64,000 nt of DNA from Micromonospora halotolerans. GTDB taxonomy: Bacteria > Actinomycetota > Actinomycetes > Mycobacteriales > Micromonosporaceae. The notes below the pieces were generated by a model. That model ran no database searches. It had not been told where the DNA came from and was given only the letters and a program-made list of their open reading frames with translations. This document shows, piece after piece, positions 1 through 64,000 of the stretch. Position 1 is the first letter of the stretch. Every line of letters begins with the position of its first letter. The position numbers and the translations under genes were made by a program. The stretch is taken from the NCBI RefSeq assembly GCF_032108445.1, contig NZ_CP134876.1, forward strand, positions 5,518,001 through 5,582,000. The letters are read 5' to 3'.

Positions 1-765
1 GTCCCCGCCGCCGCCGTCCGGAACACCGGCGAGTTCTTCGCGTTCTGCCTGGACACCCTGCGCGGGCTGGGCCGCCGGCCGGTGCAGGTCCGCGAGTTCG
101 TGCAGCAGGCCTGGTTCATCAGCTCGGTGTCCATCCTGCCCGCCGCGCTGGTCGCCATCCCGTTCGGCGCGGTCATCGCGCTCCAGCTGGGCTCGCTGGT
201 CCGCCAGCTCGGCGCGCAGTCGTTCACCGGCGCCGCCTCCGTGCTCGCCGTGGTCCGCGAGGCCGGGCCCATCGTCACCGCGCTCATCATCGCCGGCGCG
301 GGCGGCTCGGCCATCTGCGCCGACCTCGGCGCCCGGAAGATCCGCGAGGAGCTGGACGCCATGCAGGTGCTCGGGATCGACCCGATCCACCGCCTCGTGG
401 TGCCCCGGGTGCTCGCCTCGATGCTGGTCGCGGTGCTGCTCAACGGGCTGGTCAGCGTCGTCGGGGTGACCGGCGGGTACGCGTTCAACGTGGTGCTCCA
501 GGGCGGTACGCCCGGGGCGTACCTGGCCAGCTTCCAGGCCCTCGGCCAGCTGCCCGACCTGCTGGTCGGCGAGATCAAGGCGCTGCTGTTCGGTGCCGCC
601 GCCGCGCTGGTCGCCAGCCACCAGGGGATGACCGCCAAGGGCGGGCCGAAGGGCGTCGGCGACGCGGTCAACCGCAGCGTGGTGATCACCTTCATGCTGC
701 TGTTCGCGCTGAACTTCGTGGTCACGGCCGTGTACTTCCAGGTCGTCCCGCAGAAGGGGAGCTGA
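1..765 (+). CDS. yrbEA: YrbE/MlaE-family permease, first Mce permease (5' end outside window)
   Basis: The reading frame is open from base 1, so the start lies upstream of the window; an internal GTG at 82 is not the true start. The visible 254 codons hold a MlaE/YrbE permease with several hydrophobic segments and the conserved family core around GAGGSAICADLGARKI and EELDAMQVLGIDP, the region known to contact the ATPase. In actinomycetes YrbEA and YrbEB form the inner-membrane channel of an Mce lipid importer. The next permease begins one base after this stop. The partner ATPase (MceG/Mkl) is not in the window and may lie just upstream. Confidence 0.93.
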   Translation, partial: VPAAAVRNTGEFFAFCLDTLRGLGRRPVQVREFVQQAWFISSVSILPAALVAIPFGAVIALQLGSLVRQLGAQSFTGAASVLAVVREAGPIVTALIIAGAGGSAICADLGARKIREELDAMQVLGIDPIHRLVVPRVLASMLVAVLLNGLVSVVGVTGGYAFNVVLQGGTPGAYLASFQALGQLPDLLVGEIKALLFGAAAALVASHQGMTAKGGPKGVGDAVNRSVVITFMLLFALNFVVTAVYFQVVPQKGS

Positions 766-766
766 C

Positions 767-1570
767 GTGACGGTCCTGCGGTATCTCGACGACCTGGGCG
801 GGCAGCTCGCCTTCCACCTGCGCGCCCTGGCCTGGGCGCCGCGCACCCTGCGCCGCTACCGGCGCGAGGTGGTCCGGCTGCTGGCCGAGGTCAGCTTCGG
901 CACCGGCGCGCTCGCCGTGCTCGGCGGCACCGTCGGCGTCATCTGCTTCCTCACCTTCTTCACCGGCACCGAGGTCGGGCTCCAGGGCTACCAGGCGCTC
1001 GACCAGATCGGCAGCAGCGCCTTCACGGGCTTCGTCTCGGCGTACTTCAACACCCGCGAGATCTCGCCGCTGGTCGCCGCGCTGGCGCTGTCGGCCACCG
1101 TCGGCTGCGGCTTCACGGCCCAGCTGGGCGCCATGCGGATCTCCGAGGAGGTCGACGCGCTGGAGGTGATGGGCGTGCCCTCGCTGCCGTTCCTGGTCAC
1201 CACCCGCATGATCGCCGGCTTCGTCGCCGTCATCCCGCTGTACGTGGTCGGCCTGCTCGCCAGCTACCTGGCCACCCGCACCATCGCGGTCGGCTACTTC
1301 GGACAGTCCGCCGGCACCTACGACTACTACTTCCACCTGTTCCTGCCACCCGAGGACGTGCTCTGGTCCTTCGGCAAGGTGCTGGTGTTCAGCGTGATCG
1401 TGGTGCTCGTGCACTGCTGGTACGGCTACACCGCCCAGGGCGGACCGGCCGCGGTCGGGGTCGCCGTCGGCCGTGCCGTGCGGACCGCGATCGTCGCGGT
1501 CAACGTCGTCGACTTCTTCCTGTCCCTGGCCATCTGGGGCGCCACGACCACCGTCCGGATCGCGGGGTGA
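767..1570 (+). CDS. yrbEB: YrbE/MlaE-family permease, second Mce permease
   Basis: This 267-residue integral membrane protein starts at GTG 767, one base after the yrbEA stop. It has the usual YrbE length and about five hydrophobic stretches. The conserved block near residues 105-145 (ALSATVGCGFTAQLGAMRI followed by EEVDALEVMG) matches the YrbE signature seen in the gene before it. It should pair with YrbEA as the membrane permease of the Mce complex, which moves lipids or sterols across the inner membrane. The stop overlaps the start of the first MCE-domain gene by four bases (GTGA), so the two are probably translationally coupled. Confidence 0.94.
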   Translation: MTVLRYLDDLGGQLAFHLRALAWAPRTLRRYRREVVRLLAEVSFGTGALAVLGGTVGVICFLTFFTGTEVGLQGYQALDQIGSSAFTGFVSAYFNTREISPLVAALALSATVGCGFTAQLGAMRISEEVDALEVMGVPSLPFLVTTRMIAGFVAVIPLYVVGLLASYLATRTIAVGYFGQSAGTYDYYFHLFLPPEDVLWSFGKVLVFSVIVVLVHCWYGYTAQGGPAAVGVAVGRAVRTAIVAVNVVDFFLSLAIWGATTTVRIAG

Positions 1571-2862
1571 CCATGCGACACCGTCTTCTCGGCCTCGTCT
1601 TCGTCGCCCTGCTCACCGCGGCGCTGACCGCCGCCGTGCTCCAGTACCGCGGGGCGTTCACCCCGGTCGACCGGGTCACCCTCCGCGCCGACCGCGCCGG
1701 CCTGCACCTCCTGGAAGGCGCCGACGTGAAGGTACGCGGGGTGGTGGTCGGCGCCGTCCGCTCGGTGCGCAGCGACGGCCACGGCGCGGCGATCGGGTTG
1801 GCCCTCGACCCGGCCACCACCGGCCGGATCCCCGCCGACGTGACGGCCCGGCTGCTGCCCAAGACCCTCTTCGGCGAGCGGTACGTGGAACTCGTTCCGC
1901 CGCCGGGCAGCACCGCCGGGCCGATCCGCGACGGCGCGGTCATCACCCAGGACCGCAGCCGCACGGCCGTCGAGCTGGAACGGGTGCTCGACGAGGCGCT
2001 GCCGCTGCTCCAGTCCGTCCGCCCCGACCAGCTCGCCACGACCCTCGGCGCGATCACCACCGCCCTGGAGGGTCGCGGCGACCGGCTCGGCGCGAACCTG
2101 GCCCGGCTCGGCGCGTACCTGCGGCAGGTCAACCCGCAGCTGCCGACCCTCACCGAGGACCTGCGCCAGCTCGCCACGGTGCTGGACAGCTACGACGCGG
2201 CGCTGCCCGACCTGCTCGCCCTGCTGCGCGACGTGACCGTCACCGCCCGCACCATCGGCGACCAGCGCGACCAGCTCGCCGCGTTCCTCGCCGACACGAC
2301 CGACACGGCCGACACCGCCCGCGGCTTCCTGGACCGGCACGGCGACCAGCTCATCCGGCTCGGCCAGGTCAGCCGCCCGGTGCTCGAACTGCTGGCCGCC
2401 TACGCGCCGGAGTACCCGTGCCTGGTGCACGGGCTGGTCGACCTGCAACCGCGGGTCGAGGAGGTCTTCGACGGCGGCCGCATGCACATCACCCTGGAGG
2501 TGACCCGCGACGGCGGCCCGTACGAGCGGGGCCGCGACGAGCCCGTCTACGCCGCCCACGACGGCCCGGACTGCCGCGGCCTGCCGAAGCCCAAGGTGCC
2601 CGCGCCGGAGGTGGCCGTCGCCGACGGCTACGACTACGGCGCCACCCGTACCCCGAAGCCCCTGCCCGTGGGTGTGCCGGCCGGCGGGGCGCCCGCGGCG
2701 CCGGCCTCCCCGGAGATGGGCCGGGCCGGCACCGGCGAGGAGCGGGCCCTCGTGAAGCCGCTCGTCGGCGGGCTCACCGGGACACCACCCGCCGAGGTGC
2801 CCGACATCGCGATGCTGCTGTGGGGCCCGCTGCTGCGTGGCGCGGTGGTGACCTCCCGATGA
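1567..2862 (+). CDS. mceA: MCE family protein, MceA position
   Basis: A 431-residue protein starting at GTG 1567, overlapping the yrbEB stop. An N-terminal hydrophobic anchor (about residues 7-25) is followed by an MCE domain at about 28-115, with the typical 'GADVKVRGVVVGAV' strand-turn and 'LFGERYVELVPP' end. A long helical region with repeated Leu/Ala heptads follows, then a C-terminal domain containing the Cys of 'EYPCLVHG'. Proteins of this type form the periplasmic or cell-wall tube that guides lipids to the permease. It is the first of six consecutive MCE proteins, which is the standard actinobacterial A-F order. The substrate cannot be told from sequence. Confidence 0.93.
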   Translation: MTMRHRLLGLVFVALLTAALTAAVLQYRGAFTPVDRVTLRADRAGLHLLEGADVKVRGVVVGAVRSVRSDGHGAAIGLALDPATTGRIPADVTARLLPKTLFGERYVELVPPPGSTAGPIRDGAVITQDRSRTAVELERVLDEALPLLQSVRPDQLATTLGAITTALEGRGDRLGANLARLGAYLRQVNPQLPTLTEDLRQLATVLDSYDAALPDLLALLRDVTVTARTIGDQRDQLAAFLADTTDTADTARGFLDRHGDQLIRLGQVSRPVLELLAAYAPEYPCLVHGLVDLQPRVEEVFDGGRMHITLEVTRDGGPYERGRDEPVYAAHDGPDCRGLPKPKVPAPEVAVADGYDYGATRTPKPLPVGVPAGGAPAAPASPEMGRAGTGEERALVKPLVGGLTGTPPAEVPDIAMLLWGPLLRGAVVTSR

Positions 2863-3893
2863 CCGGGAAGACGACCCCCGCGCTGGTCAAGCTGCTGGTG
2901 TTCGCGGCGATCACGCTGCTGGCCACCGGGCTGCTCGCGCAGACCCTCGGCGCGTTCCCGCCCGACGGCACCACCTACCGGGCCCGGTTCACCGACGTGA
3001 CCGGCCTGCTGGCCGGCGACGACGTGCGGATCGCCGGCGTACGGGTGGGCAAGGTGGCCGACATCCGGGTGGTCGACGACACGACCGCCGAGGTGGCCTT
3101 CACCGTCGACCGGACGGTGCCGGTGGCCGTCGGCGTCCGCGCCGCCGTCCGCTACCGCAACCTCGTCGGCCAGCGCTACCTGGCGCTGACCGAGGGCCCC
3201 GGCGACCCCCGCCCGCTGCGCCCCGACGGCCTCATCCCGCTCAGCCAGACCACGCCCGCGCTCGACCTGACCGTGCTGTTCAACGGCTTCCGGCCGCTGT
3301 TCACCGCGCTCGACCCCGCCGAGGTCAACAAGCTGGCGTACGAGATCGTCCAGGTGCTCCAGGGCGAGGGCGGCACGGTGGCCAGCCTGTTGCGGCGTAC
3401 CGCCTCGCTGACCAGCACCCTCGCCGACCGGGACGCGGTGATCGGCCGGGTGGTCACCAACCTCAACCAGGTGCTGGGCACCCTGGCCGGCCACGACCGG
3501 GAGCTGGACCAGAGCGTCACCCAGCTCCAGCAGTTCGTCTCCGGGCTCTCCGCCGACCGCACCGCCATCGGCGAGGCGCTGGTCAGCCTCGGCGAGCTGA
3601 CCGACACCACCGCCGGGCTGCTGCGCCAGACCCGTCCGCCGCTCGCCGCCGACGTCCGCGCCCTCGACGAGCTGGCCGGCACGCTGAACCGCAACTCCGC
3701 GGTCATCGACGCCACCCTGGGCCGGCTGCCGCAGCGCTACGAGTCGCTGACCCGGGTCGCCTCCTACGGCTCCTGGTTCAACTTCTACCTCTGCGACTTC
3801 GACGGCCGGCTCGCCGTCGACGGCCACGCGCCGCTCACCGTGCCCGGCGTCGACGCCACCGCCGCCCGCTGCGCCACCGGAGGTGCCCGGTGA
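2859..3893 (+). CDS. mceB: MCE family protein, MceB position
   Basis: The start is ATG 2859, overlapping the previous stop as ATGA; the open frame extends far upstream but that part is antisense-like shadow of mceA. The 344-residue product has an N-terminal membrane anchor (about 10-32) and an MCE domain at about 38-115, with 'GLLAGDDVRIAGVRVGKV' and 'NLVGQRYLALTEG'. An extended helical tail ends near 'RYESLTRVASYGSWFNFYLCDFD', a C-terminal block commonly seen in MceB/C-type proteins. It belongs to the same translationally coupled operon and is expected to be one subunit of a hetero-hexameric MCE assembly. Confidence 0.93.
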   Translation: MTGKTTPALVKLLVFAAITLLATGLLAQTLGAFPPDGTTYRARFTDVTGLLAGDDVRIAGVRVGKVADIRVVDDTTAEVAFTVDRTVPVAVGVRAAVRYRNLVGQRYLALTEGPGDPRPLRPDGLIPLSQTTPALDLTVLFNGFRPLFTALDPAEVNKLAYEIVQVLQGEGGTVASLLRRTASLTSTLADRDAVIGRVVTNLNQVLGTLAGHDRELDQSVTQLQQFVSGLSADRTAIGEALVSLGELTDTTAGLLRQTRPPLAADVRALDELAGTLNRNSAVIDATLGRLPQRYESLTRVASYGSWFNFYLCDFDGRLAVDGHAPLTVPGVDATAARCATGGAR

Positions 3894-4876
3894 GACCGTT
3901 CCGCGAACGCAACCCGGTGATCGTCGGCGCGGTCGGGCTGACCGTGCTCGTCGCCGCCCTGCTCGGCGCGTTCCAGCTCGACCGGATCGCCGCGCTCACC
4001 GGCCGGTCGTACGCGGCCGCGTTCCACGACGCCAGCGGCCTGTCCACCGGCAACGAGGTGCGGGTGGCCGGGGTGCGGGTCGGGGTGGTCACCGCCGTGG
4101 AACTCGCCCGCGAGCCGCGGCCGTACGTGCGGGTCGGGTTCCGGGTCGACGACGACGGCGTGCGCCTCGGCCGGGACACCGGCGCGACCATCCGGATCAA
4201 GACGATGCTCGGGCAGAAGTACCTGGCCCTCGCCCCGGCCGGTCCCGGGAAGCTGCCCGAGCGCGGGCAGATCCCGCTGGACCGCACGGCCGCCCCGTTC
4301 GACGTGGTGCAGGCCGTCACCGGCCTCGCCGACACCCTCGACAAGGTCGACACCGACCAGCTCGCCCGCGCGTTCACCACCCTGTCGGAGACCTTCGCCG
4401 ACACCCCGTCCAGCGTGCACACCTCGTTGACCGGGCTGTCCCGGCTGTCCCGCACTGTCTCCTCCCGCGACGCGGAGCTGCGCACCCTGCTGTCCCGGGC
4501 GCGCGGTGTCACAGGCGTGCTCGCCGAACGGGACGAGGAGTTCCGCAAGCTGGTCACCGACGGGGAGAAGCTGCTCACCGAGGTCAGCCGGCGCCGGGAC
4601 GCCATCCACCAGCTCCTGGTCGGCACCGACCAGCTCGCCACCCAGCTCTCCGGGCTGGTCGCCGACAACCGCACCCGGCTGCAGCCCGCGCTGCGCAAGC
4701 TGCGCGAGGTGGTCGCCGTGCTGCAACGCAACCGCGACGACCTGGAGCAGACCATCCGCCGGATGGGCCCGTTCGTCACCGCGTTCGCCAACGTCGTCGG
4801 CAACGGGCGCTGGTTCGACTCGTACGTGGACGGACTGCTCCAGCCGTACCTGCCCGCCGCCACCGGAGGTCGCTGA
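3890..4876 (+). CDS. mceC: MCE family protein, MceC position
   Basis: Starts at GTG 3890 inside the end of mceB (GTGA overlap) and codes for 328 residues. It has a membrane anchor at about residues 10-30 and an MCE domain at about 38-118, with 'GLSTGNEVRVAGVRVGVV' and 'MLGQKYLALAPAG'. Helical heptads follow, and the C-terminus 'FANVVGNGRWFDSYVDGLLQP' resembles the tail of the previous protein. The length is a little short for the family but all family landmarks are present. It is part of the coupled mce operon; role as in mceA and mceB. Confidence 0.93.
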   Translation: MRPFRERNPVIVGAVGLTVLVAALLGAFQLDRIAALTGRSYAAAFHDASGLSTGNEVRVAGVRVGVVTAVELAREPRPYVRVGFRVDDDGVRLGRDTGATIRIKTMLGQKYLALAPAGPGKLPERGQIPLDRTAAPFDVVQAVTGLADTLDKVDTDQLARAFTTLSETFADTPSSVHTSLTGLSRLSRTVSSRDAELRTLLSRARGVTGVLAERDEEFRKLVTDGEKLLTEVSRRRDAIHQLLVGTDQLATQLSGLVADNRTRLQPALRKLREVVAVLQRNRDDLEQTIRRMGPFVTAFANVVGNGRWFDSYVDGLLQPYLPAATGGR

Positions 4877-6120
4877 TGCCCGGTCGGATCCAGCGCTGGC
4901 GGCGACCGCTCGCCGCGGCCACCGTGCTGCTCACCGCCGTCGCCGTCGGGACGGCCGTGTGGCGCCACCAACCACCCGACCGGCGGGTGGTCGCCTACTT
5001 CACCCGCGCGGTCGGCGTCTACGCCGGCTCCGACGTGCGGATCCTCGGCGTCCGCGTCGGCGAGGTGGAGAAGGTGGTCCCGCAGGGGCGGGTGGTCCGG
5101 GTCGAGATGCGCTACGACCCGGAGCTGCGGCTGCCGGCCGGCGCGCAGGCGCTCATCGTCCCGCCCAGCGTGGTCAGCGACCGGTACGTGCAGCTCACCC
5201 CCGCGTACACCGGCGGCGCCGAACTGGGCGACGGCGCCCAGATCCCGGTCGACCGGACCGCCGCGCCCATGGAGATCGACGACATCTACGCCGCGCTCGA
5301 CGAGTTCAACCGGACCCTCGGCCCGAACGGCGCCAACGCCGACGGCGCCCTGTCCGACCTGGTCGCCACGGGCCGGGCCAACCTGGACGGCAACGGCGCC
5401 GACCTGCACGACACCCTCGACGGTGCCTCCCGCGCGCTGAGCACCCTGTCCGCCGGGCGCGGCGACCTCTTCGGCACGGTGGCCAACCTGCAACGCTTCA
5501 CCACCACCCTGGCCCGCAGCGACCAGCAGGTACGCCGCTTCCAGCAGCAGCTCGCCGACGTCGCGGAGCAGCTCGCCGGGGAGAAGGAGGAGCTGGCCCG
5601 GGCGCTGCGCAACCTGGCCGCCGCGCTCGACGACGTGACCACCTTCGTGCGGCAGAACCGGACCGCTCTGACCTCGAACGTCACCGCGCTGGCCGACATC
5701 ACGAAGGTTCTGGTCAACCAGCAGCGGGCGGTCATCCAGATCCTCGACGTGGCGCCGCTCGCCATCGGCAACCTCAACCTCGCCTACAACCCCCGCTCCG
5801 GCACCCTGGACACCCGGGACAACCCGCTCGGCCCGTACGACCCGGCCACCTTCGCCTGCTCCCTGATGGTCGACCAGCTTCCCGTCGCCCAGGTGCCGGC
5901 GATCTGCACCAAGCTCGCGCAGACCCTGCGCCAGCGCGGGCTGCCCCTCACCGACCAGCTGCGCAAGCTGCTCAAGCTGCCGCCCGGCGCCCCGGCGGGA
6001 GGCGGGTCCTCACCGGGATCCATCAGCTCCCCCGGTGCGCCGACCGCCGACGAGGCGCCGGGCGGCCCCTCCATCCCGAGCGACCCCACGCTCGGCGGCA
6101 TCCTGCGGGGCCCGGCGTGA
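4876..6120 (+). CDS. mceD: MCE family protein, MceD position
   Basis: ATG 4876 overlaps the mceC stop by one base (TGATG), which fixes the start; the longer upstream open frame is the mceC shadow. The 414-residue product has a short basic N-terminus, a membrane anchor at about 12-30 and an MCE domain at about 38-118 ('AVGVYAGSDVRILGVRVGEV'). A helical tail follows, then a low-complexity Gly/Ser/Pro-rich C-terminus from about residue 370. The conserved 'YNPRSGTLDTRDN' and two Cys residues near the end are typical of MceD-like proteins, where the Pro-rich tail is common. It is in the same operon as the other mce genes. Confidence 0.93.
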   Translation: MPGRIQRWRRPLAAATVLLTAVAVGTAVWRHQPPDRRVVAYFTRAVGVYAGSDVRILGVRVGEVEKVVPQGRVVRVEMRYDPELRLPAGAQALIVPPSVVSDRYVQLTPAYTGGAELGDGAQIPVDRTAAPMEIDDIYAALDEFNRTLGPNGANADGALSDLVATGRANLDGNGADLHDTLDGASRALSTLSAGRGDLFGTVANLQRFTTTLARSDQQVRRFQQQLADVAEQLAGEKEELARALRNLAAALDDVTTFVRQNRTALTSNVTALADITKVLVNQQRAVIQILDVAPLAIGNLNLAYNPRSGTLDTRDNPLGPYDPATFACSLMVDQLPVAQVPAICTKLAQTLRQRGLPLTDQLRKLLKLPPGAPAGGGSSPGSISSPGAPTADEAPGGPSIPSDPTLGGILRGPA

Positions 6121-7559
6121 GCGCCTGGCCGGCCCGCGCGCGGGCGGCGGCCCGGCTGCTGGCCGGCGCGCTGGCCGTGGCCCTGCTGCCCGCCGGGTGC
6201 GGTCTGCCCGAGGTGGCCGACCTGCCGCTGCCCGGCGGGCGTCCGACCGGACCCGGCTACACGGTCACCGCGGAGTTCACCGACGTGCTGGACCTGGTGC
6301 CCCGGGCCGCCGTCAAGGTCGACGACGTCACCGTCGGCAGCGTCGAGAAGATCTCGCTGGACGGCTGGCACGCCCGGGTCCGGCTGCGCGTCGACCGGGC
6401 GGTGCGGCTGCCGGCGAACGCCACCGCCGCCGTCCGGCAGAGCAGCCTGCTCGGCGAGAAGTACGTGGCCCTGGCCCCGCCACCGGCCGAGCCGGCCCGG
6501 GGCGACCTCGCCGACGGCGACCTCATCCCGCTGTCCCGGACCACCCGCGGCGCCGAGGTGGAGGAGGTCCTCGCTGCCCTGGGCCTGCTGCTCAACGGCG
6601 GCGGCCTGGCCCAGCTGCGCACCATCAACGCCGAGCTGAACCGGGCCCTCGCCGGCCGCGAACCGGCGCTGCGGGACACCCTCACCCAGCTGGACACCTT
6701 CCTCGGCGGGCTGGACCGGCAGAAGGCCGACATCGTCCGCGCGATCGACGCCCTCGACCGGCTCAGCGGCCGGCTGGCCCGGCAGCGGCAGGTCGTCGGC
6801 GACGCCCTGGACTCCCTGGCCCCGGGCCTGACCGTCCTGGCCCGGCAACGGGCCCAGCTCACCGGCGCGCTCACCGCGCTGGGCCGGCTCGGCACCGTGG
6901 GCACCCGGGTGGTGGAGCGCAGCCGAGCGGACACCGTGGCCGCCGTGACGTCCCTGCAACCGATCCTGGAGCAGCTCGCCCGGGCCGGTGACGACCTGCC
7001 CAAGTCGCTGGACTTCATGCTCTCGTACCCGTTCCCGCCGAACGTGAGCGGCGCGATCGTCGGCGATTTCGTCAACCTGTCGATCACGGCCGACCTGGAC
7101 GCCGCCACCATCCTGGCCAACCTGGTGGCCGCCGCGCCCGCGCCGGCGCCGCGGACCGCGCGGCCGGCGACCCCGAACGCGCCCCGGCCGCCCGCCGCCG
7201 GAGGCGACGGCCCGAATCGGCCCGGCACCAGGCCCGGCGGCGGCGTCCTGCCCGATCTGCCCGACCTGCCGCTGCTCAAGTGCCTGCCGGACCTGAAGGA
7301 CTTCCCGGCCATCTTCACGCCGCCGAAGGAGTGCGACCTGCCGGAGGGCTGCAAGCTGCTCAAACCCGGCTCCACCGTGCCGCTCGGCGGGCTGCTGCTG
7401 CCCAAGGGCCTTGTGCCGCCCGGCACCGCGTTCCCCGCCGGCACCGAACTGCCCGACGGCACCGTGCTCACCAAGGAGTGCGTGCTCCCGCTGACCGGCG
7501 CCGTCACCGGCCAGATCGGCGACCTGACCGACGTGCTCGGGGGAGGGCTGATCCCGTGA
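6117..7559 (+). CDS. mceE: MCE family lipoprotein, MceE position (LprK type)
   Basis: GTG 6117 overlaps the mceD stop. The first 28 residues form a lipoprotein signal peptide with lipobox L-P-A-G-Cys28, as expected for the fifth MCE gene, whose product is usually lipid-anchored. The MCE domain runs from about residue 44 to 125 ('VPRAAVKVDDVTVGSV', 'SLLGEKYVALAPP') and is followed by helical heptads. From about residue 345 comes an unusual tail rich in Pro, Leu, Lys and Cys ('LLKCLPDLKDF', 'CDLPEGCKLL', 'LPKGLVPPGTAFPAG') that makes the protein 480 residues long. It is in the same coupled operon. The tail has no domain I recognise. Confidence 0.93.
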   Translation: MSAWPARARAAARLLAGALAVALLPAGCGLPEVADLPLPGGRPTGPGYTVTAEFTDVLDLVPRAAVKVDDVTVGSVEKISLDGWHARVRLRVDRAVRLPANATAAVRQSSLLGEKYVALAPPPAEPARGDLADGDLIPLSRTTRGAEVEEVLAALGLLLNGGGLAQLRTINAELNRALAGREPALRDTLTQLDTFLGGLDRQKADIVRAIDALDRLSGRLARQRQVVGDALDSLAPGLTVLARQRAQLTGALTALGRLGTVGTRVVERSRADTVAAVTSLQPILEQLARAGDDLPKSLDFMLSYPFPPNVSGAIVGDFVNLSITADLDAATILANLVAAAPAPAPRTARPATPNAPRPPAAGGDGPNRPGTRPGGGVLPDLPDLPLLKCLPDLKDFPAIFTPPKECDLPEGCKLLKPGSTVPLGGLLLPKGLVPPGTAFPAGTELPDGTVLTKECVLPLTGAVTGQIGDLTDVLGGGLIP

Positions 7560-8794
7560 TCGGACGCACCGTGAAGCTCCAGGTGCTCGCCTTCGTGCTG
7601 GTGAGCATCCTCGGCGTCGGCTACGTCGGCGTCCGCTACGTCGGCCTCGGCGACCGGCTGCTGCACGCCGGCTACGTCGTCCACGTCGACCTGGCCCGCG
7701 CCGGAGGGCTGTTCGCCAACGCCCCGGTCACCTACCGCGGCGTGCCCGTCGGCCGGGTCACCGCGGTGGCCCTGCGCGGCGACGGGGTCCGCGCCGACCT
7801 GCGCCTCGACCGGGACGTCCGGGTCCCCGACGCGCTGCGCGCCGTGGTCGCCCAGCGCTCCGCCGTCGGCGAGCAGTACCTCGACCTGCGGCCCGAGCGC
7901 GACGGCGGGCCGTACCTGGCCGACGGGGCGGTCATCCCGGCCGACCGGACCGGCCTCCCGCTGGCCCCGGAGACCCTGCTGACCAACCTGGACGCGCTGG
8001 TCCGCTCGGTCGACCCGGACGATCTGACCGTGCTCGTCACCGAGCTGGGCACCGCGTTCGAGGGCAACGAGCAGGCCCTGGCCCGGATCCTCGACGCCGG
8101 GGACGCCCTGCTCACCGAGGCGGACCGGCGGCTGCCCGAGACGCTCGCGCTGATCCGCGACGCCCGGACCGTGCTGACCACCCAGGCCGAGTCCACCGAG
8201 GCGCTGCGCCGCTGGTCGGCCGGGCTGGCCCAGCTCGCCGCCACGGTCCGCTCCGCCGACCCGGACCTGCGGCGGCTGCTTGCCGGCGGACCGCCCGCCG
8301 GCACCGAGCTGCGGGCGCTGCTGCGCGGCCTGGAACCCGACGTCGGCGTGCTGCTCGGCAACCTGGTCACCGTCAACGGGATCGCCGCCCGGCGGCTGCC
8401 CGGCATCGAGCAACTGCTGGTGGTGTACCCGATCGCGGTGGCCGGCGGCTACACCGTCACCCCCGGCGACGGCACCGCCCACCTCGGCCTGGTGGTCAAC
8501 CTAAGCAACCCGCCGTCCTGCGTCTACCGCGGGGGCGCCACCGCCTGCGACGCCGCCGAGCGCGCCGCCGGGGCGAGCGTGCGCGGCGCCGGGAACGCGC
8601 CCCGGCCCTCCGGCGCCGACCCCGCGCCACCGCCCGAGGCCGACGGGGGTGGCGACCCCGGGTACGACCCCGCCACCGGCCTGGTGCTCGGCGCCGACGG
8701 CCGCCCGTTGCAGTTCGGCGGCACCGGCGGCCAGTACCGCACCGCCGGGGCCCAGTCCTGGAAACAGCTGTTGCTCGCCGGGGTGACCCCGTGA
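7556..8794 (+). CDS. mceF: MCE family protein, MceF position
   Basis: GTG 7556 overlaps the mceE stop (GTGA), giving 412 residues; the open frame before it is shadow. It has an N-terminal membrane anchor at about 6-25, then an MCE domain at about 32-112 ('GGLFANAPVTYRGVPVGRV', 'AVGEQYLDLRPE') and a helical region. The C-terminal domain contains 'GYTVTPGDGTAHLGLVVNL' followed by 'PPSCVYRG' and a Pro/Gly-rich end. This block is the usual C-terminus of MceF in the sixth operon position. The stop overlaps the first Mce-associated gene, so the operon continues. Confidence 0.93.
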   Translation: MIGRTVKLQVLAFVLVSILGVGYVGVRYVGLGDRLLHAGYVVHVDLARAGGLFANAPVTYRGVPVGRVTAVALRGDGVRADLRLDRDVRVPDALRAVVAQRSAVGEQYLDLRPERDGGPYLADGAVIPADRTGLPLAPETLLTNLDALVRSVDPDDLTVLVTELGTAFEGNEQALARILDAGDALLTEADRRLPETLALIRDARTVLTTQAESTEALRRWSAGLAQLAATVRSADPDLRRLLAGGPPAGTELRALLRGLEPDVGVLLGNLVTVNGIAARRLPGIEQLLVVYPIAVAGGYTVTPGDGTAHLGLVVNLSNPPSCVYRGGATACDAAERAAGASVRGAGNAPRPSGADPAPPPEADGGGDPGYDPATGLVLGADGRPLQFGGTGGQYRTAGAQSWKQLLLAGVTP

Positions 8795-9585
8795 CCGACG
8801 TACCCGAGGAGGTGGCGGTGCCCAGCCGCAGGAACACCACGTTGAAGGTCATCAAGGGCGCGAAGGCGGGCGGCCCGACCGTGCCGCGCCGCCGCCTGGT
8901 CAACCGGGCGGTCCCCACTTCCGACGAGCCGATCGAGCGGGTGCTGGAACGGCTCGACCGGGAACCGGTCGAGGACCCCATCGAGGCCGGGGACCTCACC
9001 GTCGTCGGCGACCCGGCCGAGGTCGAGGACCTGCCCGAGCCCGACCCGGAGCCCGCCGAGCCGGACGCCGACGCCGAGCCGGCCGACACCGCCCCGCCCC
9101 GGCGGCGCCGGGCGCTCGTCGCGCTGCTCGTGCTGCTGCTGGCCGCGGCCGTGGCCGGCGCCGGCGTGCAGGGCCACCGCTGGTACGTCGACCGGGCCAC
9201 CGACCAGGCCCGCCGGGAGGCCGTAGCCGCCGCCCGGCAGGCCGCGGTCAACTTCGTCTCGGTCAGCGCCGCCAGCGTCGACCGGGACCTGAGCCGGATC
9301 ACCGCCGGCGCCACCGGGGACTTCAAGGACGAGTTCACCCGCGGCCAGGCCCAGGTCCGCGCCGCCGTCGTGGAGAACAAGGTCCAGTCCCAGGGGACCG
9401 TGCTGCGCGCCGGGCTCGTCTCCGGCGACCGGCGGCACGCGGTCGTGCTGGTGGCGGTCGACGCCACCGTCCGCAACGTCAAGTCGCCCGACGGGCGGCC
9501 GTCGCACTACCGGATCCAGCTCGACCTGGTCCGGGACCGGGACTCGGGGGACTGGCTCGTGACCAAGCTCCAGTTCGTCGGATGA
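8791..9585 (+). CDS. Mce-associated membrane protein 1
   Basis: A 264-residue protein from GTG 8791, overlapping mceF by four bases. The first 105 residues are cytoplasmic and strongly acidic, with many Asp/Glu-Pro pairs. One membrane segment follows at about 107-127 (ALVALLVLLLAAAVAGAGV). The outer part has the Mce-associated (Mas) layout: a helix with 'RREAVAAARQAAVNFVSVSA', then 'DLSRITAGATGDFKDEF' and a beta-rich NTF2-like C-terminus ending in 'LVTKLQFVG'. Mas proteins are thought to stabilise or assist Mce complexes. The position right after mceF supports this; the exact role is unknown. Confidence 0.88.
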   Translation: MTDVPEEVAVPSRRNTTLKVIKGAKAGGPTVPRRRLVNRAVPTSDEPIERVLERLDREPVEDPIEAGDLTVVGDPAEVEDLPEPDPEPAEPDADAEPADTAPPRRRRALVALLVLLLAAAVAGAGVQGHRWYVDRATDQARREAVAAARQAAVNFVSVSAASVDRDLSRITAGATGDFKDEFTRGQAQVRAAVVENKVQSQGTVLRAGLVSGDRRHAVVLVAVDATVRNVKSPDGRPSHYRIQLDLVRDRDSGDWLVTKLQFVG

Positions 9586-9602
9586 CCGACAGGAGGAGAC
9601 CG

Positions 9603-10103
9603 ATGCGCCTACCGACCGTCCTGCGTCGACCCCGGCCGCGGCCCGTGCCGCTGCTCGTCGTCGCGCTGTTGCTGGCCGCCGCCGTGGCGGTGGCCGGCTG
9701 GACCGCCGACCGCCGCGCCGACCAGCGCGACCAGGCTGTACGCCAGGCCCTGGCCACCGCCCCGGCCGCCGCCAAGGCCCTCTTCTCCTACGACTACCGC
9801 ACCTTCGACGACAGCGTCGCCAACGGCCGCACCTTCGCCACCGGCGCGTTCGCCGACGAGTACGCGCAGACCACCACGGCGCTCAAGGCGACCGCCGCGA
9901 AGCAGCAGGCCGTGGTGCTCGCCGAGGTGTCCGCCACCGGCGTGGTCGACGCCCGGCCGGACCGGGTGGAGCTGCTGCTCTACCTCAACCAGTACCGGCG
10001 CAACGTCACCACGGCGGGGGAGAAGGTCGACCAGAACCGGGTGGTGCTCACCCTGGTCCCGGTGCATGGCGAGTGGAAGGTCGTCCAAGCCACCGCCATC
10101 TGA
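9603..10103 (+). CDS. Mce-associated membrane protein 2
   Basis: The product is 166 residues if started at ATG 9603, which has a strong ribosome binding site (AGGAGGAG from 9591) at good spacing. An in-frame ATG at 9582, overlapping the previous stop, would add seven residues and is the alternative. It has a short basic N-terminus, a membrane segment at about 14-33 and a Mas/NTF2-like outer domain ('AKALFSYDYRTFDDSVANG', 'FADEYAQTT') ending in 'HGEWKVVQATAI'. It is the last gene of the mce operon. Its final 14 codons recur 2.4 kb downstream at 12450-12495. Confidence 0.87.
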   Translation: MRLPTVLRRPRPRPVPLLVVALLLAAAVAVAGWTADRRADQRDQAVRQALATAPAAAKALFSYDYRTFDDSVANGRTFATGAFADEYAQTTTALKATAAKQQAVVLAEVSATGVVDARPDRVELLLYLNQYRRNVTTAGEKVDQNRVVLTLVPVHGEWKVVQATAI

Positions 10104-10106
10104 CCG
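10061..10106 (+). repeat. Direct repeat, copy 1 (3' end of Mce-associated gene)
   Basis: These 46 bases cover the last codons of the Mce-associated gene, its TGA stop and three following bases. They match 12450-12495 at 43 of 46 positions. All three differences lie in third codon positions and are synonymous (CAT/CAC, CAA/CAG, GCC/GCG). Both copies thus encode the same tail (GEWKVVQATAI and stop), which suggests that both once evolved as coding sequence. Confidence 0.9.
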
Positions 10107-10149
10107 CGGCGGAGGCCGGCGGGGCGGTAGGGCAATTGGGAGCCGGCGG

Positions 10150-10178
10150 TTGACGGCCGAGAGGCCCGACACTAGCGT
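10150..10178 (+). promoter_or_regulatory. Sigma-70 type promoter for the cupin/isomerase pair
   Basis: TTGACG at 10150-10155 and TAGCGT at 10173-10178 are separated by exactly 17 bases, a near-consensus vegetative promoter for a high-GC actinomycete. It lies just inside the left end of the insert, 40 bases before the cupin start, and would give the insert its own transcription independent of the mce operon. Confidence 0.72.
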
Positions 10179-10218
10179 CAGGACTCGTAGGAAAGCCCTT
10201 TCCCGCAGGGAGGTGGCC

Positions 10219-11049
10219 ATGACCGGACTGGCGCGCCGGGCTGGTTCCAGCCGGCATCAGCCCACCGGAAGCGAGCCCCGTCCCGTGCGCGAGGACACCC
10301 CACCGGTGACAGCGCCCGGCGATCGATCGGCGCCCCTCGGACCGCTTCCCGGCGGGGTCGGCGTCTCCCGGCTCCGCGTCTACGACACGGCGGCCCCGGA
10401 CGGCGAGGTCGGCGGCACGCCGCACCTGCACCTGTGCTGCGCGGAGGCGTACGTGGTGACGGCCGGTTCGGGACGTGTGCAGACCCTCGCGCTCTCCGGG
10501 TACCGGGAGACGCCGCTGCGCCCCGGTGCCGTCGTCTGGTTCCCGCCGGGCACGATCCACCGGCTGGTCAACGACGGCGGCCTGGAGATCATCGTTCTCA
10601 TGCAGAACAGTGGCCTGCCGGAGGCGGGCGACGCGGTGCTGACTCTCCCGCCGGAATTGCTGACCGATCCGGCGACGTACGCGGCCGCCGTGGCGCTGCC
10701 CGGCGGGGGCGCGCCCGGTACCGACCCGGCCGCCGCCTACGGCCGGCGTGACCTCGCCGTACGCGGCTTCGAGCGGCTACGGGCCACAGTGGTGGCCGGC
10801 GACCTCACCCCGCTGCGCGAGTTCCACGCCGCGGCGGTCCGCCTCGTCCAACCACATCTGGACAGCTGGCGGCAGCGATGGCGCGATGGCGCCGCGCGGG
10901 CCGTCGATGAGACCCGACTGCAGCTTGACGCGCTCGCCCGCGGCGAGGCGCCGCACTTCGCCGAGGCGGAGGTTCACCGGATCGCCGAGCCGCACGACCG
11001 TGGCCGGCTCGGCATGTGCGGCCTGCTCGACACCTATCCGGTGAGCTGA
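10219..11049 (+). CDS. Cupin domain protein
   Basis: The start is ATG 10219, preceded by AGGGAGG (10207-10213); the longer open frame runs back into the Mce-associated gene and is not used. The 276-residue product has a cupin barrel at about residues 40-140. Motif 1 is 'GTPHLHLCCAEAYVVTAGSG', with the two His and the Glu that bind metal. Motif 2 is 'LRPGAVVWFPPGTIHRLVND', with the last metal-binding His. The C-terminal half is mostly helical and unrecognised. It may be a sugar-processing or sensing cupin, since it is followed 61 bases later by a secreted sugar isomerase-like gene in the same inserted segment. No substrate can be assigned. Confidence 0.8.
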   Translation: MTGLARRAGSSRHQPTGSEPRPVREDTPPVTAPGDRSAPLGPLPGGVGVSRLRVYDTAAPDGEVGGTPHLHLCCAEAYVVTAGSGRVQTLALSGYRETPLRPGAVVWFPPGTIHRLVNDGGLEIIVLMQNSGLPEAGDAVLTLPPELLTDPATYAAAVALPGGGAPGTDPAAAYGRRDLAVRGFERLRATVVAGDLTPLREFHAAAVRLVQPHLDSWRQRWRDGAARAVDETRLQLDALARGEAPHFAEAEVHRIAEPHDRGRLGMCGLLDTYPVS

Positions 11050-11110
11050 CGCCGACCGGTGCGCGGATGTCCCAGCCAGATGCCGACGACCCAAAGAGGA
11101 GGGGATCCGC

Positions 11111-12433
11111 ATGACGTGGCGATCCCGCCACACGTTCCTGTCCACCATGCTCGCAGCCGTCCTGACGATGACCGCGCTGGCCGCGCCGCCGGCCGTGGCT
11201 GCGAGCCCGGACGATTCGCGACCCGAGCAGGGACGGTACTACACCGGTGACTTCAAGATCAGCCTCAATCTCTACAGCTTCAACATCAACATGCAGGCGT
11301 GGCTGAAGAATCGGAAGACCGCCCCACCGATCGACACGCTGCAGGCGATCAGGTTCGCGAAGGAGGCCGGCTTCGACGCGGTCGACGTCACCTCCTACTA
11401 CATCCCGGGGTTCGACTTCTACGAGATGCCCACCAAGCCGCGCGACGAGATCATGGACTACGCCCGGCAGATCAGGTCGCTCTGCGAGGAACTGGACATC
11501 GACATCAGCGGCACCGGCGCATCGAACGACTTCGCCAGCGCCGATCCGGCCCGCCGGGCCCTCGACCTCGAGCGGGTCAAGTTCTGGATCGACGTCGCCG
11601 CGGAGATGGGCGCACCTGTCATGCGCGTGTTCTCCGGCGTCGTCCCCGAGGACATCGACCAACTGGGCTGGGCCGGTGTCGCACAGCAGCGGGTCGTGCC
11701 TGCCCTTCAGGAACTGGCCGACTACGGCGCCGCGCGAGGGGTCGACCTCGGCCTGCAGAACCACGGTGACATGACCGCGACCGCCGAACAGACCATCCAG
11801 ATCATGCAGTGGGTGAATCGGCCGAACATCGGAATCATCGACGACACCGGCTACTTCCGTCCGTTCGGCAGCGCCACGGGGCTGGACTACGACTGGTACG
11901 GCGACATCGCCAAGGTGCTGCCGCACACCAACAACTTCCAACTGAAGAAGAAGCCGGCCGGGGCGGAGACCGACGAGCTCATGGACCTGGAGCGCGTCTT
12001 CACGGACCTCCGGCTGAGCAGCTACCGCGGCTACGTTCCGCTGGAACTGCTGTGGGTGAAGGGGGAACCAGGCTATCCACGAGACCTCGACGAGCCGCCG
12101 TTCGCGCAGATCGAGGAGTTCTTCGCTCAGGTCAAGGACGCGATGCACGCCACACAGGATCCACCGTTCGACGGGATCCGTACCGAGCTCGACGTGCTCC
12201 GGCAATCGGGGGACCTGCAGCAGCCTGCCTACGCGTTGCTGACAAACACGACTCGACAGGCGGAGCACCAGTTCACGTCCGGGCACTCCAGCCAGTCGAT
12301 CAGGTCACTGGAGGACTTCCTCCGGCGTCTCGACTCGGCAGCCTCGCGTGGTCAGGCCACCCCGACCGCCCGACAGCAGCTGGCTCACCGCGTGACCGCC
12401 CTGCACGACTCGTTCGTCGACGTGTTCTCCTGA
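11111..12433 (+). CDS. Secreted sugar phosphate isomerase/epimerase-like TIM-barrel protein
   Basis: ATG 11111 follows a strong AGAGGAGGGG site. The 440-residue product begins with a Sec signal peptide ending near 'APPAVAAS' (about residue 33). A xylose isomerase-like TIM barrel follows (about 50-340): 'IRFAKEAGFDAVDVTSYY', 'GAPVMRVFSG', 'GLQNHGD', 'NIGIIDDTGYF' and 'VPLELLW' supply the His, Asp and Glu expected at the metal site. The last 85 residues form a separate helical domain ('ALLTNTTRQAEHQFTSGHSS', 'SLEDFLRRLDSA') resembling the small C-terminal FIMAH-type modules of secreted actinobacterial enzymes; that match is tentative. Export is unusual for this fold. It is co-transcribed with the cupin gene. 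Confidence 0.82.
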   Translation: MTWRSRHTFLSTMLAAVLTMTALAAPPAVAASPDDSRPEQGRYYTGDFKISLNLYSFNINMQAWLKNRKTAPPIDTLQAIRFAKEAGFDAVDVTSYYIPGFDFYEMPTKPRDEIMDYARQIRSLCEELDIDISGTGASNDFASADPARRALDLERVKFWIDVAAEMGAPVMRVFSGVVPEDIDQLGWAGVAQQRVVPALQELADYGAARGVDLGLQNHGDMTATAEQTIQIMQWVNRPNIGIIDDTGYFRPFGSATGLDYDWYGDIAKVLPHTNNFQLKKKPAGAETDELMDLERVFTDLRLSSYRGYVPLELLWVKGEPGYPRDLDEPPFAQIEEFFAQVKDAMHATQDPPFDGIRTELDVLRQSGDLQQPAYALLTNTTRQAEHQFTSGHSSQSIRSLEDFLRRLDSAASRGQATPTARQQLAHRVTALHDSFVDVFS

Positions 12434-12449
12434 TCGCGTCGTCGAGGAC

Positions 12450-12495
12450 GGTGCACGGCGAGTGGAAGGTCGTCCAGGCGACCGCCATCTGACCG
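12450..12495 (+). repeat. Direct repeat, copy 2 (orphan 3' end of a Mce-associated gene)
   Basis: This copy lies 17 bases after the isomerase stop and encodes the same final residues and stop codon as the Mce-associated gene, but has no gene attached on its 5' side. With copy 1 it brackets the two-gene insert. See copy 1 for the comparison. Confidence 0.9.
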
Positions 12496-12528
12496 GCGCG
12501 CTTGCCGGCGTCTGCTAGCAGTGGCGGT

Positions 12529-12735
12529 GTGTCCGTTCTCGACCATCCGCCCGCCGGCCCGCCCGGCCCACGCACGACCGACCCCGGAACCGGCCCGCAC
12601 CCCGGTTCCGGGGTCGCCGTCCGGCGCGGGGAAGCAGCCGTTGCGCCGATGGACTCCTGCGCCGGCGCGACCAGAATGACCAGCGAGGCGGAGGCCGACA
12701 CCCGCCCCTGGAACGCCGTGGAGGCCGTCGCATGA
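12529..12735 (+). CDS. Possible small leader protein upstream of the kinase
   Basis: An open frame of 68 codons from GTG 12529 whose stop overlaps the kinase start as ATGA. A -10-like TAGCAG at 12515-12520 lies nine bases before the GTG, a layout that would suit a leaderless transcript. The predicted peptide is Pro/Gly/Ala/Thr-rich with no recognisable domain, so coding potential is uncertain. If not translated, this stretch is simply the 5' leader of the kinase gene. The support is the overlap and the -10 spacing only. Confidence 0.3.
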   Translation: MSVLDHPPAGPPGPRTTDPGTGPHPGSGVAVRRGEAAVAPMDSCAGATRMTSEAEADTRPWNAVEAVA

Positions 12736-14372
12736 GCGGCTGGCAGCTGTCCGGCTACACGCCGGTCCGTCGGCTCGGCGCCGGTGCGTCGGGCAGCGTC
12801 GTGCTCGCCACCCACGACGCCACCGGCACCCCGGTCGCCATCAAGTACCTGGTCCGCGACATCGGCGCGGACTCCTCCTTCCGGACCGCGTTCCGGACGG
12901 AGGCGCGGCTCCTCGGCGAGATCGACGAACGGCATGTCAGCCGCCTCTACGAGTACGTCGAGTCCCCGCACGGCGCGGCCATCGTGATGGAGCTGGTCAA
13001 CGGGGTCTCGCTGCGCCAGATGCTGCGGGCGCACGGCCCCACCACCCCCGAGGCGGCGCTGTGCGTGTTGAAGGGCTCGCTCACCGGCCTCGCCGCCGCG
13101 CACGCCCGCGGCGTGGTGCACCGGGACTACAAGCCGGAGAACGTGCTGGTCACCGGGGAAGGGCTGAGCAAGCTGGCCGACTTCGGCATCGCCATGCCGG
13201 TCGGCCAGGGCTCGGACACCACCGTCTCGGGCACCCCCCGCTACATGGCTCCCGAGCAGTGGACGGGCGCGCCGGCCAGCCCGGCGTGCGACATCTACGC
13301 GGCCACCGCCACCTTCTTCGAGTGCCTCACCGGCCGGCCCCCGTACGAGGGGCCGGACCTGTTCGCCCTGCGCGAGCAGCACGCCTCCGCGCCGATCCCG
13401 ACCGACCCGGCCCCCGCGCCCGTGCACGAGCTGCTCTGGCACGGCATGGCCAAGCGTCCCGACGAGCGGCCCCAGCCCGCCCAGGTGTTCCTGGAGATCC
13501 TCGACCGGGTGGCCGGCGCCGGATACGGCGGGGAGTGGGAGGAGCGCGGGCTGCGCGAGCTGGCCCGCCGGGCCGCCCTGCTCGCCGCGCTCTGGCCGTT
13601 CCCCGACGGCGCGGGCGGCGCCACCAGCCTGGCCAGCACCACGCTCGGCGCGACGGCGGGACGCGGCGGCCGGTTCCGCCGGGGCCGCGCGCGGACCGCG
13701 CTGGCGGGTGTCGGCCTGGTCGCCGCCCTGCTGGCCGGCGGGGCCGGCTACAGCTACGCCGCCCACGACGACCCGGTCACCGCCGACGGCCCGACCGGCC
13801 CGGCCGTCGCCGGTGCCACGACCACCGACCCGGGCGGCGGCACCCCGACCGACCCGCCGGCACCGTCCGCGAGCGCCACCCCGTCCGCGTCGGCCACCCC
13901 GCCGGCGACGCCGAGCGCCAGCCCGAGCGGCTCCCGGTCCGCGACCCCCACCCGCCCACCGGTACGCACCAGCGCGCCCGCCCCGAGCCCGTCGACCAGC
14001 ACCTCGCCGCCGCCACCCGACGTCACCGCTCCGGCCGTCGGCGGCGTCGCCGCCGATCCCGGGCAGCTCGAACCGGACGGCTGCCGGTACGGGTACAAGA
14101 CCAGCACGGTCACGGCCACCGTCACCGACGACCGCAGCGGCCCGGCCGCCCTCAAGGTCACCTTCCGCTACACCCTGAGAGGCGCCACCGGCACGGGGTC
14201 GATGGCCTCGGCCGGGCGCGGCGTGTTCCGGGGCACCCTCGGCCCGCTGCCGGCGCCGAAGCAGAGCACCCGCATCCCGATCCAGGTCACCGCCGTCGAC
14301 GGCGCCGGCAACGCGTCCACCTCGGCGTCCCCGGTGTACGTGACGCTCTACAACTACTGCACCCCCGGCTAG
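12732..14372 (+). CDS. Membrane Ser/Thr protein kinase with extracellular Ig-like domain
   Basis: The 546-residue product has a Hanks-type kinase domain at about residues 8-265: glycine loop GAGASGSVV, Lys38 in VAIKYL, catalytic H130-R131-D132 (HRDYKPEN, with Tyr in place of the usual Leu), D150-F-G and GTPRYMAPEQW. A juxtamembrane region leads to one membrane segment at about 322-345. A Ser/Thr/Pro-rich linker of roughly 90 residues follows, then a C-terminal beta-rich Ig-like domain with two Cys ('DGCRYGYKT' and 'YNYCTPG'). It should sense something outside the cell and phosphorylate cytoplasmic proteins. The next two genes encode membrane proteins with Thr-repeat tails that are plausible substrates. 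Confidence 0.92.
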   Translation: MSGWQLSGYTPVRRLGAGASGSVVLATHDATGTPVAIKYLVRDIGADSSFRTAFRTEARLLGEIDERHVSRLYEYVESPHGAAIVMELVNGVSLRQMLRAHGPTTPEAALCVLKGSLTGLAAAHARGVVHRDYKPENVLVTGEGLSKLADFGIAMPVGQGSDTTVSGTPRYMAPEQWTGAPASPACDIYAATATFFECLTGRPPYEGPDLFALREQHASAPIPTDPAPAPVHELLWHGMAKRPDERPQPAQVFLEILDRVAGAGYGGEWEERGLRELARRAALLAALWPFPDGAGGATSLASTTLGATAGRGGRFRRGRARTALAGVGLVAALLAGGAGYSYAAHDDPVTADGPTGPAVAGATTTDPGGGTPTDPPAPSASATPSASATPPATPSASPSGSRSATPTRPPVRTSAPAPSPSTSTSPPPPDVTAPAVGGVAADPGQLEPDGCRYGYKTSTVTATVTDDRSGPAALKVTFRYTLRGATGTGSMASAGRGVFRGTLGPLPAPKQSTRIPIQVTAVDGAGNASTSASPVYVTLYNYCTPG

Positions 14373-14427
14373 GAGTGGTGACCGTGCCCGCTGCCCAGAC
14401 CCGCGCCGTGACCCGGGGACGGCCGTC

Positions 14428-15402
14428 GTGACCCGCCCCGAGGAGCCGACCGAGGCGCTGCCCACCCGGGCGCTGCCCACCGATCCCGGCGCGACCGTCG
14501 ACCTGGGCCGCGGCGGCGCCGTGGATCCGGCCGACGCCACCGTTCACCTCGGCCCGGCGGACCGGACGGTGCACCTCGGCGCGGCGGAGCAGATCGCGCC
14601 GTTCGGCGTTCCGACCGTCGGCCCGCCGGGCGACCCGACCGTGCACTTCGGAGCGATGCCGGACCGGACCGCACAGTTTGGCGCCCCGGGCGCCGCCGAG
14701 CCGACCCTGCACTTCGGAGCGACGCCGGACCGGACCGGGCGGTTCGGCGCCCCGGGTGCCGCCGAGCCGACCGGGCACCACACCGCGTGGCCCCGGCAGC
14801 ACCCGACCGGGCCGGCCACGGCGGCCGGTGGCGGGTCGACCGCCGGGGCGTACCGGGAGGCGACGGTGGACGCGCGGGCGGCGGGCGGGGCGCCGGCGCC
14901 CGGCGGGGAGCTGCGCTTCGGGCCTGGTGTCCCGGCCACCCCGCCGCCGGCCCCGGCCTGGCCGGCGATGCCTCCGGCGCGGCCGTCCCGCCCGGTCTGG
15001 CGCCGGGTCGTCTCGGTGCTGTCCACCCTGCTCACCGCGGCGCTGCTGGTGGTGGTCGGGCTCTACCTGTGGCAGCGGCTGCGCCCGCTGGAGGTCGAGG
15101 CAGTCACCGTGGCGGTGCCCCGGCCGCCCGGCGTGGCCTGCGACGTCACCGTCGACGTGGTGGCGACCGTACGGACCAACGGGCGCGGCGGCGTGATCCG
15201 CTACCAGTGGTTCCGCTCGGACGCCCCGCCGGGCGGCCTGCTCACCGAGCGGGTCGGCCGCGGCCAGCGGACCGCCACCCTCACTCTCCGGTGGACGATC
15301 AGCGGAGCCGGCGCGACCGTCGAGAGCGCCACCGTCAACATCGTCGAACCGTCGCCCCTGCAAGCCAGCACACAGATCCGCTACCGCTGCCCCGGGGGCT
15401 GA
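14428..15402 (+). CDS. Single-pass membrane protein with threonine-repeat cytoplasmic tail
   Basis: A 324-residue protein from GTG 14428. The N-terminal 118 residues carry seven copies of a short motif T-[VLAG]-[HDQR]-[LF]-G, at Thr 23, 38, 47, 71, 81, 93 and 103, each after an acidic or Pro/Ala/Arg context. Part of this is a 66-bp tandem duplication (14650-14715 and 14716-14781). A Pro/Gly-rich stretch leads to one membrane helix at about 195-216. The outer domain (about 225-324) is beta-rich with a Cys near each end, like the outer domain of the kinase before it. I do not recognise a family. The context suggests a partner or substrate of the kinase. Confidence 0.72.
   Translation: MTRPEEPTEALPTRALPTDPGATVDLGRGGAVDPADATVHLGPADRTVHLGAAEQIAPFGVPTVGPPGDPTVHFGAMPDRTAQFGAPGAAEPTLHFGATPDRTGRFGAPGAAEPTGHHTAWPRQHPTGPATAAGGGSTAGAYREATVDARAAGGAPAPGGELRFGPGVPATPPPAPAWPAMPPARPSRPVWRRVVSVLSTLLTAALLVVVGLYLWQRLRPLEVEAVTVAVPRPPGVACDVTVDVVATVRTNGRGGVIRYQWFRSDAPPGGLLTERVGRGQRTATLTLRWTISGAGATVESATVNIVEPSPLQASTQIRYRCPGG
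14650..14781 (+). repeat. 66-bp tandem duplication inside the Thr-repeat protein
   Basis: Two in-frame 22-codon units, 14650-14715 and 14716-14781, encode GA(M/T)PDRT(A/G)(Q/R)FGAPGAAEPT followed by LHF or GHH. The unit boundaries coincide with the Thr-Gly motif array, so the array has grown by duplication. Confidence 0.75.
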
Positions 15403-15475
15403 CCGCGTTTCCCCGACGGCTGGTCAGGGTAGCTCGAGGCGAACCGACCCTGACTGTGTGCGTGGAGGCCCTTCG

Positions 15476-16477
15476 ATGAGAGACAACTTCGGGGACGCGG
15501 TGGGCGACGCGTTCCGCTCGGTGATGCTGTTCCTGCCCAAGGCGGTCGCCTTCATCGCCATCCTGATCGTGGGCTGGCTGGTGGCGAAGGCCGTGCTGAA
15601 GATCGTGGACAAGGTCCTGGAGCGGGTCCACTTCGACCGGGCCGTCGAGCGCGGCGGCATCAAGACCGCCCTCGCGCGCTCGAAGTACGACGCCAGCGAC
15701 ATCGTCGCCAAGCTGGCCTACTACGCGGTGCTGCTGGTCACCCTCCAGCTCGCCTTCGGCATCTGGGGGCCGAACCCGATCTCCGACCTGATCGCCGGCG
15801 TCGTCGCCTGGCTGCCCCGGGCGTTCGTCGCCATCGTCATCGTGGTGGTGGCCGCGGCCATCGCCCGGGCGGTGAAGGACATCATCTCCAGCGCCCTCGG
15901 GGGTCTCTCCTACGGCCGGGTGCTCGCCAACATCGCCTCGGTGTTCATCCTCGGCCTCGGCGTCATCGCCGCGCTCAACCAGATCGGCGTCGCCACCACG
16001 GTGACCACCCCGGTGCTGATCGCCGTGCTCGCCACCGTGGGCGGCATCCTGGTCGTCGGGGTGGGCGGCGGTCTGGTCCGCCCGATGCAGAGCCGCTGGG
16101 AGACCTGGCTGGCCCGGGCCGAGGAGGAGTCGCGGACCATCGCCACCCACGCCCGGGCGTACCAGGCCGGGCGGCGGGACGTCGAGGCACGGTTCGGCGG
16201 GACGCCCGGCCCGTACGCCGAGGCCGAGCTGACCCGGCCGGTGGCCGGCGAGAGCGAGGCGGACCGGACCCAGCCGGTCGCCCCGTACGGGGCTGCGGAG
16301 CCGACCCAGCCGGTCGCCCCGCACGGCGCGGCGGAGCCGACCCAGCCGGTGCCGGCGTACGCCGACCCGGACCGCACCCAGCCGACCACCCCGCGGCAGC
16401 CGACGGCCGAGCAGGCCGCGGACAACGAGGCCACGATGGTCATCCCGCAGGCGGACGTGGACCGGTCCCGCCGCTGA
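15476..16477 (+). CDS. Mechanosensitive-type channel family membrane protein with TQPV-repeat tail
   Basis: ATG 15476 is placed by a GGAGG at 15464-15468; an in-frame GTG at 15458 is less likely. The 333-residue product has about five hydrophobic helices (roughly 17-42, 75-98, 105-133, 148-170 and 175-200) and resembles the conserved TM-helix/MscS-related family of small-conductance channels; a clear MscS beta domain is not seen. The soluble C-terminus (about 215-333) contains four D/E-x-T-Q-P repeats (TQPV three times, TQPT once) and 'NEATMVIPQ', which looks like a Ser/Thr-kinase/FHA-type phosphothreonine site. It is downstream of the kinase and the Thr-repeat protein; a strong hairpin ends the region. 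Confidence 0.75.
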   Translation: MRDNFGDAVGDAFRSVMLFLPKAVAFIAILIVGWLVAKAVLKIVDKVLERVHFDRAVERGGIKTALARSKYDASDIVAKLAYYAVLLVTLQLAFGIWGPNPISDLIAGVVAWLPRAFVAIVIVVVAAAIARAVKDIISSALGGLSYGRVLANIASVFILGLGVIAALNQIGVATTVTTPVLIAVLATVGGILVVGVGGGLVRPMQSRWETWLARAEEESRTIATHARAYQAGRRDVEARFGGTPGPYAEAELTRPVAGESEADRTQPVAPYGAAEPTQPVAPHGAAEPTQPVPAYADPDRTQPTTPRQPTAEQAADNEATMVIPQADVDRSRR

Positions 16478-16490
16478 CCGACCGACCTCC

Positions 16491-16526
16491 GACCGGGGTG
16501 GGGCCCTTCCGGGTCCCACCCCGGTC
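16491..16526 (+). terminator. Strong stem-loop terminator after the channel gene
   Basis: Left arm 16491-16506 and right arm 16511-16526 form a 16-bp stem (one G-U pair) around a TTCC tetraloop, 14 bases after the stop. There is no T-run, which is common for terminators in high-GC actinomycetes. Confidence 0.8.
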
Positions 16527-16563
16527 CGTGTGCGTGGGGCGGCGCGGGGGCCGGGCGCCCGGT

Positions 16564-16650
16564 TACGATCGGCACGTGCACTGGCGACATTGATGCCCTG
16601 CCGAGGGTCGAGCCCGCGGGCCACCGCGGACACCGCACATCCGGTGTCCG
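16564..16650 (+). promoter_or_regulatory. Promoter -10 and leader hairpin upstream of the MFS gene
   Basis: A -10-like TACGAT at 16564-16569 would start a transcript near 16576 with a leader of roughly 100 bases. Inside it, CGGACACCG (16627-16635) and CGGTGTCCG (16642-16650) form a perfect 9-bp stem with a six-base loop, ending 24 bases before the start codon. It may only shape the leader or act as an attenuator. No riboswitch class is recognised. Confidence 0.4.
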
Positions 16651-16674
16651 TCACGTCCCCGTGGGAAGGTCCCC

Positions 16675-18042
16675 ATGCTCGCCGTCTCCGCGCGCGTGCC
16701 CGCCGAGCGCCGGCTCGCCGTCACGCTCTACGCCTACGCGTTCCTCACCGACCTGGTCCTGCTCTACCCGGTCTACACGCTGCTCTTCGCCGACACCGGG
16801 CTGTCGGTCGGGCAGATCTCCTCGCTCTTCGTCCTCTGGTCGGCCGCCGGCATCCTGCTGGAGGTGCCCTCGGGCGCCTGGGCCGACGCGGTCTCGCGGC
16901 GGCTGCTGCTGTGCCTCGCCCCGCTGCTGACCGCCGCCGGCTTCGCTCTCTGGGTGCTCGTCCCGTCCTACCCGGCGTTCGCCGCCGGCTTCCTGCTCTG
17001 GGGCGCGGGCGGCGCACTGCGCTCCGGCGCCCTGGAGGCGCTGGTCTGGACCGAGCTGGACCGGCTCGGCGCCGCCGGCCGGTACGCCCGGCTGGCCGGC
17101 CGGGCGAGGACCGCCGAGCTGCTCGGGGTGGTCGGCGCCATGGGGCTGGCCGCGCCGGTGCTGGCCCTCGGCGGCTACCCGGCCGTGGGTGCCGCGAGCG
17201 TGGCGGCGTGCCTGGCCGCCGCGGCGGTCGCCACCCGGTTCCCCGAGCACCGGGCGCCGGGAGCGGTGCGTCACCGCCAGCCCGGCACGCAGCAGGCCGC
17301 CGGCGACCGGCCCGGCACGGGCCAGGCCGGCACGGACCAGCCCGGCTTGCAGCAGCCCGGCGGCGACCGGCCCGGCACGGGCCAGGCCGGCGGCGACCGG
17401 CGCGACGCGGACGAGCCCGGCTGGCTGGGCAGCCTTCGCGGCGGGCTGGCCGAGGCCCGCGCCGACCGGTCGGTGCGGGCGGCGCTGCTGCTGGTGCCGG
17501 CGGTCGCCGCCGTGTGGGGCGGCCTGGACGAGTACACGCCGCTGCTGGCCCGCGACACCGGGGTCTCGGCGGCCACCGTGCCGCTGCTGCTCCTGCTGGT
17601 CTGGGCCGGCACCACCGTGGGCGGGCTGCTGGCGCCGGTGGGGGAGCGGCTGACCGACCGGGGCTTCGCCGCGCTGCTGGCCGGCGCCGCGCTGGCCCTG
17701 GCCGCGGGCGCCCTGCTCCGTCACCCGGCCGGGTTCGTCCTGGTGGGCGTCGCGTTCGCGGCGTTCCAGCTCGCCACCGTGCTGGCCGACGTCCGGCTGC
17801 AGGCCCGGATCAGCGGGCCCGACCGGGCGACGGTCACCTCGGTGGCGGGGATGGCCACCGACGTGACGATCATCGCGGTCTACGCCGGGTACGGCCTCGT
17901 GGCGGGCGCCGCCGGCCACGCGGTGGCGTTCGCGGTGGCCGTGCTGCCCTACCTGCTGCTGGCCGGCCGCCTGGCCAGCCGCGGTCCCGCCCGCCAAATC
18001 CGGGCGAATAGGTCGTTGCCCGAAAATACCGGTGTTTCCTGA
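16675..18042 (+). CDS. MFS transporter with tandem-repeat central loop
   Basis: A 455-residue major facilitator protein from ATG 16675, with a GGGAAGG site just upstream. About twelve hydrophobic helices are visible. The family motif between helices 2 and 3 is 'EVPSGAWADAVSRR', typical of DHA1-like exporters. The central cytoplasmic loop (about 195-260) is extended by a 20-residue tandem repeat rich in Gly, Gln, Pro and Asp, caused by a 60-bp duplication. The substrate is unknown; many relatives export drugs or metabolites. It is transcribed alone after the preceding hairpin; the stop lies just before the transketolase promoter area. Confidence 0.85.
   Translation: MLAVSARVPAERRLAVTLYAYAFLTDLVLLYPVYTLLFADTGLSVGQISSLFVLWSAAGILLEVPSGAWADAVSRRLLLCLAPLLTAAGFALWVLVPSYPAFAAGFLLWGAGGALRSGALEALVWTELDRLGAAGRYARLAGRARTAELLGVVGAMGLAAPVLALGGYPAVGAASVAACLAAAAVATRFPEHRAPGAVRHRQPGTQQAAGDRPGTGQAGTDQPGLQQPGGDRPGTGQAGGDRRDADEPGWLGSLRGGLAEARADRSVRAALLLVPAVAAVWGGLDEYTPLLARDTGVSAATVPLLLLLVWAGTTVGGLLAPVGERLTDRGFAALLAGAALALAAGALLRHPAGFVLVGVAFAAFQLATVLADVRLQARISGPDRATVTSVAGMATDVTIIAVYAGYGLVAGAAGHAVAFAVAVLPYLLLAGRLASRGPARQIRANRSLPENTGVS
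17281..17400 (+). repeat. 60-bp tandem repeat in the MFS central loop
   Basis: 17281-17340 and 17341-17400 are near-identical 60-base units encoding 20 residues each (PGTQQAAGDRPGTGQAGTDQ and PGLQQPGGDRPGTGQAGGDR). The copies differ most at the start and at the last ten bases, so the duplication is not brand new. It lies in frame in a loop where length change is tolerated. Confidence 0.85.
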
Positions 18043-18130
18043 TTACGGTATGGGCGGAAGTGGCCGGCGCCGGTCGTCCCCGGGCGGCCTGGCGATCGGC
18101 GTGGGCTGGTCGGGACGGAGGCGACGCGGC

Positions 18131-19990
18131 GTGACGATGGAAGCAGAGCGCACCCTGCGCGACGAGGAGCTGGCCGGGCTGGCCGACCTCGCCGCCCAGC
18201 TCCGGATCGACTCGATCCGGTGCAGCACCCGGGCCGGCTCGGGCCACCCCACGTCGAGCCTGTCCGCGGCCGACCTGCTCGCGGTGCTGATCTCCCGCCA
18301 CCTGCGCTACGACTGGTCCTACCCGGGCAACCGGGCCAACGACCACCTGATCTTCTCCAAGGGCCACGCCTCGCCGCTGCTGTACGCGGTCTTCCGGGCG
18401 ACCGGCGCGATCAGCGAGCAGGAGCTGCTGGAGTGCTACCGCCAGTCCGGCTCCCGCCTCCAGGGTCACCCCACCCCGGCCCTGCCCTGGGTGGACGTCG
18501 CGACCGGCTCGCTCGGCCAGGGGCTGCCGGTCGGCGTCGGCGTCGCCCTGGCCGGGCGGTACCTGGACAAGCTGCCGTTCCACGTCTGGGTGCTCTGCGG
18601 CGACAGCGAGACGGCCGAGGGCTCCATCTGGGAGGCCCTGGACAAGGCCGGCCACTTCGGGCTGCGCAACCTCACCGCGATCGTGGACGTGAACCGGTTC
18701 GGCCAGCGCGGGCCGACCGAGCTGGAGTGGGACCTGGACACCTACCGCCGGCGCGTCGAGGCGTTCGGCTGCCGTCCCATCGTGGTCGACGGGCACGACC
18801 TGGCCGCGATCGACGAGGCGTTCGGGCAGGCCCGGGAGGCGACCGGCCCGACGGTGGTGCTGGCCCGGACCGTCAAGGGCAAGGGCGTGCCGGAGATCGA
18901 GAACCGGCCGGACTGGCACGGCAAGGCCCTCGAAGCGGACCAGGCCGAGCGGGCCGTCCAGGCCCTCGGCGGGGTGCGGCAGATCCGGGTCGCCGGACCG
19001 CGGCCCGCCGCCGCGCCGCCGGCCCCCGCCGCCGCCGGGCCGCCACCGGAGCTGCCCCGGTACGAGAAGGGGACGAAGGTGGCCACCCGCAACGCGTACG
19101 GGGACGCGCTGCGCGCGCTGGGCGTCCGGCCGGACGTGGTGGTCCTCGACGGCGAGGTCAGCGACTCGACCCGGGCGGACAAGTTCGCCGAGGCGTACCC
19201 GGACCGCTTCTTCGAGATGTTCATCGCCGAGCAGCAGCTGGTCGCGGCCGCGGTGGGCCTGCGGGTCCGTGGTTACCGGCCGTTCGCGGCCACCTTCGCC
19301 GCGTTCCTGTCCCGCGCCTACGACTTCATCCGGATGGCCGGCATCTCGCGGGCCGACATCGCCCTCGCCGGCTCGCACGCGGGGGTGGAGATCGGCCCGG
19401 ACGGTCCCTCCCAGATGGGGCTGGAGGACCTCGCCGCCCTGCGCGCCGTGCACGGGTCGACGGTGCTCTACCCGAGCGACGCCGTCTCCTGCGCGGCCCT
19501 GGTCGCCGCCATGGCCGACCGGGAGGGCGTCAGCTACCTGCGCACGACCCGCGGCAAGTACCCGGTGCTCTACGACAACGGGGAGGACTTCCCGGTCGGC
19601 GGCAGCAAGGTGCTGCGCGACGGGACCGACGTGGCGCTCATCGGCGCCGGGGTGACCGTGCACAACTGCCTGGCGGCCGCCGACGAGCTGGCCCGCGAGG
19701 GCATCGACGCCCGGGTGATCGACCTCTACTCGGTGAAGCCGGTCGACCGGCAGCGGCTGCTCGACGCCGTGCGGGACACCGGCGGCCGGTTGGTGGTGGT
19801 CGAGGACCACTACCCGCAGGGCGGGCTGGGTTCCGCCGTGCTGGAGGAGCTGGCCGACCTGGCCGAGCCGGTGCGGGTCAGCCACCTGGCCGTACGCGGG
19901 CTGCCCGGCTCCGGAACCCCGGCCCAGCAGATGGACCGGGCGGGCATCGGCGCCTTCGCCATCGTCGGCGCGGCGCGCGCCCTGGCCTGA
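18131..19990 (+). CDS. tkt: Transketolase, single-chain
   Basis: The start is GTG 18131 behind ACGGAGG (18114-18120); ATG 18137 is an alternative. The 619-residue enzyme moves two-carbon ketol units between sugar phosphates using thiamine diphosphate. Landmarks are 'RAGSGHPTSSLSAADLLAVL', 'SKGHASPLLYAVF', the ThDP motif 'CGDSETAEGSIWEALDKAG ... IVDVNRFGQ' and the catalytic 'FIAEQQLVAAAVGLRVRG'. A Pro/Ala-rich linker at about 290-315 joins the two halves. The GHPTS start and overall length (about 620) resemble the animal-type branch rather than the longer bacterial TktA. It stands alone, not in a pentose-phosphate cluster, so it may be a second transketolase. Confidence 0.9.
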   Translation: MTMEAERTLRDEELAGLADLAAQLRIDSIRCSTRAGSGHPTSSLSAADLLAVLISRHLRYDWSYPGNRANDHLIFSKGHASPLLYAVFRATGAISEQELLECYRQSGSRLQGHPTPALPWVDVATGSLGQGLPVGVGVALAGRYLDKLPFHVWVLCGDSETAEGSIWEALDKAGHFGLRNLTAIVDVNRFGQRGPTELEWDLDTYRRRVEAFGCRPIVVDGHDLAAIDEAFGQAREATGPTVVLARTVKGKGVPEIENRPDWHGKALEADQAERAVQALGGVRQIRVAGPRPAAAPPAPAAAGPPPELPRYEKGTKVATRNAYGDALRALGVRPDVVVLDGEVSDSTRADKFAEAYPDRFFEMFIAEQQLVAAAVGLRVRGYRPFAATFAAFLSRAYDFIRMAGISRADIALAGSHAGVEIGPDGPSQMGLEDLAALRAVHGSTVLYPSDAVSCAALVAAMADREGVSYLRTTRGKYPVLYDNGEDFPVGGSKVLRDGTDVALIGAGVTVHNCLAAADELAREGIDARVIDLYSVKPVDRQRLLDAVRDTGGRLVVVEDHYPQGGLGSAVLEELADLAEPVRVSHLAVRGLPGSGTPAQQMDRAGIGAFAIVGAARALA

Positions 19991-19997
19991 CGGCTCC

Positions 19998-20022
19998 CCG
20001 GCGCGTGAACCGGCCGCGCCGG
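19998..20022. terminator. Stem-loop between convergent transketolase and ligase genes
   Basis: CCGGCGCG at 19998-20005 pairs perfectly with CGCGCCGG at 20015-20022 around a nine-base loop, in the 40-base gap between converging genes. It can act as a bidirectional terminator. Confidence 0.55.
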
Positions 20023-20030
20023 CCTCCGGC

Positions 20031-20996
20031 TCACCGTCGCAGCCGGATCTCGGCCGGATCGCGGTCGCTGCGCAGGCCCTTCCAGGAGGGGTGGCGCAGT
20101 CGGCCGTCGGGTGTCCACGACCGGAAGGTGACGTCACCGACCAGCACGGGGTCGACCCAGATGGCGTGCCGGGCGTGCTCGCGCGGCACCGGGGCGGCGA
20201 AGGGCGGGTCCGGCCGGGTCAGCGGCTCCAGGCGGCCGGCCAGGTCGCGCAGCACGGCCTGGGTGAAGCCGGTCCCCACCTGCCCGATGTAGTGCAGCCG
20301 GTCGTGCTCGTCGTACCCGCCGAGCAGCAGGGATCCGATGGCGCCGGACCGCCGGCCGGAGCCCGGCTTCCAGCCGCCCACGATCACCTCGACAGTCTCG
20401 TTGAGCGGCACCTTGACCCACGCCGCGCCCCGCCGGCCCGGCTCGTACGGCGACCGGAGCTGCTTGGCGACCACCCCTTCCAGTCCGAGGTCGGCCGCCG
20501 CCGTGGCCAGGTCCCGGCCGGCCTCGCCGGTCCAGTAGGGCGGCGTCTCGACGGTCTCGCCGCTGAGCCCCAGCCCCTCCAGCGCGGCGCGCCGCTCGGT
20601 GTACGGCAGAACGGTGGTGTCCCGACCGTCGAGGTGCAGCAGGTCGAACAGGTAGTACCGGACCGGGGTCGAGGCGACCAGCGCGGCGGCCGGCGCCCGG
20701 ACGTGCATCCGTCGCTGGAGCGCGGAGAAGCTGGGCCGGCCGCCGGCGTCGAGCGCCACGATCTCGCCGTCGAGCACCGCCCGCCGGCCGGCCAGGAGGT
20801 CGGCGAGCTCGCCCAGCTCCGGGTACGCCCGGGTGACGTCCCGGTCGTTGCGGCTGAGCAGCCGCAGCCCACGGTTGACGTACGCGACCGCCCGCACGCC
20901 GTCCCACTTGAACTCGTAGGCCCAGCCGGGCCCGGTGGGCAGCGCGCCGAGCCCGGCGAGCATCGGCGGCACGAGCGTCGGCATCCTGGCGGCCAC
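20031..20996 (-). CDS. ATP-dependent DNA ligase (LigD ligase-domain type)
   Basis: A 321-residue stand-alone ligase. The nucleotidyltransferase domain (about 1-195) has motif I 'EFKWDGVRA' with the adenylated Lys30, 'LDGEIVALD' (motif III), 'YYLFDLLHLDG' (motif IIIa), 'EGVVAKQLRSPYEPG' (motif IV) and 'AAWVKVPL' (motif V). The OB-fold domain (about 200-321) has 'YIGQVGTGFTQ' and 'RHAIWVDPVLV'. This matches the ligase module of bacterial non-homologous end joining, here without polymerase or nuclease modules. No Ku gene is nearby. It converges with the transketolase gene. Confidence 0.9.
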   Translation of the reverse strand: MAARMPTLVPPMLAGLGALPTGPGWAYEFKWDGVRAVAYVNRGLRLLSRNDRDVTRAYPELGELADLLAGRRAVLDGEIVALDAGGRPSFSALQRRMHVRAPAAALVASTPVRYYLFDLLHLDGRDTTVLPYTERRAALEGLGLSGETVETPPYWTGEAGRDLATAAADLGLEGVVAKQLRSPYEPGRRGAAWVKVPLNETVEVIVGGWKPGSGRRSGAIGSLLLGGYDEHDRLHYIGQVGTGFTQAVLRDLAGRLEPLTRPDPPFAAPVPREHARHAIWVDPVLVGDVTFRSWTPDGRLRHPSWKGLRSDRDPAEIRLRR

Positions 20997-21118
20997 GTCC
21001 CGATCCTGGCCGTCGCGGCCCGGCGCGACGCCGGTTTCCCGGCTTTCGCCTGAACGGCGGTCGTTTGTGGTGGTCGCCTGCGGGTAGCCACGCGGTCTCC
21101 GGGACGGAAGGACCGACG

Positions 21119-21508
21119 ATGGCGGAGCTGGAGTTCGTGGCGAAGGTGGCCGCTCGGGCGGGCCTCCCGGCCGACACCGCGCGATCCCTGACCGAGGCCA
21201 CCCTGCGCACCCTCGCCGAGCGGATCAGCGGCGGCGAGGCGGCGGACCTGGCCGACCACGTGGCGCACGAGCTGCGACCGCTGCTGGCCCGGGCCCGTCC
21301 CGAGGAGCCGGAGGCCTTCGGGTACGACGAGTTCCTGCGCCGGGTGGCCGACCGTGCCGGCACGGCGCCGGATCTGGCCGAGCGCGGCGCGCGGGCCGTG
21401 CTGCAGACCCTGCACCGGGTGGTCGGGCACGTCGAGTTCGAGCAGGCCCTGGCCGAGCTGCCGCGGGAGATCGGGGCGCTGGCCCAGCCGGTGCCCCGCA
21501 CGCCCTGA
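21119..21508 (+). CDS. DUF2267 domain protein
   Basis: ATG 21119 follows GGAAGG. The 129-residue all-helical protein matches the DUF2267 pattern: an N-terminal 'FVAKVAARAGLPADTARSLT' helix pair, 'LADHVAHELRPLLAR' and a second similar half with 'YDEFLRRVADRAG' and 'VVGHVEFEQALAELPREIGAL'. These proteins are small and soluble, widespread in actinobacteria, with no established function. It is followed after 73 bases by the mycothiol-type enzyme on the same strand, but that gene has its own promoter-like signal. Confidence 0.82.
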   Translation: MAELEFVAKVAARAGLPADTARSLTEATLRTLAERISGGEAADLADHVAHELRPLLARARPEEPEAFGYDEFLRRVADRAGTAPDLAERGARAVLQTLHRVVGHVEFEQALAELPREIGALAQPVPRTP

Positions 21509-21569
21509 CCGGGTCAGTGCGGGACGAAACACGCGCCGGTGGCTCCACCGGGGGCGGCCGGCCGGCCAC

Positions 21570-21575
21570 TACCGT
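21570..21575 (+). promoter_or_regulatory. -10 element placing a leaderless start
   Basis: TACCGT lies six bases before ATG 21582, and no ribosome binding site is present. This is the layout of leaderless actinobacterial transcripts, where transcription starts at or next to the start codon. No clear -35 is seen. Confidence 0.45.
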
Positions 21576-21581
21576 GGGCTG

Positions 21582-22376
21582 ATGGCCGCCCTGAGCTTCG
21601 ACCGCCACCGCGCCGAGATCGTCGCCCAGAGCGACCTGCTCCGTACCCACCTCGACCGCGCCGACCTCACCACGCCCGTCGCCTCCTGCCCGGGCTGGAA
21701 CGTCGGCCAGCTGGCCCGGCACCTCGGCGGCGGTCAACGCTGGGCGGCCGAGGTGGTGCGCACGCGTGCCGAGCGGCCGCCGTCGGACACCCACTTCCGC
21801 GACCTGTCCCCGTACGCCGACGAGGAGCCGGCGGTGGTCGGCCCCTGGCTGGTGGAGGGCGCCGCCGCGCTGGCCGACGCGCTCGGTGCGGCGGGGCCCG
21901 ACGTGGCCACCTGGACGCCGCTGGCGGTGCCGGCCGCGGGGGTGTTCTGGGCGCGGCGGTTCGCCAACGAGACGCTGCTGCACCGCGCCGACGCCGCCCT
22001 CGCGCTGGGCGTGGACTTCGCCGTCGACCCGGCGGTGGCGGTCGACGCGCTGGACGAGTGGCTGGAGCTGGGCTCCCTGCCGCAGATGCTGGACTTCTAC
22101 CCGCACCGGCGCGACCTGCTCGGCCCCGGGCGCACCCTGCACCTGCACGCCACCGACGTGCCCGCCGAGCTGGGCGCCGAGTGGCTGGTGGACCTCACGG
22201 GGGACACCCTCGCGTGGCGGCGGGCGCACGAGAAGGCGACCGTGGCGGTCCGCGGCCCGGTGACCGAGCTGCTGCTGATGGTCTACCGGCGGCGACCGGT
22301 CGACCCGGCGGTGGTCGAGGTCCTCGGCGACGGGAAGCTGCTGGACCTCTGGCTGGATCGGGTCGCGTTCGGCTGA
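21582..22376 (+). CDS. Maleylpyruvate isomerase family mycothiol-dependent enzyme
   Basis: The 264-residue product starts at ATG 21582, chosen from the -10 spacing and the family N-terminus. The N-terminal DinB-like four-helix domain (about 1-150) carries 'CPGWNVGQLARHLGGGQRW' and 'FANETLLHRADAALALG', which hold the His residues of the divalent metal site in mycothiol-dependent maleylpyruvate isomerases. The C-terminal domain (about 165-264) ends with 'GPVTELLLMVYRRRPVDP', typical of this family. The true substrate is uncertain, since most members are uncharacterised mycothiol transferases. It converges with the GntR regulator, 19 bases away. Confidence 0.85.
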   Translation: MAALSFDRHRAEIVAQSDLLRTHLDRADLTTPVASCPGWNVGQLARHLGGGQRWAAEVVRTRAERPPSDTHFRDLSPYADEEPAVVGPWLVEGAAALADALGAAGPDVATWTPLAVPAAGVFWARRFANETLLHRADAALALGVDFAVDPAVAVDALDEWLELGSLPQMLDFYPHRRDLLGPGRTLHLHATDVPAELGAEWLVDLTGDTLAWRRAHEKATVAVRGPVTELLLMVYRRRPVDPAVVEVLGDGKLLDLWLDRVAFG

Positions 22377-22395
22377 GCGTCGGGCGGGTGTCAGC

Positions 22396-23130
22396 TCAGC
22401 CGACGGGTTCGGTGGTCTGCTCCCACAGCGACTTCATCTCGTCGAACGCCTGCTCCATGATCTGCACCATGGCCCGGCGGGCCGCGTCGCCGTCGCGGCG
22501 CTGCAGCGCCGAGGCCACGTCGGCGTGCAGCTGCAACGCCTGCTGGTCCGGGTGGTGCGGCATGAGGTGGTAGTGGTGCCGGCCGGTGAGCACCTCGGCG
22601 ACCAGTTCCCGGAGCTTGCCGAACATCTCGTTGCCGGAGGCGGCGAGGATCCGCCGGTGGAACTCGATGTCCAGGCGCAGGAAGCGGTCCTCGTCCCCGG
22701 CCTGCCCGGCGGCCCACATCTTCGCCGCGATCCCGACCAGGTCGCTGGCGTCGTCGGGGGAGATCCGGACGGCGGCCAGCCAGGCGGCGTGCGGCTCGAC
22801 CGCGGTCCGCAGCTCGGTGATCGAGCGGAGCTGGGCCATCCGGCCGGCGGAGGCGAGCCGCCAGCGGATCACCTGCGGGTCGAAGACGTTCCACGCCTCG
22901 GCGGGACGGATCAGGACGCCGACCCGGCGGCGCGTCTCGATGAGGCCCATCGACGCGAGCACCCGGAGGACCTCGCGGATCACCGACCGGGAGACCGCGT
23001 ACCGCTCGACGAGTTCGTCGATGTTGAGCACGGAGCCGGCGGCCAGCTCGCCGCCGCAGACGGCCGTGCCGAGTTCGTCGAGCACGCGGGCGTGCAGCCC
23101 GGTCTCGCCCCCGGAGGAGGAGTGATCCAC
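22396..23130 (-). CDS. FadR-type GntR transcriptional regulator of the hexonate operon
   Basis: A winged-helix domain (about 10-75: 'LNIDELVERYAVSRSVIREVLRVL', 'SMGLIETRRRVGVLI') is joined to an all-helical FCD ligand domain with 'RTAVEPHAAWLAA', 'DIEFHRRILAASGN' and 'HADVASALQRRD', whose Asp and His residues bind metal. The start is set at GTG 23130, since TATGCT at 23144-23139 lies eight bases upstream, fitting a leaderless start; ATG 23142 would add four residues. It is divergent from the sugar-acid transport and catabolic operon, so it very likely represses it and itself, responding to a sugar acid or a KDG-like intermediate. Length (244) is normal. Confidence 0.9.
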   Translation of the reverse strand: MDHSSSGGETGLHARVLDELGTAVCGGELAAGSVLNIDELVERYAVSRSVIREVLRVLASMGLIETRRRVGVLIRPAEAWNVFDPQVIRWRLASAGRMAQLRSITELRTAVEPHAAWLAAVRISPDDASDLVGIAAKMWAAGQAGDEDRFLRLDIEFHRRILAASGNEMFGKLRELVAEVLTGRHHYHLMPHHPDQQALQLHADVASALQRRDGDAARRAMVQIMEQAFDEMKSLWEQTTEPVG

Positions 23131-23138
23131 GCGTCGGA

Positions 23139-23191
23139 GCATATCAGTTGGTGATCAACCCTTGAATAAGTCAGCTTATTCGACCTAGCAT
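23139..23191. promoter_or_regulatory. Divergent promoters with palindromic operator
   Basis: On the plus strand TTGAAT (23162-23167) and TAGCAT (23186-23191) are 18 bases apart and would drive the transport operon. On the minus strand TATGCT (23144-23139) would drive the regulator. An 18-base palindrome GAATAAG-TCAG-CTTATTC at 23164-23181 covers the -35/spacer area of the plus promoter and the -35 area of the minus promoter. A weaker GTTG-N5-CAAC repeat lies next to it (23148-23160). The palindrome is AT-rich against a very GC-rich background and is the likely GntR operator. Confidence 0.7.
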
Positions 23192-23267
23192 CCCGTGGTT
23201 AAGCGGACGTTACAGCGTTGTGGCGCTCTTCCCCCGGGGCGGCGACCACGAGAAAAGGAGAGATGAC

Positions 23268-24557
23268 GTGCGACGTCGATCGATATTCGGTACGTCTCTG
23301 GCCGTGGTTGCCGCCATGGGTCTGGCCGCCTGTGGCGGCGGTGGCGACGACAGCGGCGCGTCCAAGACGGTGCGCGTGACCCTGGCGAACCACGTCTGGA
23401 CGGAGAACATCAAGGCGGCCCTGCCCGAGTTCGAGAAGCAGACCGGGCTCAAGGTCGAGATCACCCAGCTCGGCGAGGACCAGCTCTCCGACCAGTACAA
23501 CGTCAAGCTCAACGCCGGCTCGTCCGACCTCGACGTGATGATGTACCGCCCCCTCCAGGAGGGGAAGCTCTTCGCCAAGAACAAGTACCTGGCCGACCTG
23601 TCCGACCAGGTCAAGTCCAACAAGGACTGGGACTACTCCGACTTCCAGCCCAGCCCGGTCGAGGCCACCACGTACGAGGACAAGCCGGTGGGCGTGCCGA
23701 TCATCACCGAGCAGGAGGTCCTGTACTACCGCAAGGACCTGCTCGCCAAGGCCGGCCTGAGCGCCCCGCCGAAGACCCTCGACGAGCTGAAGGCCGCCGC
23801 CGCGAAGATCAAGGCCAGCGTTCCGGGCACCGCGGGCTTCGTGGCCCGGACCGGCAAGTCGCCGGCGGTCACCCAGTTCTCCAGCTTCCTCTACAGCTTC
23901 GGCGGTGACTTCGTCGACGGCAGCGGCAAGGCGACGGTCAACAGCGACGCCGCCAAGCAGGCGTACGCCTTCTACGGCGGCCTGATCAAGGACTCGGGCC
24001 CGGCCAACGTCAGCACCGACATGAGCTGGCCCGAGGCGATGGCCATCTTCACCCAGGGCAAGGCCGCCTTCTACACCGAGGCCAACTCGCTCTACAAGAA
24101 CGCCACCGACCCGGCCAAGTCCAAGGTGTCCGACACCGTCGGCTTCGCGCCGTTCCCGGCCGGCCCGGCCGGCTCCAAGCCGTACAACATCCCCTCCTGG
24201 GCGCTGGGCGTGAACGACGCCTCGAAGAACAAGAGCAACGCCTGGAAGTTCATCGAGTGGGCCACCGGCAAGGAGCAGACCCTCGCTCAGCAGAAGGCCG
24301 GCGTGCCGGGCGCGCGCACCTCGGTCTGGGCCAACCCGGAGGGCACCGCGAACTACCCGAAGGACCTGGTCGAGGCCATCGCCGCGAGCACCAAGGACGG
24401 CGTCGCCCACGACCGGCCCGTGGTCGTGAAGGTGGGCCAGGCCCGCGAGCTCGTCGGTCAGCCGATCGTCGACGCGATCACCGGCAAGGACGCGGCGGCC
24501 GCCGCCGACACCGCCAACGAGGCCTTCCAGAAGTTCCTGGACGACGAGGCCAAGTAG
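23268..24557 (+). CDS. ABC transporter sugar (acid) substrate-binding lipoprotein
   Basis: GTG 23268 follows an AAAGGAGAG site. The 429-residue product has a lipoprotein signal with lipobox L-A-A-Cys at about residue 20, followed by a Gly/Asp linker. It is a family 1 extracellular solute-binding protein: 'VRVTLANHVWTENIKAALPE' at the start, the hinge region 'DLDVMMYRPLQEGK' and 'EQEVLYYRKDLLAKAGL', and later 'WKFIEWATGKEQ'. It should deliver a sugar acid or related compound to the two permeases encoded just downstream. The strong hairpin after its stop would give it higher transcript levels than the permeases. No ATPase is encoded in the operon, so a shared MsiK-type ATPase is likely. Confidence 0.92.
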   Translation: MRRRSIFGTSLAVVAAMGLAACGGGGDDSGASKTVRVTLANHVWTENIKAALPEFEKQTGLKVEITQLGEDQLSDQYNVKLNAGSSDLDVMMYRPLQEGKLFAKNKYLADLSDQVKSNKDWDYSDFQPSPVEATTYEDKPVGVPIITEQEVLYYRKDLLAKAGLSAPPKTLDELKAAAAKIKASVPGTAGFVARTGKSPAVTQFSSFLYSFGGDFVDGSGKATVNSDAAKQAYAFYGGLIKDSGPANVSTDMSWPEAMAIFTQGKAAFYTEANSLYKNATDPAKSKVSDTVGFAPFPAGPAGSKPYNIPSWALGVNDASKNKSNAWKFIEWATGKEQTLAQQKAGVPGARTSVWANPEGTANYPKDLVEAIAASTKDGVAHDRPVVVKVGQARELVGQPIVDAITGKDAAAAADTANEAFQKFLDDEAK

Positions 24558-24563
24558 CACGCG

Positions 24564-24598
24564 CGCGGGTGGTGGGGCGGCCCGCCCCGCCACCCGCG
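24564..24598 (+). terminator. Intercistronic hairpin after the binding-protein gene
   Basis: 24564-24580 and 24582-24598 are nearly perfect inverted repeats (17 bp, one T-G wobble) with practically no spacer, so the real loop takes a few of the central pairs. It sits between the binding-protein stop and the permease start. Such hairpins typically cause partial termination or protect the upstream RNA. Confidence 0.75.
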
Positions 24599-24631
24599 TA
24601 CCCCTGTCGGTCCGCCCACCCCGGAGATCTC

Positions 24632-25579
24632 ATGGCAACCGTCACCACCACCCGCCGCGCGCCCGGCGGCGCCGGCGTCATGCCGGACACGCCCGGCTGG
24701 GCGCGTTGGGCCAACGACCACCGCAAGTGGCTCTTCGCCGCGCCGGCGATGATCTTCGTCGCCGCGCTGATCGTGATTCCGTTGGGCTGGACCGCCTGGC
24801 TCAGCCTCACCGACGCCGAGGGGTCCGTCCGCGCCGAGAGCGAGTTCGTGGGCTTCCAGAACTACCTCGACGTGCTGTCGGACACCGACCGGTTCTGGCC
24901 GGCCGTCGGCCGGACCGCCGCCTTCACCGTCGTCGCGCTGCTGTTCGAGGTGGTGCTCGGGATGGCCGTGGCGCTCCTGCTCTGGCGGCCCTTCAAGGGC
25001 CAGAAGTGGGTCCGGGTCGCCATCCTCATGCCGCTGGTCGCCACCCCGGTCGCGGTCGGCATGATGTGGCGGCTCATCTTCGACCCGAACATCGGCCTGG
25101 CCAACCAGGTGCTCGGCTGGTTCGGCATCGGCCCGCAGCCGTGGCTCGCCGGCCAGCACTCCGCGCTGCCCACCACCATCTTCATCGACGTGTGGCAGTG
25201 GACGCCGATGGTGGTGCTGATCCTGCTCGCCGGTCTGACCTCGCTCTCCGACGAACCGCAGGAGGCGGCCCGGATCGACGGCGCCAGCACCTGGCAGCGG
25301 TTCCGGCACGTCACCCTGCCGCTGCTGATGCCCACGGTGATCGTCGCGATCCTGCTGCGCGGCATCGACGCGCTGAAGACCTTCGACATCCTCTACGCCA
25401 CCAAGGGCCGCGGCGGCGGCTCCTTCCACGAGGTGGAGACCCTCAACGTGTACGCCTACGGGCTGAGCTTCGACTACAACGAGTACGGCGTCTCCTCCAC
25501 CGTCCTCATCCTCTTCTTCCTGATCATCATCGGGGCGATGTGGGCCCTGACCGCGCGGCGCAAGGGGGCCAGGCGATGA
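24632..25579 (+). CDS. ABC sugar transporter permease (MalF/UgpA type)
   Basis: ATG 24632, behind a weak GGAG, gives 315 residues, the usual length; the longer open frame overlaps the binding-protein gene and is not used. A cytoplasmic N-terminus leads into six membrane helices. The conserved cytoplasmic EAA loop is 'EPQEAARIDGASTWQRFRHVTLP'-like (EAARIDGAS visible at about residue 210), which contacts the ATPase. It forms the transmembrane channel with the next permease, whose start overlaps this stop by four bases (ATGA). Confidence 0.92.
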   Translation: MATVTTTRRAPGGAGVMPDTPGWARWANDHRKWLFAAPAMIFVAALIVIPLGWTAWLSLTDAEGSVRAESEFVGFQNYLDVLSDTDRFWPAVGRTAAFTVVALLFEVVLGMAVALLLWRPFKGQKWVRVAILMPLVATPVAVGMMWRLIFDPNIGLANQVLGWFGIGPQPWLAGQHSALPTTIFIDVWQWTPMVVLILLAGLTSLSDEPQEAARIDGASTWQRFRHVTLPLLMPTVIVAILLRGIDALKTFDILYATKGRGGGSFHEVETLNVYAYGLSFDYNEYGVSSTVLILFFLIIIGAMWALTARRKGARR

Positions 25580-26391
25580 AGGCCAGTCCGTCGTACCGGG
25601 TGTTCCGGGTGGTGGCCCTCGTCGTCGTGGTGCTGGCGCTGGTCACGCCGCTGTTCTGGATGATCGCCGCGTCGTTCAAGACCAACGTGGACATCTACGA
25701 CACCGGCAAGGCGCTGGTCTTCTCGCCCACCCTGGACAACTACGCGACCGTGCTCAAGCAGTCGCACTACGTCCAGTTCATCGGCAACAGCCTGTGGGTG
25801 GCGTTCGCCGCCACCGTGCTGTCGCTGCTGCTCGGCGTGCCGGCCGCGTACTCGATGAGCCGGTTCAACATGCGGAAGTCGGCCCTCGTGGTGCTGATGG
25901 CCCGGGTCATCCCCGGCGTCTCGCTGCTGGTGCCCTGGTACTACGTCTTCTCGAACCTGCAGCTGGTCGGCGGCTTCACCGTGCTGATCCTCAGCCACAT
26001 GTTCGTCTCGCTGCCGTTGATCGTCTACATCATGATGGGCTTCTTCGACGGCCTGCCGCAGGAACTGGAGGAGGCGGCGCTGGTCGACGGGCTCACCCAC
26101 ATCGGCGCGTTCCGCCGGGTCACCCTGCCGCTGTCCGTGCCGGGCATCGCCACGGCCGGCATCCTGTCCTTCATCTTCTCCTGGAACAACTTCATGTTCG
26201 CCCTGGTCCTCTCCGGCGCGGACACCAAGACCCTGCCCGTGGCGATCTTCGACTTCGTCGGCTACGCCAGCATCGACTGGGGCGGCCTCATGGCCGCGGC
26301 CACCGTGGTCACCCTGCCGATCATGGTGATCGCCCTGTTCGTGCAGAAGTACGTGGTCTCCGGCCTGACCGCCGGCGCGACGAAGGGCTGA
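25576..26391 (+). CDS. ABC sugar transporter permease (MalG/UgpE type)
   Basis: A 271-residue permease from ATG 25576, coupled to the previous gene by an ATGA overlap. It has six hydrophobic helices and the EAA loop 'ELEEAALVDGLTHIGAFRRV' near residue 175, as in MalG-type carbohydrate permeases. It completes the membrane part of the importer. The next gene, galactonate dehydratase, begins six bases after the stop, so transport and catabolism are one transcript. Confidence 0.92.
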   Translation: MKASPSYRVFRVVALVVVVLALVTPLFWMIAASFKTNVDIYDTGKALVFSPTLDNYATVLKQSHYVQFIGNSLWVAFAATVLSLLLGVPAAYSMSRFNMRKSALVVLMARVIPGVSLLVPWYYVFSNLQLVGGFTVLILSHMFVSLPLIVYIMMGFFDGLPQELEEAALVDGLTHIGAFRRVTLPLSVPGIATAGILSFIFSWNNFMFALVLSGADTKTLPVAIFDFVGYASIDWGGLMAAATVVTLPIMVIALFVQKYVVSGLTAGATKG

Positions 26392-26396
26392 GCACC

Positions 26397-27545
26397 GTGA
26401 CCACCATCGCGCGCGTCGAGACCTTCCTGGTGGCGCCCCGCTGGCTCTTCGTCCGGGTGGAGACCGACTCCGGGATCGTCGGCTGGGGCGAGGCCACCTG
26501 CGAGGGCCGCTCGGAGACCGTCCGCGCCGCGGTCGAGCAGCTCGCCGAACTGCTGGTCGGCCGCGACGCCCTGCGCATCGAGGACCACTGGCAGGTGCTG
26601 ACGAAGGGGTCGTTCTACCGGGGCGGGCCGATCCTGGCCAGCGCCGTGGCCGGCCTCGACCAGGCGCTCTGGGACATCGCCGGCAAGCACTGGGGCGCGC
26701 CCGTGCACCAGCTGCTCGGCGGCCCGGTCCGGGACCGGATCCGGGTGTACGGCTGGGTCGGCGGCGACGAGCCCGGCGAGGTCCGTGACCAGATCGGCGC
26801 CGCCCTCGACACCGGACTGACCGCGGTCAAGATGAACGCCTCCGGCCGGATGAGCGCCGTGGCCTCGGTGGCCGAGATCGACGCCGTGGTCCAGCGGGTG
26901 GCCGCCGCCCGCGAGGTGCTCGGCGACCACCGGGACGTCGCGGTCGACTTCCACGGCCGGTTCAGCCTGGCCAGCGCCCGCCGGGTCGCCCCGCTGCTGG
27001 AGCCCTACCGGCCGTTCTTCCTCGAGGAGCCGGTGGTACCGGAGAACTCGCACCTCATCGGGGAGTTCGTCCGCTCCACCACTACGCCGGTGTCCACCGG
27101 GGAGCGGCTCTACAGCCGGCAGGAGTTCCTGCCCGTCCTCCAGGCCGGCATCGCGGTCGCCCAGCCGGACCTCTCGCACGCCGGCGGCATCACCGAGGTC
27201 CGCAAGATCGCCGCGCTGGCCGAGGTGTACGACGTGCAGCTCGCCCCGCACTGCCCGCTCGGCCCGATCGCCCTCGCGGCCTGCCTCCAGGTCGGCTTCG
27301 CCACGCCGAACTACCTGATCCAGGAGCAGAGCATCGGCATCCACTACAACCTCGGCGCCGAGGTGCTCGACTACTGCCTCGACAAGACGCCACTGACCTT
27401 CGTGGACGGGTACGTCGAGCGGCTCACCGCGCCCGGTCTGGGTATCGAGATCGACGAGGCGGCGGTGCGCGCCGCCGACAAGCGCGGCCACGCCTGGCGC
27501 AGCCCCCTGTGGCGGCACCGGGACGGCTCCTACGCGGAATGGTGA
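26397..27545 (+). CDS. dgoD: D-galactonate dehydratase (enolase superfamily)
   Basis: GTG 26397 starts a 382-residue protein close in length and motifs to E. coli DgoD. It should remove water from D-galactonate to give 2-keto-3-deoxygalactonate. Visible landmarks are 'PPRW/APRWLFVRVETDSGIVGWGE' type start, 'SFYRGGPILASAVAGLDQALWDI', 'AVDFHGR' (first Mg ligand Asp), 'FFLEEPVVPEN' (second, Glu), 'STGERLYSRQEF' (third, Glu), 'PDLSHAGGITE' and the catalytic His in 'LAPHCPLGPIALAACLQ'. The C-terminus 'RSPLWRHRDGSYAEW' is also DgoD-like. The next gene, the matching aldolase, overlaps the stop. Confidence 0.92.
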   Translation: MTTIARVETFLVAPRWLFVRVETDSGIVGWGEATCEGRSETVRAAVEQLAELLVGRDALRIEDHWQVLTKGSFYRGGPILASAVAGLDQALWDIAGKHWGAPVHQLLGGPVRDRIRVYGWVGGDEPGEVRDQIGAALDTGLTAVKMNASGRMSAVASVAEIDAVVQRVAAAREVLGDHRDVAVDFHGRFSLASARRVAPLLEPYRPFFLEEPVVPENSHLIGEFVRSTTTPVSTGERLYSRQEFLPVLQAGIAVAQPDLSHAGGITEVRKIAALAEVYDVQLAPHCPLGPIALAACLQVGFATPNYLIQEQSIGIHYNLGAEVLDYCLDKTPLTFVDGYVERLTAPGLGIEIDEAAVRAADKRGHAWRSPLWRHRDGSYAEW

Positions 27546-28171
27546 CCATGACCCTCGACCTCACCGCCGAACTCGCCGCCACCCGCCTGCTGGCGGTCAT
27601 CCGCGGCACCGACCCGGCCGCCGCGATCGCCACCGGCACCGCCCTGCTCGCCGAGGGCGTCCGCGTGGTCGAGGTGGCCCTGACCACGCCCGGCGCCCTG
27701 GACGCCATCGCCGCGATCCGGGCCGCCGCCCCGCCCGGCTCCCTGGTCGGCGCGGGCACCGTGCTCACGCCGGCCGCCGTCGCCGACGTGGCCGCGGCCG
27801 GCGCGCAGTTCGTCGTCACCCCGGCCGTCGTCGACTCGATCGGCGAGGCGGCCCGCCGTGGGCTCCCGGTGGCCGCCGGGGCGCTCACCCCGACCGAGGC
27901 GTACGCGGCGGTCCGGGCGGGAGCCGCCGCCGTGAAGCTCTTCCCGGCCTCGCTGGGCGGCCCGGCGTACCTCAAGGCGCTGCGCGACCCGTTCCCGGAC
28001 ATCCCGTTCGTCGCGGTCGGCGGGGTGGGGCTGGCCGAGCTGCCCGGCTACCTCGCCGCCGGGGCGATCGCCGTGGGCGTCGGCGGCCCGCTGGTCGGCG
28101 ACGCCGCCTCCGGCGGCGACCTCGACGCCCTGCGCGAGAGGGCCCGGTCCTACCTCGCCGCCGTCTCGTGA
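27542..28171 (+). CDS. KDPG/KDPGal aldolase
   Basis: A 209-residue class I aldolase of the Eda/DgoA family starting at GTG 27542 (overlapping the dgoD stop) or ATG 27548. The family landmarks are 'LLAVIRGTDP', 'EGVRVVEVALTTPGAL' with the catalytic Glu, 'VGAGTVLTPAAV', 'AQFVVTPAVV' and the Schiff-base Lys in 'AAAVKLFPASLGGP'. It should split 2-keto-3-deoxy-6-phospho-galactonate or -gluconate into pyruvate and glyceraldehyde-3-phosphate. The preceding dehydratase and following kinase supply the earlier steps. A strict choice between the gluconate and galactonate epimers cannot be made. Confidence 0.9.
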   Translation: MTMTLDLTAELAATRLLAVIRGTDPAAAIATGTALLAEGVRVVEVALTTPGALDAIAAIRAAAPPGSLVGAGTVLTPAAVADVAAAGAQFVVTPAVVDSIGEAARRGLPVAAGALTPTEAYAAVRAGAAAVKLFPASLGGPAYLKALRDPFPDIPFVAVGGVGLAELPGYLAAGAIAVGVGGPLVGDAASGGDLDALRERARSYLAAVS

Positions 28172-29121
28172 GCGGCGTCGACCTGCTCACCTTCGGCGAG
28201 GCGCTGGTCTCGCTGCGGTCGACCGGGCCGCTCACGACCGGTGGCCCGCTCACCCCGCACCTGGCCGGGGCCGAGGCCAACGTGGCGATCGGGCTGGCCC
28301 GGCTCGGTCACCGGGCGGCCTTCGCCGGCCGGGTCAGCGACGACGAGCTGGGCGGCTTCCTGCTGCGCCAGCTCCGCGCCGAGGGCGTCGACGTGACCCA
28401 CGTGGTCCGTGACCCCGAGCGCCCCGCCGGGCTCATGTTCCTGGAGCGGCGCACCGCCGACCTGACCCGGGTGCTCTACCAGCGGGCCGGCTCGGCCGGA
28501 TCGGCGCTGGGCGTCGACGACCTGCGGCCCGCCCTGGCGGCCGGCGCCCGGGTGCTGCACCTCACCGGGATCACCCCGGCGCTCTCCGCGGGCGCCCGGG
28601 AAGCCGCCGCATGGGCGGCCGAGACCGCCGCGCGGGCCGGGACGCTGGTCTGCCTGGACGTCAACCACCGGGCGAAGCTGTGGTCCCGGGACGCCGCACG
28701 GGCCGTGCTCACCCCGCTCGCCGGGCACGCCTCGGTCGTGGTCGCCTCGGCCGACGAACTGGACCTGGTCGGCGCGCCCGGCGCGGACGAGGAGACCGTG
28801 GTGGCCGGGCTGCTCGCCCGGGGCGTGTCGACCGTGCTCGTGAAGCTCGGCGGCGACGGCGCCCGGGCGTACACCCCCGACGGCCGCCGGGACGCGGCGG
28901 CGCTGCCCGTGACGGCGGTCGACACCGTCGGCGCGGGGGACGCCTTCACGGCCGGCTACCTCTCCGGCCACCTGGACGGGCTCGACCTGGCCGGGCGGCT
29001 GCGCCGCGCCGTCACCCTCGGCGCCTTCGCCGTCGCCGGAGCGGGCGACTGGGAGGGCCTGCCGCGCCGGGACGAGCTGTCCCTCCTGGACTCCCGGCAA
29101 CCCGGCGACACCCTTCGCTGA
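28168..29121 (+). CDS. 2-keto-3-deoxygluconate/galactonate kinase (PfkB family)
   Basis: GTG 28168 overlaps the aldolase stop; 317 residues. It is a ribokinase/PfkB-family sugar kinase: '[20 protein letters not shown]' (first signature), 'DVNHRAKLW' (characteristic of KDG kinases) and the ATP-site signature '[14 protein letters not shown]' with the catalytic Asp. It phosphorylates the keto-deoxy sugar acid made by the dehydratases in this operon so that the aldolase can cut it. The next gene starts 23 bases downstream with its own ribosome binding site. Confidence 0.9.
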
Positions 29122-29144
29122 CCCACCCCGAGAAAGGCACGCGC

Positions 29145-30374
29145 GTGAAGATCGTCGCAGCGGACGTGATCGTCTCCAGCCCCGACCGCAACTTCGTCAC
29201 CCTGAAGATCACCACCGACGAGGGCCTCACCGGGCTGGGCGACGGCACCCTCAACGGCCGGGAGCTGGCCGTCGCGTCCTACCTGGCCGACCACGTCGTC
29301 CCCCTGCTGATCGGGCGCGACCCGCACCGCATCGAGGACACCTGGCAGTTCCTGTACCGGTCGGCCTACTGGCGGCGCGGGCCGGTCACCATGGCCGCCA
29401 TCGCCGCCGTCGACGTGGCGCTCTGGGACATCAAGGCCAAGGCCGCCGGGATGCCGCTCTACCAGCTCCTCGGCGGCGCCTCCCGGACCGGGATCATGGC
29501 CTACGGGCACGCGTCCGGCCGGGACCTGCCCGAGCTGTTCGACTCCATCCGCGCGCACCTGGAGCTGGGCTACCGGTCCATCCGGGTGCAGACCGCGGTG
29601 CCCGGCATCAACGCCGTGTACGGCGTCGCCGCCCAGCCCAGCATCGACGGCAAGCGGTACGACTACGAGCCCGCCCAGCGCATCCCGCTGCCCGCCGAGG
29701 AGGACTGGGACACGCGCGCCTACCTGCGGCACCTGCCCGCCGTGTTCGAGGCGGTCCGCGGCGAGTTCGGCCCCGAGCTGCCGCTGCTGCACGACGGCCA
29801 CCACCGGATGACCCCCATCCAGGCCGCGAAGCTGGGCAAGGCGCTGGAGCCGTACGACCTGTTCTGGCTGGAGGACTGCACCCCGGCGGAGAACCAGGAG
29901 GCGCTGCGGCTGGTCCGCCAGCACACCACCACCCCGCTGGCCATCGGCGAGGTCTTCAACACCCTGTGGGACTACCAGACGCTGATCCGCGACCAGCTCA
30001 TCGACTACGTCCGGTCCGCGGTCACCCACACCGGGGGCATCACGGCCATGCGCAAGCTGCTCGACTTCGCGGCCCAGTACCAGATCAAGTCCGGCATCCA
30101 CGGCCCCACCGACATCTCGCCGGTCGGCATGGCCGCCGCGCTCCACCTGGACCTGGCCATCCACAACTTCGGCATCCAGGAGTACATGCAGCACGGCCCG
30201 CTCACCAACGAGGTGTTCCGGCAGTCCTTCACCTTCACCGACGGCTACCTGCACCCGGGCGACCGGCCCGGCCTCGGCGTGGAACTCGACGAGGAGGCGG
30301 CCGCCCGGTTCCCGTACCAGCCGGCGTACCTGCCGTTCAACCGGCTCAAGGACGGCACCGTCCATGACTGGTGA
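29145..30374 (+). CDS. D-mannonate dehydratase-type enolase superfamily enzyme (ManD/RspA)
   Basis: GTG 29145 follows GAAAGG (29132-29137); 409 residues. The sequence follows the ManD family: '[20 protein letters not shown]', '[20 protein letters not shown]', 'YGHASGRDL', '[12 protein letters not shown]', '[11 protein letters not shown]', '[13 protein letters not shown]', 'AIGEVFNT' and '[19 protein letters not shown]'. Members dehydrate D-mannonate (and sometimes D-gluconate) to 2-keto-3-deoxygluconate, though some have little activity. It gives the operon a second entry point to the same intermediate pool. The last 11 bases overlap the gluconokinase gene. Confidence 0.9.
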
Positions 30375-30909
30375 CCGGCCGCCCACCCGGCACGTCGTGG
30401 TGATGGGCGTGTCCGGCGCGGGCAAGACGACGGTGGCCCGGGGCATCAGCGAGCTGACCGGCCTGCGGTTCGCCGAGGCCGACGAGTTCCACTCGGCCGC
30501 CAACGTGGCCCGGATGCGCGCCGGCGTGCCGCTCGACGACGCGGACCGCTGGCCGTGGCTGCGCGCCCTGGCCGGGTGGATGGCGGACCGGCACGCCGAG
30601 GGGATCTCCACCGTGCTGACCTGCTCGGCGCTGAAGCGCGCGTACCGGGACGTGCTGCGGCAGGGGTCGGCGGAGGTGGAGTTCCTGCACCTGGACGGGA
30701 CCGCCGAGCTGATCCGGGACCGGCTGGACCGGCGGGTGGGGCACTACATGCCGGCCAGCCTGCTGGACTCGCAGCGGGCCATCCTGGAGCACCTGGAGCC
30801 GGACGAGGCCGGCGTCGTGCTCCAGGTGGCGGCGCCGCCGGACGAGCTGGTCCGGGCGGCGGTCACCCGGCTCCGCCTGCCGGTGCGCGCCGGGATCGCC
30901 GGCGCCTGA
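30364..30909 (+). CDS. gntK: Gluconokinase (GntK type)
   Basis: ATG 30364 lies inside the end of the mannonate dehydratase gene, giving 181 residues, the normal length. The P-loop is '[11 protein letters not shown]'; '[25 protein letters not shown]' has the gluconate-binding Asp/His region, and '[10 protein letters not shown]' and '[11 protein letters not shown]' are further GntK hallmarks. It makes 6-phosphogluconate from gluconate and ATP, feeding the pentose phosphate pathway. It is the last gene of the hexonate operon; a 16-bp hairpin follows directly. Confidence 0.92.
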
Positions 30910-30916
30910 CGGGCAC

Positions 30917-30952
30917 CCGCGGGCCGGCGGGGCGGACCCCGCCGACCCGCGG
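30917..30952. terminator. Bidirectional stem-loop terminator
   Basis: 30917-30932 pairs with 30937-30952 as a 16-bp stem with one mismatch and a CGGA tetraloop. It separates gluconokinase from the convergent YchJ-like gene, whose stop codon starts at the next base. Confidence 0.8.
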
Positions 30953-31372
30953 TCAGTCGGGTGACGCGTCCAGGTAGACCCAGCGGCCGTCCTCCCGGAC
31001 GAACCGGCTGTGCTCGGCCACCGTGCCGGGCCGGCCGGCCTCCCGGTAGTGCGCGCGGAACCGGACCGTGCCCTCGGTGTCGAACAACCCGCCACGGCCC
31101 GTGTCGAGCACCTCCAGCCGGGTCCACCGGGTGCCGGGGTCCAGCTCCAGCCGCGGCGGGCGGGTGGTCGAGTGCCAGGTGCGCAGCAGGTGCGCGGCGT
31201 CGCCCACCGCGAAGGCGCTGTACCGGGAGCGCATCAGCGCCTCGGCGGTCGCCGCCGGCGCGACGCCCCGGTGGACCGGGCCGCAGCAGTCGGCGTACGG
31301 CAGGCCGGAGCCGCACGGGCAGGGTCCGCTGGTCGGATCGTCCGCGCTCCGGCGGGCACCGCGTTTCGCCAC
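30953..31372 (-). CDS. YchJ family protein with SEC-C zinc-binding motif
   Basis: A 139-residue protein. The N-terminus holds a SEC-C-type metal-binding motif 'CPCGSGLPYADCCGPVHRG'. The rest is the YchJ NTF2-like domain with 'AEALMRSRYSAFAVGDAAHLL', 'TWHSTTRP' and 'EHSRFVREDGRWVYLD'. The family is widespread and uncharacterised. The following minus-strand neighbour upstream, the Lys/Ala-rich protein, is 21 bases away, so the two may share a transcript. Confidence 0.88.
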   Translation of the reverse strand: MAKRGARRSADDPTSGPCPCGSGLPYADCCGPVHRGVAPAATAEALMRSRYSAFAVGDAAHLLRTWHSTTRPPRLELDPGTRWTRLEVLDTGRGGLFDTEGTVRFRAHYREAGRPGTVAEHSRFVREDGRWVYLDASPD

Positions 31373-31393
31373 CCGGTCATTCTCGCCGACGGG

Positions 31394-31975
31394 TCACCGG
31401 CCGCTCGTCCGGGCCGTCCGCCGGGTGCCGAACGATTCCATGGTGGTCGCCTTGCGCGCCGGGGCGCGGGTCTCGGCGACCCGGCGGGCCTTGGCGCCGG
31501 CGGCGGCCTTCTTGGCGGTGGCCGCGCGGGCCGTGCCCTTGGCGGCCGGCGCCTTCTTGGCCGTGGTCCGCGTGGCCGTTGCCTTCTTGACCGTTCTCCT
31601 GGTGCCCGGCGCCTTCTTGGCAACGGCCTTCTTGGCGGGCGCCTTCTTCGCCACGGCCTTCCTGGCGGCCGCCTTCTTGGCGGCGGCCTTGGTGGCGGGG
31701 GCCTTCGTCGCCGCCGTGGTGGCCTTCTTGGCGGCGACGGCTCTGGCGGTGGGCCTGCGGGTGGGTGTGGCGGTGGTGGCCGAGGTGGCCTTCTTCCGCG
31801 CCACCCGCGCGGTGGTCGGGGTCGGCTTCCCGCCGGGGGTCTTGGCGGCGGTGGCGCCGGTCGCCCGCTTGCTGGCGGTCGCGACCTTCTTCGCCGCGGC
31901 CTTGTTCGGCATGGGGGCCTTGCGGGCCCCGGTGGCCTTCCTGGCGCTGCTCGGTCTGGTGGCCGCCTGGGCCAT
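31394..31975 (-). CDS. Histone H1-like Lys/Ala-rich DNA-binding protein
   Basis: ATG 31975 has a strong GAGGAGGACC site. Nearly the whole 193-residue product is Lys, Ala, Thr, Arg and Pro, with many AKKA/ATKA/KKAP repeats and no acidic residue until the end, giving a very high positive charge. This matches eukaryotic H1 tails and the C-terminal tails of actinobacterial HU proteins, but no HU fold is attached. It likely binds DNA or RNA without sequence preference. Its repeat composition means the opposite frames also look open, but only this strand has a ribosome binding site. The last residues 'MESFGTRRTARTSGR' leave the repeat pattern. Confidence 0.75.
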   Translation of the reverse strand: MAQAATRPSSARKATGARKAPMPNKAAAKKVATASKRATGATAAKTPGGKPTPTTARVARKKATSATTATPTRRPTARAVAAKKATTAATKAPATKAAAKKAAARKAVAKKAPAKKAVAKKAPGTRRTVKKATATRTTAKKAPAAKGTARAATAKKAAAGAKARRVAETRAPARKATTMESFGTRRTARTSGR

Positions 31976-32138
31976 CGGTCCTCCTCGCGGTCCGCCGCGG
32001 CCCGGACGGGTGCGTCCGGCGACGTCGGGCCGGCCGGCCCGCGCGGCGCGCGTGTCTTCCCACCGGGTCGGTGGTCAAACCCGGCGCGGGCAACGCCACC
32101 GGCCGCGGGCGTTTGCGGGCCGGTAGTGCAATGACGGC

Positions 32139-33083
32139 ATGGACGACGACTTCGACCGGCGTCTCGCGGCAGCCGCGGCGGCGATCCGGGAACACGACCT
32201 GGCCGGGCAGCGGCTGCGGGAGCTGTCCGTGCGGATCGGCGCGGCGCGCGCCGCCGTCTCCGCCCTGCGCGAGCGGCTCGACGCCGAGCAGGCCGACGTC
32301 GAGCGCCTGGAGGGGCTCAGCCTGAGCCGGGTCGTCGCCACGCTGCGCGGTGGGCGCGACGGGGCGTTGGCGCGGGAACGCGCCGAGGCGGACAGCGCCC
32401 GGCTGCGGCTCGCCGAGGCGGAGCGACTGCTCGCGGCCCTGCGGGACGAGTCGGCGCGGACCCAGGCCCGCCGGCGGCGGCTGGCCACCGCGCCGGGGGA
32501 GTACGCGGCGCTGCTCGACGAGCGGGAGCACCTGCTCACCGCTTCCGACGATCCGCGCCGGCCGCGGCTGCTGGAGCTGGTTGAACAACGCGGCCGGCTG
32601 ACGGCGGAGCACCGGGAACTGACCGAGGCCGTCAGCGAGGCGGGGAACGCGGAGTCGGCCCTGCACCACCTGGGGGAGCTGTTGAGCCGCGCGGCGGACT
32701 GGTCGACGTACGACGCGCTCGGCGGCGGCCTGGTCACGAGCATGGTCAAGCACGACATCCTCGACGAGGCGGCCGACGCGTCCGCACGGGTCGACCGGGC
32801 GCTCGCGGTGCTTCGGACCGAGCTGGCCGACCTGCCCGGGCCGGCCCTCGACCCGACCACCAGGGGGTTGGACCAGCTGACCCGGTTCACCGACATCTGG
32901 CTGGACAACCTGCTCACCGACGTGGTCGTGCTGCGCCGGGTCGAGCGGTCCCGGGACGAGACCGCCCGGACGCAGGGGGAAGTGGCCGCCCTGCGTCGGG
33001 TGCTCGAACTGCGGGCCGCCGAGCTGGGCGCCCGGCTGGCCGTCATCGAGACGGAACGCGGAGAGCTGCTGAAGCGCACCTGA
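32139..33083 (+). CDS. Coiled-coil protein of unknown function
   Basis: A 314-residue protein from ATG 32139, with a -10-like TAGTGC at 32124-32129 and no clear ribosome binding site. It is almost wholly alpha-helical with long Leu/Ala/Glu/Arg heptads ('RIGAARAAVSALRERLDAEQ', 'ADSARLRLAEAERLLAAL', 'ALRRVLELRAAELGARL'). A less charged middle section ('ADWSTYDALGGGLVTSMVKH') may be a small globular or membrane-touching part. I recognise no family. It stands alone between the H1-like gene (divergent) and the thioredoxin-fold gene. Confidence 0.7.
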   Translation: MDDDFDRRLAAAAAAIREHDLAGQRLRELSVRIGAARAAVSALRERLDAEQADVERLEGLSLSRVVATLRGGRDGALARERAEADSARLRLAEAERLLAALRDESARTQARRRRLATAPGEYAALLDEREHLLTASDDPRRPRLLELVEQRGRLTAEHRELTEAVSEAGNAESALHHLGELLSRAADWSTYDALGGGLVTSMVKHDILDEAADASARVDRALAVLRTELADLPGPALDPTTRGLDQLTRFTDIWLDNLLTDVVVLRRVERSRDETARTQGEVAALRRVLELRAAELGARLAVIETERGELLKRT

Positions 33084-33193
33084 CGGTGGCGTATTGGCCC
33101 AATCATCAGGGCATGAATTGGCTCTGCTGCTGGGCCACTTCGCGGCCTACCGTCGACTCGGCAAGCGACACTCGCGAAGGGACCGAGACGACG

Positions 33194-33811
33194 ATGACCA
33201 CCGTTGACATGTGGTTCGACCCGCGCTGCCCGTGGGCCTGGAACGCCTCCCGCTGGCTGCTGGAGGTGGAGCGGGTCCGCGAGGTCCGGCTCCGCTTCCA
33301 CGTGATGAGCCTGTCGTTGCTCAACGAGGGGCGCGAGGGGTTGGAGGAGTGGTACCGGGAGTGGCTGAAGCCGGGCCTGGGGCCGGTCCGGGTCTGCGTG
33401 GCCGCCGCACAGAAGTGCGGCCCGGAGGTGCTGCGCGACCTCTACACGGCGCTGGGTGAGCGGATCCACCACGAGAGCGCCCCCATCGGCCGGGAGCTGT
33501 ACGTGGCCGCGTTGACCGAGGTCGGCCTGCCCGTCGACCTGGCCGACGCCGCGGACACCACCGACCACGACGAGGCCCTGCGGGCCAGCCACCAGGCCGG
33601 GCTGACCCCGGTCGGCGAGGACCTCGGCACGCCGACCATTCACGTCACCGGCGCCGACGGGCGGGTGAACGCCTTCTTCGGGCCGGTGGTGGCGCCCATC
33701 CCGCGCGGCGAGGACGCCGGCCGGCTCTGGGACGGGGTGCTGCTGGTCTCCGGCACCGACGGGTTCTTCGAGCTGAAGCGGGCGCGGACCCGCCGGCCGA
33801 TCGAGCGTTGA
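33194..33811 (+). CDS. DsbA-fold protein, Rv2466c (mycothiol-dependent nitroreductase) family, monothiol variant
   Basis: ATG 33194 gives 205 residues. The sequence follows the Mycobacterium tuberculosis Rv2466c family closely in motif order: 'WFDPRCPWAWNASRWLLEVE', 'HVMSLSLLNE', 'GERIHHE', 'SHQAGLTPVGEDLGTPTIHV', 'FFGPVVAPIPRGEDAGRLWD' and 'FFELKRTR'-like end. Rv2466c has a C-P-W-C centre as I recall it; here it is C-P-W-A, so only one thiol remains. It would use mycothiol for the second electron step. It is likely co-expressed with the MFS gene that overlaps its stop. Confidence 0.82.
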   Translation: MTTVDMWFDPRCPWAWNASRWLLEVERVREVRLRFHVMSLSLLNEGREGLEEWYREWLKPGLGPVRVCVAAAQKCGPEVLRDLYTALGERIHHESAPIGRELYVAALTEVGLPVDLADAADTTDHDEALRASHQAGLTPVGEDLGTPTIHVTGADGRVNAFFGPVVAPIPRGEDAGRLWDGVLLVSGTDGFFELKRARTRRPIER

Positions 33812-35037
33812 CCGTGTCCGGCCGCCTGCTGCCCGCGCCCGGCCCGGCCCGGACGCTCGCCCTGGCCCAGCTGGCCAACTCGGTCGGGGACGGCGCCTTC
33901 CTCGTCACCTCCGCGCTCTACTTCACGCAGGTGGTGGGCCTGTCACCCGGCCAGGTCGGGCTCGGGCTCTCCGCCGGCTGGGCGGTGGGCCTGCTGGCCG
34001 GCGTGCCGGCCGGTCACGCCGCCGACCGGCGCGACGCCCGCCGGGTCGCCGTCGGGCTGGCCGCCGCCACCGCGCTGGCGGTCGCCGCCTTCCTGCTGGT
34101 CCGCCAGCCCGTCGGGTTCGTCCTGGTGGCCTGCCTCTACGCCGGCTGCCAGACCGCGCTGGCGGCGGTGCGGCAGGCGCTGCTGGCCCGGCTGGTCGAG
34201 CCGGAACTGCGGACCGGGGTGCGGGCGCGGTTGCAGTCGGTGGCCAACGCCGGGCTCGGCCTGGGCGCGGCGCTCGGCGGCCTGGCGCTCTGGGCGCACA
34301 CCGCCGGGGCGTACCGGTCGGTGCTCCTGCTCGACGCGGCGGCCTTCCTGACCACCGCGGTGCTGCTGCGGCGGCTTCCCGCCCGGTCCGGCCCGGCGGC
34401 CCCGGCCGCGGCGGCCGGCGGGCGCCTCGCGGTGCTCCGGGACCGGCGGTACGCGCTGCTCACCGCGCTGAACGCGGTCCTCATGCTGTACCTGCCGCTG
34501 CTCAGTCTCGTACTGCCGCTCTGGGTGGCCCGGCGCACCGCGGCGCCGGCCTGGCTGGCGGCGGCCCTGCTGGTGGTCAACACGGCGGCGGTGATGCTCG
34601 CCCAGGTGCGGGTGGCCCGGCGGGTGACCGACCCGGCCGGCGCGGTGCGCGCGCTGCGCCGGGCGGGCGCGGCCATGGTCGTCGCCTGCGCGCTCTTCGC
34701 CCTGTCGGCCACCGCCGCCGGGCCGTGGCCGGCCGCGACGCTGCTGCTGCTCGGCGCGGGCGCCCAGGTGTACGCCGAGATGGCGCACGGCGCGGGCGCC
34801 TGGCAGCTCAGCTTCGACCTGGCCCCGGCCGACCGGCACGGCCTCTACCAGGGCTTCTTCGGGGTCGGGGTGCCGCTGGCCCGGATGCTCGGCCCGGTGC
34901 TGCTGACCTGGCTGATCGTCGAGGGGGGCGGGCCGGGCTGGCTGGCCTTCGCGGCCCTCTACGCCGCCGCGGCGGCCGCCATCGGGCCGGCGGTGCGGGG
35001 CGCGGGCCGACCCGCCCCGGCGCCGGCGGCCGGCTGA
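33808..35037 (+). CDS. MFS exporter
   Basis: Begins at TTG 33808 (overlapping the previous stop) or GTG 33814; about 409 residues. Twelve hydrophobic helices are visible with the cytoplasmic motif 'AGHAADRRDARRVAVG' after helix 2, as in DHA1/EntS-like exporters. There is a long Ala/Gly-rich C-terminal helix. The overlap with the Rv2466c-like gene implies joint expression, perhaps export linked to redox stress, though the substrate cannot be predicted. It converges with the SGNH hydrolase gene. Confidence 0.83.
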   Translation: MTVSGRLLPAPGPARTLALAQLANSVGDGAFLVTSALYFTQVVGLSPGQVGLGLSAGWAVGLLAGVPAGHAADRRDARRVAVGLAAATALAVAAFLLVRQPVGFVLVACLYAGCQTALAAVRQALLARLVEPELRTGVRARLQSVANAGLGLGAALGGLALWAHTAGAYRSVLLLDAAAFLTTAVLLRRLPARSGPAAPAAAAGGRLAVLRDRRYALLTALNAVLMLYLPLLSLVLPLWVARRTAAPAWLAAALLVVNTAAVMLAQVRVARRVTDPAGAVRALRRAGAAMVVACALFALSATAAGPWPAATLLLLGAGAQVYAEMAHGAGAWQLSFDLAPADRHGLYQGFFGVGVPLARMLGPVLLTWLIVEGGGPGWLAFAALYAAAAAAIGPAVRGAGRPAPAPAAG

Positions 35038-35045
35038 TCGGGCGC

Positions 35046-35822
35046 TCAGGACGCGGGCAGCTCCACCGGCAGCGGCACCGGCCGCTTCGCCACCCGGTCG
35101 TCGCCGGAGGAGCGACCGCGCAGGTGCCGGCCCAGCCAGGGCAGCAGGTGCCGCCGGGTCCAGGCCAGCTCGGCGCGGACCGCCTCCCGCCGGGGGCGGC
35201 GGGCGGCCACCGGCAGCGGGTGCGACCACGAGTCGTCGTACCCGGGCAGGCCGGCGGTGTGCGCGAGCGCCGCGGCGATCCGCTCGTGGCCGGCGGTGTT
35301 GACGTGCAGCCGGTCGTCGCTCCACAGTCGGGGGTCCGAGGCCACCGGGTGCGCGCCCAGGTCGACCAGGGTGGCGCCGGTCTCGGCGGTGGCCGCCCGG
35401 ACGGCGTCGTTGAGCGCCAGCACCCGGCCGCGCAGCGGGCGGGCCAGCGGCATCACCGGCGCCGGGTCGGGCAGGGTGAAGGTGAGCACCGTGGCGCCCT
35501 GGCCGACCAGCGCCCGCTGCATGGCGCGGACGTCCTCGACCACCCGGTCGGCGTCGAACGACGGTCGTAGCACGTCGTTCATGCCGGCCACCACGGTCGC
35601 CAGGTCGGGGGCCAGCTCCAGCGCCACCGGCAGCTGCTCGCTCCGGATCCGGGCGGTGGTGCGGCCGCGGATGGCGAGGTTGGCGTATTCGAGGCCGCCC
35701 TGCGCGCGGGCCACCGCGAGGGCGAACCGGTCGGCCCAGCCCCGGTAGCCGCCCGCCCCGTCCGGGTCGTCCAGGCCCTCGGTGGTGCTGTCGCCGATCG
35801 CCACGTACCGCCGCCACATCAT
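35046..35822 (-). CDS. SGNH/GDSL hydrolase
   Basis: A 258-residue cytoplasmic-looking protein without signal peptide. The four SGNH blocks are present: 'YVAIGDSTTEG' with the nucleophile Ser (block I), 'NLAIRGRTT' (block II), 'VVAGMNDVLRP' with Asn (block III) and 'SDDRLHVNTAGHE' with the Asp-x-x-His pair (block V). Such enzymes are esterases or lipases with broad substrates. A basic Arg-rich C-terminal stretch (about 215-245) follows the catalytic domain. It converges with the MFS gene and is divergent from the phosphotransferase-fold gene. Confidence 0.88.
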   Translation of the reverse strand: MMWRRYVAIGDSTTEGLDDPDGAGGYRGWADRFALAVARAQGGLEYANLAIRGRTTARIRSEQLPVALELAPDLATVVAGMNDVLRPSFDADRVVEDVRAMQRALVGQGATVLTFTLPDPAPVMPLARPLRGRVLALNDAVRAATAETGATLVDLGAHPVASDPRLWSDDRLHVNTAGHERIAAALAHTAGLPGYDDSWSHPLPVAARRPRREAVRAELAWTRRHLLPWLGRHLRGRSSGDDRVAKRPVPLPVELPAS

Positions 35823-35886
35823 GCGCGTCAGCCTACGAAATTCGCCGCGGTCGGTTTCGGGGACAGCGCCGTCGGGCCGCGGCCAC

Positions 35887-35892
35887 TAGCGT
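35887..35892 (+). promoter_or_regulatory. -10 element upstream of the phosphotransferase-fold gene
   Basis: TAGCGT lies ten bases before ATG 35903 with no ribosome binding site between, so the transcript is leaderless or nearly so. The same TAGCGT hexamer is used at 10173 and 41635 in this window. Confidence 0.45.
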
Positions 35893-35902
35893 GGTGCGGG
35901 AC

Positions 35903-36901
35903 ATGAGCCCGACCCAGCGCCACCTCGACCCGGATCAGGTCCGGCGCTACGTGGCGGCCTCGCTCGGCTCCGCGCCCGGGGTGACCGACTGCGGGCCGCT
36001 GACCGGCGGCGGGTTCGCCGCCGTCTGGTGGGTGACCCTCGACGACGGGCGGGCCGTGGCGCTCAAGGTGGGCCCGCCGCCGCACGTGCCGCTGCTGCGC
36101 TACGAGCGGGACATGATCGGCGCGGAGGCTCGCTACCTGCGGCTGGTCGCCGCGCGGGCGCCCGCCGTGCCCGTGCCGCCCCTGCTGCACCACGGCCGCG
36201 ACCCGGTGCTCGGCGACTGGCTGCTCAGCGGCCTGCTGCCCGGCCGCACCCTGTGGGACCTGACCCGGGCCGGCGCCGAGGTGGCCGGCGTCCGGGCCGA
36301 GTTCGGCCAGGCGCTGGCCACGCTGCACGGTGTCACCGGCGACCGCTTCGGCTACGACGGCGGCCGGGCCGCCGCCCCCACCTGGCGCGGCGCCTACTCG
36401 GCCATGCTCGATGACCTGCTCGCCGACGCGGCGGACTGGGCGGTGCCGCTGCCCATGCCGGCGGCCCGCATCCGCGAGCTGGTCGACCGGCACGCCGACG
36501 TCCTCGACGCGGTACGCCGCCCGGCGCTGCTGCACTTCGACGGCTGGGCCGGCAACGTCCTCGCCCTCGACGATCCCGACGGGACGCCCCGGCTCACCGG
36601 GCTGGTCGATGGCGAGCGCCACCTCTGGGGCGACCCGCTGCTGGACCTCGTGTCGCCGCTGCTGTTCCGGCGCGCCGAGGACGAGCCGGACGACCCCCTC
36701 GTGCGGGCCTACCGGGCGGCCGCGCCGTTCCCGTTGGACGCCGGTGCGCGCCGCCGGCTGGGGCTCTACCGGCTGCACCTCTACCTGCTGATGACCGTGG
36801 AGATGCCCAGCCGGGGCATCACGGCCGTGTCCGACCCGGGGCGGGTGGCCCGCCTCGCCGAGCTGCTCGACGCCGAACTGTCCGACCTGGACCGGCCCTG
36901 A
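35903..36901 (+). CDS. Aminoglycoside phosphotransferase (APH)-fold kinase
   Basis: 332 residues from ATG 35903 (GTGs at 35891 and 35894 are in frame but lie inside the -10 area). It has the APH/choline-kinase fold: N-lobe 'LTGGGFAAVWWVTLDDGRAVALKVG' with the ATP-binding Lys, the catalytic loop 'LLHFDGWAGNVLALDD' (an H-x-D-x-x-x-x-N pattern) and the metal-binding 'GLVDGERHLWGDPLLDLVS', where Asp-Gly-Glu replaces the usual Asp-x-Asp. Members phosphorylate antibiotics, sugars or small metabolites; the actual substrate is open. It converges with corA, four bases away. Confidence 0.83.
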   Translation: MSPTQRHLDPDQVRRYVAASLGSAPGVTDCGPLTGGGFAAVWWVTLDDGRAVALKVGPPPHVPLLRYERDMIGAEARYLRLVAARAPAVPVPPLLHHGRDPVLGDWLLSGLLPGRTLWDLTRAGAEVAGVRAEFGQALATLHGVTGDRFGYDGGRAAAPTWRGAYSAMLDDLLADAADWAVPLPMPAARIRELVDRHADVLDAVRRPALLHFDGWAGNVLALDDPDGTPRLTGLVDGERHLWGDPLLDLVSPLLFRRAEDEPDDPLVRAYRAAAPFPLDAGARRRLGLYRLHLYLLMTVEMPSRGITAVSDPGRVARLAELLDAELSDLDRP

Positions 36902-36905
36902 CCGT

Positions 36906-38018
36906 TCAGAGCCAGCCGGAGCGCCGGAACAGCCGGTGCAGGGTGACCGCGGCCGTCGCCATGAGCAGCAGCGCCCCCGCGTAGCCGTAGCGCCAGCCCA
37001 GCTCCGGCATGTGCGCGAAGTTCATCCCGTAGACGCCGGCCACCGCGGTCTGCGTCGCGGCGATCGCCGCCCAGGCCGCGATCTTGCGCATGTCGTTGTT
37101 CTGCTCGACGGCCAGCTGCGCCAGGCGGGACTGGAGGATCGAGTTGAGCAGGTCGTCGTACGAGCCGATGCGGTCCACCGCCCGGGTGAGCCGGCTCTCC
37201 ACGTCGGCGAACCAGCGGTGCAGCCCCGGCGGCGGGCCCTCGCCCCGCTGCTCCAGCAGCGCGCGCAGCGGTGCCTGCAACGGCAGCACCGCCCGCTTGA
37301 ACTCCACCACCTCCCGCTTGAGCTGGTAGATGTGCTGGATGTCGGCGTCCCGCTCGCGGGCGAAGACGGTCTCCTCGACGCGCTCCAGGTCCCGCTCCAG
37401 GTGCCCGGCGACCTCCAGGTAGAGATCGACCATCCGGGCGCAGACCGCGTACGCCACGGCCCATGGCCCCTCGGCCAGCAGGCCCGGCCGGCGCTGCACG
37501 TCCTCCCGCACCGGGGTCAGCGCGCCCGTCGCGCCGTGGCGGACGGTGAGCGCGAACCGGTCGCCGAGGAACACCATGACGTCGCCGGTGTCGATCACCT
37601 CGGAGGTGGCGGTCAGCTCGGTGTGCTCGACGTAGCCCGCCGTGCGCAGCACCAGCAGCGTCACGTCGCCGTGGCGCTGGACGGTGGGCCGGTGCCCGTC
37701 GGCGAGGGCCTGCGCCACGGCCAGCTCGTCCAGCCCGAAGGTCCGCCCGACCGCGGCCATCACGGCCGCGCCCGGCTCGTGCAGCCCGAGCCAGACGAAC
37801 GCCCGCCGGGTGCGGCGGGCCCGCTCGTACGCGTCGGCGTAGTGCGGGCGGCCCGGCTCCCGCCGGCCGGCCACGTAGATCGCGCAGTCCACCACGGCGT
37901 CCGGGTTGGCGCGGCGCGGCACCGGCCCGGTGGCCTCGTCGGCACGGCCGAGCAGGCGGGTCAGGAGGCCGGGTATCAGCCGCCCGCCCCACCGGGTCCG
38001 TGTCGCCGACCGGCCCAC
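36906..38018 (-). CDS. corA: CorA-family magnesium/divalent cation transporter
   Basis: GTG 38018 follows a GGAGGT site. The 370-residue protein has a large acidic/basic mixed N-terminal cytoplasmic domain ('FVWLGLHEPG', 'DVMVFLGDRFALTVRHG'), a long coiled stalk ('VFARERDADIQHIYQLKREV'), and two C-terminal membrane helices. The CorA signature Y-G-M-N-F is present at the end of the first helix ('VAGVYGMNFAHMPEL'). It should form a pentameric Mg/Co channel. It stands alone between a convergent kinase-fold gene and the sortase on the same strand. Confidence 0.92.
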   Translation of the reverse strand: MGRSATRTRWGGRLIPGLLTRLLGRADEATGPVPRRANPDAVVDCAIYVAGRREPGRPHYADAYERARRTRRAFVWLGLHEPGAAVMAAVGRTFGLDELAVAQALADGHRPTVQRHGDVTLLVLRTAGYVEHTELTATSEVIDTGDVMVFLGDRFALTVRHGATGALTPVREDVQRRPGLLAEGPWAVAYAVCARMVDLYLEVAGHLERDLERVEETVFARERDADIQHIYQLKREVVEFKRAVLPLQAPLRALLEQRGEGPPPGLHRWFADVESRLTRAVDRIGSYDDLLNSILQSRLAQLAVEQNNDMRKIAAWAAIAATQTAVAGVYGMNFAHMPELGWRYGYAGALLLMATAAVTLHRLFRRSGWL

Positions 38019-38092
38019 CGCACACCTCCGCCGCCCAGGAACCGACGGCCTACCGTACGGCCTTCCGGCCCTGCGGCGGTGTCCGGCCCGCG

Positions 38093-38743
38093 TCAGCGGG
38101 CGGCGGTGGCGAAGACCACGATGTTGTCCGGGTAGCTGCCGGTGCGCGGGTCGAACCGGCCGCCGCAGGTGATCAGCCGGAGGCGGGCCTCGGCGCCGCC
38201 GCCGTACACCCGCTCGGTGGGGAAACGCTCCTTCGGGTACGCGCCGACGCCGTCCACGGTGAACACCGCGACCCGGCCGTCGGCCCGGGTGACCTCGACG
38301 GTGTCGCCGGGGCGCAACCGCCCGAGGTCGAAGAACACGGCCGGACCGCGCAGCGAGTCGACGTGCCCGACCAGCACGGCGTTGCCGGCCTCGCCGGGGG
38401 TGGGGCCGCGGCGGTACCAGCCGGCGATCTCCGGATGGTCCAGCGGCGGCACCTCCAGCGCGCCGTTGGCGTCGGTGGCGACCGGGACGATGTCGGCGTC
38501 GACGCCGATCCGGGGAATGGCGACGCGGAGCGGCTCGGAGCGGGGGAGCACCGGGCCGGCCGCCCCGGAGCGCTCGACGGTCGGCGCGGCCGAGGCGCCC
38601 GGCTGGGGCGGGGGGTCCGAGGTGGTGCCCAGGCCGGCGGCGACCAGCCCGGCGCCGGTGGCGCCCGCGAGGGTGACCGCGGCGACGATGACGGCGGTGC
38701 GGGCTCTCGACCGCCCGTCCGCGGGGTGGCGCTGCGACGACAG
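38093..38743 (-). CDS. Class F-like sortase, apparently starting at CTG
   Basis: The catalytic domain (from about residue 65) has 'VGHVDSL' (His), 'LRLITCGG' (Cys) and 'FDPRTGSYPDN' (Arg), the sortase triad. The usual start codons would begin only at GTG 38551, losing the anchor. The frame stays open upstream to 38806 and encodes a basic N-terminus (SSQRHPADGRSRAR) and a membrane helix (TAVIVAAVTLAGATGAGLV), exactly what a sortase needs. No ATG, GTG or TTG exists there, but CTG 38743 sits six bases after GGAGGT (38755-38750). I therefore place the start at CTG, giving 216 residues. It is downstream of its likely substrate gene on the same strand. Confidence 0.82.
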   Translation of the reverse strand: MSSQRHPADGRSRARTAVIVAAVTLAGATGAGLVAAGLGTTSDPPPQPGASAAPTVERSGAAGPVLPRSEPLRVAIPRIGVDADIVPVATDANGALEVPPLDHPEIAGWYRRGPTPGEAGNAVLVGHVDSLRGPAVFFDLGRLRPGDTVEVTRADGRVAVFTVDGVGAYPKERFPTERVYGGGAEARLRLITCGGRFDPRTGSYPDNIVVFATAAR

Positions 38744-38828
38744 GGTCCCACCTCCGTCCGTCGTGGACGCGGTGCCCGCGCCGGTCGGACCGACGCGGGC
38801 ACCCGCTCAGGGATGGTGTGGCGGGCCG

Positions 38829-39314
38829 TCAGGCGACGGCGTTCGCGCGCCGGCGGCGGCGCACCATCACGTACGTCCCGCCGGCGACCGCCGCGGCGGC
38901 CAGCGCGCCGCCCGCGACCAGCACGCCGGTGTCGCCGTCCCGGCCGCCGGCGCCGGCCTGCGCGCCGCCGATCGGGGTGACGGTGAAGCTCGCCGTGCCG
39001 CCGTTGCTGCCGTCGCCGCAGGTGGCGGTGACCGTGTACGTGCCGAGCGTGAACCCGGCGGTGAAGAGTTCGGCGCTCAGCCCGCCGCCCGCCGCGGCCG
39101 TGGTGGATCTGACGTTCTGGTCCCGGTTCGGACCGGTGACGCGGAAGAGCGCGTCGCCCGCCTTCGGGTTGCACGTCGTGGTGAGCACGACGGTCCCGCC
39201 GACCGGGGTGGTGGCCGGTGAGACGGTGGTGTCCGCGAGGGCGGCGGCCGGGAGCAGCAGTGTGCCGAGGCCCACGCCGACCGCCGCCGAACCGAGAACT
39301 GTTTTTGCCTTCAT
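38829..39314 (-). CDS. Secreted, membrane-anchored surface protein, probable sortase partner
   Basis: 161 residues from ATG 39314 with a GAGGGAAG site. It has a Sec signal peptide (cleavage near 'AAALADTT', about residue 28), a compact beta domain with two Cys ('VVLTTTCNPKAGDALFRV' and 'YTVTATCGDGSNGG'), a Gly-rich spacer, a membrane helix (VLVAGGALAAAAVAGGTYV) and a basic tail RRRRRANAVA. This is the layout of a cell-wall sorted protein, but no LPxTG or LAxTG motif precedes the helix. The sortase gene follows 85 bases downstream on the same strand. Family unknown; expressed from its own upstream region. Confidence 0.78.
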   Translation of the reverse strand: MKAKTVLGSAAVGVGLGTLLLPAAALADTTVSPATTPVGGTVVLTTTCNPKAGDALFRVTGPNRDQNVRSTTAAAGGGLSAELFTAGFTLGTYTVTATCGDGSNGGTASFTVTPIGGAQAGAGGRDGDTGVLVAGGALAAAAVAGGTYVMVRRRRRANAVA

Positions 39315-39618
39315 CCGCGTCTTCCCTCACTTTTCGTCCGCTGTCTGCGTGGGACGTCGTTCGGGTGGCCAACTCCGTGACTAGCACCGGTGTGGCCAAC
39401 ACTAGGAGGGTTGCGGCGTTCACTCGGCGTAATTGAGAAATCTTCGTTGCCGTCACGTGTTCCCGGTCGCTCCCGGGTGCGGCGGACATGCCCGCCCAGC
39501 CCGGGCAAGCGGGCCGCGCGGGTCGTGCCGGCCTGCGTGCGACGTCCCGTCCCGACGGCGCCGGCGCGTCTGTCCGGTTCGGCCCCGCCTGCGCCGCTCG
39601 GCCCGGCCTGGGACGGCG
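39315..39618. other. 304-base intergenic region with a repeated GTGGCCAAC box
   Basis: The region lies between the surface-protein start and the response-regulator stop. GTGGCCAAC occurs at 39365-39373 and again at 39392-39400, 27 bases apart, each followed by an ACTAG a few bases on. This is upstream of the surface-protein gene and could be a tandem operator. The remaining stretch to 39618 shows no gene, no clear terminator and no RNA. Confidence 0.4.
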
Positions 39619-40287
39619 TCAGCGGGGCGGTGGCTCGGGACGGGCCAGGCCCACGTCGTAGGCGAAGACCACCGCCTGGATCCGGTCGCGCAGGCCGAGT
39701 TTGGTGAGGATGGCGGAGATGTGCGTCTTCACGGTGGCCGTGCTCAGGAACAACCGTTCGGCGATCTCCGCATTGGACAGTGCGCGCGCGGCGAGCGTCA
39801 GCACCTCCACCTCCCGGGCGGTGAGCGCGGCGAGCCGCCCCCGGTCGGCGGGCGCGCCGGGCAGCCGGTCGGCGAACCGGTCGAGCAGCCGGCGGGTCAC
39901 CGTCGGCGCCAGCAGCGCCTCGCCCCGGGCCACCACCCGCACCGCCTCGGCCAGGTCGGCCGGGCGGGTGTCCTTGAGCAGGAAGGCGCTCGCGCCGGCG
40001 CGCAACGCCGCGTACACGTGCTCATCGAGGTCGAAGGTGGTGAGCATGACCACCCGGGCGGGGTTGCCGCCGGACACCAGCTCCCGGGTGGCGGCGATGC
40101 CGTCCAGCCGCGGCATCCGCACGTCCATCAGCACCACGTCGGGGCGGGTCCGGTTCGCCACCGCCACCGCCTCGATGCCGTCGGCGGCCTCGCCGACGAC
40201 GGTCAGGTCGGGCCGGGCGTCGATGACCATGGCCAGCCCGGCACGAATCAGGTCCTGGTCGTCGGCGACCACCACACGCACCGTCAC
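39619..40287 (-). CDS. NarL/LuxR-family response regulator
   Basis: 222 residues from GTG 40287, whose GAGG ribosome binding site is supplied by the tandem repeat upstream. The receiver domain (1-120) has 'VVVADDQDLIRAG' (acidic pocket), 'PDVVLMDVRMP' with the phospho-accepting Asp, 'MLTTFD' (Thr) and 'LLKDT' (Lys). The HTH domain (about 145-210) reads 'LTAREVEVLTLAARALSNAEIAERL' and 'TVKTHISAILTKLGLRDRIQAVVFAY'. It forms a two-component pair with the histidine kinase whose gene ends 115 bases upstream. Targets are unknown; the divergent DUF6069-like membrane gene is a candidate. Confidence 0.93.
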   Translation of the reverse strand: MTVRVVVADDQDLIRAGLAMVIDARPDLTVVGEAADGIEAVAVANRTRPDVVLMDVRMPRLDGIAATRELVSGGNPARVVMLTTFDLDEHVYAALRAGASAFLLKDTRPADLAEAVRVVARGEALLAPTVTRRLLDRFADRLPGAPADRGRLAALTAREVEVLTLAARALSNAEIAERLFLSTATVKTHISAILTKLGLRDRIQAVVFAYDVGLARPEPPPR

Positions 40288-40401
40288 TGTGCTGCCTCGG
40301 TTCGCGACTGCGGGGCTCGCAGACCCGGCTCGCTCCTCGCGCTCACTGTGCTCCCTCGGTTCGCGACTGCGGGGCTCGCAGACCCGGCTCGCTCCTCGCG
40401 C
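40284..40401. repeat. 59-bp tandem repeat between kinase and response-regulator genes
   Basis: 40284-40342 and 40343-40401 are two adjoining 59-base copies with one mismatch, followed by a partial third start. On the minus strand each copy begins AGTGAGCGCGAGGAGCGAGC and ends just before the next; the copy at 40284-40342 provides the ribosome binding site and first codon region of the response regulator. I recall very similar sequence near many Micromonosporaceae genes, often read as an 'SARSEPGLRAPQSR' peptide, so it is probably a dispersed family repeat. Confidence 0.85.
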
Positions 40402-41505
40402 TCACTGGCCCGCTCCCACCGGAAGCCGGGCCGCCACGCGGAACCCGCCGGCGGGCAGCGGACCGGCCTCCAGCGTGCCGCCCAGCAGCCGGGCCCGCTC
40501 CCGCATGCCGACGATGCCGCGCCCCGCGCCCGCGCCGGGGCGGCGTGGCGGTGCCGTGCCGTCGTCGACCACCGCCAGGCTCAGCACGCCGTCGCCGTAG
40601 CGGACGCTCACGTCGGCGCGGGTGGCGTGGCTGTGCCGCAACGCGTTGGTCAGCGACTCCTGGACGATCCGGTACGCGGACAGCTGCACCCCGCCGGGCA
40701 GCTCCTCGGCGCCGGCGTCCCGGTCCATCGTCACCTCCAGGCCCACCGCCCGGACGGCGTCGGCGAGGGCGTCGAGCTGCGCGAGGCCGGGCTGCGGTCC
40801 GTCCGGATCCGCGCCGCCGTCGGCGGCCAGCGCGTGCAGCATCGCCCGCAACTCGGTGAGCGCGGACCGGGCCGCCGCGTTGATCGCGCCGAGCGCGGCG
40901 CGGGCACGCTCCGGGTGCGCGTCGAAGACGTCCTCGGCGGCGGCGGCCTGCACGGCGATGACCGCCACGTGGTGGGCAACCACGTCGTGCAGCTCGCGGG
41001 AGATCCGCTCCCGCTCCCGGGTGAGCGCCTCCCGCTCCCGGTCGCGGCGGCGGTGGAAGTGCCCCCGCTGCAGCTCGCCGAGGGCCCAGCCGAGACCCAG
41101 CGCGGTCACCGCGAACAGCAGGTCCCGCCAGCCCCCGGTGACCAGCTCCCACGGCGTCGGCAGGAGCAGCAGCCCCAGCGCGACCAGCGAGAACCGGGGC
41201 GGCCGGAGCCGGGCGACGTACGCCAGCGGCACGTTGACCAGGCCCAGCCACCCGAGCGGGGGGCAGAGCACCTCCAACCCGACGCCGGCGAGGGCGGCCA
41301 CCGCGAGCGCGTACCCCGGTCGCCGGCGGATCCACAGCAGACAGCTGGCCTGCGCGGCGGCGAGGCCGACCGCGGCGGCGGTCCCGGACGCCGAGCCCGG
41401 TGGGTTGCCGGGGGCGAGCACCACGGCCAGGGCGATGGCGAGCATCACGGCGGCGATGCCGCCGTCGAGCAGCAGCAGGAGACGGGAGCGGGGCCGGCAG
41501 GTCAC
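40402..41505 (-). CDS. Two-component sensor histidine kinase (HisKA_3 type)
   Basis: 367 residues from GTG 41505. Five to six N-terminal membrane helices (about 8-150) sit where a sensor domain would be. They are followed by the dimerisation helix 'ERERISRELHDVVAHHVAVIAVQA' with the phospho-accepting His, and a HATPase domain with 'YRIVQESLTNALRHSHATRA' (N box), 'VVDDGTAPP' and 'GRGIVGMRERARLLGG' (G box). The start is leaderless: TAGCAT (41518-41513) lies seven bases upstream with no ribosome binding site. It pairs with the downstream response regulator and is divergent from the small membrane-protein gene. Confidence 0.92.
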   Translation of the reverse strand: MTCRPRSRLLLLLDGGIAAVMLAIALAVVLAPGNPPGSASGTAAAVGLAAAQASCLLWIRRRPGYALAVAALAGVGLEVLCPPLGWLGLVNVPLAYVARLRPPRFSLVALGLLLLPTPWELVTGGWRDLLFAVTALGLGWALGELQRGHFHRRRDREREALTRERERISRELHDVVAHHVAVIAVQAAAAEDVFDAHPERARAALGAINAAARSALTELRAMLHALAADGGADPDGPQPGLAQLDALADAVRAVGLEVTMDRDAGAEELPGGVQLSAYRIVQESLTNALRHSHATRADVSVRYGDGVLSLAVVDDGTAPPRRPGAGAGRGIVGMRERARLLGGTLEAGPLPAGGFRVAARLPVGAGQ

Positions 41506-41512
41506 GCCCCGG

Positions 41513-41518
41513 ATGCTA
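41513..41518 (-). promoter_or_regulatory. -10 element of a leaderless histidine kinase transcript
   Basis: TAGCAT on the minus strand is followed by seven bases and then GTG 41505, the textbook spacing of a leaderless actinobacterial mRNA. It shares the region with the plus-strand promoter at 41635. Confidence 0.6.
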
Positions 41519-41634
41519 GGCGGCGCACCCGCCCGGAATCATCGGTCGCCAGACGGAGATCCGGGCCGGGTCTGGTCCCCGGGAGGGAGGCGCGAACCGG
41601 TCCGCGGCGCGATCCGCGGGGACCGGCGCGGGCC

Positions 41635-41640
41635 TAGCGT
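41635..41640 (+). promoter_or_regulatory. -10 element upstream of the small membrane-protein gene
   Basis: TAGCGT lies 38 bases before ATG 41678. A GATGGAGGT ribosome binding site follows at about 41660-41668. No convincing -35 is present, which would suit an activator-dependent promoter. Confidence 0.45.
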
Positions 41641-41677
41641 TCCTGGTGACCGATCCCGCTGATGGAGGTACGCAGCC

Positions 41678-42100
41678 ATGGACACCACGACCACCCCCGC
41701 CGTCATCGCCGCCCGTCCGGCGCGCCGCCGCGACCGCGCCCTGGCGGTCCTCGCCGCCCCCGCCGCGACCCTGGCGGTGTGGGCCGCCGCCGTTCCCGGG
41801 GCCGGGGTGGACCTGGTGGTGCGCAACGGCGGGAGCGAGCAGTCCGTGACCGCCGTGGCGGTCGGGGTCAGCACCCTGCTCGCCGGCCTGGCGGGGTGGG
41901 CGCTGCTGGCCCTGCTGGAGCGGTTCACCGCCCGGGCTCGGGCCGTCTGGACGGGCGCGGCGGCGCTGGTGCTGCTGCTGTCGCTGCTCGGCCCGGTGGG
42001 CGGGGGAGTGGGCACCGGGACGACGCTGACCCTGGTCGCGATGCACCTGGTGGCCGCCGCCGTGCTCGTCCCGCTGCTGCGGCGCACGGCCCGCGGGTGA
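41678..42100 (+). CDS. DUF6069-like four-helix membrane protein
   Basis: A 140-residue protein from ATG 41678. Four hydrophobic helices are evident at about residues 22-43, 58-80, 92-110 and 112-132, with a short polar loop 'VRNGGSEQSV' between the first two. The layout matches the small actinobacterial family annotated as DUF6069; function unknown. It is divergently transcribed from the two-component genes 170 bases away, a common arrangement when the response regulator controls a membrane protein. That link is inference. Confidence 0.72.
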   Translation: MDTTTTPAVIAARPARRRDRALAVLAAPAATLAVWAAAVPGAGVDLVVRNGGSEQSVTAVAVGVSTLLAGLAGWALLALLERFTARARAVWTGAAALVLLLSLLGPVGGGVGTGTTLTLVAMHLVAAAVLVPLLRRTARG

Positions 42101-42217
42101 GGGTGCCGGTCGGGGCTGTCGCCACGGGGGTGGGCAGCTCCGACCCGACCTTCCCGCGTCCGGCGCGGGCGGCCCGGCGGATGCCCCGGGCCGGCTGGTC
42201 GGACGGGCCGGGCGGGC

Positions 42218-43042
42218 TCAGCCGGCCGGGACCGGCTCCGGCAGCGGCTCGCCGGTCTCCAGCAGGCTCTTGAGGCTGGCCAGCAGCTCCGGCCAGCCGC
42301 CGCTGCCGTCGAGCTGGCCGCTGATGGCCCGGTGCATCTCGCTGTCCGGCGAGAAGTCGTCGTGGATCACCGTCAGCCGCACCGTCTCGCCGTGCGGGGT
42401 GAGGTCGAAGGTGACCTTCGAGCGGCGCTCGCCGAGCCGGACGGCCAACTCCTCGTCGGACCAGCCGAAGTGCGCGGCGTGCTCGGGCTGGAAGCCGTGC
42501 CAGGTGTACGCGAGCCGCCGGTGGGGCTCGGCCTCCAGCACCCGCTGCCCGAGGTCCTTCGGCTCGCGGTCGGGGGAGTCCTGCCAGAGCAGGGGCGAGC
42601 CGGGCCGCCAGTCGGAGACCAGGGTGACGCCGCCCCAGTAGCGCCGGGTGAACTCGGGCGCGGTGAGCGCCGTCCAGAGCCGCTCCGGTGTGGTGCGGAT
42701 GTAGGTGGTGTAGACGAACGTCGGGCTTGCCATGGGCGGCCCCTCCAATGCTGTCTGCAGGTCGGCGAGGGCCTGTGCCCGGGCCCGGTCGTACCGGCCG
42801 ATCCACCGGTCGGCGACGGCGTTGATCGGGGCGGCGTTGAGGTGGTGCAGCTTCTCCCGCCCGCGTCGCGTGGTGGTGACGAGGCCGGCCGCCTCCAGCA
42901 CCGCGAGGTGCTTGCTCACCGACTGTCGGGTCATGTCGAGCCCGGCGCTCAGCTCGCGCAGGCTCTGTCCGTTGCGGACGTTGAGGCGGTCGAGCAGCCG
43001 GCGGCGGCTGGCGTCGGCCAGTGCCCGGAACACCTCGTCCAT
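42218..43042 (-). CDS. ArsR-type HTH fused to SRPBCC (AHSA1) domain
   Basis: 274 residues from ATG 43042 with a GGAGGACG site. The N-terminal winged helix (1-95) reads 'VFRALADASRRRLLDRL', 'LRELSAGLDMTRQSVSKHLAVLEAAGLV' and 'HHLNAAPINAVADRW', as in ArsR repressors that pair with AHSA1 proteins. From about residue 110 comes an SRPBCC/AHSA1 domain ('TTYIRTTPERLWTALTAPEFTRRYW', 'WQDSPDREPKDLGQRVLEAEP', 'SGGWPELLASLKSLLETG'). The two are usually separate adjacent genes; here one polypeptide, with 'GPPMAS' at the junction showing where the second start would be. The ligand bound by the SRPBCC pocket may control DNA binding. Confidence 0.88.
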   Translation of the reverse strand: MDEVFRALADASRRRLLDRLNVRNGQSLRELSAGLDMTRQSVSKHLAVLEAAGLVTTTRRGREKLHHLNAAPINAVADRWIGRYDRARAQALADLQTALEGPPMASPTFVYTTYIRTTPERLWTALTAPEFTRRYWGGVTLVSDWRPGSPLLWQDSPDREPKDLGQRVLEAEPHRRLAYTWHGFQPEHAAHFGWSDEELAVRLGERRSKVTFDLTPHGETVRLTVIHDDFSPDSEMHRAISGQLDGSGGWPELLASLKSLLETGEPLPEPVPAG

Positions 43043-43213
43043 TCGTCCTCCGTCCGGAAAGGCAACCCCACGGCTGCCTGTTCCGAGGATAAGCAGCCGC
43101 CCGGTTGCCTGTCCAGCCCGCCCGGTCCTCGAAGCTAGCCTCCTAGGATGCTCTAGGCGATGTGTGGGTCCGCACGACGGAGAGAGCCCACGGAGGTAGG
43201 AGAGCGGGTGACG

Positions 43214-44068
43214 CTAGGGGAGGAGGCCGGCGCGTCGGGCGGCCACCACGACCTCCAGCCGGGTGTGCGCGCCGAGCTTGCGCATGGCCGAGCGCAGGTA
43301 GCTCTTCACCGTCTCGGGGCGCAGCCCGAGCTGCCCGGCCACGTCGGCGTTCGTGCAGCCCAGCGCGATGCAGGCCAGCACGTCCGTCTCCCGGGGTGAG
43401 AGGGCGACGGCCGCCGGCGGCCCGGGACGGCGCACCGCGCCGGCGAGCCGGTCGGCGACGGCGTCCAGGCGGTCGCGCAGCTCGGGATCGGCGATCCGCG
43501 TCAGCAGGCCGCGCAGCTCGGCGTGCGCCTGGCGGACCTGCTCCCACTCCGGCCCGGTCGGGTCCGGGCGGGGCGGCACGGCCGGCAGGGCGGCCAGCGC
43601 CGTCCGGGCGGCGTCCCGGTCCGCGAGGCGGCGTTCCAGGTCCCGCCCGGCGTCGACGGCGGCGGCGACCAGGCGGTCGCCGAGGGGCAGGCGCTGGCGT
43701 ACCGCGCCGTAGAGGACCGCGCGGACCTCGCGGCGCACCACCACCGGCACGGCGAGCACCGAGCGCAGCCCCTCGACGGAGACCGGAGCGTCGTACTCGT
43801 GACTGATCGAGCGGGCCGCCGGGTAGTCGTCGACCCGCAGCGGCAGCCCGAGGGCGAGCGCCTTGCCGCCGAGGCCGGCGCCGGCGTGGATGGCGAGGCC
43901 GCGCAGCGCGGGCGTGCTGGTGCCGGTCAGCTCGGTGATGGTCATCCGGGGCGGGCCGCCCGGTGCGACCAGGCCGCCGAAGACGACCGGCAGGCCGGTG
44001 CGGCGGCGCAGGATCAGCAGGCCGCGCCGGACCTCGTCGGCGTCGTCTCGCGGGTAGAGCGTCACCAC
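43214..44068 (-). CDS. GAF-domain LuxR-type transcriptional regulator
   Basis: 284 residues from GTG 44068, behind GGAGGT (44079-44074); the open frame continues far upstream antisense to the acyl-CoA synthetase and that part is shadow. A GAF-like domain (about 15-160: 'GLPVVFGGLVAPGG', 'RGLAIHAGAGLGGKAL', 'EGLRSVLAVPVVVRREVRAVLYG') is followed by a helical linker. The C-terminal HTH is 'LSPRETDVLACIALGCTNADVAGQ' with 'ETVKSYLRSAMRKLGAHTR'. This type often regulates aromatic or fatty acid degradation. It is divergent, at 129 bases, from two acyl-CoA synthetase genes, which are the likely targets. Confidence 0.88.
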   Translation of the reverse strand: MVTLYPRDDADEVRRGLLILRRRTGLPVVFGGLVAPGGPPRMTITELTGTSTPALRGLAIHAGAGLGGKALALGLPLRVDDYPAARSISHEYDAPVSVEGLRSVLAVPVVVRREVRAVLYGAVRQRLPLGDRLVAAAVDAGRDLERRLADRDAARTALAALPAVPPRPDPTGPEWEQVRQAHAELRGLLTRIADPELRDRLDAVADRLAGAVRRPGPPAAVALSPRETDVLACIALGCTNADVAGQLGLRPETVKSYLRSAMRKLGAHTRLEVVVAARRAGLLP

Positions 44069-44197
44069 CTGGCCACCTCCCGCCGGCCACCCCCGTCCGG
44101 GGGTGGTGAGACGTGCGTCACCCGATCGAGGATCAGCGTACTGCGCGCGGCGCCGTCCCCCTCCCGGCCGCGCGCCCGGGACAGGAAGGACACCCCC

Positions 44198-45889
44198 ATG
44201 GCCACCGCCGGCACCCGGGCCTTCCGCGAGGCGCGCGACTTCCTGCTCGCGCACCGGACGGACCACGAGACCGCGTACGAGAAGTTCCGCTGGCCCCGGC
44301 TGGACGAGTTCAACTGGGCGCTGGACTGGTTCGACGTGCTCGCCGAGGGCAACGACGACACCGCGCTGCGGATCGTCGAGGCGGCCGGCGGCGAGGGAAG
44401 CTGGTCGTACGCCGAGCTGTCCCGCCGCTCGAACCGGGTGGCGAACTGGCTGCGCGCCCGCGGCGTCCGCGCCGGGGACCGGCTCATCCTCATGGTGGGC
44501 AACCAGCTGGAACTCTGGGAGACCATCCTCGCCGCGATCAAGCTGCGCGCGGTGATCATCCCGGCCACGCCGCTGCTCGGCCCGGCCGACCTGGCCGACC
44601 GCCTGGCGCGCGGTGCGGCCCGGCACGTGGTGGTCGGGGCGGAGCACGCCGGCAAGTTCGCCGAGGTGGCCGGCGACTACACCCGCATCGCGGTCGGCGC
44701 CCCGGTCGAGGGGTGGCACGACTACGCCGACGCGTACGGCGCGGACGAGGTGTTCACCCCGGACGGGCCGACCCGGGCCGCCGACCCGCTGCTGCTCTAC
44801 TTCACCTCGGGCACCACGGCCCGGCCGAAGCTGGTGGAGCACACCCACGCCTCGTACCCGGTGGGGCACCTGTCCACCATGTACTGGATCGGGCTGCGCC
44901 CCGGCGACGTGCACCTGAACATCTCCTCGCCGGGCTGGGCGAAGCACGCGTGGAGCAACGTGTTCGCGCCGTGGAACGCCGGCGCCACGGTGTTCGTCTA
45001 CAACTCCTCGCGCTTCGACCCGGCGGGGCTGATGGCCGCCATGGACCGGTGCGGGGTGACCAGCTTCTGCGCGCCGCCGACGGTGTGGCGGATGCTGATC
45101 CAGGCCGACCTGACCCAGCTCGCCCGCCCGCCGCGCAGCGTGGTCGGCGCGGGGGAGCCGCTGAACCCCGAGGTGATCGAGCAGGTCCAGGCGGCCTGGG
45201 GGGTCACCGTCCGGGACGGGTACGGGCAGACCGAGACCACCGCGCAGATCGGCAACCCGCCCGGCGCGCCGGTGAAACCGGGCTCGATGGGGCGTCCACT
45301 GCCCGGCTACGTGGTGCGCCTCGTGGACCCGGTCACCGGGGAGGTGGGCGACGACGGGGAGGTCTGCCTGGACCTGGCGCACCGGCCGACCGCGCTCATG
45401 GTCGGCTACCACGGCGACGAGGAGTTGACCGCCACCGCGATGCGCGACGGCTGGTACCACACCGGTGACCTCGCCTCCCGGGACGCCGACGGCCACCTCA
45501 CCTACGTGGGGCGCACCGACGACGTGTTCAAGGCGTCGGACTACCGGGTGTCGCCGTTCGAGCTGGAGAGCGTGCTGCTGGAGCACGAGGCGGTGGCCGA
45601 GGCGGCCGTGGTGCCGTCGCCGGACCCGGTGCGGCTGGCCGTGCCGAAGGCGTACGTGGTGCTCGCGCCCGGCTGGGCGCCGGGACCGGAGACCGCGGCG
45701 GCGCTGTTCGCGCACTCGCGGGACCGGCTGGCCCCCTACCTGCGGGTGCGGCGCTTGGAGTTCGCCGACCTGCCGAAGACCATCTCCGGCAAGATCCGCC
45801 GGACCGAGCTGCGGGCCGCCGAGCGGGCCAAGCACGGTGACGCGGAGGCGCGGCCGGCCGGCGAGTACCGCGAGGAGGACTTCCGATGA
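44198..45889 (+). CDS. AMP-binding acyl-CoA synthetase (acetyl/medium-chain or aromatic type)
   Basis: ATG 44198, behind AGGAAGGA, gives 563 residues. It is an ANL-superfamily adenylate-forming enzyme: P-loop-like '[19 protein letters not shown]', 'YGQTETT', '[28 protein letters not shown]' (hinge Asp and A8 core) and the adenylating Lys in '[13 protein letters not shown]'. The N-terminal 'FNWALDWFD' and the '[12 protein letters not shown]' block resemble acetyl-CoA/benzoate-CoA/medium-chain ACSM-type ligases. It makes acyl-CoA from an acid, ATP and CoA. The stop overlaps the next ligase gene by four bases (ATGA). The regulator gene is divergent. Confidence 0.88.
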
Positions 45890-47493
45890 GCCTGCCCTCC
45901 TACGCGAGCGGGATCTCCGACGCGCCGCTGCTCGGCGACACCATCGGCGCGAACCTGGCCCGCGCGGTCGAGGCGTACCCGGACCGGGAGGCCCTGGTCG
46001 ACTGCCCGAGCGGCCGGCGCTGGACGTACGCCGAACTCGGCCGCGCCGTGGGTGAGCTCGCCCGCGGCCTGTTGGCGGCGGGGGTGGCCAAGGGGGACCG
46101 GGTCGGCATCTGGGCGCCGAACTGCGCGGAGTGGGTCCTCGTGCAGTACGCCACCGCCGCGATCGGCGCGATCATGGTGAACATCAACCCGGCCTACCGG
46201 CGGCACGAGCTGGAGTACGTGCTGAACCAGTCCGGGGTGTGCCTGCTGGTCTCCTCGCCCGGCTACCGCAGCAGCGACTACCGGGGGATGGTCGCCGAGG
46301 TCCGCGGCGCCTGTCCGGCGCTGGGCACCGTGGTCTTCCTCGGCGAGTCGAGCTGGGACGACCTGCTGGCCGGCGGGGCGCCGGTGCCGGTCGAGCGGCT
46401 GGCCGCCCGGGCGGCGGAGCTGAGCTGCGACGACCCGATCAACATCCAGTACACCTCGGGGACCACGGGGTTCCCGAAGGGCGCGACGCTGTCGCACCAC
46501 AACATCCTCAACAACGGCTACTTCGTGGGTGAGCTGGTCCGCTACACCGAGCGGGACCGGATCTGCCTGCCGGTGCCGTTCTACCACTGCTTCGGCATGG
46601 TGATGGGCAACCTGGCGGCCACCAGCCACGGCGCCTGCGTGATCATCCCGGCGCCCACCTTCGACCCGGCCGCGACGCTGCGGGCGGTCGCCGCCGAGCG
46701 GGCCACCTCGCTGTACGGGGTGCCGACCATGTTCATCGCCGAGCTGGCCCTGCCCGACTTCGCCGCCTACGACCTGTCCAGCCTGCGTACCGGCATCATG
46801 GCCGGCTCGCCGTGCCCGGTGGAGGTGATGAAGCGGGTCATCGACGGGATGCACATGGCTGAGGTGGCGATCTGCTACGGCATGACGGAGACGTCGCCGG
46901 TGTCCACCCAGACCCGGCACGACGACGACCCGGAGCGGCGGACCGCCACGGTGGGGCGGGTGCTGCCGCACGTCGAGGTGAAGGTGGTCGACCCGGCGAC
47001 CGGGGTGACCGTGCCGCGCGGCGAGCCCGGGGAGCTGTGCACCCGCGGCTACTCGGTGATGCTCGGCTACTGGGACGAGCCGGAGAAGACCGCCGAGGCG
47101 ATCGACGCGGCGCGCTGGATGCACACCGGCGACCTGGCGGTGATGCGCGACGACGGCTACCTGACCATCGTCGGCCGGATCAAGGACATGATCATCCGGG
47201 GCGGCGAGAACGTCTACCCGCGCGAGATCGAGGAGTTCCTCTACCGGCACCCGAAGATCTCCGACGTGCAGGTGGTCGGCGTCCCCGACGAGCGCTACGG
47301 CGAGGAGATCCTGGCCTGCGTGATCCTGCGCGACGGGCACGACACGCTCACCGTGGAGGAGATCGCCGAGTTCTGCCGGGACCGGCTGGCGCACTACAAG
47401 ATCCCGCGGCACGTGCGGGTGATGGACGCCTTCCCCATGACGGTCAGCGGCAAGGTGCGCAAGGTGGAGCTGCGCCACGCCGGTCCCGCCTGA
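45886..47493 (+). CDS. Fatty acyl-CoA ligase (FadD-type)
   Basis: 535 residues from ATG 45886, coupled to the preceding ligase. ANL motifs: '[20 protein letters not shown]', '[13 protein letters not shown]', '[15 protein letters not shown]', '[35 protein letters not shown]' and the catalytic Lys in '[11 protein letters not shown]'. The sequence looks like the FadD35-like or medium-chain fatty acyl-CoA synthetases of actinomycetes. With the first ligase it forms a two-gene unit activating carboxylic acids for beta-oxidation or related pathways. A 9-bp hairpin lies about 70 bases downstream. Confidence 0.9.
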
Positions 47494-47496
47494 CCG

Positions 47497-47571
47497 TCAC
47501 TCCCCGGTGCGGCCGTCGGCCAGCTCGCGGACGATGTCGAGGTGGCCGGCGTGCCGGGCGTGCACCTCGCA
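47497..47571 (-). pseudogene. C-terminal remnant of a DinB/DUF664-family gene
   Basis: Read on the minus strand, the last 24 codons before a TGA at 47497-47499 spell VHARHAGHLDIVRELADGRTG and a final Glu, the characteristic end of DUF664/DinB-fold proteins. Before about 47571 the frame runs into unrelated sequence, so the rest of the gene is lost. The break coincides with a perfect 9-bp inverted repeat at 47561-47584. Confidence 0.7.
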
Positions 47572-47584
47572 CCCCCGAGGTGCA
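47561..47584. terminator. Inverted repeat at the DinB remnant break
   Basis: TGCACCTCG (47561-47569) and CGAGGTGCA (47576-47584) form a perfect 9-bp stem with a CACCCC loop. It may terminate the acyl-CoA ligase transcript. Its position exactly at the edge of the truncated gene also suits a deletion or inversion junction. Confidence 0.5.
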
Positions 47585-47655
47585 GGGCAAGCCGATCGGC
47601 CTGGCAACCGCCGTGTCCGTGGTCCGGCACCGGTTCCGGCCCCGATCCTGAGGCG

Positions 47656-47661
47656 TATCCT
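47656..47661 (+). promoter_or_regulatory. -10 element upstream of the 206-residue protein gene
   Basis: TATCCT is followed by a short leader, a GGGGAGG ribosome binding site (47676-47682) and GTG 47688. The intact promoter-to-gene arrangement shows this gene is outside the broken DinB unit. Confidence 0.4.
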
Positions 47662-47687
47662 GTGCGGTCTTCTTCGGGGAGGTTGGC

Positions 47688-48308
47688 GTGGGGCACGTGT
47701 TCGTCAGGCTGGCCGGGCACGGCGCCCGGCTGGTCCCGTACTGGCCGTACCGGTTCACCGGGTCCGCCGGCTCGTCGACGGTCCAGGCCACCGTCGTCGG
47801 CGACGGAGGTGAGCGGCGGGCGGTCGTCGGGCCCGGCGCCGCGTCGGTGCCCGGCGTGGTGGACGTCGACGCCGGGCCGGACGGGGACTGGCGGCTGGAG
47901 TTGGGGCCGTTCAGCCTCTGCTGGCCGGCGGGCTTCGCCGTGGAGTCACCTACCGAACCAGCGGACGGGACGCCGTGCTACCTGCTCGGCCCGGACCAGG
48001 CGATGATCTTCCCGCAGGGGCCGGTGCCGCTGGCCCGACTGACCGGGCCGGATGCCCTGGTTGCCCCAGGGCAGCGGGTCGTCCACCGGCGGGTGCTGGA
48101 CGACGACATCGACGTGGTGGAACTCGCGTACGCGCACGACGGCGCCGCCTGGTGGCAGGCGCACTGGATCATCCCGGTCGGGCGCGATCTCGCGCTGGTC
48201 CTCACCGGACAGGCCCCGGCGGGGGCCGGCGCGGCGGTCCGGACCGCAGGCGACCGGATGGCCGTCACCGTCACCGGCGTGCACCACCCTGACGGTCAGT
48301 CCGCCTAG
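47688..48308 (+). CDS. Hypothetical protein, beta-rich
   Basis: 206 residues from GTG 47688 with a good ribosome binding site. No signal peptide or membrane helix. The sequence alternates short hydrophobic strands with Gly/Asp turns ('RLELGPFSLCWPAGFAVES', 'WWQAHWIIPVGRDLALVLTG') and looks like a compact beta protein. I recognise no family. It is followed at once by an insertion-sequence-like end (GAGCGTGTCTCA at 48310), so its 3' neighbour is probably missing. Confidence 0.62.
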   Translation: MGHVFVRLAGHGARLVPYWPYRFTGSAGSSTVQATVVGDGGERRAVVGPGAASVPGVVDVDAGPDGDWRLELGPFSLCWPAGFAVESPTEPADGTPCYLLGPDQAMIFPQGPVPLARLTGPDALVAPGQRVVHRRVLDDDIDVVELAYAHDGAAWWQAHWIIPVGRDLALVLTGQAPAGAGAAVRTAGDRMAVTVTGVHHPDGQSA

Positions 48309-48463
48309 GAGCGTGTCTCAGTAACCGGCAACCCGCGTGTGTCTTGTGATCATGCATTCAGGATGATCCCGATATGCGTGATGGAAACGGGCCGTTCGAG
48401 CTGGTTGATGCTGTGGAACAGCCTGATCTCCGACACAGCCTGATCGAACAGGGCTCCCGCATT
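48309..48463 (-). pseudogene. Probable insertion-sequence end with transposase C-terminal scrap
   Basis: On the minus strand a frame ending at 48350 encodes 'GALFDQAVSEIRLFHSI', 'NQLERPVSITHIGIILNA' and stop. Its composition (Ile, His, Asn) is unlike the GC-rich shadow frames around it. Only about 40 bases after the stop comes TGAGACACGCTCC on the same strand (48322-48309), which has the look of an IS terminal repeat. Transposase genes typically end this close to the element end. The transposase family could not be named. Confidence 0.35.
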
Positions 48464-48476
48464 CGACCGTCCCTGC

Positions 48477-48482
48477 CATAGT
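48477..48482 (+). promoter_or_regulatory. -10 element with leaderless start for the MBL-fold gene
   Basis: CATAGT lies six bases before ATG 48489, with no ribosome binding site, as in other leaderless starts of this window. Confidence 0.5.
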
Positions 48483-48488
48483 GGGCGC

Positions 48489-49121
48489 ATGCACTTGATC
48501 AAATATGGCCACGCCTGTGTGCGCTTGGAGGCGGACGACCGGGTGCTGGTGATCGACCCGGGGACGTTCTCGGAGGCCGAAGCGCTCGACGGGGTCGACG
48601 AGGTGCTGGTGACGCACGAGCACCCCGACCACCTCGACATCGCCAAGCTAGTGGCGGCGAGTCGGCGCAACTCCGCGTTCCGGGTGTACCTGCCGTCGGC
48701 AGCGATCGAGTCGGCCCCCGAGCTGGGCGGCGCAGCGGTCGCCGTCGATGCGGGGCAGCGGTTCACGGCGGCCGGGTTCGCCGTCGACGTCGTGGGCGGG
48801 GCACACGCCGAGATCTACGACGGTCTGCCCGGCTGCGCCAACGTCGGTTTCGTCGTCGACGGCACGGTCTACCACCCGGGCGACTCGCTGTTCGTCCCGC
48901 CGTCGCCGGTGGCGACGCTGCTCGTGCCGGCTGCCGCACCCTGGCTCAAGCTCTGCGAGGCGTTGGACTTCGTGCGGGCGGTGCGGCCGAAGCGGGCGTT
49001 CCCGATCCACGACGCCACGCTCAACGAGCTCGGCCAGGAGTACTTCGACGGCTGGTTGGACTTCAAGGGCGGCACCGAGTACGCACGCATCCCGGTCGGG
49101 GAGTCGGTGACAATCCGCTAA
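48489..49121 (+). CDS. Metallo-beta-lactamase-fold hydrolase (UlaG-like)
   Basis: 210 residues from ATG 48489. The N-terminus 'MHLIKYGHACVRLEADDRVLVIDPG' and the metal motif 'VLVTHEHPDHLD' (H-x-H-x-D-H) define the fold; the later ligands are 'DVVGGAHAEIY', 'VYHPGDSLFVPP' (Asp) and 'KRAFPIHDATLNELGQEYF' (His). This is the small UlaG/YtnP-like 'metal-dependent hydrolase' group; the substrate is unknown. It has its own leaderless promoter and sits between two outward-pointing transposase-like scraps, so it may be cargo of a former mobile element. Confidence 0.87.
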   Translation: MHLIKYGHACVRLEADDRVLVIDPGTFSEAEALDGVDEVLVTHEHPDHLDIAKLVAASRRNSAFRVYLPSAAIESAPELGGAAVAVDAGQRFTAAGFAVDVVGGAHAEIYDGLPGCANVGFVVDGTVYHPGDSLFVPPSPVATLLVPAAAPWLKLCEALDFVRAVRPKRAFPIHDATLNELGQEYFDGWLDFKGGTEYARIPVGESVTIR

Positions 49122-49122
49122 G

Positions 49123-49233
49123 ACCGGAGAGGACGGCGCTCGAGGCGAGTGGCAACTGCTGGCCGCCTGCCACAACCTCCGCAAGATATTCCGCCACACC
49201 GGACCCGACGCTCTCGCCGCCACGATCGCCTGA
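49123..49233 (+). pseudogene. Transposase C-terminal remnant
   Basis: Directly after the MBL-fold stop, a frame encodes 'DGARGEWQLLAACHNLRKIF', then RHTGPDALAATIA and TGA at 49231-49233. The 'RGEW-LL-A-HNLRK-FRH' pattern is the usual end of DDE transposases of the IS1182/IS5-like group. No start or upstream part of the transposase remains; the break lies at or inside the MBL gene end. From 49234 to about 49455 I see no gene. Confidence 0.6.
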
Positions 49234-49455
49234 ACGACCCAGGCCGGGCCGACCGTCCCCAGTCGAGCCGGCCACCCGCCACCGACACGCCGGACCGGAC
49301 AGACACCCGGCAACCGGCGATCACACCCACCCGGCCAGATACCCGTTGCCGACCCACGCCCCTAGCCTCGTAGGACGCCTAAGAGGGTGTGCGGTGGGCC
49401 GGCTACGCCGTTTGCGCTGACCTTGATGAAGTACGTGGTGCCCGGAAGCGGTGGT

Positions 49456-49492
49456 GCCCCCTCCTGCCCGGCGGTGGCGGTCGGGAGGGGGC
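49456..49492 (-). terminator. Stem-loop downstream of the MctP-like gene
   Basis: GCCCCCTCC (49456-49464) pairs with GGAGGGGGC (49484-49492) around a 19-base loop, 12 bases past the symporter stop on the minus strand. Probable terminator. Confidence 0.6.
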
Positions 49493-49503
49493 CCGCTATC
49501 TGG

Positions 49504-51162
49504 TCAGGCGACCGGCTCGGGGGCGGCGCCCGCGCCGGTCTCGGTACGGGCTGCGGGGACGAGCCGGGGGTCGCCCGCGTCGGCGTGATAGTCGTCGGCG
49601 GTCGTGCCGTCGGTGCCGTCGGTCACCTTCGCGGCCCGCAGAATCAGCGTGCCCAGCACCGCGACCAGCAGGTTCACCAGTACGGCCACAAAGCCGACGT
49701 AGACCGTCCTGGTGGTGTCGAAGCCGAATTCTCCGAGGGAGAAGGCCGAGCCCCCGAAGTGCTGCCGGCCGTTCGCACCCGGGATCTGATAGAGCATCCA
49801 CATGCCCAGGCCCATCCCGGCGATCCACCCGGCGATCAGCGCGCCTCGGTGGAACCAGCGGGTGTAGAGGCCCAGCGCCACCGCGGGCAGCGTCTGCAGG
49901 ATGATGACCCCGCCGATCAACTGCAGGTCGATGGAGAATTGCGGGTCGAGGAAGACGATGCAGCCGACGGCACCGACCTTCACCACCAGTGAGGCGATCT
50001 TCGAGACGTTCGCCTCCTGGGCCGGGGAGGCGTCGCGCCGCAGATACTCCTTGTAGATGTTGCGGGTGAACAGGTTCGCCGCCGCGATCGACATGATCGC
50101 CGCCGGTACCAGGGCGCCGATCCCGATCGCGGCGAACGCGATCCCGGCGAACCACCCGGGGAACTGCTGGTCGAACAGGAGCGGCACGATGGTGTTGTTG
50201 TCCACCGAGCCCTCCTTGGCGCCTGGCAGCGGGGTTACCCCGGCCGCGATCGCCATGTAGCCGAGCAGTGCGATCAGCCCCAGGAGCAGGGTGTACGCGG
50301 GCAGCGCTGACATGTTCCGTCTGATCACGTCACGGTTCCGGCTGGCCAGCACGCCGGTCAGGCTGTGCGGATAGAGGAACAGCGCCAGGGCCGAGCCCAG
50401 CGCCAGGGTGATGTACTGCCACTGGTTGTTCGCATTGAGCAGGATCCCGTCACCCGGCGCGGGTGAGGCCTGAAACTTCGCGTCCGCTGCGTCGAAGATC
50501 TTTCCCCAGCCGCCCAACTTGTACGGGAGGTAGATGACCGTCACGAGGATCACGATGTAGATCAGAGAGTCCTTGACGAAGGCGATCAGCGCGGGCGCCC
50601 GCAGGCCGGACTGGTAGGTGTAGGCGGCCAGGATGGCGAAGGCGATGATGATGGGCAGATGCCGGGCGATGGTGCTCTCGCCGGTCACCCCCATCGTCTT
50701 GAGCACTGCCTCGATCCCGACAAGCTGGAGCGCGATGTACGGCATCGTGGCGGCGATGCCGGTGATTGCCACCAGCAGGGCCATCGTCGGCGAGCCGAAC
50801 CGGGTCCGAACGAAGTCGGCCGGAGTGACGAAGCCGTGTCGATGCGACACCGACCAGAGCCGGACCAGCACGAGGAAGACGATGGGATAGACGATGATTG
50901 TGTACGGCACGGCGAAGAACCCCGCCGCGCCGGCGCCGAAGAGCAGCGCCGGCACCGCGACGAACGTGTAGGCCGTGTAGAGGTCACCACCGACGAGGAA
51001 CCAGGTGATCCAGCCGCCGAAACTGCGCCCGCCCAGCCCCCACTCGTCGAGGTGTGCCATGTCCTTCGGCGCCCGCCAGCGCGCGGCAACGAACCCCATG
51101 GCGCTGACCAGGAGGAAGAGGAAGGTGAAGATGATGATTTCGGTGAGGTTGTCACGCCACAT
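49504..51162 (-). CDS. Sodium:solute symporter, monocarboxylate type (MctP-like)
   Basis: A 552-residue SSS-family transporter with about 13 membrane helices. Family features include 'WGLGGRSFGGWITWFLVGGD', 'AYTFVAVPALLFG', the Na-site region 'GIAATMPYIALQLVGIEAVLK', 'LALGSALALFLYPHSLTGVLAS' and 'GALVPAAIMSIAAANLFTRNIYKEYL'. This matches the MctP branch that takes up lactate, pyruvate or amino acids. The hydrophilic tail (about 515-552) is acidic and Ala-rich. A DUF3311 gene ends seven bases upstream on the same strand, the usual MctP partner arrangement. Confidence 0.9.
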   Translation of the reverse strand: MWRDNLTEIIIFTFLFLLVSAMGFVAARWRAPKDMAHLDEWGLGGRSFGGWITWFLVGGDLYTAYTFVAVPALLFGAGAAGFFAVPYTIIVYPIVFLVLVRLWSVSHRHGFVTPADFVRTRFGSPTMALLVAITGIAATMPYIALQLVGIEAVLKTMGVTGESTIARHLPIIIAFAILAAYTYQSGLRAPALIAFVKDSLIYIVILVTVIYLPYKLGGWGKIFDAADAKFQASPAPGDGILLNANNQWQYITLALGSALALFLYPHSLTGVLASRNRDVIRRNMSALPAYTLLLGLIALLGYMAIAAGVTPLPGAKEGSVDNNTIVPLLFDQQFPGWFAGIAFAAIGIGALVPAAIMSIAAANLFTRNIYKEYLRRDASPAQEANVSKIASLVVKVGAVGCIVFLDPQFSIDLQLIGGVIILQTLPAVALGLYTRWFHRGALIAGWIAGMGLGMWMLYQIPGANGRQHFGGSAFSLGEFGFDTTRTVYVGFVAVLVNLLVAVLGTLILRAAKVTDGTDGTTADDYHADAGDPRLVPAARTETGAGAAPEPVA

Positions 51163-51168
51163 GGCCGT

Positions 51169-51417
51169 TCACCCCTGCCGCTTCGTCATCTGGTAGACCA
51201 CCGTCGTGGTGGAGACACCGAGGACGATGAAGGCCAGTTGCAGCCAGTAGAAGGTCGGAAAACCCCACAGCCGCGGCGCGTCCCAGTTGAACAAGGGCGT
51301 GATCAACGGCACCACGATCGGTACGAACAACAGCCAGTTCCACGGGCTGCTGTCCTTGGCTCTGGCTCTCGGATTCGCCGGCACAGGCTGCTCCTGTTCG
51401 TGTCTGCGGGAGGGCAT
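51169..51417 (-). CDS. DUF3311 small membrane protein, symporter partner
   Basis: 82 residues with two membrane helices: 'WNWLLFVPIVVPLITPLFNW' (about 28-47) and 'FYWLQLAFIVLGVSTTTVVYQ' (about 55-76), joined by 'DAPRLWGFPTF'. The P-L-x-N and L-x-G-x-P-x-F-Y-W motif is the DUF3311 signature. Such genes nearly always precede SSS symporters, as here, with the symporter ATG starting six bases after its stop. It is thought to be an accessory subunit. Confidence 0.88.
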   Translation of the reverse strand: MPSRRHEQEQPVPANPRARAKDSSPWNWLLFVPIVVPLITPLFNWDAPRLWGFPTFYWLQLAFIVLGVSTTTVVYQMTKRQG

Positions 51418-51462
51418 CGGTGCGATGTGCGGGATTCGGACTGGCCGGCGCGGTAGCCGGAG

Positions 51463-51720
51463 TCAGTGCGGACCGGGGCGCCCGGTACGCCGGTGGGCCA
51501 GGTAGGCGCAGACCAGGCACGCTGCGGTGAAGGGGACCCACGCCAGCTGGTACCAGTGGAAGAAGGGCACACCGAAGAGTCGCGGTTCGGCGCGGGCGAA
51601 CACCGGCGTGGCCACCGCGCCCAGGACGGGCAGCGCCAGAGCGACCGCCTGTAGCCACGCCCAGGCGTGTGCAGGGCGTGCGCTCGGTGCCAGGACGTCG
51701 CCTTCCTCACCTGCGTCCAT
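51463..51720 (-). CDS. Second DUF3311-like small membrane protein
   Basis: ATG 51720 is chosen for its GAAGGGGAG site; an in-frame ATG at 51756 lacks one. The 85-residue product has two helices and the same core as its neighbour ('TPVFARAEPRLFGVPFFHWYQLAWV'), so it is a diverged DUF3311 paralogue. It lies just upstream of the first DUF3311 gene and is head-to-head with the second symporter gene at 51953. It could serve either transporter. The N-terminal cytoplasmic part is acidic. Confidence 0.8.
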   Translation of the reverse strand: MDAGEEGDVLAPSARPAHAWAWLQAVALALPVLGAVATPVFARAEPRLFGVPFFHWYQLAWVPFTAACLVCAYLAHRRTGRPGPH

Positions 51721-51905
51721 ACGCGTCTCCCCTTCACCGTGGCGCTTGATTCTCATGTTTCGGAGTGGTTAACTCTCGATCAACTTCTCTTGCTCTGCTG
51801 CGTTCCTACCTGCTGGTTCCCTCACCACCTCAGTTGCGGTCCGAACCCGAAAGGTTTACCCGCATCGGATGTGGACCCCGCCAGCCGCATGGGAGGAACC
51901 AGCAC

Positions 51906-51956
51906 ATGGCAGAGTTCGCGGTCCGCAGTCAGACCGAACGTGGGAAGCGGACATGA
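51906..51956 (+). CDS. Possible 16-residue leader peptide of the second symporter
   Basis: ATG 51906 follows GGAGG (51892-51896), the only good ribosome binding site in this leader. It encodes MAEFAVRSQTERGKRT and its stop overlaps the symporter ATG 51953 as ATGA. The symporter itself has no equally good site (GGGAAGCGG is near), so translation may be coupled through this peptide. The peptide is too short for family assignment. Confidence 0.4.
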   Translation: MAEFAVRSQTERGKRT

Positions 51957-53506
51957 CAGCGGCGGTAGCCGCGGTCGTCGTCCTGTCGGCGTCCGTGGTC
52001 GCCCTCGTGGCCCTCCGTGGCCGCGGTCGCCGCCCGCTCGCCGGGCGCGACCTGACCGGCTGGGCCTTGGCCGACCGCAGCCACGGGCATCTGATGACGT
52101 GGTGCATCCTGGGCGGCACGATCTACACCGCGTACACGTTCCTGGCCGTTCCTGGGCTGGTGTTCGGCTCCGGCGGCGTCGGCTTCTACGCTCTGACGTA
52201 CACGGTCGTGGTGTACGTGTTCGCCTTCATGGTCCTGCCACGACTGACCGGCATCGCGCGTACCCACGGCTACGTGACGGGGGCCGACTTCATCCGCGGC
52301 AGGTACGGCGCACCTGGTCTGGCGCTCGCGGTGGCAATCACCGGGATTCTGGCCACGATGCCGTACATCGCCCTGCAGTTGCTGGGCATCCGGGCGGTGC
52401 TCAGCGTGCTCGGGGTCGAGTCCGACGGTGTGGTGGGAGACCTGGTGCTCACCGTCGTGTTCGCGGTACTCGCCGTGTCGACCTACCGGCACGGTCTGCG
52501 GGCGCCCAGTGCCGTCTCCATCGGCAAGGCGATCCTGGTCACGGCGTCCGCCGTGTCGATCGCGGCGCTCGTGTGGACCCGGGTCGGTTCGCCGGGAGAG
52601 CTGTTCGCCGCGGCGGAGCAGACGATCACCGCGCGGGACAGCCGATTGAGCGTCGTGCTGGACCCGGCGCTGGGACCCGCGTACGTGTCGTTGGCACTGG
52701 GGTCAGCTCTGGCGCTGTTCGCGTTTCCGCACGTGCAGATGGTCGCTTTCTCAGCCCGCACCGACGACGTCGTTCGGCGGTCGACGGTGACGCTGCTCGG
52801 TTGGACCGGCCTGCTCGGCGTGTTCGCCGTGTTCGGTGTGGCCGCGCTCGCCTCGAACGTCGTGCCCCCTCCGGGACGGGCCGACCTCGCCGTACCGATG
52901 CTGGTGCAGGAGCTGGCACCAGCATGGCTGGCGGGGGCCGTGCTGGGCGCCCTGGTGGTGGCGGCGCTGGTACCGGCCGCCGTCATGTCGATCGGGGCTT
53001 CGGCCCTGTTCGCCCGCAACGTGTATGTGGAGTACGTCAACCCGACCGCCACCGCGGAGCAGGAGACCAGGGTGGCCCGGGTCGTGTCGCTGCTCGTGAA
53101 GCTTGGCGCCTTGGGCTTTGCCATGGGCCTGCACGATCAGAACGCCATCAACCTTCACCTGCTGGGCGCGGTGTGGGTCCTGCAGACGTTGCCGGCTCTC
53201 GTCCTCGGCCTGGCACGCCGGGCGCCGCATCGGTTCGCGCTGCTGACCGGCTGGTTCGCCGGGATGGTCGCGGGCACTGCGATGGTCGCCCACGGCGGCT
53301 TCTCACCAACGGTGCTGGTGTCCCTCGGGCCGGTCAAAACGCAGCTGTACGCGGGGCTGCTCGGGCTCGCGGTCAACCTTGCCGTCGTCGTCGTGGCCGG
53401 GTTGCTGCTGCGCCGGTGGGGACCCGGCCGAGGGCTCGATCGGACGGTGGACCGACGAAATACGCGGAGGCGGCCGGCGATCGTCTCGCGCTCGGTGCCG
53501 TCATGA
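51953..53506 (+). CDS. Sodium:solute symporter, second paralogue
   Basis: ATG 51953 gives 517 residues; the open frame upstream of it is leader. It has about 13 membrane helices and the same marker segments as the MctP-like protein on the other strand: 'WCILGGTIYTAYTFLAVPGLVFG', 'GILATMPYIALQLLGIRAVL', 'LALGSALALFAFPHVQMVAF' and 'ALVPAAVMSIGASALFARNVYVEYV'. The two therefore look like diverged paralogues. The substrate is likely a small carboxylate or amino acid. Its stop overlaps the sigma factor start (ATGA), an unusual coupling of a transporter to a sigma factor. Confidence 0.88.
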   Translation: MTAAVAAVVVLSASVVALVALRGRGRRPLAGRDLTGWALADRSHGHLMTWCILGGTIYTAYTFLAVPGLVFGSGGVGFYALTYTVVVYVFAFMVLPRLTGIARTHGYVTGADFIRGRYGAPGLALAVAITGILATMPYIALQLLGIRAVLSVLGVESDGVVGDLVLTVVFAVLAVSTYRHGLRAPSAVSIGKAILVTASAVSIAALVWTRVGSPGELFAAAEQTITARDSRLSVVLDPALGPAYVSLALGSALALFAFPHVQMVAFSARTDDVVRRSTVTLLGWTGLLGVFAVFGVAALASNVVPPPGRADLAVPMLVQELAPAWLAGAVLGALVVAALVPAAVMSIGASALFARNVYVEYVNPTATAEQETRVARVVSLLVKLGALGFAMGLHDQNAINLHLLGAVWVLQTLPALVLGLARRAPHRFALLTGWFAGMVAGTAMVAHGGFSPTVLVSLGPVKTQLYAGLLGLAVNLAVVVVAGLLLRRWGPGRGLDRTVDRRNTRRRPAIVSRSVPS

Positions 53507-54132
53507 ACCTCGACCGACCGCAGCGCCCCGGTACCTTGGACCGTCGCGACAAGGATGCGCGATCCGAGATCGTCGGTCCTGACCCCGACCGCTCGCTGGC
53601 GGAGGGACCCGGCCTCGATCTCCGCGATGTGGAGCGCGAAGCCGCGATGGTCGCCCTTTTCGATGGACTGCACGCCCAACTCGTCCGCCTTGCCTTCCTG
53701 CTCGGTGCTGACCACGACGCCGAGGACCTCGTCTCGGAGGCGTTCTGCGAGCTGCATCGACGCTGGTACCGGCTGCGCGATCCGGCGGCGGCACCGCAAT
53801 ACCTGAGGTCGATAGTCTGTAACCTGACTCGTATGCACATCCGGCATCTGCAGGTGCGTCGCAGCCATGCCGGGGACGAGCTGCCTCCCGGCCAGGCCGG
53901 CGTCGTTGACTCGGCGGAATCGTCCGTGCTGCTCAGAGAGGATCAGCGAGCGGTGGTCGTGGCGCTGCGGCAACTGCCGGTGCGCCAGCGCGAGGCGCTG
54001 GTGCTGCGCTACTGGCTGGATCTGAAGGAAGCCGACATCGCCGGCGCCATGGGCATCAGCACCGGCGCGGTGAAGTCGCACATCTTCCGCGGCATGACCG
54101 CCCTGGCCGCGCTCATGGGCGCATCTCGATGA
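53503..54132 (+). CDS. ECF-family RNA polymerase sigma factor
   Basis: 209 residues from ATG 53503, overlapping the symporter stop. After an N-terminal extension of about 50 residues comes region 2 ('HAQLVRLAFLLGADHDAEDL', 'AFCELHRRWYRLRDPAAAPQYLRSIVCN') and, after a linker, region 4 ('LPVRQREALVLRYWLDLKEADIAGAMGIS', 'GAVKSHIFRGMTALAALM'). There is no extra C-terminal domain. It resembles SigE-like ECF factors of actinomycetes. The gene after it, coding for a small membrane protein, overlaps its stop and may be its anti-sigma factor. Confidence 0.92.
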   Translation: MNLDRPQRPGTLDRRDKDARSEIVGPDPDRSLAEGPGLDLRDVEREAAMVALFDGLHAQLVRLAFLLGADHDAEDLVSEAFCELHRRWYRLRDPAAAPQYLRSIVCNLTRMHIRHLQVRRSHAGDELPPGQAGVVDSAESSVLLREDQRAVVVALRQLPVRQREALVLRYWLDLKEADIAGAMGISTGAVKSHIFRGMTALAALMGASR

Positions 54133-54416
54133 GTATCGACGAGACCGAGACCCGGTTGCGGGACACCCTCCAGGTTCTGGCAACCACCGCGGTCCCCTCC
54201 CCGGACGCGTACGCCAACGCCCGGGGCGAATGGCAGCGGCGGGAACGGCGCCGGCGGCTCGTCACCGTCATCCTGGCTCTGTTGCTGGTCGGCCTGGCCG
54301 ATGTGGTCGGGCTGTGGGCGCTCAGCAACCACCACCACGACGAGCCGACGCGGTACGACCAGCCGGTGGACCACGGCAACGAGGTTCGGCTCGACAGCGT
54401 CGTGATCATTCCCTGA
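54129..54416 (+). CDS. Small single-pass membrane protein, candidate anti-sigma factor
   Basis: 95 residues from ATG 54129, coupled to the sigma gene by ATGA. The N-terminal half is cytoplasmic and helical ('ETETRLRDTLQVLATT', 'YANARGEWQRRERRRR'). One membrane helix follows (about 45-66: VTVILALLLVGLADVVGLWAL), then a His/Asp-rich outer tail of about 30 residues beginning 'SNHHHDEPTRYDQ'. It lacks the zinc-binding HxxxCxxC motif of ZAS anti-sigmas. Position and topology still fit a membrane anti-sigma or sensor; a perfect hairpin ends the operon 46 bases later. Confidence 0.75.
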   Translation: MSIDETETRLRDTLQVLATTAVPSPDAYANARGEWQRRERRRRLVTVILALLLVGLADVVGLWALSNHHHDEPTRYDQPVDHGNEVRLDSVVIIP

Positions 54417-54461
54417 CCCAGGTGTGCCCGTGGCGGGCCGGTCACGGGCCGGTGGCGCACG

Positions 54462-54500
54462 AAGGGCGAGCGCCCGCGGACTTCGCGAACGCTCGCCCTT
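54462..54500. terminator. Bidirectional terminator between convergent operons
   Basis: AAGGGCGAGCG (54462-54472) and CGCTCGCCCTT (54490-54500) form a perfect 11-bp stem. It lies between the small membrane-protein gene (plus) and the aminotransferase gene (minus) and ends 16 bases before the latter's stop. On either strand the stem has an A/T-richer outer end. Confidence 0.8.
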
Positions 54501-54516
54501 GGCCTCGTGGCAGATG

Positions 54517-55962
54517 TCAGGCCATCTTGCCGGACAGTTTCCAGGCCGCGTCGACCAGCCGGTCGACGTCCTTGCTCTGGTGGAACAGGTGCGTGGAGAT
54601 GCGGACGGGGCGGTGCGGCTGGGCCGATCCGATGACCGGGAAGTCGCTGTTGCGGATGGTGATTCCGTACTCGTCGCGCATCCGCGCGACGAACTCGGCC
54701 GACTTCTCCGCGTTGAGCACGTCGGTCCGATTGCGGAACGGGTTGAACGAGGTCAGGGCGCAGACCAGGCGCGGGTCGTCCTTCGGGGAGTACAACGATC
54801 CGACCCCCCACCGCTCGACGACGAGGTCCTTGAGGTACGACGACAGGCCGACGACGTGGTCCTCGATGCGCTGCCGTCCGATGCGGTCCCACACCCCGCA
54901 GACCGTCCTGACCCCCTCGTTCAAGGCAATGCTGCCGTTGCCGACGGACTGGAGGTAGGTGCCGATGTTGTAGCTTGCCGTGTCGGTCGACGAGCGGGGC
55001 GGTACGCCGCCTTCCTGCGGATAGCTGCTGGACACGACCGGCCAGAACTCGGGCAGGGGGTTCGGGTTGTACTGGGACAAGACCTTGTTGCGGATGTACA
55101 GCACGCCGGTTCCTCCCGGACCGCACTGCCACTTGGCGGCGGAGCCGGCAAGGAAGTCCACGCCAAGCTCGTGGAAGCTGTAGTTCATCATCCCGGGGAT
55201 GTGGGCCCCGTCCACAACGCTGATCAGTCCGTGTTCCTGCGCGAGCTTGGCCAGCATCTGGATGGGCAGCATCGTCCCGGTCTTGTACGTCGGGGCGGAG
55301 AACAGCAGGACCTTGGTCCTGGCCGTGATCGCTCGCCGGAACAGCTCCACATAGTCCTCGGCCCGCTGGTCGTTGCCCACGGGCAGGGCCACCTTCCGGA
55401 TGACCACGCCGTGTCGATCCCGCGCCAGGGCCATCGGGACGAGGCCGCCTCCGTGCTCGTGATTGGTCGTCAGGATCTCGTCACCCGCGCGCAGATTCAA
55501 CCCGGCGATGATCTTCGACATGCCGTCACTGGTGTTATGCGAGATCACGAGCTCGTCCACGTCGCAGCCGTACCCACGAGCCGCGACGGCGCGGACGTCG
55601 GCGAAGTCGCTGTAGGCGGAGAGGGCGTCTCGGGCGACCTCTCGATTTGTCTTGTCCAGAGCGTCAAGGACCTCGCGGGGTGGGGAGCCGACCGTCCCCA
55701 CGTTCATGAAGAGGACCTTCTTGTCGAGGGTGAACAGCTTCTCGACCTGGCGCCAGAAGTTCGCGTCGTTCGCGTGCGGCAACGACGACGATCCGGCCAC
55801 GGTCAACGGGGCTGCCGTCACGGGAGAGGCGGCGGCGAAATTCAACCCGGCAGCACCCGCGACGGCGGCGCCCGCGCCGGCGCCCATGAACTGGAGAAGG
55901 CCTCGACGCGAAAGGCCCTTGGGCGGCATGTCCCCAGGGACTGGGGCCTTGGTGTTCAACAC
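54517..55962 (-). CDS. Tat-exported class V aminotransferase-fold PLP enzyme
   Basis: GTG 55962 is preceded by GAAGGGGG at eight bases; a TTG at 55992 is the less likely alternative. The 481-residue product has a Tat signal peptide ('LSRRGLLQFMGAGAGAAVAG', Arg19-Arg20) cleaved near 'ASPVTAAP'. The mature part is a class V aminotransferase/CefD (isopenicillin N epimerase)-like enzyme: 'VGTVGSPPREVLDAL', 'HNTSDGMSKIIAGL', 'NHEHGG', 'VVDGAHIPGM' with the pyridine-binding Asp and the PLP Lys277 in 'LAGSAAKWQCGPGGTGVLYI'. Tat export fits a protein folded with its cofactor. It follows the exported RidA gene in an operon. Confidence 0.88.
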   Translation of the reverse strand: MLNTKAPVPGDMPPKGLSRRGLLQFMGAGAGAAVAGAAGLNFAAASPVTAAPLTVAGSSSLPHANDANFWRQVEKLFTLDKKVLFMNVGTVGSPPREVLDALDKTNREVARDALSAYSDFADVRAVAARGYGCDVDELVISHNTSDGMSKIIAGLNLRAGDEILTTNHEHGGGLVPMALARDRHGVVIRKVALPVGNDQRAEDYVELFRRAITARTKVLLFSAPTYKTGTMLPIQMLAKLAQEHGLISVVDGAHIPGMMNYSFHELGVDFLAGSAAKWQCGPGGTGVLYIRNKVLSQYNPNPLPEFWPVVSSSYPQEGGVPPRSSTDTASYNIGTYLQSVGNGSIALNEGVRTVCGVWDRIGRQRIEDHVVGLSSYLKDLVVERWGVGSLYSPKDDPRLVCALTSFNPFRNRTDVLNAEKSAEFVARMRDEYGITIRNSDFPVIGSAQPHRPVRISTHLFHQSKDVDRLVDAAWKLSGKMA

Positions 55963-55988
55963 AGTAGTGTCCCCCTTCTTTGGTGAAG

Positions 55989-56516
55989 TCAACGCACCGC
56001 GATTGCGGAGATCTCGACCTTGGCGTCCTGCGGCACCCGTGCCACCTGAACAGTGGCCCGGGCCGGCGGCTTACTGCCGAAGAACTCGGCGTACGCGGTG
56101 TTGAAGCGGGCGAATTCATTGAGGTCTGCCACATAGACCGTGGTGCTGACGACGTTGTCCAGGGTCATTCCACCGGCCCGCAGCACCGCATCGAGGTTCC
56201 TCAGGACCTGGCGGGTCTGGTCCTCGATGGACGCGCCGGCCAGGAGCTTGTTCGTGACCGGGTCGATGGGAAGCTGGCCGGACAGGTACAGGGCGTCTCC
56301 CACAGCTATGGCCTGGGAGTACGGACCTATCGCGGCTGGGGCGTCCGGCGACGTCACCACCCGGTGACGCTTGCCACCGTTCTTCTGCTCGCTGGCGTTG
56401 GCGGCTGGTTCGTGTCCTGTGATGACGGCACCGGCTGTGCCAGCCAGCGCGCAGGCGAGAACTGCGGCAACCAGGCGAGTCCGTCGAAATCCGACAATGG
56501 AAAGTCTAGGAGACAC
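55989..56516 (-). CDS. Exported RidA (YjgF/YER057c/UK114) family protein
   Basis: 175 residues from GTG 56516. The first 42 residues are an export signal ('GFRRTRLVAAVLACALAGTAG', cleavage near 'AANASEQ'); the paired Arg could even allow Tat export. The rest is a normal RidA domain: 'DAPAAIGPYSQAIAVGDALYLSGQLPIDP', 'QVLRNLDAVLRAGGMTLDNVV', 'FARFNTAYAEFFG', with the ligand-binding Arg in 'PPARATVQVARVP' and 'VEISAIAVR'. RidA proteins hydrolyse reactive imines/enamines made by PLP enzymes, normally in the cytoplasm. Its gene ends 26 bases before that of an exported PLP enzyme, suggesting that the two work together outside the membrane. Confidence 0.9.
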   Translation of the reverse strand: MSPRLSIVGFRRTRLVAAVLACALAGTAGAVITGHEPAANASEQKNGGKRHRVVTSPDAPAAIGPYSQAIAVGDALYLSGQLPIDPVTNKLLAGASIEDQTRQVLRNLDAVLRAGGMTLDNVVSTTVYVADLNEFARFNTAYAEFFGSKPPARATVQVARVPQDAKVEISAIAVR

Positions 56517-56744
56517 GCGTCTCTCCGCTCTTCGTGGATGTCTGCCGACTTCCGCAGGCCTGCGAGGTTGTCGTCATCCGTAAGTTGCCTCCCACGCGCG
56601 TACGGTTTACCGCCTGCAGCTATTTGTTTGGCCGCGATGTCGGTGCCGGCGGTGCGGGTACGGGCATGATCAACGCTGGAGAGCCGGGCAGAGCGGCAAT
56701 GAGAAGATGCCCGCCACCTCGGCGAGCTGAGGTGGATCCAGGCC

Positions 56745-58076
56745 CTAGCCGCGCCCCAGCCGCGCGGCCACCCGCTCGTGCAGTGCCGCCAGCGCCGGGC
56801 TGACCGTCGCGGTCAGCGGCGTCGGGTCGGCCAGCCGGCGGGCCGGCTCCGGTAGCCAGGCGAGATCGGCGTCGAAGCGGCCACGGGCGGCGCGAACCGC
56901 CTCGGCGGGGTCGGCGGGGTCAAGCCGGCGGCCACCGCGCATGACCGGCACCAGCAGCGGCTCCCGGCCGCCCGGTGGTGGCTCGTCGCGCAACCCCACC
57001 ACATCCCCCGTCGCGCCGGCGGGATCGCGGAAGACCTGCTTGGCGGCGGGCAGCGTGGCCTTGCCCGGGGACAGCTTCAGCACCGGCCGGCCGCCGTAGG
57101 CGACCAGCTTGTAGGCGCTGTCCAGCGACGGCGCGTCGTAGGAGACGCCCATCTTGGTGCCCACGCCGTACCCGTCGATCGGTGCGCCCTGCGCCACGAG
57201 CCCCGCGATGACCGTCTCGTCGAGGCTGCCGCTGGCGATGATCGTGGCCTGCCGCAGCCCGGCGTCGTCCAGGATCGCCCGGGTCTGCCGGGCCAGTGCC
57301 CCGAGGTCGCCGGAGTCGAGCCGTACGCCGACCGGGCCGGTCAACCCGAGTTCGGCGATGACGTCGACGGCGGCCCGGACTCCCGCCGGCGTGTCGTAGG
57401 TGTCGACCAGGAAGATCGGGTTCGTGGGGAAGTCGGCGGCGAACGCACGGAACGCCGCCCGCTCGTCGGGGAACGCCTCCACGTACGAGTGGGCCATCGT
57501 CCCGGACGGGGCGAGCCCGTACCGCATGGCGGCCTCGACGTCGCTGGTCGCGGCGAAGCCGGCGATGGCCGACGCCCGTGCCACCCCTGCGCCGGCTTCG
57601 ATGCCGTGGGTGCGGCGGAACGCGAAGTCGATCAGCTGCGCGCCGGCGGCGGCGAGCCGGCAGCGGGCCGCCTTGGTGGCCACCGTGGTGTGGAACGTGA
57701 TCAGGTTCAGCACGGCGGTCTCCACCAGCTGCGCCTCCGCGATCGGCGCGGTGACCTCCAGCAGCGGCTCGTCGGCGAAGACCACGCGACCCTCCGGCAC
57801 GGCCCACACGTCCCCGGTGAACCGCAGCCCGGCCAGCGCCGTGAGGGCCGCCTGGTCGAAACCGACGACGTCGCGCAGGTAGCCCAGCTCGGCGTCGTCG
57901 AAGGCGAAGCTCTCCAGGAACGCCAGCGCCTCGGCCAGCCCGGCGGCGACCAGGAAGCCGCGCTGGCGCGGCAGCCGGCGGACGAAGAGGCTGAACGTGG
58001 CGTGCTCCGTCATGTCCCGGCGCAGGTAGCTGGCCGCCATCCGCAGCTCGTACAGGTCGGTGCGCAGTCCCGTCAT
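56745..58076 (-). CDS. pncB: Nicotinate phosphoribosyltransferase
   Basis: 443 residues from ATG 58076 with a GGAGGAAG site. It makes nicotinate mononucleotide from nicotinate and PRPP (Preiss-Handler NAD salvage). Family features: 'GLRTDLYELRMAASYLRR', 'LFVRRLPRQRGFLVAAG', 'FAFRRTHGIEAG', the conserved 'GTMAHSYVEAF' with the phosphorylatable His, 'GVRLDSGDLGALARQTR', 'IIASGSLDE' and 'GVGTKMGVS'. Length is normal. It is preceded on the same strand by the PNPOx-fold gene, 114 bases upstream. The gap of 228 bases between this stop and the RidA start shows no gene. Confidence 0.92.
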   Translation of the reverse strand: MTGLRTDLYELRMAASYLRRDMTEHATFSLFVRRLPRQRGFLVAAGLAEALAFLESFAFDDAELGYLRDVVGFDQAALTALAGLRFTGDVWAVPEGRVVFADEPLLEVTAPIAEAQLVETAVLNLITFHTTVATKAARCRLAAAGAQLIDFAFRRTHGIEAGAGVARASAIAGFAATSDVEAAMRYGLAPSGTMAHSYVEAFPDERAAFRAFAADFPTNPIFLVDTYDTPAGVRAAVDVIAELGLTGPVGVRLDSGDLGALARQTRAILDDAGLRQATIIASGSLDETVIAGLVAQGAPIDGYGVGTKMGVSYDAPSLDSAYKLVAYGGRPVLKLSPGKATLPAAKQVFRDPAGATGDVVGLRDEPPPGGREPLLVPVMRGGRRLDPADPAEAVRAARGRFDADLAWLPEPARRLADPTPLTATVSPALAALHERVAARLGRG

Positions 58077-58190
58077 GCCACTTCCTCCACCACGCCCCCA
58101 CTGTGATCCATCCGGTGGCGAGGCGTACGGGAAACGGAAGATCCGCCACGGGCGGTGGCCGCCCGCCGCCGGCGGCCCGGCAGGGGCGGG

Positions 58191-58700
58191 TCAGGCCCGC
58201 CAGAACTGGCGGGGCGCGTAGCCCTCGCGGCGCAGCCAGTGCTCGGTGTAGACGATCCGCTCCGCCGGCACCACCACGAGCGGCCCGGCCGGCGGCTCGT
58301 CCAGGGACCGGGACCGCTCCACGTGGTCGGACTGCCACCGGTAGGCCGGCCAGTGGTGGTCGAAGTCCGGGTCACCGGGGTGCAGCACCCGGGCCCGGCC
58401 GAAGACCTGCGCGCCGCGGCTGCTGGCCTGGCCGACCAGGGGCGCGAAGATCCCGATCGAGACGCGCGGGTCGGCGGCGAGGTTGCGCATCTTCGGCGAG
58501 TCGGCGACGGCCGTGAACATCAGGGTGAAGTCCAGGTGGAAGTAGCGCACCGGGGTGGCCAGCGGGCCGCCCGGGCCGGCGGTGGCCAGCACGCACATGT
58601 TCTGCGTGGAGAACAGCTGGAGGATGCGCTCCTGGAGGCGGTCGCGGTCGAGGCGGGCGGTGGGGGAGGGGCCGGCGAGCCAGGGGTTGGTGACGGGCAT
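58191..58700 (-). CDS. Pyridoxamine 5'-phosphate oxidase-fold flavin-binding protein
   Basis: 169 residues from ATG 58700; further upstream in-frame starts (58724, 58811) lack support. The split-barrel PNPOx fold is shown by 'LQLFSTQNMCVLATAGPGGPLATPVRYFHLD', 'LMFTAVADSPKMRNLAADPRVSIGIFAPLVGQ' and 'GRARVLHPGD', followed by a helical C-terminus with 'RIVYTEHWLRREGYAPRQFWR'. Such proteins bind FMN, F420 or haem and their substrates vary. It may be co-transcribed with pncB. Confidence 0.83.
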   Translation of the reverse strand: MPVTNPWLAGPSPTARLDRDRLQERILQLFSTQNMCVLATAGPGGPLATPVRYFHLDFTLMFTAVADSPKMRNLAADPRVSIGIFAPLVGQASSRGAQVFGRARVLHPGDPDFDHHWPAYRWQSDHVERSRSLDEPPAGPLVVVPAERIVYTEHWLRREGYAPRQFWRA

Positions 58701-58945
58701 GGGTGATCTTCTCATGCCCGGCGACCGGGTCGACGCTGCGCCGTTGCCGGAGTTGATCACATCGCGTAGCGTCGTCGACCGTGAACACCGGACCGGCGCC
58801 ACGCCACGCACGGATCGGCGACCCGGTGGACGGCTGATCGCCGGGCGGGTGCGGAACAGGCACCCCCTCGGTTCGGCACGCGGGCCTCCCCGCGCCTTCG
58901 CGCGACAGGTCCCGTTCAGTGCCGAACAACAGCGAGGTCAGCCGA

Positions 58946-59320
58946 ATGACAGTCATGTTCAACCACACCATCATCGCCGCCAAGGACCGCGACGAGTCGG
59001 CCCGATTCTTCCGGGAGTTGCTGGAAGTGCCCGAAGCCCCGTCCTGGGGCGTGTTCACCAACATCCAGCTCGACGGTGGCGTACTGCTCCAGTTCGCCGA
59101 GCCGCCGGTGGAGATCCAGATGCAGCACTACGCCTTCCTGGTCGACGAGGACCTGTTCGACCGGGCGTACCGGCGGCTGTGCGACCGCGGCATCACGCAC
59201 TGGGCCGATCCGCAGATGCGCCGCCCCGGCGAGATCAACAATGAGCACGGTGGTCGCGGCGTCTACGTCAAGGATCCCGCGGGTCACGCGATCGAGTTGA
59301 TCACCCGCCCGTACCTGTAG
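58946..59320 (+). CDS. VOC (glyoxalase/bleomycin resistance) superfamily protein
   Basis: ATG 58946, with GAGGT eight bases upstream, is preferred to GTG 58919. The 124-residue product has the paired beta-alpha-beta-beta-beta modules of VOC enzymes: 'FNHTIIAAKDRDESARFFRELLEV', 'GGVLLQFAEPP', 'QHYAFLVDEDLFDRAYRRL' and 'GRGVYVKDPAGHAIELIT', with His, His and Glu at the usual metal sites. Substrate unknown. Divergent from the PNPOx-fold gene with about 245 bases between, in which nothing else is clear. Confidence 0.86.
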   Translation: MTVMFNHTIIAAKDRDESARFFRELLEVPEAPSWGVFTNIQLDGGVLLQFAEPPVEIQMQHYAFLVDEDLFDRAYRRLCDRGITHWADPQMRRPGEINNEHGGRGVYVKDPAGHAIELITRPYL

Positions 59321-59371
59321 CCGGGATGCTCGCCAGCCGGGCCGACCGGGAACCCCGTCGGTCCGGCCGGT

Positions 59372-59461
59372 GGGTTCGTGGGCGCGCGGCTGGACGAGTG
59401 CCGCCGGATGCTCGACCGGTACGCCGACGCGGGCGGCAATGTGGTCGACGGCCGCCGCTGA
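59372..59461 (+). pseudogene. Aldo/keto reductase N-terminal scrap
   Basis: A short frame ending in TGA at 59459-59461 encodes 'GARLDECRRMLDRYADAGG' followed by NVVDGRR. The 'D-E-C-R-R-M-L-D-x-Y-x-x-A-G-G-N-x-V-D' pattern is the well-known N-terminal region of aldo/keto reductases, where T-A-x-x-Y should follow. Here it ends at once, so only about 30 codons remain. Confidence 0.6.
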
Positions 59462-59510
59462 CCGGGGCGGGACGCGCGGAAACCCGGTTCGGGTGACACT
59501 CGACCCCTGG

Positions 59511-59516
59511 TAGGTT
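59511..59516 (+). promoter_or_regulatory. -10 element with leaderless start for the MFS gene
   Basis: TAGGTT is followed by eight bases and GTG 59525, with no ribosome binding site. TTCGGG lies 17 bases upstream (59488-59493) as a weak -35. Confidence 0.5.
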
Positions 59517-59524
59517 CGCTCGCC

Positions 59525-60790
59525 GTGACGGGGACGGCGGGGGATCGGCTCGACGGGCGGTTCGCCCGGCTCTGGACGGCCAGCACCATGTCGGCGCTGG
59601 GCAGCGGGATGGTCACGGTGGCCGCCCCGCTCTACGTGGCCTCGCAGACCGACGACCCGTTGACCGTCTCGGCCGGCGCCGCGGTGGCCTGGCTGCCGTG
59701 GCTGCTGTTCGCGCTGCCCGGCGGGGTGCTGGTGGACCGGGTGGACCGGCGCCGGCTCATGGTGGTCATCGACTGGCTGCGGGTGGCCGTGCTGGCCGTG
59801 CTGGCCGCGGCGCTGGTCACCGACCGGGCCGGGGTGCCGTTGCTCTACGCGGTGCTGTTCGTGGTCAACACCGGCGAGGTGGTGTTCCGCACCGCCGCCC
59901 AGGCGGTCGTGCCGGCCGTGGTGCCCCGGTCCCGCCTCGAACGCGCCAACGGCTGGCTGGGCGGGGGCACCCAGATCATGCAGAACATGGTCGCCGGGCC
60001 GCTCGGCGGCTTCCTCTTCGTGCTGGCCGCGGCCATCCCGTTCGCCGTGAACGCCGGCACGTACGCGCTCAGCGCCGTCCTCGTCGGCCTGCTCGCCGAC
60101 TCGTACCGGGGCGCGCCGCAGGCGGGCGGGCGCCGGTCGGTGCGCGAGGAGGTCGCCGAGGGGTTCCGGTGGCTGCTGTCCCAGCGGCTGCTGCGCACCA
60201 TGGCCCTGCTCATCGGGCTGCTCAACGTCACGCTGACCGCCGCCCTCGCGGTGCTCGTGCTGCTCGCCACCGACCGGCTCGGCCTCGGCTCGGTCGGCTA
60301 CGGCGCGCTGTTCACCTGCATGGCCGTGGGTGGGCTGCTCGGCTCGGCGGTCGGTGACCGGCTGGTCGCCACCATCACCGCGACGTGGACCGTCCGGGTG
60401 GGCCTGCTGATCGAGGCGGGCCTGCACCTGGCCCTGGCCGCCTCGCGCAGCGCCGTGGTGGTCGGTCTGGCGCTGTTCGCCTTCGGGGTGCATGGCGCGT
60501 TGTGGAACATGGTCGCCAACTCGCTGCGCCAGCGGCTCACCCCGCCCGCGCTGATGGGCCGGGTGGGCAGCACCACCCTGTTCATCGCGGCGGGCGGCAA
60601 CTGCGTCGGCGCGCTGCTCGGCGGCCTGCTCGCCGACCGGTACGGGATCACCGCGCCCTACTGGGTGGGGCTCGTGGTGGCGGTCGGGGTGATCGCCGCG
60701 ACCTGGCGGGTCTTCGACCGGGCCACGGTGGCCGCCGCGTACGCCGACCCGGCCCCGGACGGCCGGGACACCCCGGCCGCCGTCGTCTGA
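59525..60790 (+). CDS. MFS transporter (enterobactin-exporter-like)
   Basis: 421 residues from GTG 59525. Twelve helices are visible. The cytoplasmic 2-3 loop is 'ALPGGVLVDRVDRRRLMVV' and the protein has 'QAVVPAVVPRSRLERANGWL', 'MQNMVAGPLGGFLF' and 'WNMVANSLRQRLTPPALMGRVGS', all typical of the EntS-like/MFS_3 group of drug or siderophore exporters. It is related to the MFS gene at 33808 but not closely. It converges with the oxidoreductase gene, ten bases away. Confidence 0.87.
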   Translation: MTGTAGDRLDGRFARLWTASTMSALGSGMVTVAAPLYVASQTDDPLTVSAGAAVAWLPWLLFALPGGVLVDRVDRRRLMVVIDWLRVAVLAVLAAALVTDRAGVPLLYAVLFVVNTGEVVFRTAAQAVVPAVVPRSRLERANGWLGGGTQIMQNMVAGPLGGFLFVLAAAIPFAVNAGTYALSAVLVGLLADSYRGAPQAGGRRSVREEVAEGFRWLLSQRLLRTMALLIGLLNVTLTAALAVLVLLATDRLGLGSVGYGALFTCMAVGGLLGSAVGDRLVATITATWTVRVGLLIEAGLHLALAASRSAVVVGLALFAFGVHGALWNMVANSLRQRLTPPALMGRVGSTTLFIAAGGNCVGALLGGLLADRYGITAPYWVGLVVAVGVIAATWRVFDRATVAAAYADPAPDGRDTPAAVV

Positions 60791-60800
60791 GGCCTCGCGC

Positions 60801-61868
60801 TCAGGACCGCGGGGGCACCGGGAGGGTGACGCCCCGCGCCGCCGCCTGGTGCGCCAGCTCGATCAGCTCGACCACCCCGACCGAGTCCATCGGGTCCACG
60901 GGCAGCGGGGCGCCGTCCCGCAGCGCCGCCGCCAGCTGCGCGTAGAAGTCCTGGTAGCGGCCCGCCTCGGTGGGCACCGCCCGCAGGTCGTCGTCGGCGC
61001 CGAGCCGGCCGTACCGGTCGGGGTCGACCTCGCCCCAGCCCGGCGTGCCGGGCCGGCCGCCGTCGCGCAGCGCCGCCTCCTGCGGGTCCAACCCGTACGT
61101 GGTGTAGGCGCCCCGGTCGCCGAGCACCCGGAAGCGCGGGCCGAGCTGGGCGGTCACGGCGCTCATCCACAGGTGCGAGCGGACCCCGCCGGCGTGGGTG
61201 AGCGCGACGAACGCGTCGTCGTCCACCTCGGCGCCCGGCCGGCGCCGGTCCACCTCGGCGTAGACCCGCTGCACCGGGCCGAACAGCTGCACCGCCTGGT
61301 CCACCAGGTGCGCGCCCAGGTCGAACAGGGCGCCGCCGGCCTCGCCGGGCGCGGCGCTCTCCCGCCAGCCCGGCTTGATGGCCGGCCGCCACCGCTCGAA
61401 CCGGGACTCGAAGCGGGTCACCCGGCCCAGCTCGCCGGCCTCGACCAGCCGGCGCACGGTCAGGAAGTCGCCGTCCCAGCGGCGGTTCTGGAAGGCGGTC
61501 AGCGGCACGCCGGCGGCGGCCGCCTCCGCGACCAGCGCGCGCCCCTCGGCGGCGGTCGGCGCGAGCGGCTTGTCGACCACCACCGGCAGCCCGGCCGCCA
61601 CGGCGGCCCGGGCCATCGGCACGTGCTGCCGGTTCGGCGTGGCCACCACGACGAGGTCGAACGTGTCGGCGGCCTGCCAGAGCTGGTCGGCGTCATCGAG
61701 CACCCGGGCGTCCGGGTGTTCGGCGTCGACCTGCGCGCGGCGTTCCGGGTCCCGGGTGACCACCGCGTCCAGCCGTAGGCCGGGCGTGGCGGCGACAAGC
61801 GGGGCGTGGAACACCCGCCCGGCGATCCCGTATCCCAGCAACCCCACCCGCAGCGGCGCCTGCGCCAT
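60801..61868 (-). CDS. Gfo/Idh/MocA family oxidoreductase
   Basis: 355 residues from ATG 61868. The NAD(P)-binding Rossmann domain shows 'LRVGLLGYGIAGRVFHAPL', 'FDLVVVATPNRQHVPMARAA' and 'GLPVVVDKPLAPTAAEGRALV', with the family Lys of E/D-K-P. The second domain has 'FQNRRWDGDFLTVRRLVEAGELG', 'LFDLGAHLVDQAVQLFG' (catalytic His) and 'VRSHLWMSAV'. The YdgJ-like subgroup oxidises sugars or inositols. Its start is 107 bases from the lycopene cyclase, which is divergent. Confidence 0.9.
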   Translation of the reverse strand: MAQAPLRVGLLGYGIAGRVFHAPLVAATPGLRLDAVVTRDPERRAQVDAEHPDARVLDDADQLWQAADTFDLVVVATPNRQHVPMARAAVAAGLPVVVDKPLAPTAAEGRALVAEAAAAGVPLTAFQNRRWDGDFLTVRRLVEAGELGRVTRFESRFERWRPAIKPGWRESAAPGEAGGALFDLGAHLVDQAVQLFGPVQRVYAEVDRRRPGAEVDDDAFVALTHAGGVRSHLWMSAVTAQLGPRFRVLGDRGAYTTYGLDPQEAALRDGGRPGTPGWGEVDPDRYGRLGADDDLRAVPTEAGRYQDFYAQLAAALRDGAPLPVDPMDSVGVVELIELAHQAAARGVTLPVPPRS

Positions 61869-61975
61869 GCCGTCCCCCGTCCTCGATGATCCCCTGCGAA
61901 TCTACGCGCCGCGCCGGGCCCGGGACGGCGGGTCCCGGGCGGCGGCCCACCCGGGGGTGTGGCAGCGTTGGACGG

Positions 61976-63211
61976 GTGCATCCCACCCCGGTCGAGGTCG
62001 ACGTCGCGCTGGTCGGCGGCGGTGGCGCCGCCTCCCTCGTGCTGGCCGCCCTGGACCGGCACGACGTGACCGGCCTGCGGGTCGCCGTCGTCGACCCGGT
62101 GCGCAAGCGCGGCCAGGACCGCACCTGGGCGTTCTGGGGCGCCCCGGGCGGCGACCTCGACCCGCTGCTGAGCGCGAGCTGGTCGGAGGTCGACGTGGTC
62201 ACGACCGCCGGCCGCCGCGTCCTGCCGCTCACCCCGCTGCGGTACGCCATGCTCCGCTCGGCCCCGGTCTACGACCGGGCTGCCGCGGCCGAGCGGCGGC
62301 TGGGCGCGGTGCGGATCGGCGCGCCGGCCGGCGTGCTGGCCGACGACGGTCACCGGGTGGCCGTCCACGACCCGGAGGGGCGGCCGCTGGTGCGGGCCGG
62401 CTGGGTGCTGGACTCCCGGCCCCGCCCGCCGGCCCGGCCCGGGCGGACGAGCTGGTTGCAGCACTTCCGCGGCTGGTGGCTGGCGGCCGACCGGCCCACC
62501 TTCGACCCGGGCCGGGCGGTGCTCATGGATTTCCGCACCCCGCAGCCCGCCCGGGGCGTCTCCTTCGGCTACGTCCTGCCGGTCGACGACCGGTACGCCC
62601 TGGTCGAGTACACCGAGTTCGGCCCGGCCGTGCTCACCGACGCGGGCTACGACGCGGCGCTGCGCGGGTACGCCGGCCTGCTCGGCCTGGACCTGTCCGG
62701 GCTGCGGGTGCGGGAGGTGGAGAACGGGGTGATCCCGATGACCGACGGCCCGTTCGTGCCCCGCCCGTCGCCGCGGGTGGTCCGGCTCGGCACCGCGGGT
62801 GGCGCCACCCGCCCGTCCACCGGGTTCACGTTCTCCGCGATGCTCCGGCAGGCCGAGCAGGTGGCCCGGGCCCTGGCGGCGGGCCGGCCGCCGGTGCCGG
62901 CGCCGGCGTATCCCGGGCGGCACCGGTGGATGGACGCGGTGGCGCTGCGTGCCCTGGACCGGGGGCACGTCAGCGGGGTGGAGTTCTTCGAGCGGCTGTT
63001 CGACCGGAACCCGCCGGAGCGGGTGCTGCGCTTCCTCGACGGGGTCACCTCGCCGGCCGAGGACCTGGCGGTGATGCGGTCCAGCCCGCTGCTGCCGATG
63101 ACCGGCGCGGTGCTCGGCGACGCGGCCGGCCGGCTCCGCGCCCGGGTGCGCCGCGGCCCCGCCCCCGTGCCGGGGGCCGGCTCGCGGGCCGCCGGTCGGG
63201 CCGGCCCGTAG
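61976..63211 (+). CDS. Lycopene cyclase (CrtY/CrtL family)
   Basis: 411 residues from GTG 61976, seven bases after a -10-like CAGCGT. The N-terminal FAD/NAD-binding motif is 'DVALVGGGGAASLVLAAL'; 'KRGQDRTWAFWG', 'WLQHFRGWWLAAD', 'LMDFRTPQPARGVSFGYVLPVD', 'ALVEYTEFG' and 'GTAGGATRPSTGFTFSAML' are all hallmarks of lycopene beta-cyclases, which close the ends of lycopene. The C-terminal 25 residues are Arg/Pro/Ala-rich and not conserved. No other carotenoid gene lies in the window, so the pathway would be completed elsewhere. Confidence 0.9.
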   Translation: MHPTPVEVDVALVGGGGAASLVLAALDRHDVTGLRVAVVDPVRKRGQDRTWAFWGAPGGDLDPLLSASWSEVDVVTTAGRRVLPLTPLRYAMLRSAPVYDRAAAAERRLGAVRIGAPAGVLADDGHRVAVHDPEGRPLVRAGWVLDSRPRPPARPGRTSWLQHFRGWWLAADRPTFDPGRAVLMDFRTPQPARGVSFGYVLPVDDRYALVEYTEFGPAVLTDAGYDAALRGYAGLLGLDLSGLRVREVENGVIPMTDGPFVPRPSPRVVRLGTAGGATRPSTGFTFSAMLRQAEQVARALAAGRPPVPAPAYPGRHRWMDAVALRALDRGHVSGVEFFERLFDRNPPERVLRFLDGVTSPAEDLAVMRSSPLLPMTGAVLGDAAGRLRARVRRGPAPVPGAGSRAAGRAGP

Positions 63212-63292
63212 CGGGCGATCACGGCGCCCGCGTTGGTGGTGACGCGGTCGGTCGATCGCAACGCGCCCGGGTCGACCAGCCGCCGCAGGGTG

Positions 63293-64000
63293 TCAGCGGC
63301 CGAGTTCCGCGGCGACGTGGTCGCGGACCAGCAGCCTCAGCCGCTCCATCGGGTCGCCGTCACCGGCGCCGAGCCGGTTGCGCACCGCCGCCACGGTCAA
63401 CCCCAGTTCCGGGTACGCGAACGCCAGGCTGCCGCCGCTCCCGGCGGTGCCGAAGGACCCGTCGGCGTCGACCGCGTAGCCGAGGCCGAACGTCGCCTCC
63501 TGCCCGAACACCCACTCCTCGGCGCGCACCGCCACGGCGGACACCTCCCGGAGGCGTTCCGGCGCGATGAGCCGCACCCCGTCGACGGGGCCGAGCAGCG
63601 CCGCGTACATCCGGGCGACCGCGCGGGCCGACATCGTGCCGACCGCCGGCACGTCGGCGCGGAGCACCTCGGGGCGGCCGCCGGTCGTGGCGTCCGGGCG
63701 GACGTGCGGCGGGGCCACCGCGTCGAAGTTCGGCAGGTTCGCGCCCGCCCAGGTCATGAGGGCGGCCAGGCCGGCGTCCTCCAGCCGGGCCAGCCGGGGC
63801 AGGTCGGCCTCCGGCACGCCGAGGAACAGCTCGCCGGTCACGCCCAGCGGCCCGGCCACCTCCTCGGCCAGCACCTGCGAGACCGGCTTGCCGGTGACCC
63901 GCCGGACCACCTCGCCGACCAGCCAGCCCCACGTCCAGGCGTGGTACGCCAGCCGCTCGCCGGGCGCCCAGAGCGGTTGCGCGTCGGCGAGCAGCCCGCA
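63293..64000 (-). CDS. Beta-lactamase-family serine hydrolase (5' end outside window)
   Basis: The frame stays open to the right edge, so the start is beyond base 64000; GTG 63910 is internal. The visible 235 residues are the C-terminal part of a class C beta-lactamase/esterase-like protein: 'APGERLAYHAWTWGWLVGEVVRRVTGKP' with Tyr-His-Ala in the place of Y-x-N, 'VAGPLGVTGELFLGVPE', 'MSARAVARMYAALLGPVDG', 'GLGYAVDADGSFGTAGSGGS' (third motif region) and 'AVRNRLGAGDGDPMERLRLLV'. Such enzymes are esterases or D-amino acid peptidases rather than antibiotic resistance enzymes. The SxxK Ser lies outside the window. Confidence 0.87.
   Translation of the reverse strand, partial: CGLLADAQPLWAPGERLAYHAWTWGWLVGEVVRRVTGKPVSQVLAEEVAGPLGVTGELFLGVPEADLPRLARLEDAGLAALMTWAGANLPNFDAVAPPHVRPDATTGGRPEVLRADVPAVGTMSARAVARMYAALLGPVDGVRLIAPERLREVSAVAVRAEEWVFGQEATFGLGYAVDADGSFGTAGSGGSLAFAYPELGLTVAAVRNRLGAGDGDPMERLRLLVRDHVAAELGR

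Follow-up and report, generated by a model that had tools for sequence, protein, structure and literature searches.

A conserved gene pair of leader-bearing RidA and Tat-signal-bearing PLP enzyme with a possible role outside the cytoplasmic membrane

Does an exported PLP enzyme, the cofactor of which is presumably not renewable, need an exported RidA to stay active? This question is raised by two adjacent genes of Micromonospora halotolerans, analyzed here within a 64,000-nucleotide stretch of the genome (the window). The RidA story has been built on cytoplasmic PLP enzymes, and the only periplasmic PLP chemistry known to us is that of two pyoverdine enzymes.

Two adjacent genes with predicted export signals

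The pair comprises the following features.

55989 to 56516, minus strand: predicted RidA (Rid family enamine/imine deaminase), 175 aa, GTG start; TIGR00004, PF01042
56394 to 56516, minus strand: Sec-like export leader of RidA, about 41 aa, from hydropathy, shuffles, and sequence reading; the ANA-S cleavage site is guessed
54517 to 55962, minus strand: class V (fold type I) PLP enzyme, 481 aa; PF00266, PLP lysine
55810 to 55962, minus strand: Tat signal of the PLP enzyme, SRRGLLQF plus a hydrophobic stretch, from the sequence; end approximate

The RidA scores 163.4 bits against TIGR00004, passing the cutoff of 106.25, and 140.1 bits against PF01042; RidAs from two other loci reach 131.2 (L023) and 168.9 (L027) bits against TIGR00004. 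It has a catalytic-type Arg153 (codon 56058-56060) and, near the C-terminus, Glu168, which we take to be the Rid active-site residues R105 and E120 of E. coli numbering. The leader is laid out as FRRTR, then LVAAVLACALAGTAGAVITG, then ANA-S. Its best 12-residue hydropathy is 2.57, a value reached by 62 of 20,000 residue shuffles of the leader, and values of 2.5 or more occur in 9 of the 221 window ORFs of at least 100 aa. The original prediction that this RidA has an export signal is thus borne out by a hydrophobic leader that is Sec-like, not Tat-type. All leaders, in the window and in relatives, were judged by motif and hydropathy. Because a cysteine lies inside the leader (VLAC), the protein is possibly a lipoprotein. 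In-frame GTG codons just ahead of the core make a second, leaderless form alongside the exported one possible.

The listed ORF of the PLP enzyme begins at TTG 55992; a better start is GTG 55962, behind AAGAAGGGGG, which gives 481 aa, as in homologue P0001. PF00266 matches with 102.5 bits, and the Pfam matches are confined to broad fold-type-I models (PF00266, PF01053, and PF00155). The PLP lysine is in AAKWQCGPGGTG (codon 55132-55134). With SRRGLLQF at the N-terminus, the second gene proved to have the classic Tat signal and PLP lysine ascribed to it earlier. Judged from sequence, then, both window proteins carry export signals. Both genes are on the minus strand with RidA first, and co-transcription is likely because the gap between them is 26 bp.

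Conservation of the pair and exchange of its RidA

An alignment of 40 homologues of the enzyme led to 55 loci in named genomes, 17 from Actinomycetota and 38 from Pseudomonadota. A RidA profile search placed a RidA directly beside the enzyme in 51 of these loci, always on the same strand (51/51), upstream of the enzyme in 47 and downstream in four. The remaining four are L021, at a contig edge, and L010, L037, and L059, in the fetched stretches of which RidA was not found, tblastn included. RidA is in pieces in L011 and L054, and neither is among the 49 that could be read in one piece and scored. In all 49 the leader is hydrophobic, its best 12-residue hydropathy ranging from 1.85 to 2.87, and the Arg/Glu motif is retained. 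Among the enzymes, 50 of 55 have a credible Tat motif, and the five exceptions are broken or partial or lie at a contig edge; the motif counts leave out L018, where the motif sits in the core of a broken ORF. The RR motif is present in 112 of the best 120 enzyme homologues listed, which include Tat-bearing proteins of about 52-62% identity (P0059-P0120), many of them metagenomic. A lipobox is found near the core in 28 of 51 RidAs and after the Tat motif in 30 of 55 enzymes. Both proteins have one in 26 loci, all from Pseudomonadota, where RidA and enzyme may be anchored to the same membrane.

The check for co-occurrence therefore showed the pairing to be conserved across two phyla, in 51 of 55 loci, with a leader on every RidA that could be read in one piece. 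Orthologous pairs in which one partner alone carries a signal would have spoken against the idea, and none was seen among pairs readable in one piece. The accompanying statement that RidA proteins are almost always cytoplasmic goes too far for this branch, in which 110 of the best 120 homologues listed are hydrophobically extended, so an exported RidA is not exceptional here. As read from these sequences, the distinctive feature is the conserved pairing and not the export of RidA itself. That the two genes form a conserved exported module is, in our judgment, almost certain. Many of the leader-bearing RidAs among the 120 listed (P0121-P0240) are proteins of about 150 aa, and some are labeled Gammaproteobacteria.

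Leaderless homologues of the enzyme, at about 45% identity, occur in 15 other genomes of the genus (L062-L076) and in five more within the class or order. RidA was not found in the roughly 1.5 kb on each side of these genes in any of the 20 genomes, nor was a Tat motif with a hydrophobic core, the highest hydropathy being 1.38. RidA thus adjoins the exported form in 51 of 54 informative loci versus 0 of 20 for the leaderless form (Fisher p = 3e-15, which is overstated because the rows share ancestry). One leaderless homologue, L065, has two internal stops. The exported form is present in 2 of 151 genomes of the genus, the second belonging to the same species. Homologues occur in 2 of 394 class genomes and 11 of 397 order genomes, and those beyond the window genome are of the leaderless, about 45% type only. 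As these surveys show, the exported form is rare and patchy. The G+C content in 1-kb steps is 66-71% from 48 to 57 kb of the window and 72-78% in the flanks (46-48 and 57-63 kb), and the GC3 of RidA is 0.76 versus 0.95 for the next upstream gene. Together with the presence in 2 of 151 genus genomes, this dip suggests that the low-G+C block, which includes the transporter and sigma factor genes described below, was likely acquired horizontally.

Trees of the two proteins differ in ways that bear on the opening question. The RidA tree was built without L011, L018, L054, L057, L058, and L059 (L010, L021, and L037 have no RidA), and the enzyme tree without L018, L054, L058, and L059, with five leaderless homologues as the outgroup. 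The RidA tree has few columns, and its internal forks are often weak. The enzymes of L027, L043, and L056 nest within a 21-row clade (support 100/99), the other 18 members of which have an upstream, lipoprotein-type RidA. The RidAs of these three loci are downstream and Sec-type; in the RidA tree a 100/100 split separates them from those of the other 18, and they adjoin leader-bearing RidAs of other bacteria. A second case is that of two Saccharopolyspora loci (L006 and L015), where the enzymes are sisters (94/80, not strong) and the RidAs are not; RidA precedes the enzyme in one locus and follows it in the other. Such exchanges, in which the new RidA is again an exported one, argue that the enzyme depends on an exported RidA.

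Neighboring transport and regulatory genes

Five further features of the window lie near the pair.

54129 to 54416, plus strand: 95-aa single-TM protein with no Pfam or NCBIfam match; in 12/17 actinobacterial loci
53503 to 54132, plus strand: SigE-type ECF sigma factor; TIGR02983 127.9 bits (cutoff 141.55), PF08281; in 12/17 actinobacterial loci
51953 to 53506, plus strand: divergent MctP-like sodium/solute symporter (MctP-B); NF046076 455 bits (cutoff 625)
51463 to 51756, minus strand: DUF3311 small membrane protein upstream of MctP-A; PF11755 51.7 bits; in 6/55 loci at E 1e-3
49504 to 51162, minus strand: MctP monocarboxylate uptake permease (MctP-A); NF046076 765.8 bits (cutoff 625)

The genes for the 95-aa protein, the sigma factor, and MctP-B are convergent to the pair, and the 95-aa protein is possibly a membrane partner, though an unusual one, of the sigma factor. 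Two amino-acid or monocarboxylate symporters had been noted nearby. Both are MctP-like; MctP-A qualifies as a family member, whereas MctP-B is divergent.

In Actinomycetota, 11 of 17 loci have a divergent MctP next to the pair and 12 have CstA, and one or the other is present in 15; the exceptions are L010, where the contig ends, and L049. In 12 of 16 genomes, CstA lies no more than about 4 kb from the enzyme, with about 0.05 expected by chance for 7 kb; CstA was not found in the window's genome. The divergent MctP is beside the enzyme in 10 of the 16, one being a partial match, and an MctP profile search of these genomes returned no other match at 409-455 bits. Two of the CstA neighbors score 853 and 804 bits, below the 1188-bit cutoff of NF011590, and clearly match PF02554. 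The accessible text of PMC5847655 describes E. coli CstA as importing pyruvate, and that of PMC9100948 describes Rhizobium MctP as taking up pyruvate, lactate, and alanine.

In Pseudomonadota, a divergent two-component system adjoins the pair in 21 of 38 loci, which are exactly the 21-row enzyme clade; in the other 17, no searched partner gene was found. The kinase has an sCache_2 sensor domain (two kinases examined). MctS is the best match of all six Burkholderiales kinases searched (277-389 bits, under the NF052443 cutoff of 700), and MctR is the best match of the one regulator searched (220 bits, under the NF052445 cutoff of 300). MctS and MctR regulate mctP in Rhizobium, according to the accessible part of PMC9100948. 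The regulator beside CstA in Microbacterium is most like BtsR (140 bits against 246), and BtsS is described as a pyruvate sensor in PMC10653868. LytS/LytTR genes beside Delftia loci were rejected as BtsSR; they occur mainly in close relatives and were taken as unrelated. By ORF reading, such genes in L023 sit between the enzyme and an argininosuccinate-lyase-like gene.

Small carboxylates are the ligands of the nearest solved relatives of the MctS-like sensor, and one of these relatives holds pyruvate in its site. In alignment, all 21 kinases (L022-L056; e.g., L022, 7487-8914) keep the tyrosine that touches the keto group of pyruvate, and in all 21 the carboxylate-binding histidine is replaced by Asp or Asn. 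This replacement suggests a ligand that bears an amino group, and the sensor may thus respond to an amino acid and not to pyruvate. Several different neighboring parts for transport and regulation, in two phyla, are indicative of pyruvate-like acids, although most of their matches fall short of equivalog cutoffs.

Possible function of the pair

What chemistry could link these parts? We give about even weight to the proposal that RidA and the PLP enzyme are a two-part module outside the cytoplasmic membrane that makes a 2-oxo acid for uptake. The signal and the PvdN precedent suggest that the PLP enzyme would fold with its cofactor in the cytoplasm and then be exported by the Tat route. Once outside, it would act on an amino acid or amino-acid conjugate and release a reactive enamine or imine, most likely 2-aminoacrylate formed by β-elimination as in C-S lyases. 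The co-exported RidA would hydrolyze this species to a 2-oxo acid and ammonia and would thereby shield the PLP of the enzyme, for which there is presumably no fresh supply outside. MctP- or CstA-type transporters would import the resulting 2-oxo acid, which is probably pyruvate, under the control of regulators of monocarboxylate type. Counting against this scheme, all transporter and regulator matches except MctP-A fall under equivalog cutoffs, the MctS-like sensor has lost the carboxylate-binding histidine and so may not sense pyruvate, 17 of 38 proteobacterial loci yielded no searched partner gene, and no RidA was found in L010, L037, and L059. The tie between C-DES and SufS in structural score also weighs against it. 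That the product is a 2-oxo acid seems somewhat probable. Our best guess is β-elimination to 2-aminoacrylate, which agrees with RidA, the C-DES-like fold, and uptake of pyruvate type; β-elimination with cofactor protection is a tentative assignment that we hold at somewhat short of even. The accessible text of PMC12172467 gives 2-aminoacrylate a lifetime of under 3 s in water and states that it nevertheless inactivates PLP enzymes. Because of this rapid decay, catalysis by RidA may be dispensable for flux; an exported enzyme would gain most from an adjacent RidA because its PLP presumably cannot be replaced.

The fullest version, which we regard as possible but doubtful, is an extracytoplasmic 2-aminoacrylate economy. 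An exported PLP β-lyase would turn amino acids or conjugates outside the cell into pyruvate by deamination, its PLP would be guarded by a co-exported RidA, and MctP/CstA-type importers with MctSR- or BtsR-like regulators would complete the pathway. Exported RidAs would then have a defined job, and a different exported RidA would have been recruited to the same enzyme lineage on at least two separate occasions. The frequent placement of the pair beside uptake and sensing genes for pyruvate-like acids suggests an undescribed route for breaking down amino compounds outside the cell membrane. More generally, the conserved exported pair would move enamine chemistry to the outer side of the membrane, along with its detoxification and the protection of the cofactor, and would assign a function to some of the many leader-bearing RidAs.

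The components themselves are of known kinds: RidA, class V PLP enzymes, and Tat-exported PLP enzymes have been described, and leader-bearing RidAs are common. The accessible open-license literature yielded neither an account of a RidA that is exported and paired with a PLP enzyme nor a paper joining isopenicillin N epimerase and RidA, and the terms "signal peptide" and "periplasm" are absent from the text of a Rid survey (PMC4433059). The conserved exported pair, together with the transport and regulation genes beside it, is undescribed in the searchable open-license literature. In the accessible accounts, Salmonella RidA with the 2-aminoacrylate-producing enzyme IlvA likewise involves a Rid protein with the Arg/Glu motif that acts on enamines of PLP enzymes; it is cytoplasmic there, whereas the present RidA is predicted to be exported and is gene-paired with one exported enzyme. 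Families related to rhizobial MctP and MctS/MctR, CstA, and BtsS/BtsR adjoin the present pair. Those systems import or sense ready-made pyruvate or other acids, whereas here they stand beside a predicted extracytoplasmic producer.

Alternatively, the PLP enzyme could, like PvdN and PtaA with pyoverdine, tailor a secreted metabolite or a molecule of the envelope, with RidA hydrolyzing the imine and the transport genes being incidental. We consider this unlikely, although it is the strongest of the alternatives. The closest solved fold and the closest NCBIfam model (NF051467) are both PvdN; the earlier label "CefD-like" is no more than a public annotation. The Tat motif on a class V PLP fold, from which export is predicted, is a PvdN-type trait. 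As the accessible text of PMC6206403 describes, PvdN and PtaA both use PLP, are exported by Tat, and act in the periplasm to tailor pyoverdine. However, the enzyme passes no NCBIfam cutoff among the best 25 of 40 families listed, and membership in PvdN was rejected at 105.3 bits, far under the cutoff of 650. The conserved neighbors found were transporters and regulators rather than biosynthetic genes; no pyoverdine genes were recognized in the present loci, and the enzyme has an exported RidA partner here, whereas the accessible text of PMC6206403 does not describe PvdN as needing RidA. The same text describes PtaA as a normal transaminase with a pyoverdine substrate, a comparison made by description.

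A somewhat less likely reading is sulfur scavenging: the exported enzyme, as a desulfurase or C-S lyase, would release sulfur from cystine or thioethers and leave pyruvate as waste. After PvdN, the closest folds are the C-DES cystine lyase and SufS, with tied structural scores, and the fold agrees with that of C-DES-like C-S β-lyases. Desulfurases have a catalytic cysteine in a C-terminal loop, but no conserved C-terminal cysteine was found in the present family, no column beyond 404 having Cys in at least four of the 40 aligned rows. No sulfur-uptake gene was recognized among the conserved neighbors. SufS membership (TIGR01979) was rejected at 98.8 bits against a cutoff of 475.1. The cystine C-S lyase C-DES of Synechocystis is cytoplasmic, and we know of no RidA partner for it; the present enzyme bears a Tat signal and has such a partner.

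It is improbable that the exported RidA has another job altogether, such as a chaperone-like or binding role, with the linkage reflecting co-regulation and not imine chemistry. The leaders in 110 of the best 120 RidA homologues listed, many from organisms in which the enzyme was not searched for, do imply uses beyond the pair. However, the invariant Arg/Glu motif (49/49), the lack of RidA beside leaderless homologues, and the partner swaps all favor the enzyme-linked role. Least likely is that RidA starts at an internal GTG and is cytoplasmic, its leader being a start-site artifact: in-frame GTGs precede the core and mark the start of the listed proteins P0169 (Wenjunlia, 123 aa) and P0174 (Streptomyces boninensis, 124 aa), but the Wenjunlia DNA (L009) has an upstream in-frame start with a leader, leaders recur in 49/49 readable loci, and a lipobox is present in 28/51.

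Start-site calls may hide this system from localization surveys. An upstream start was checked in the DNA for Wenjunlia and for Microtetraspora (L007). The public records P0008, P0010, P0169, and P0174 start past the likely start, so that the leader is lost.
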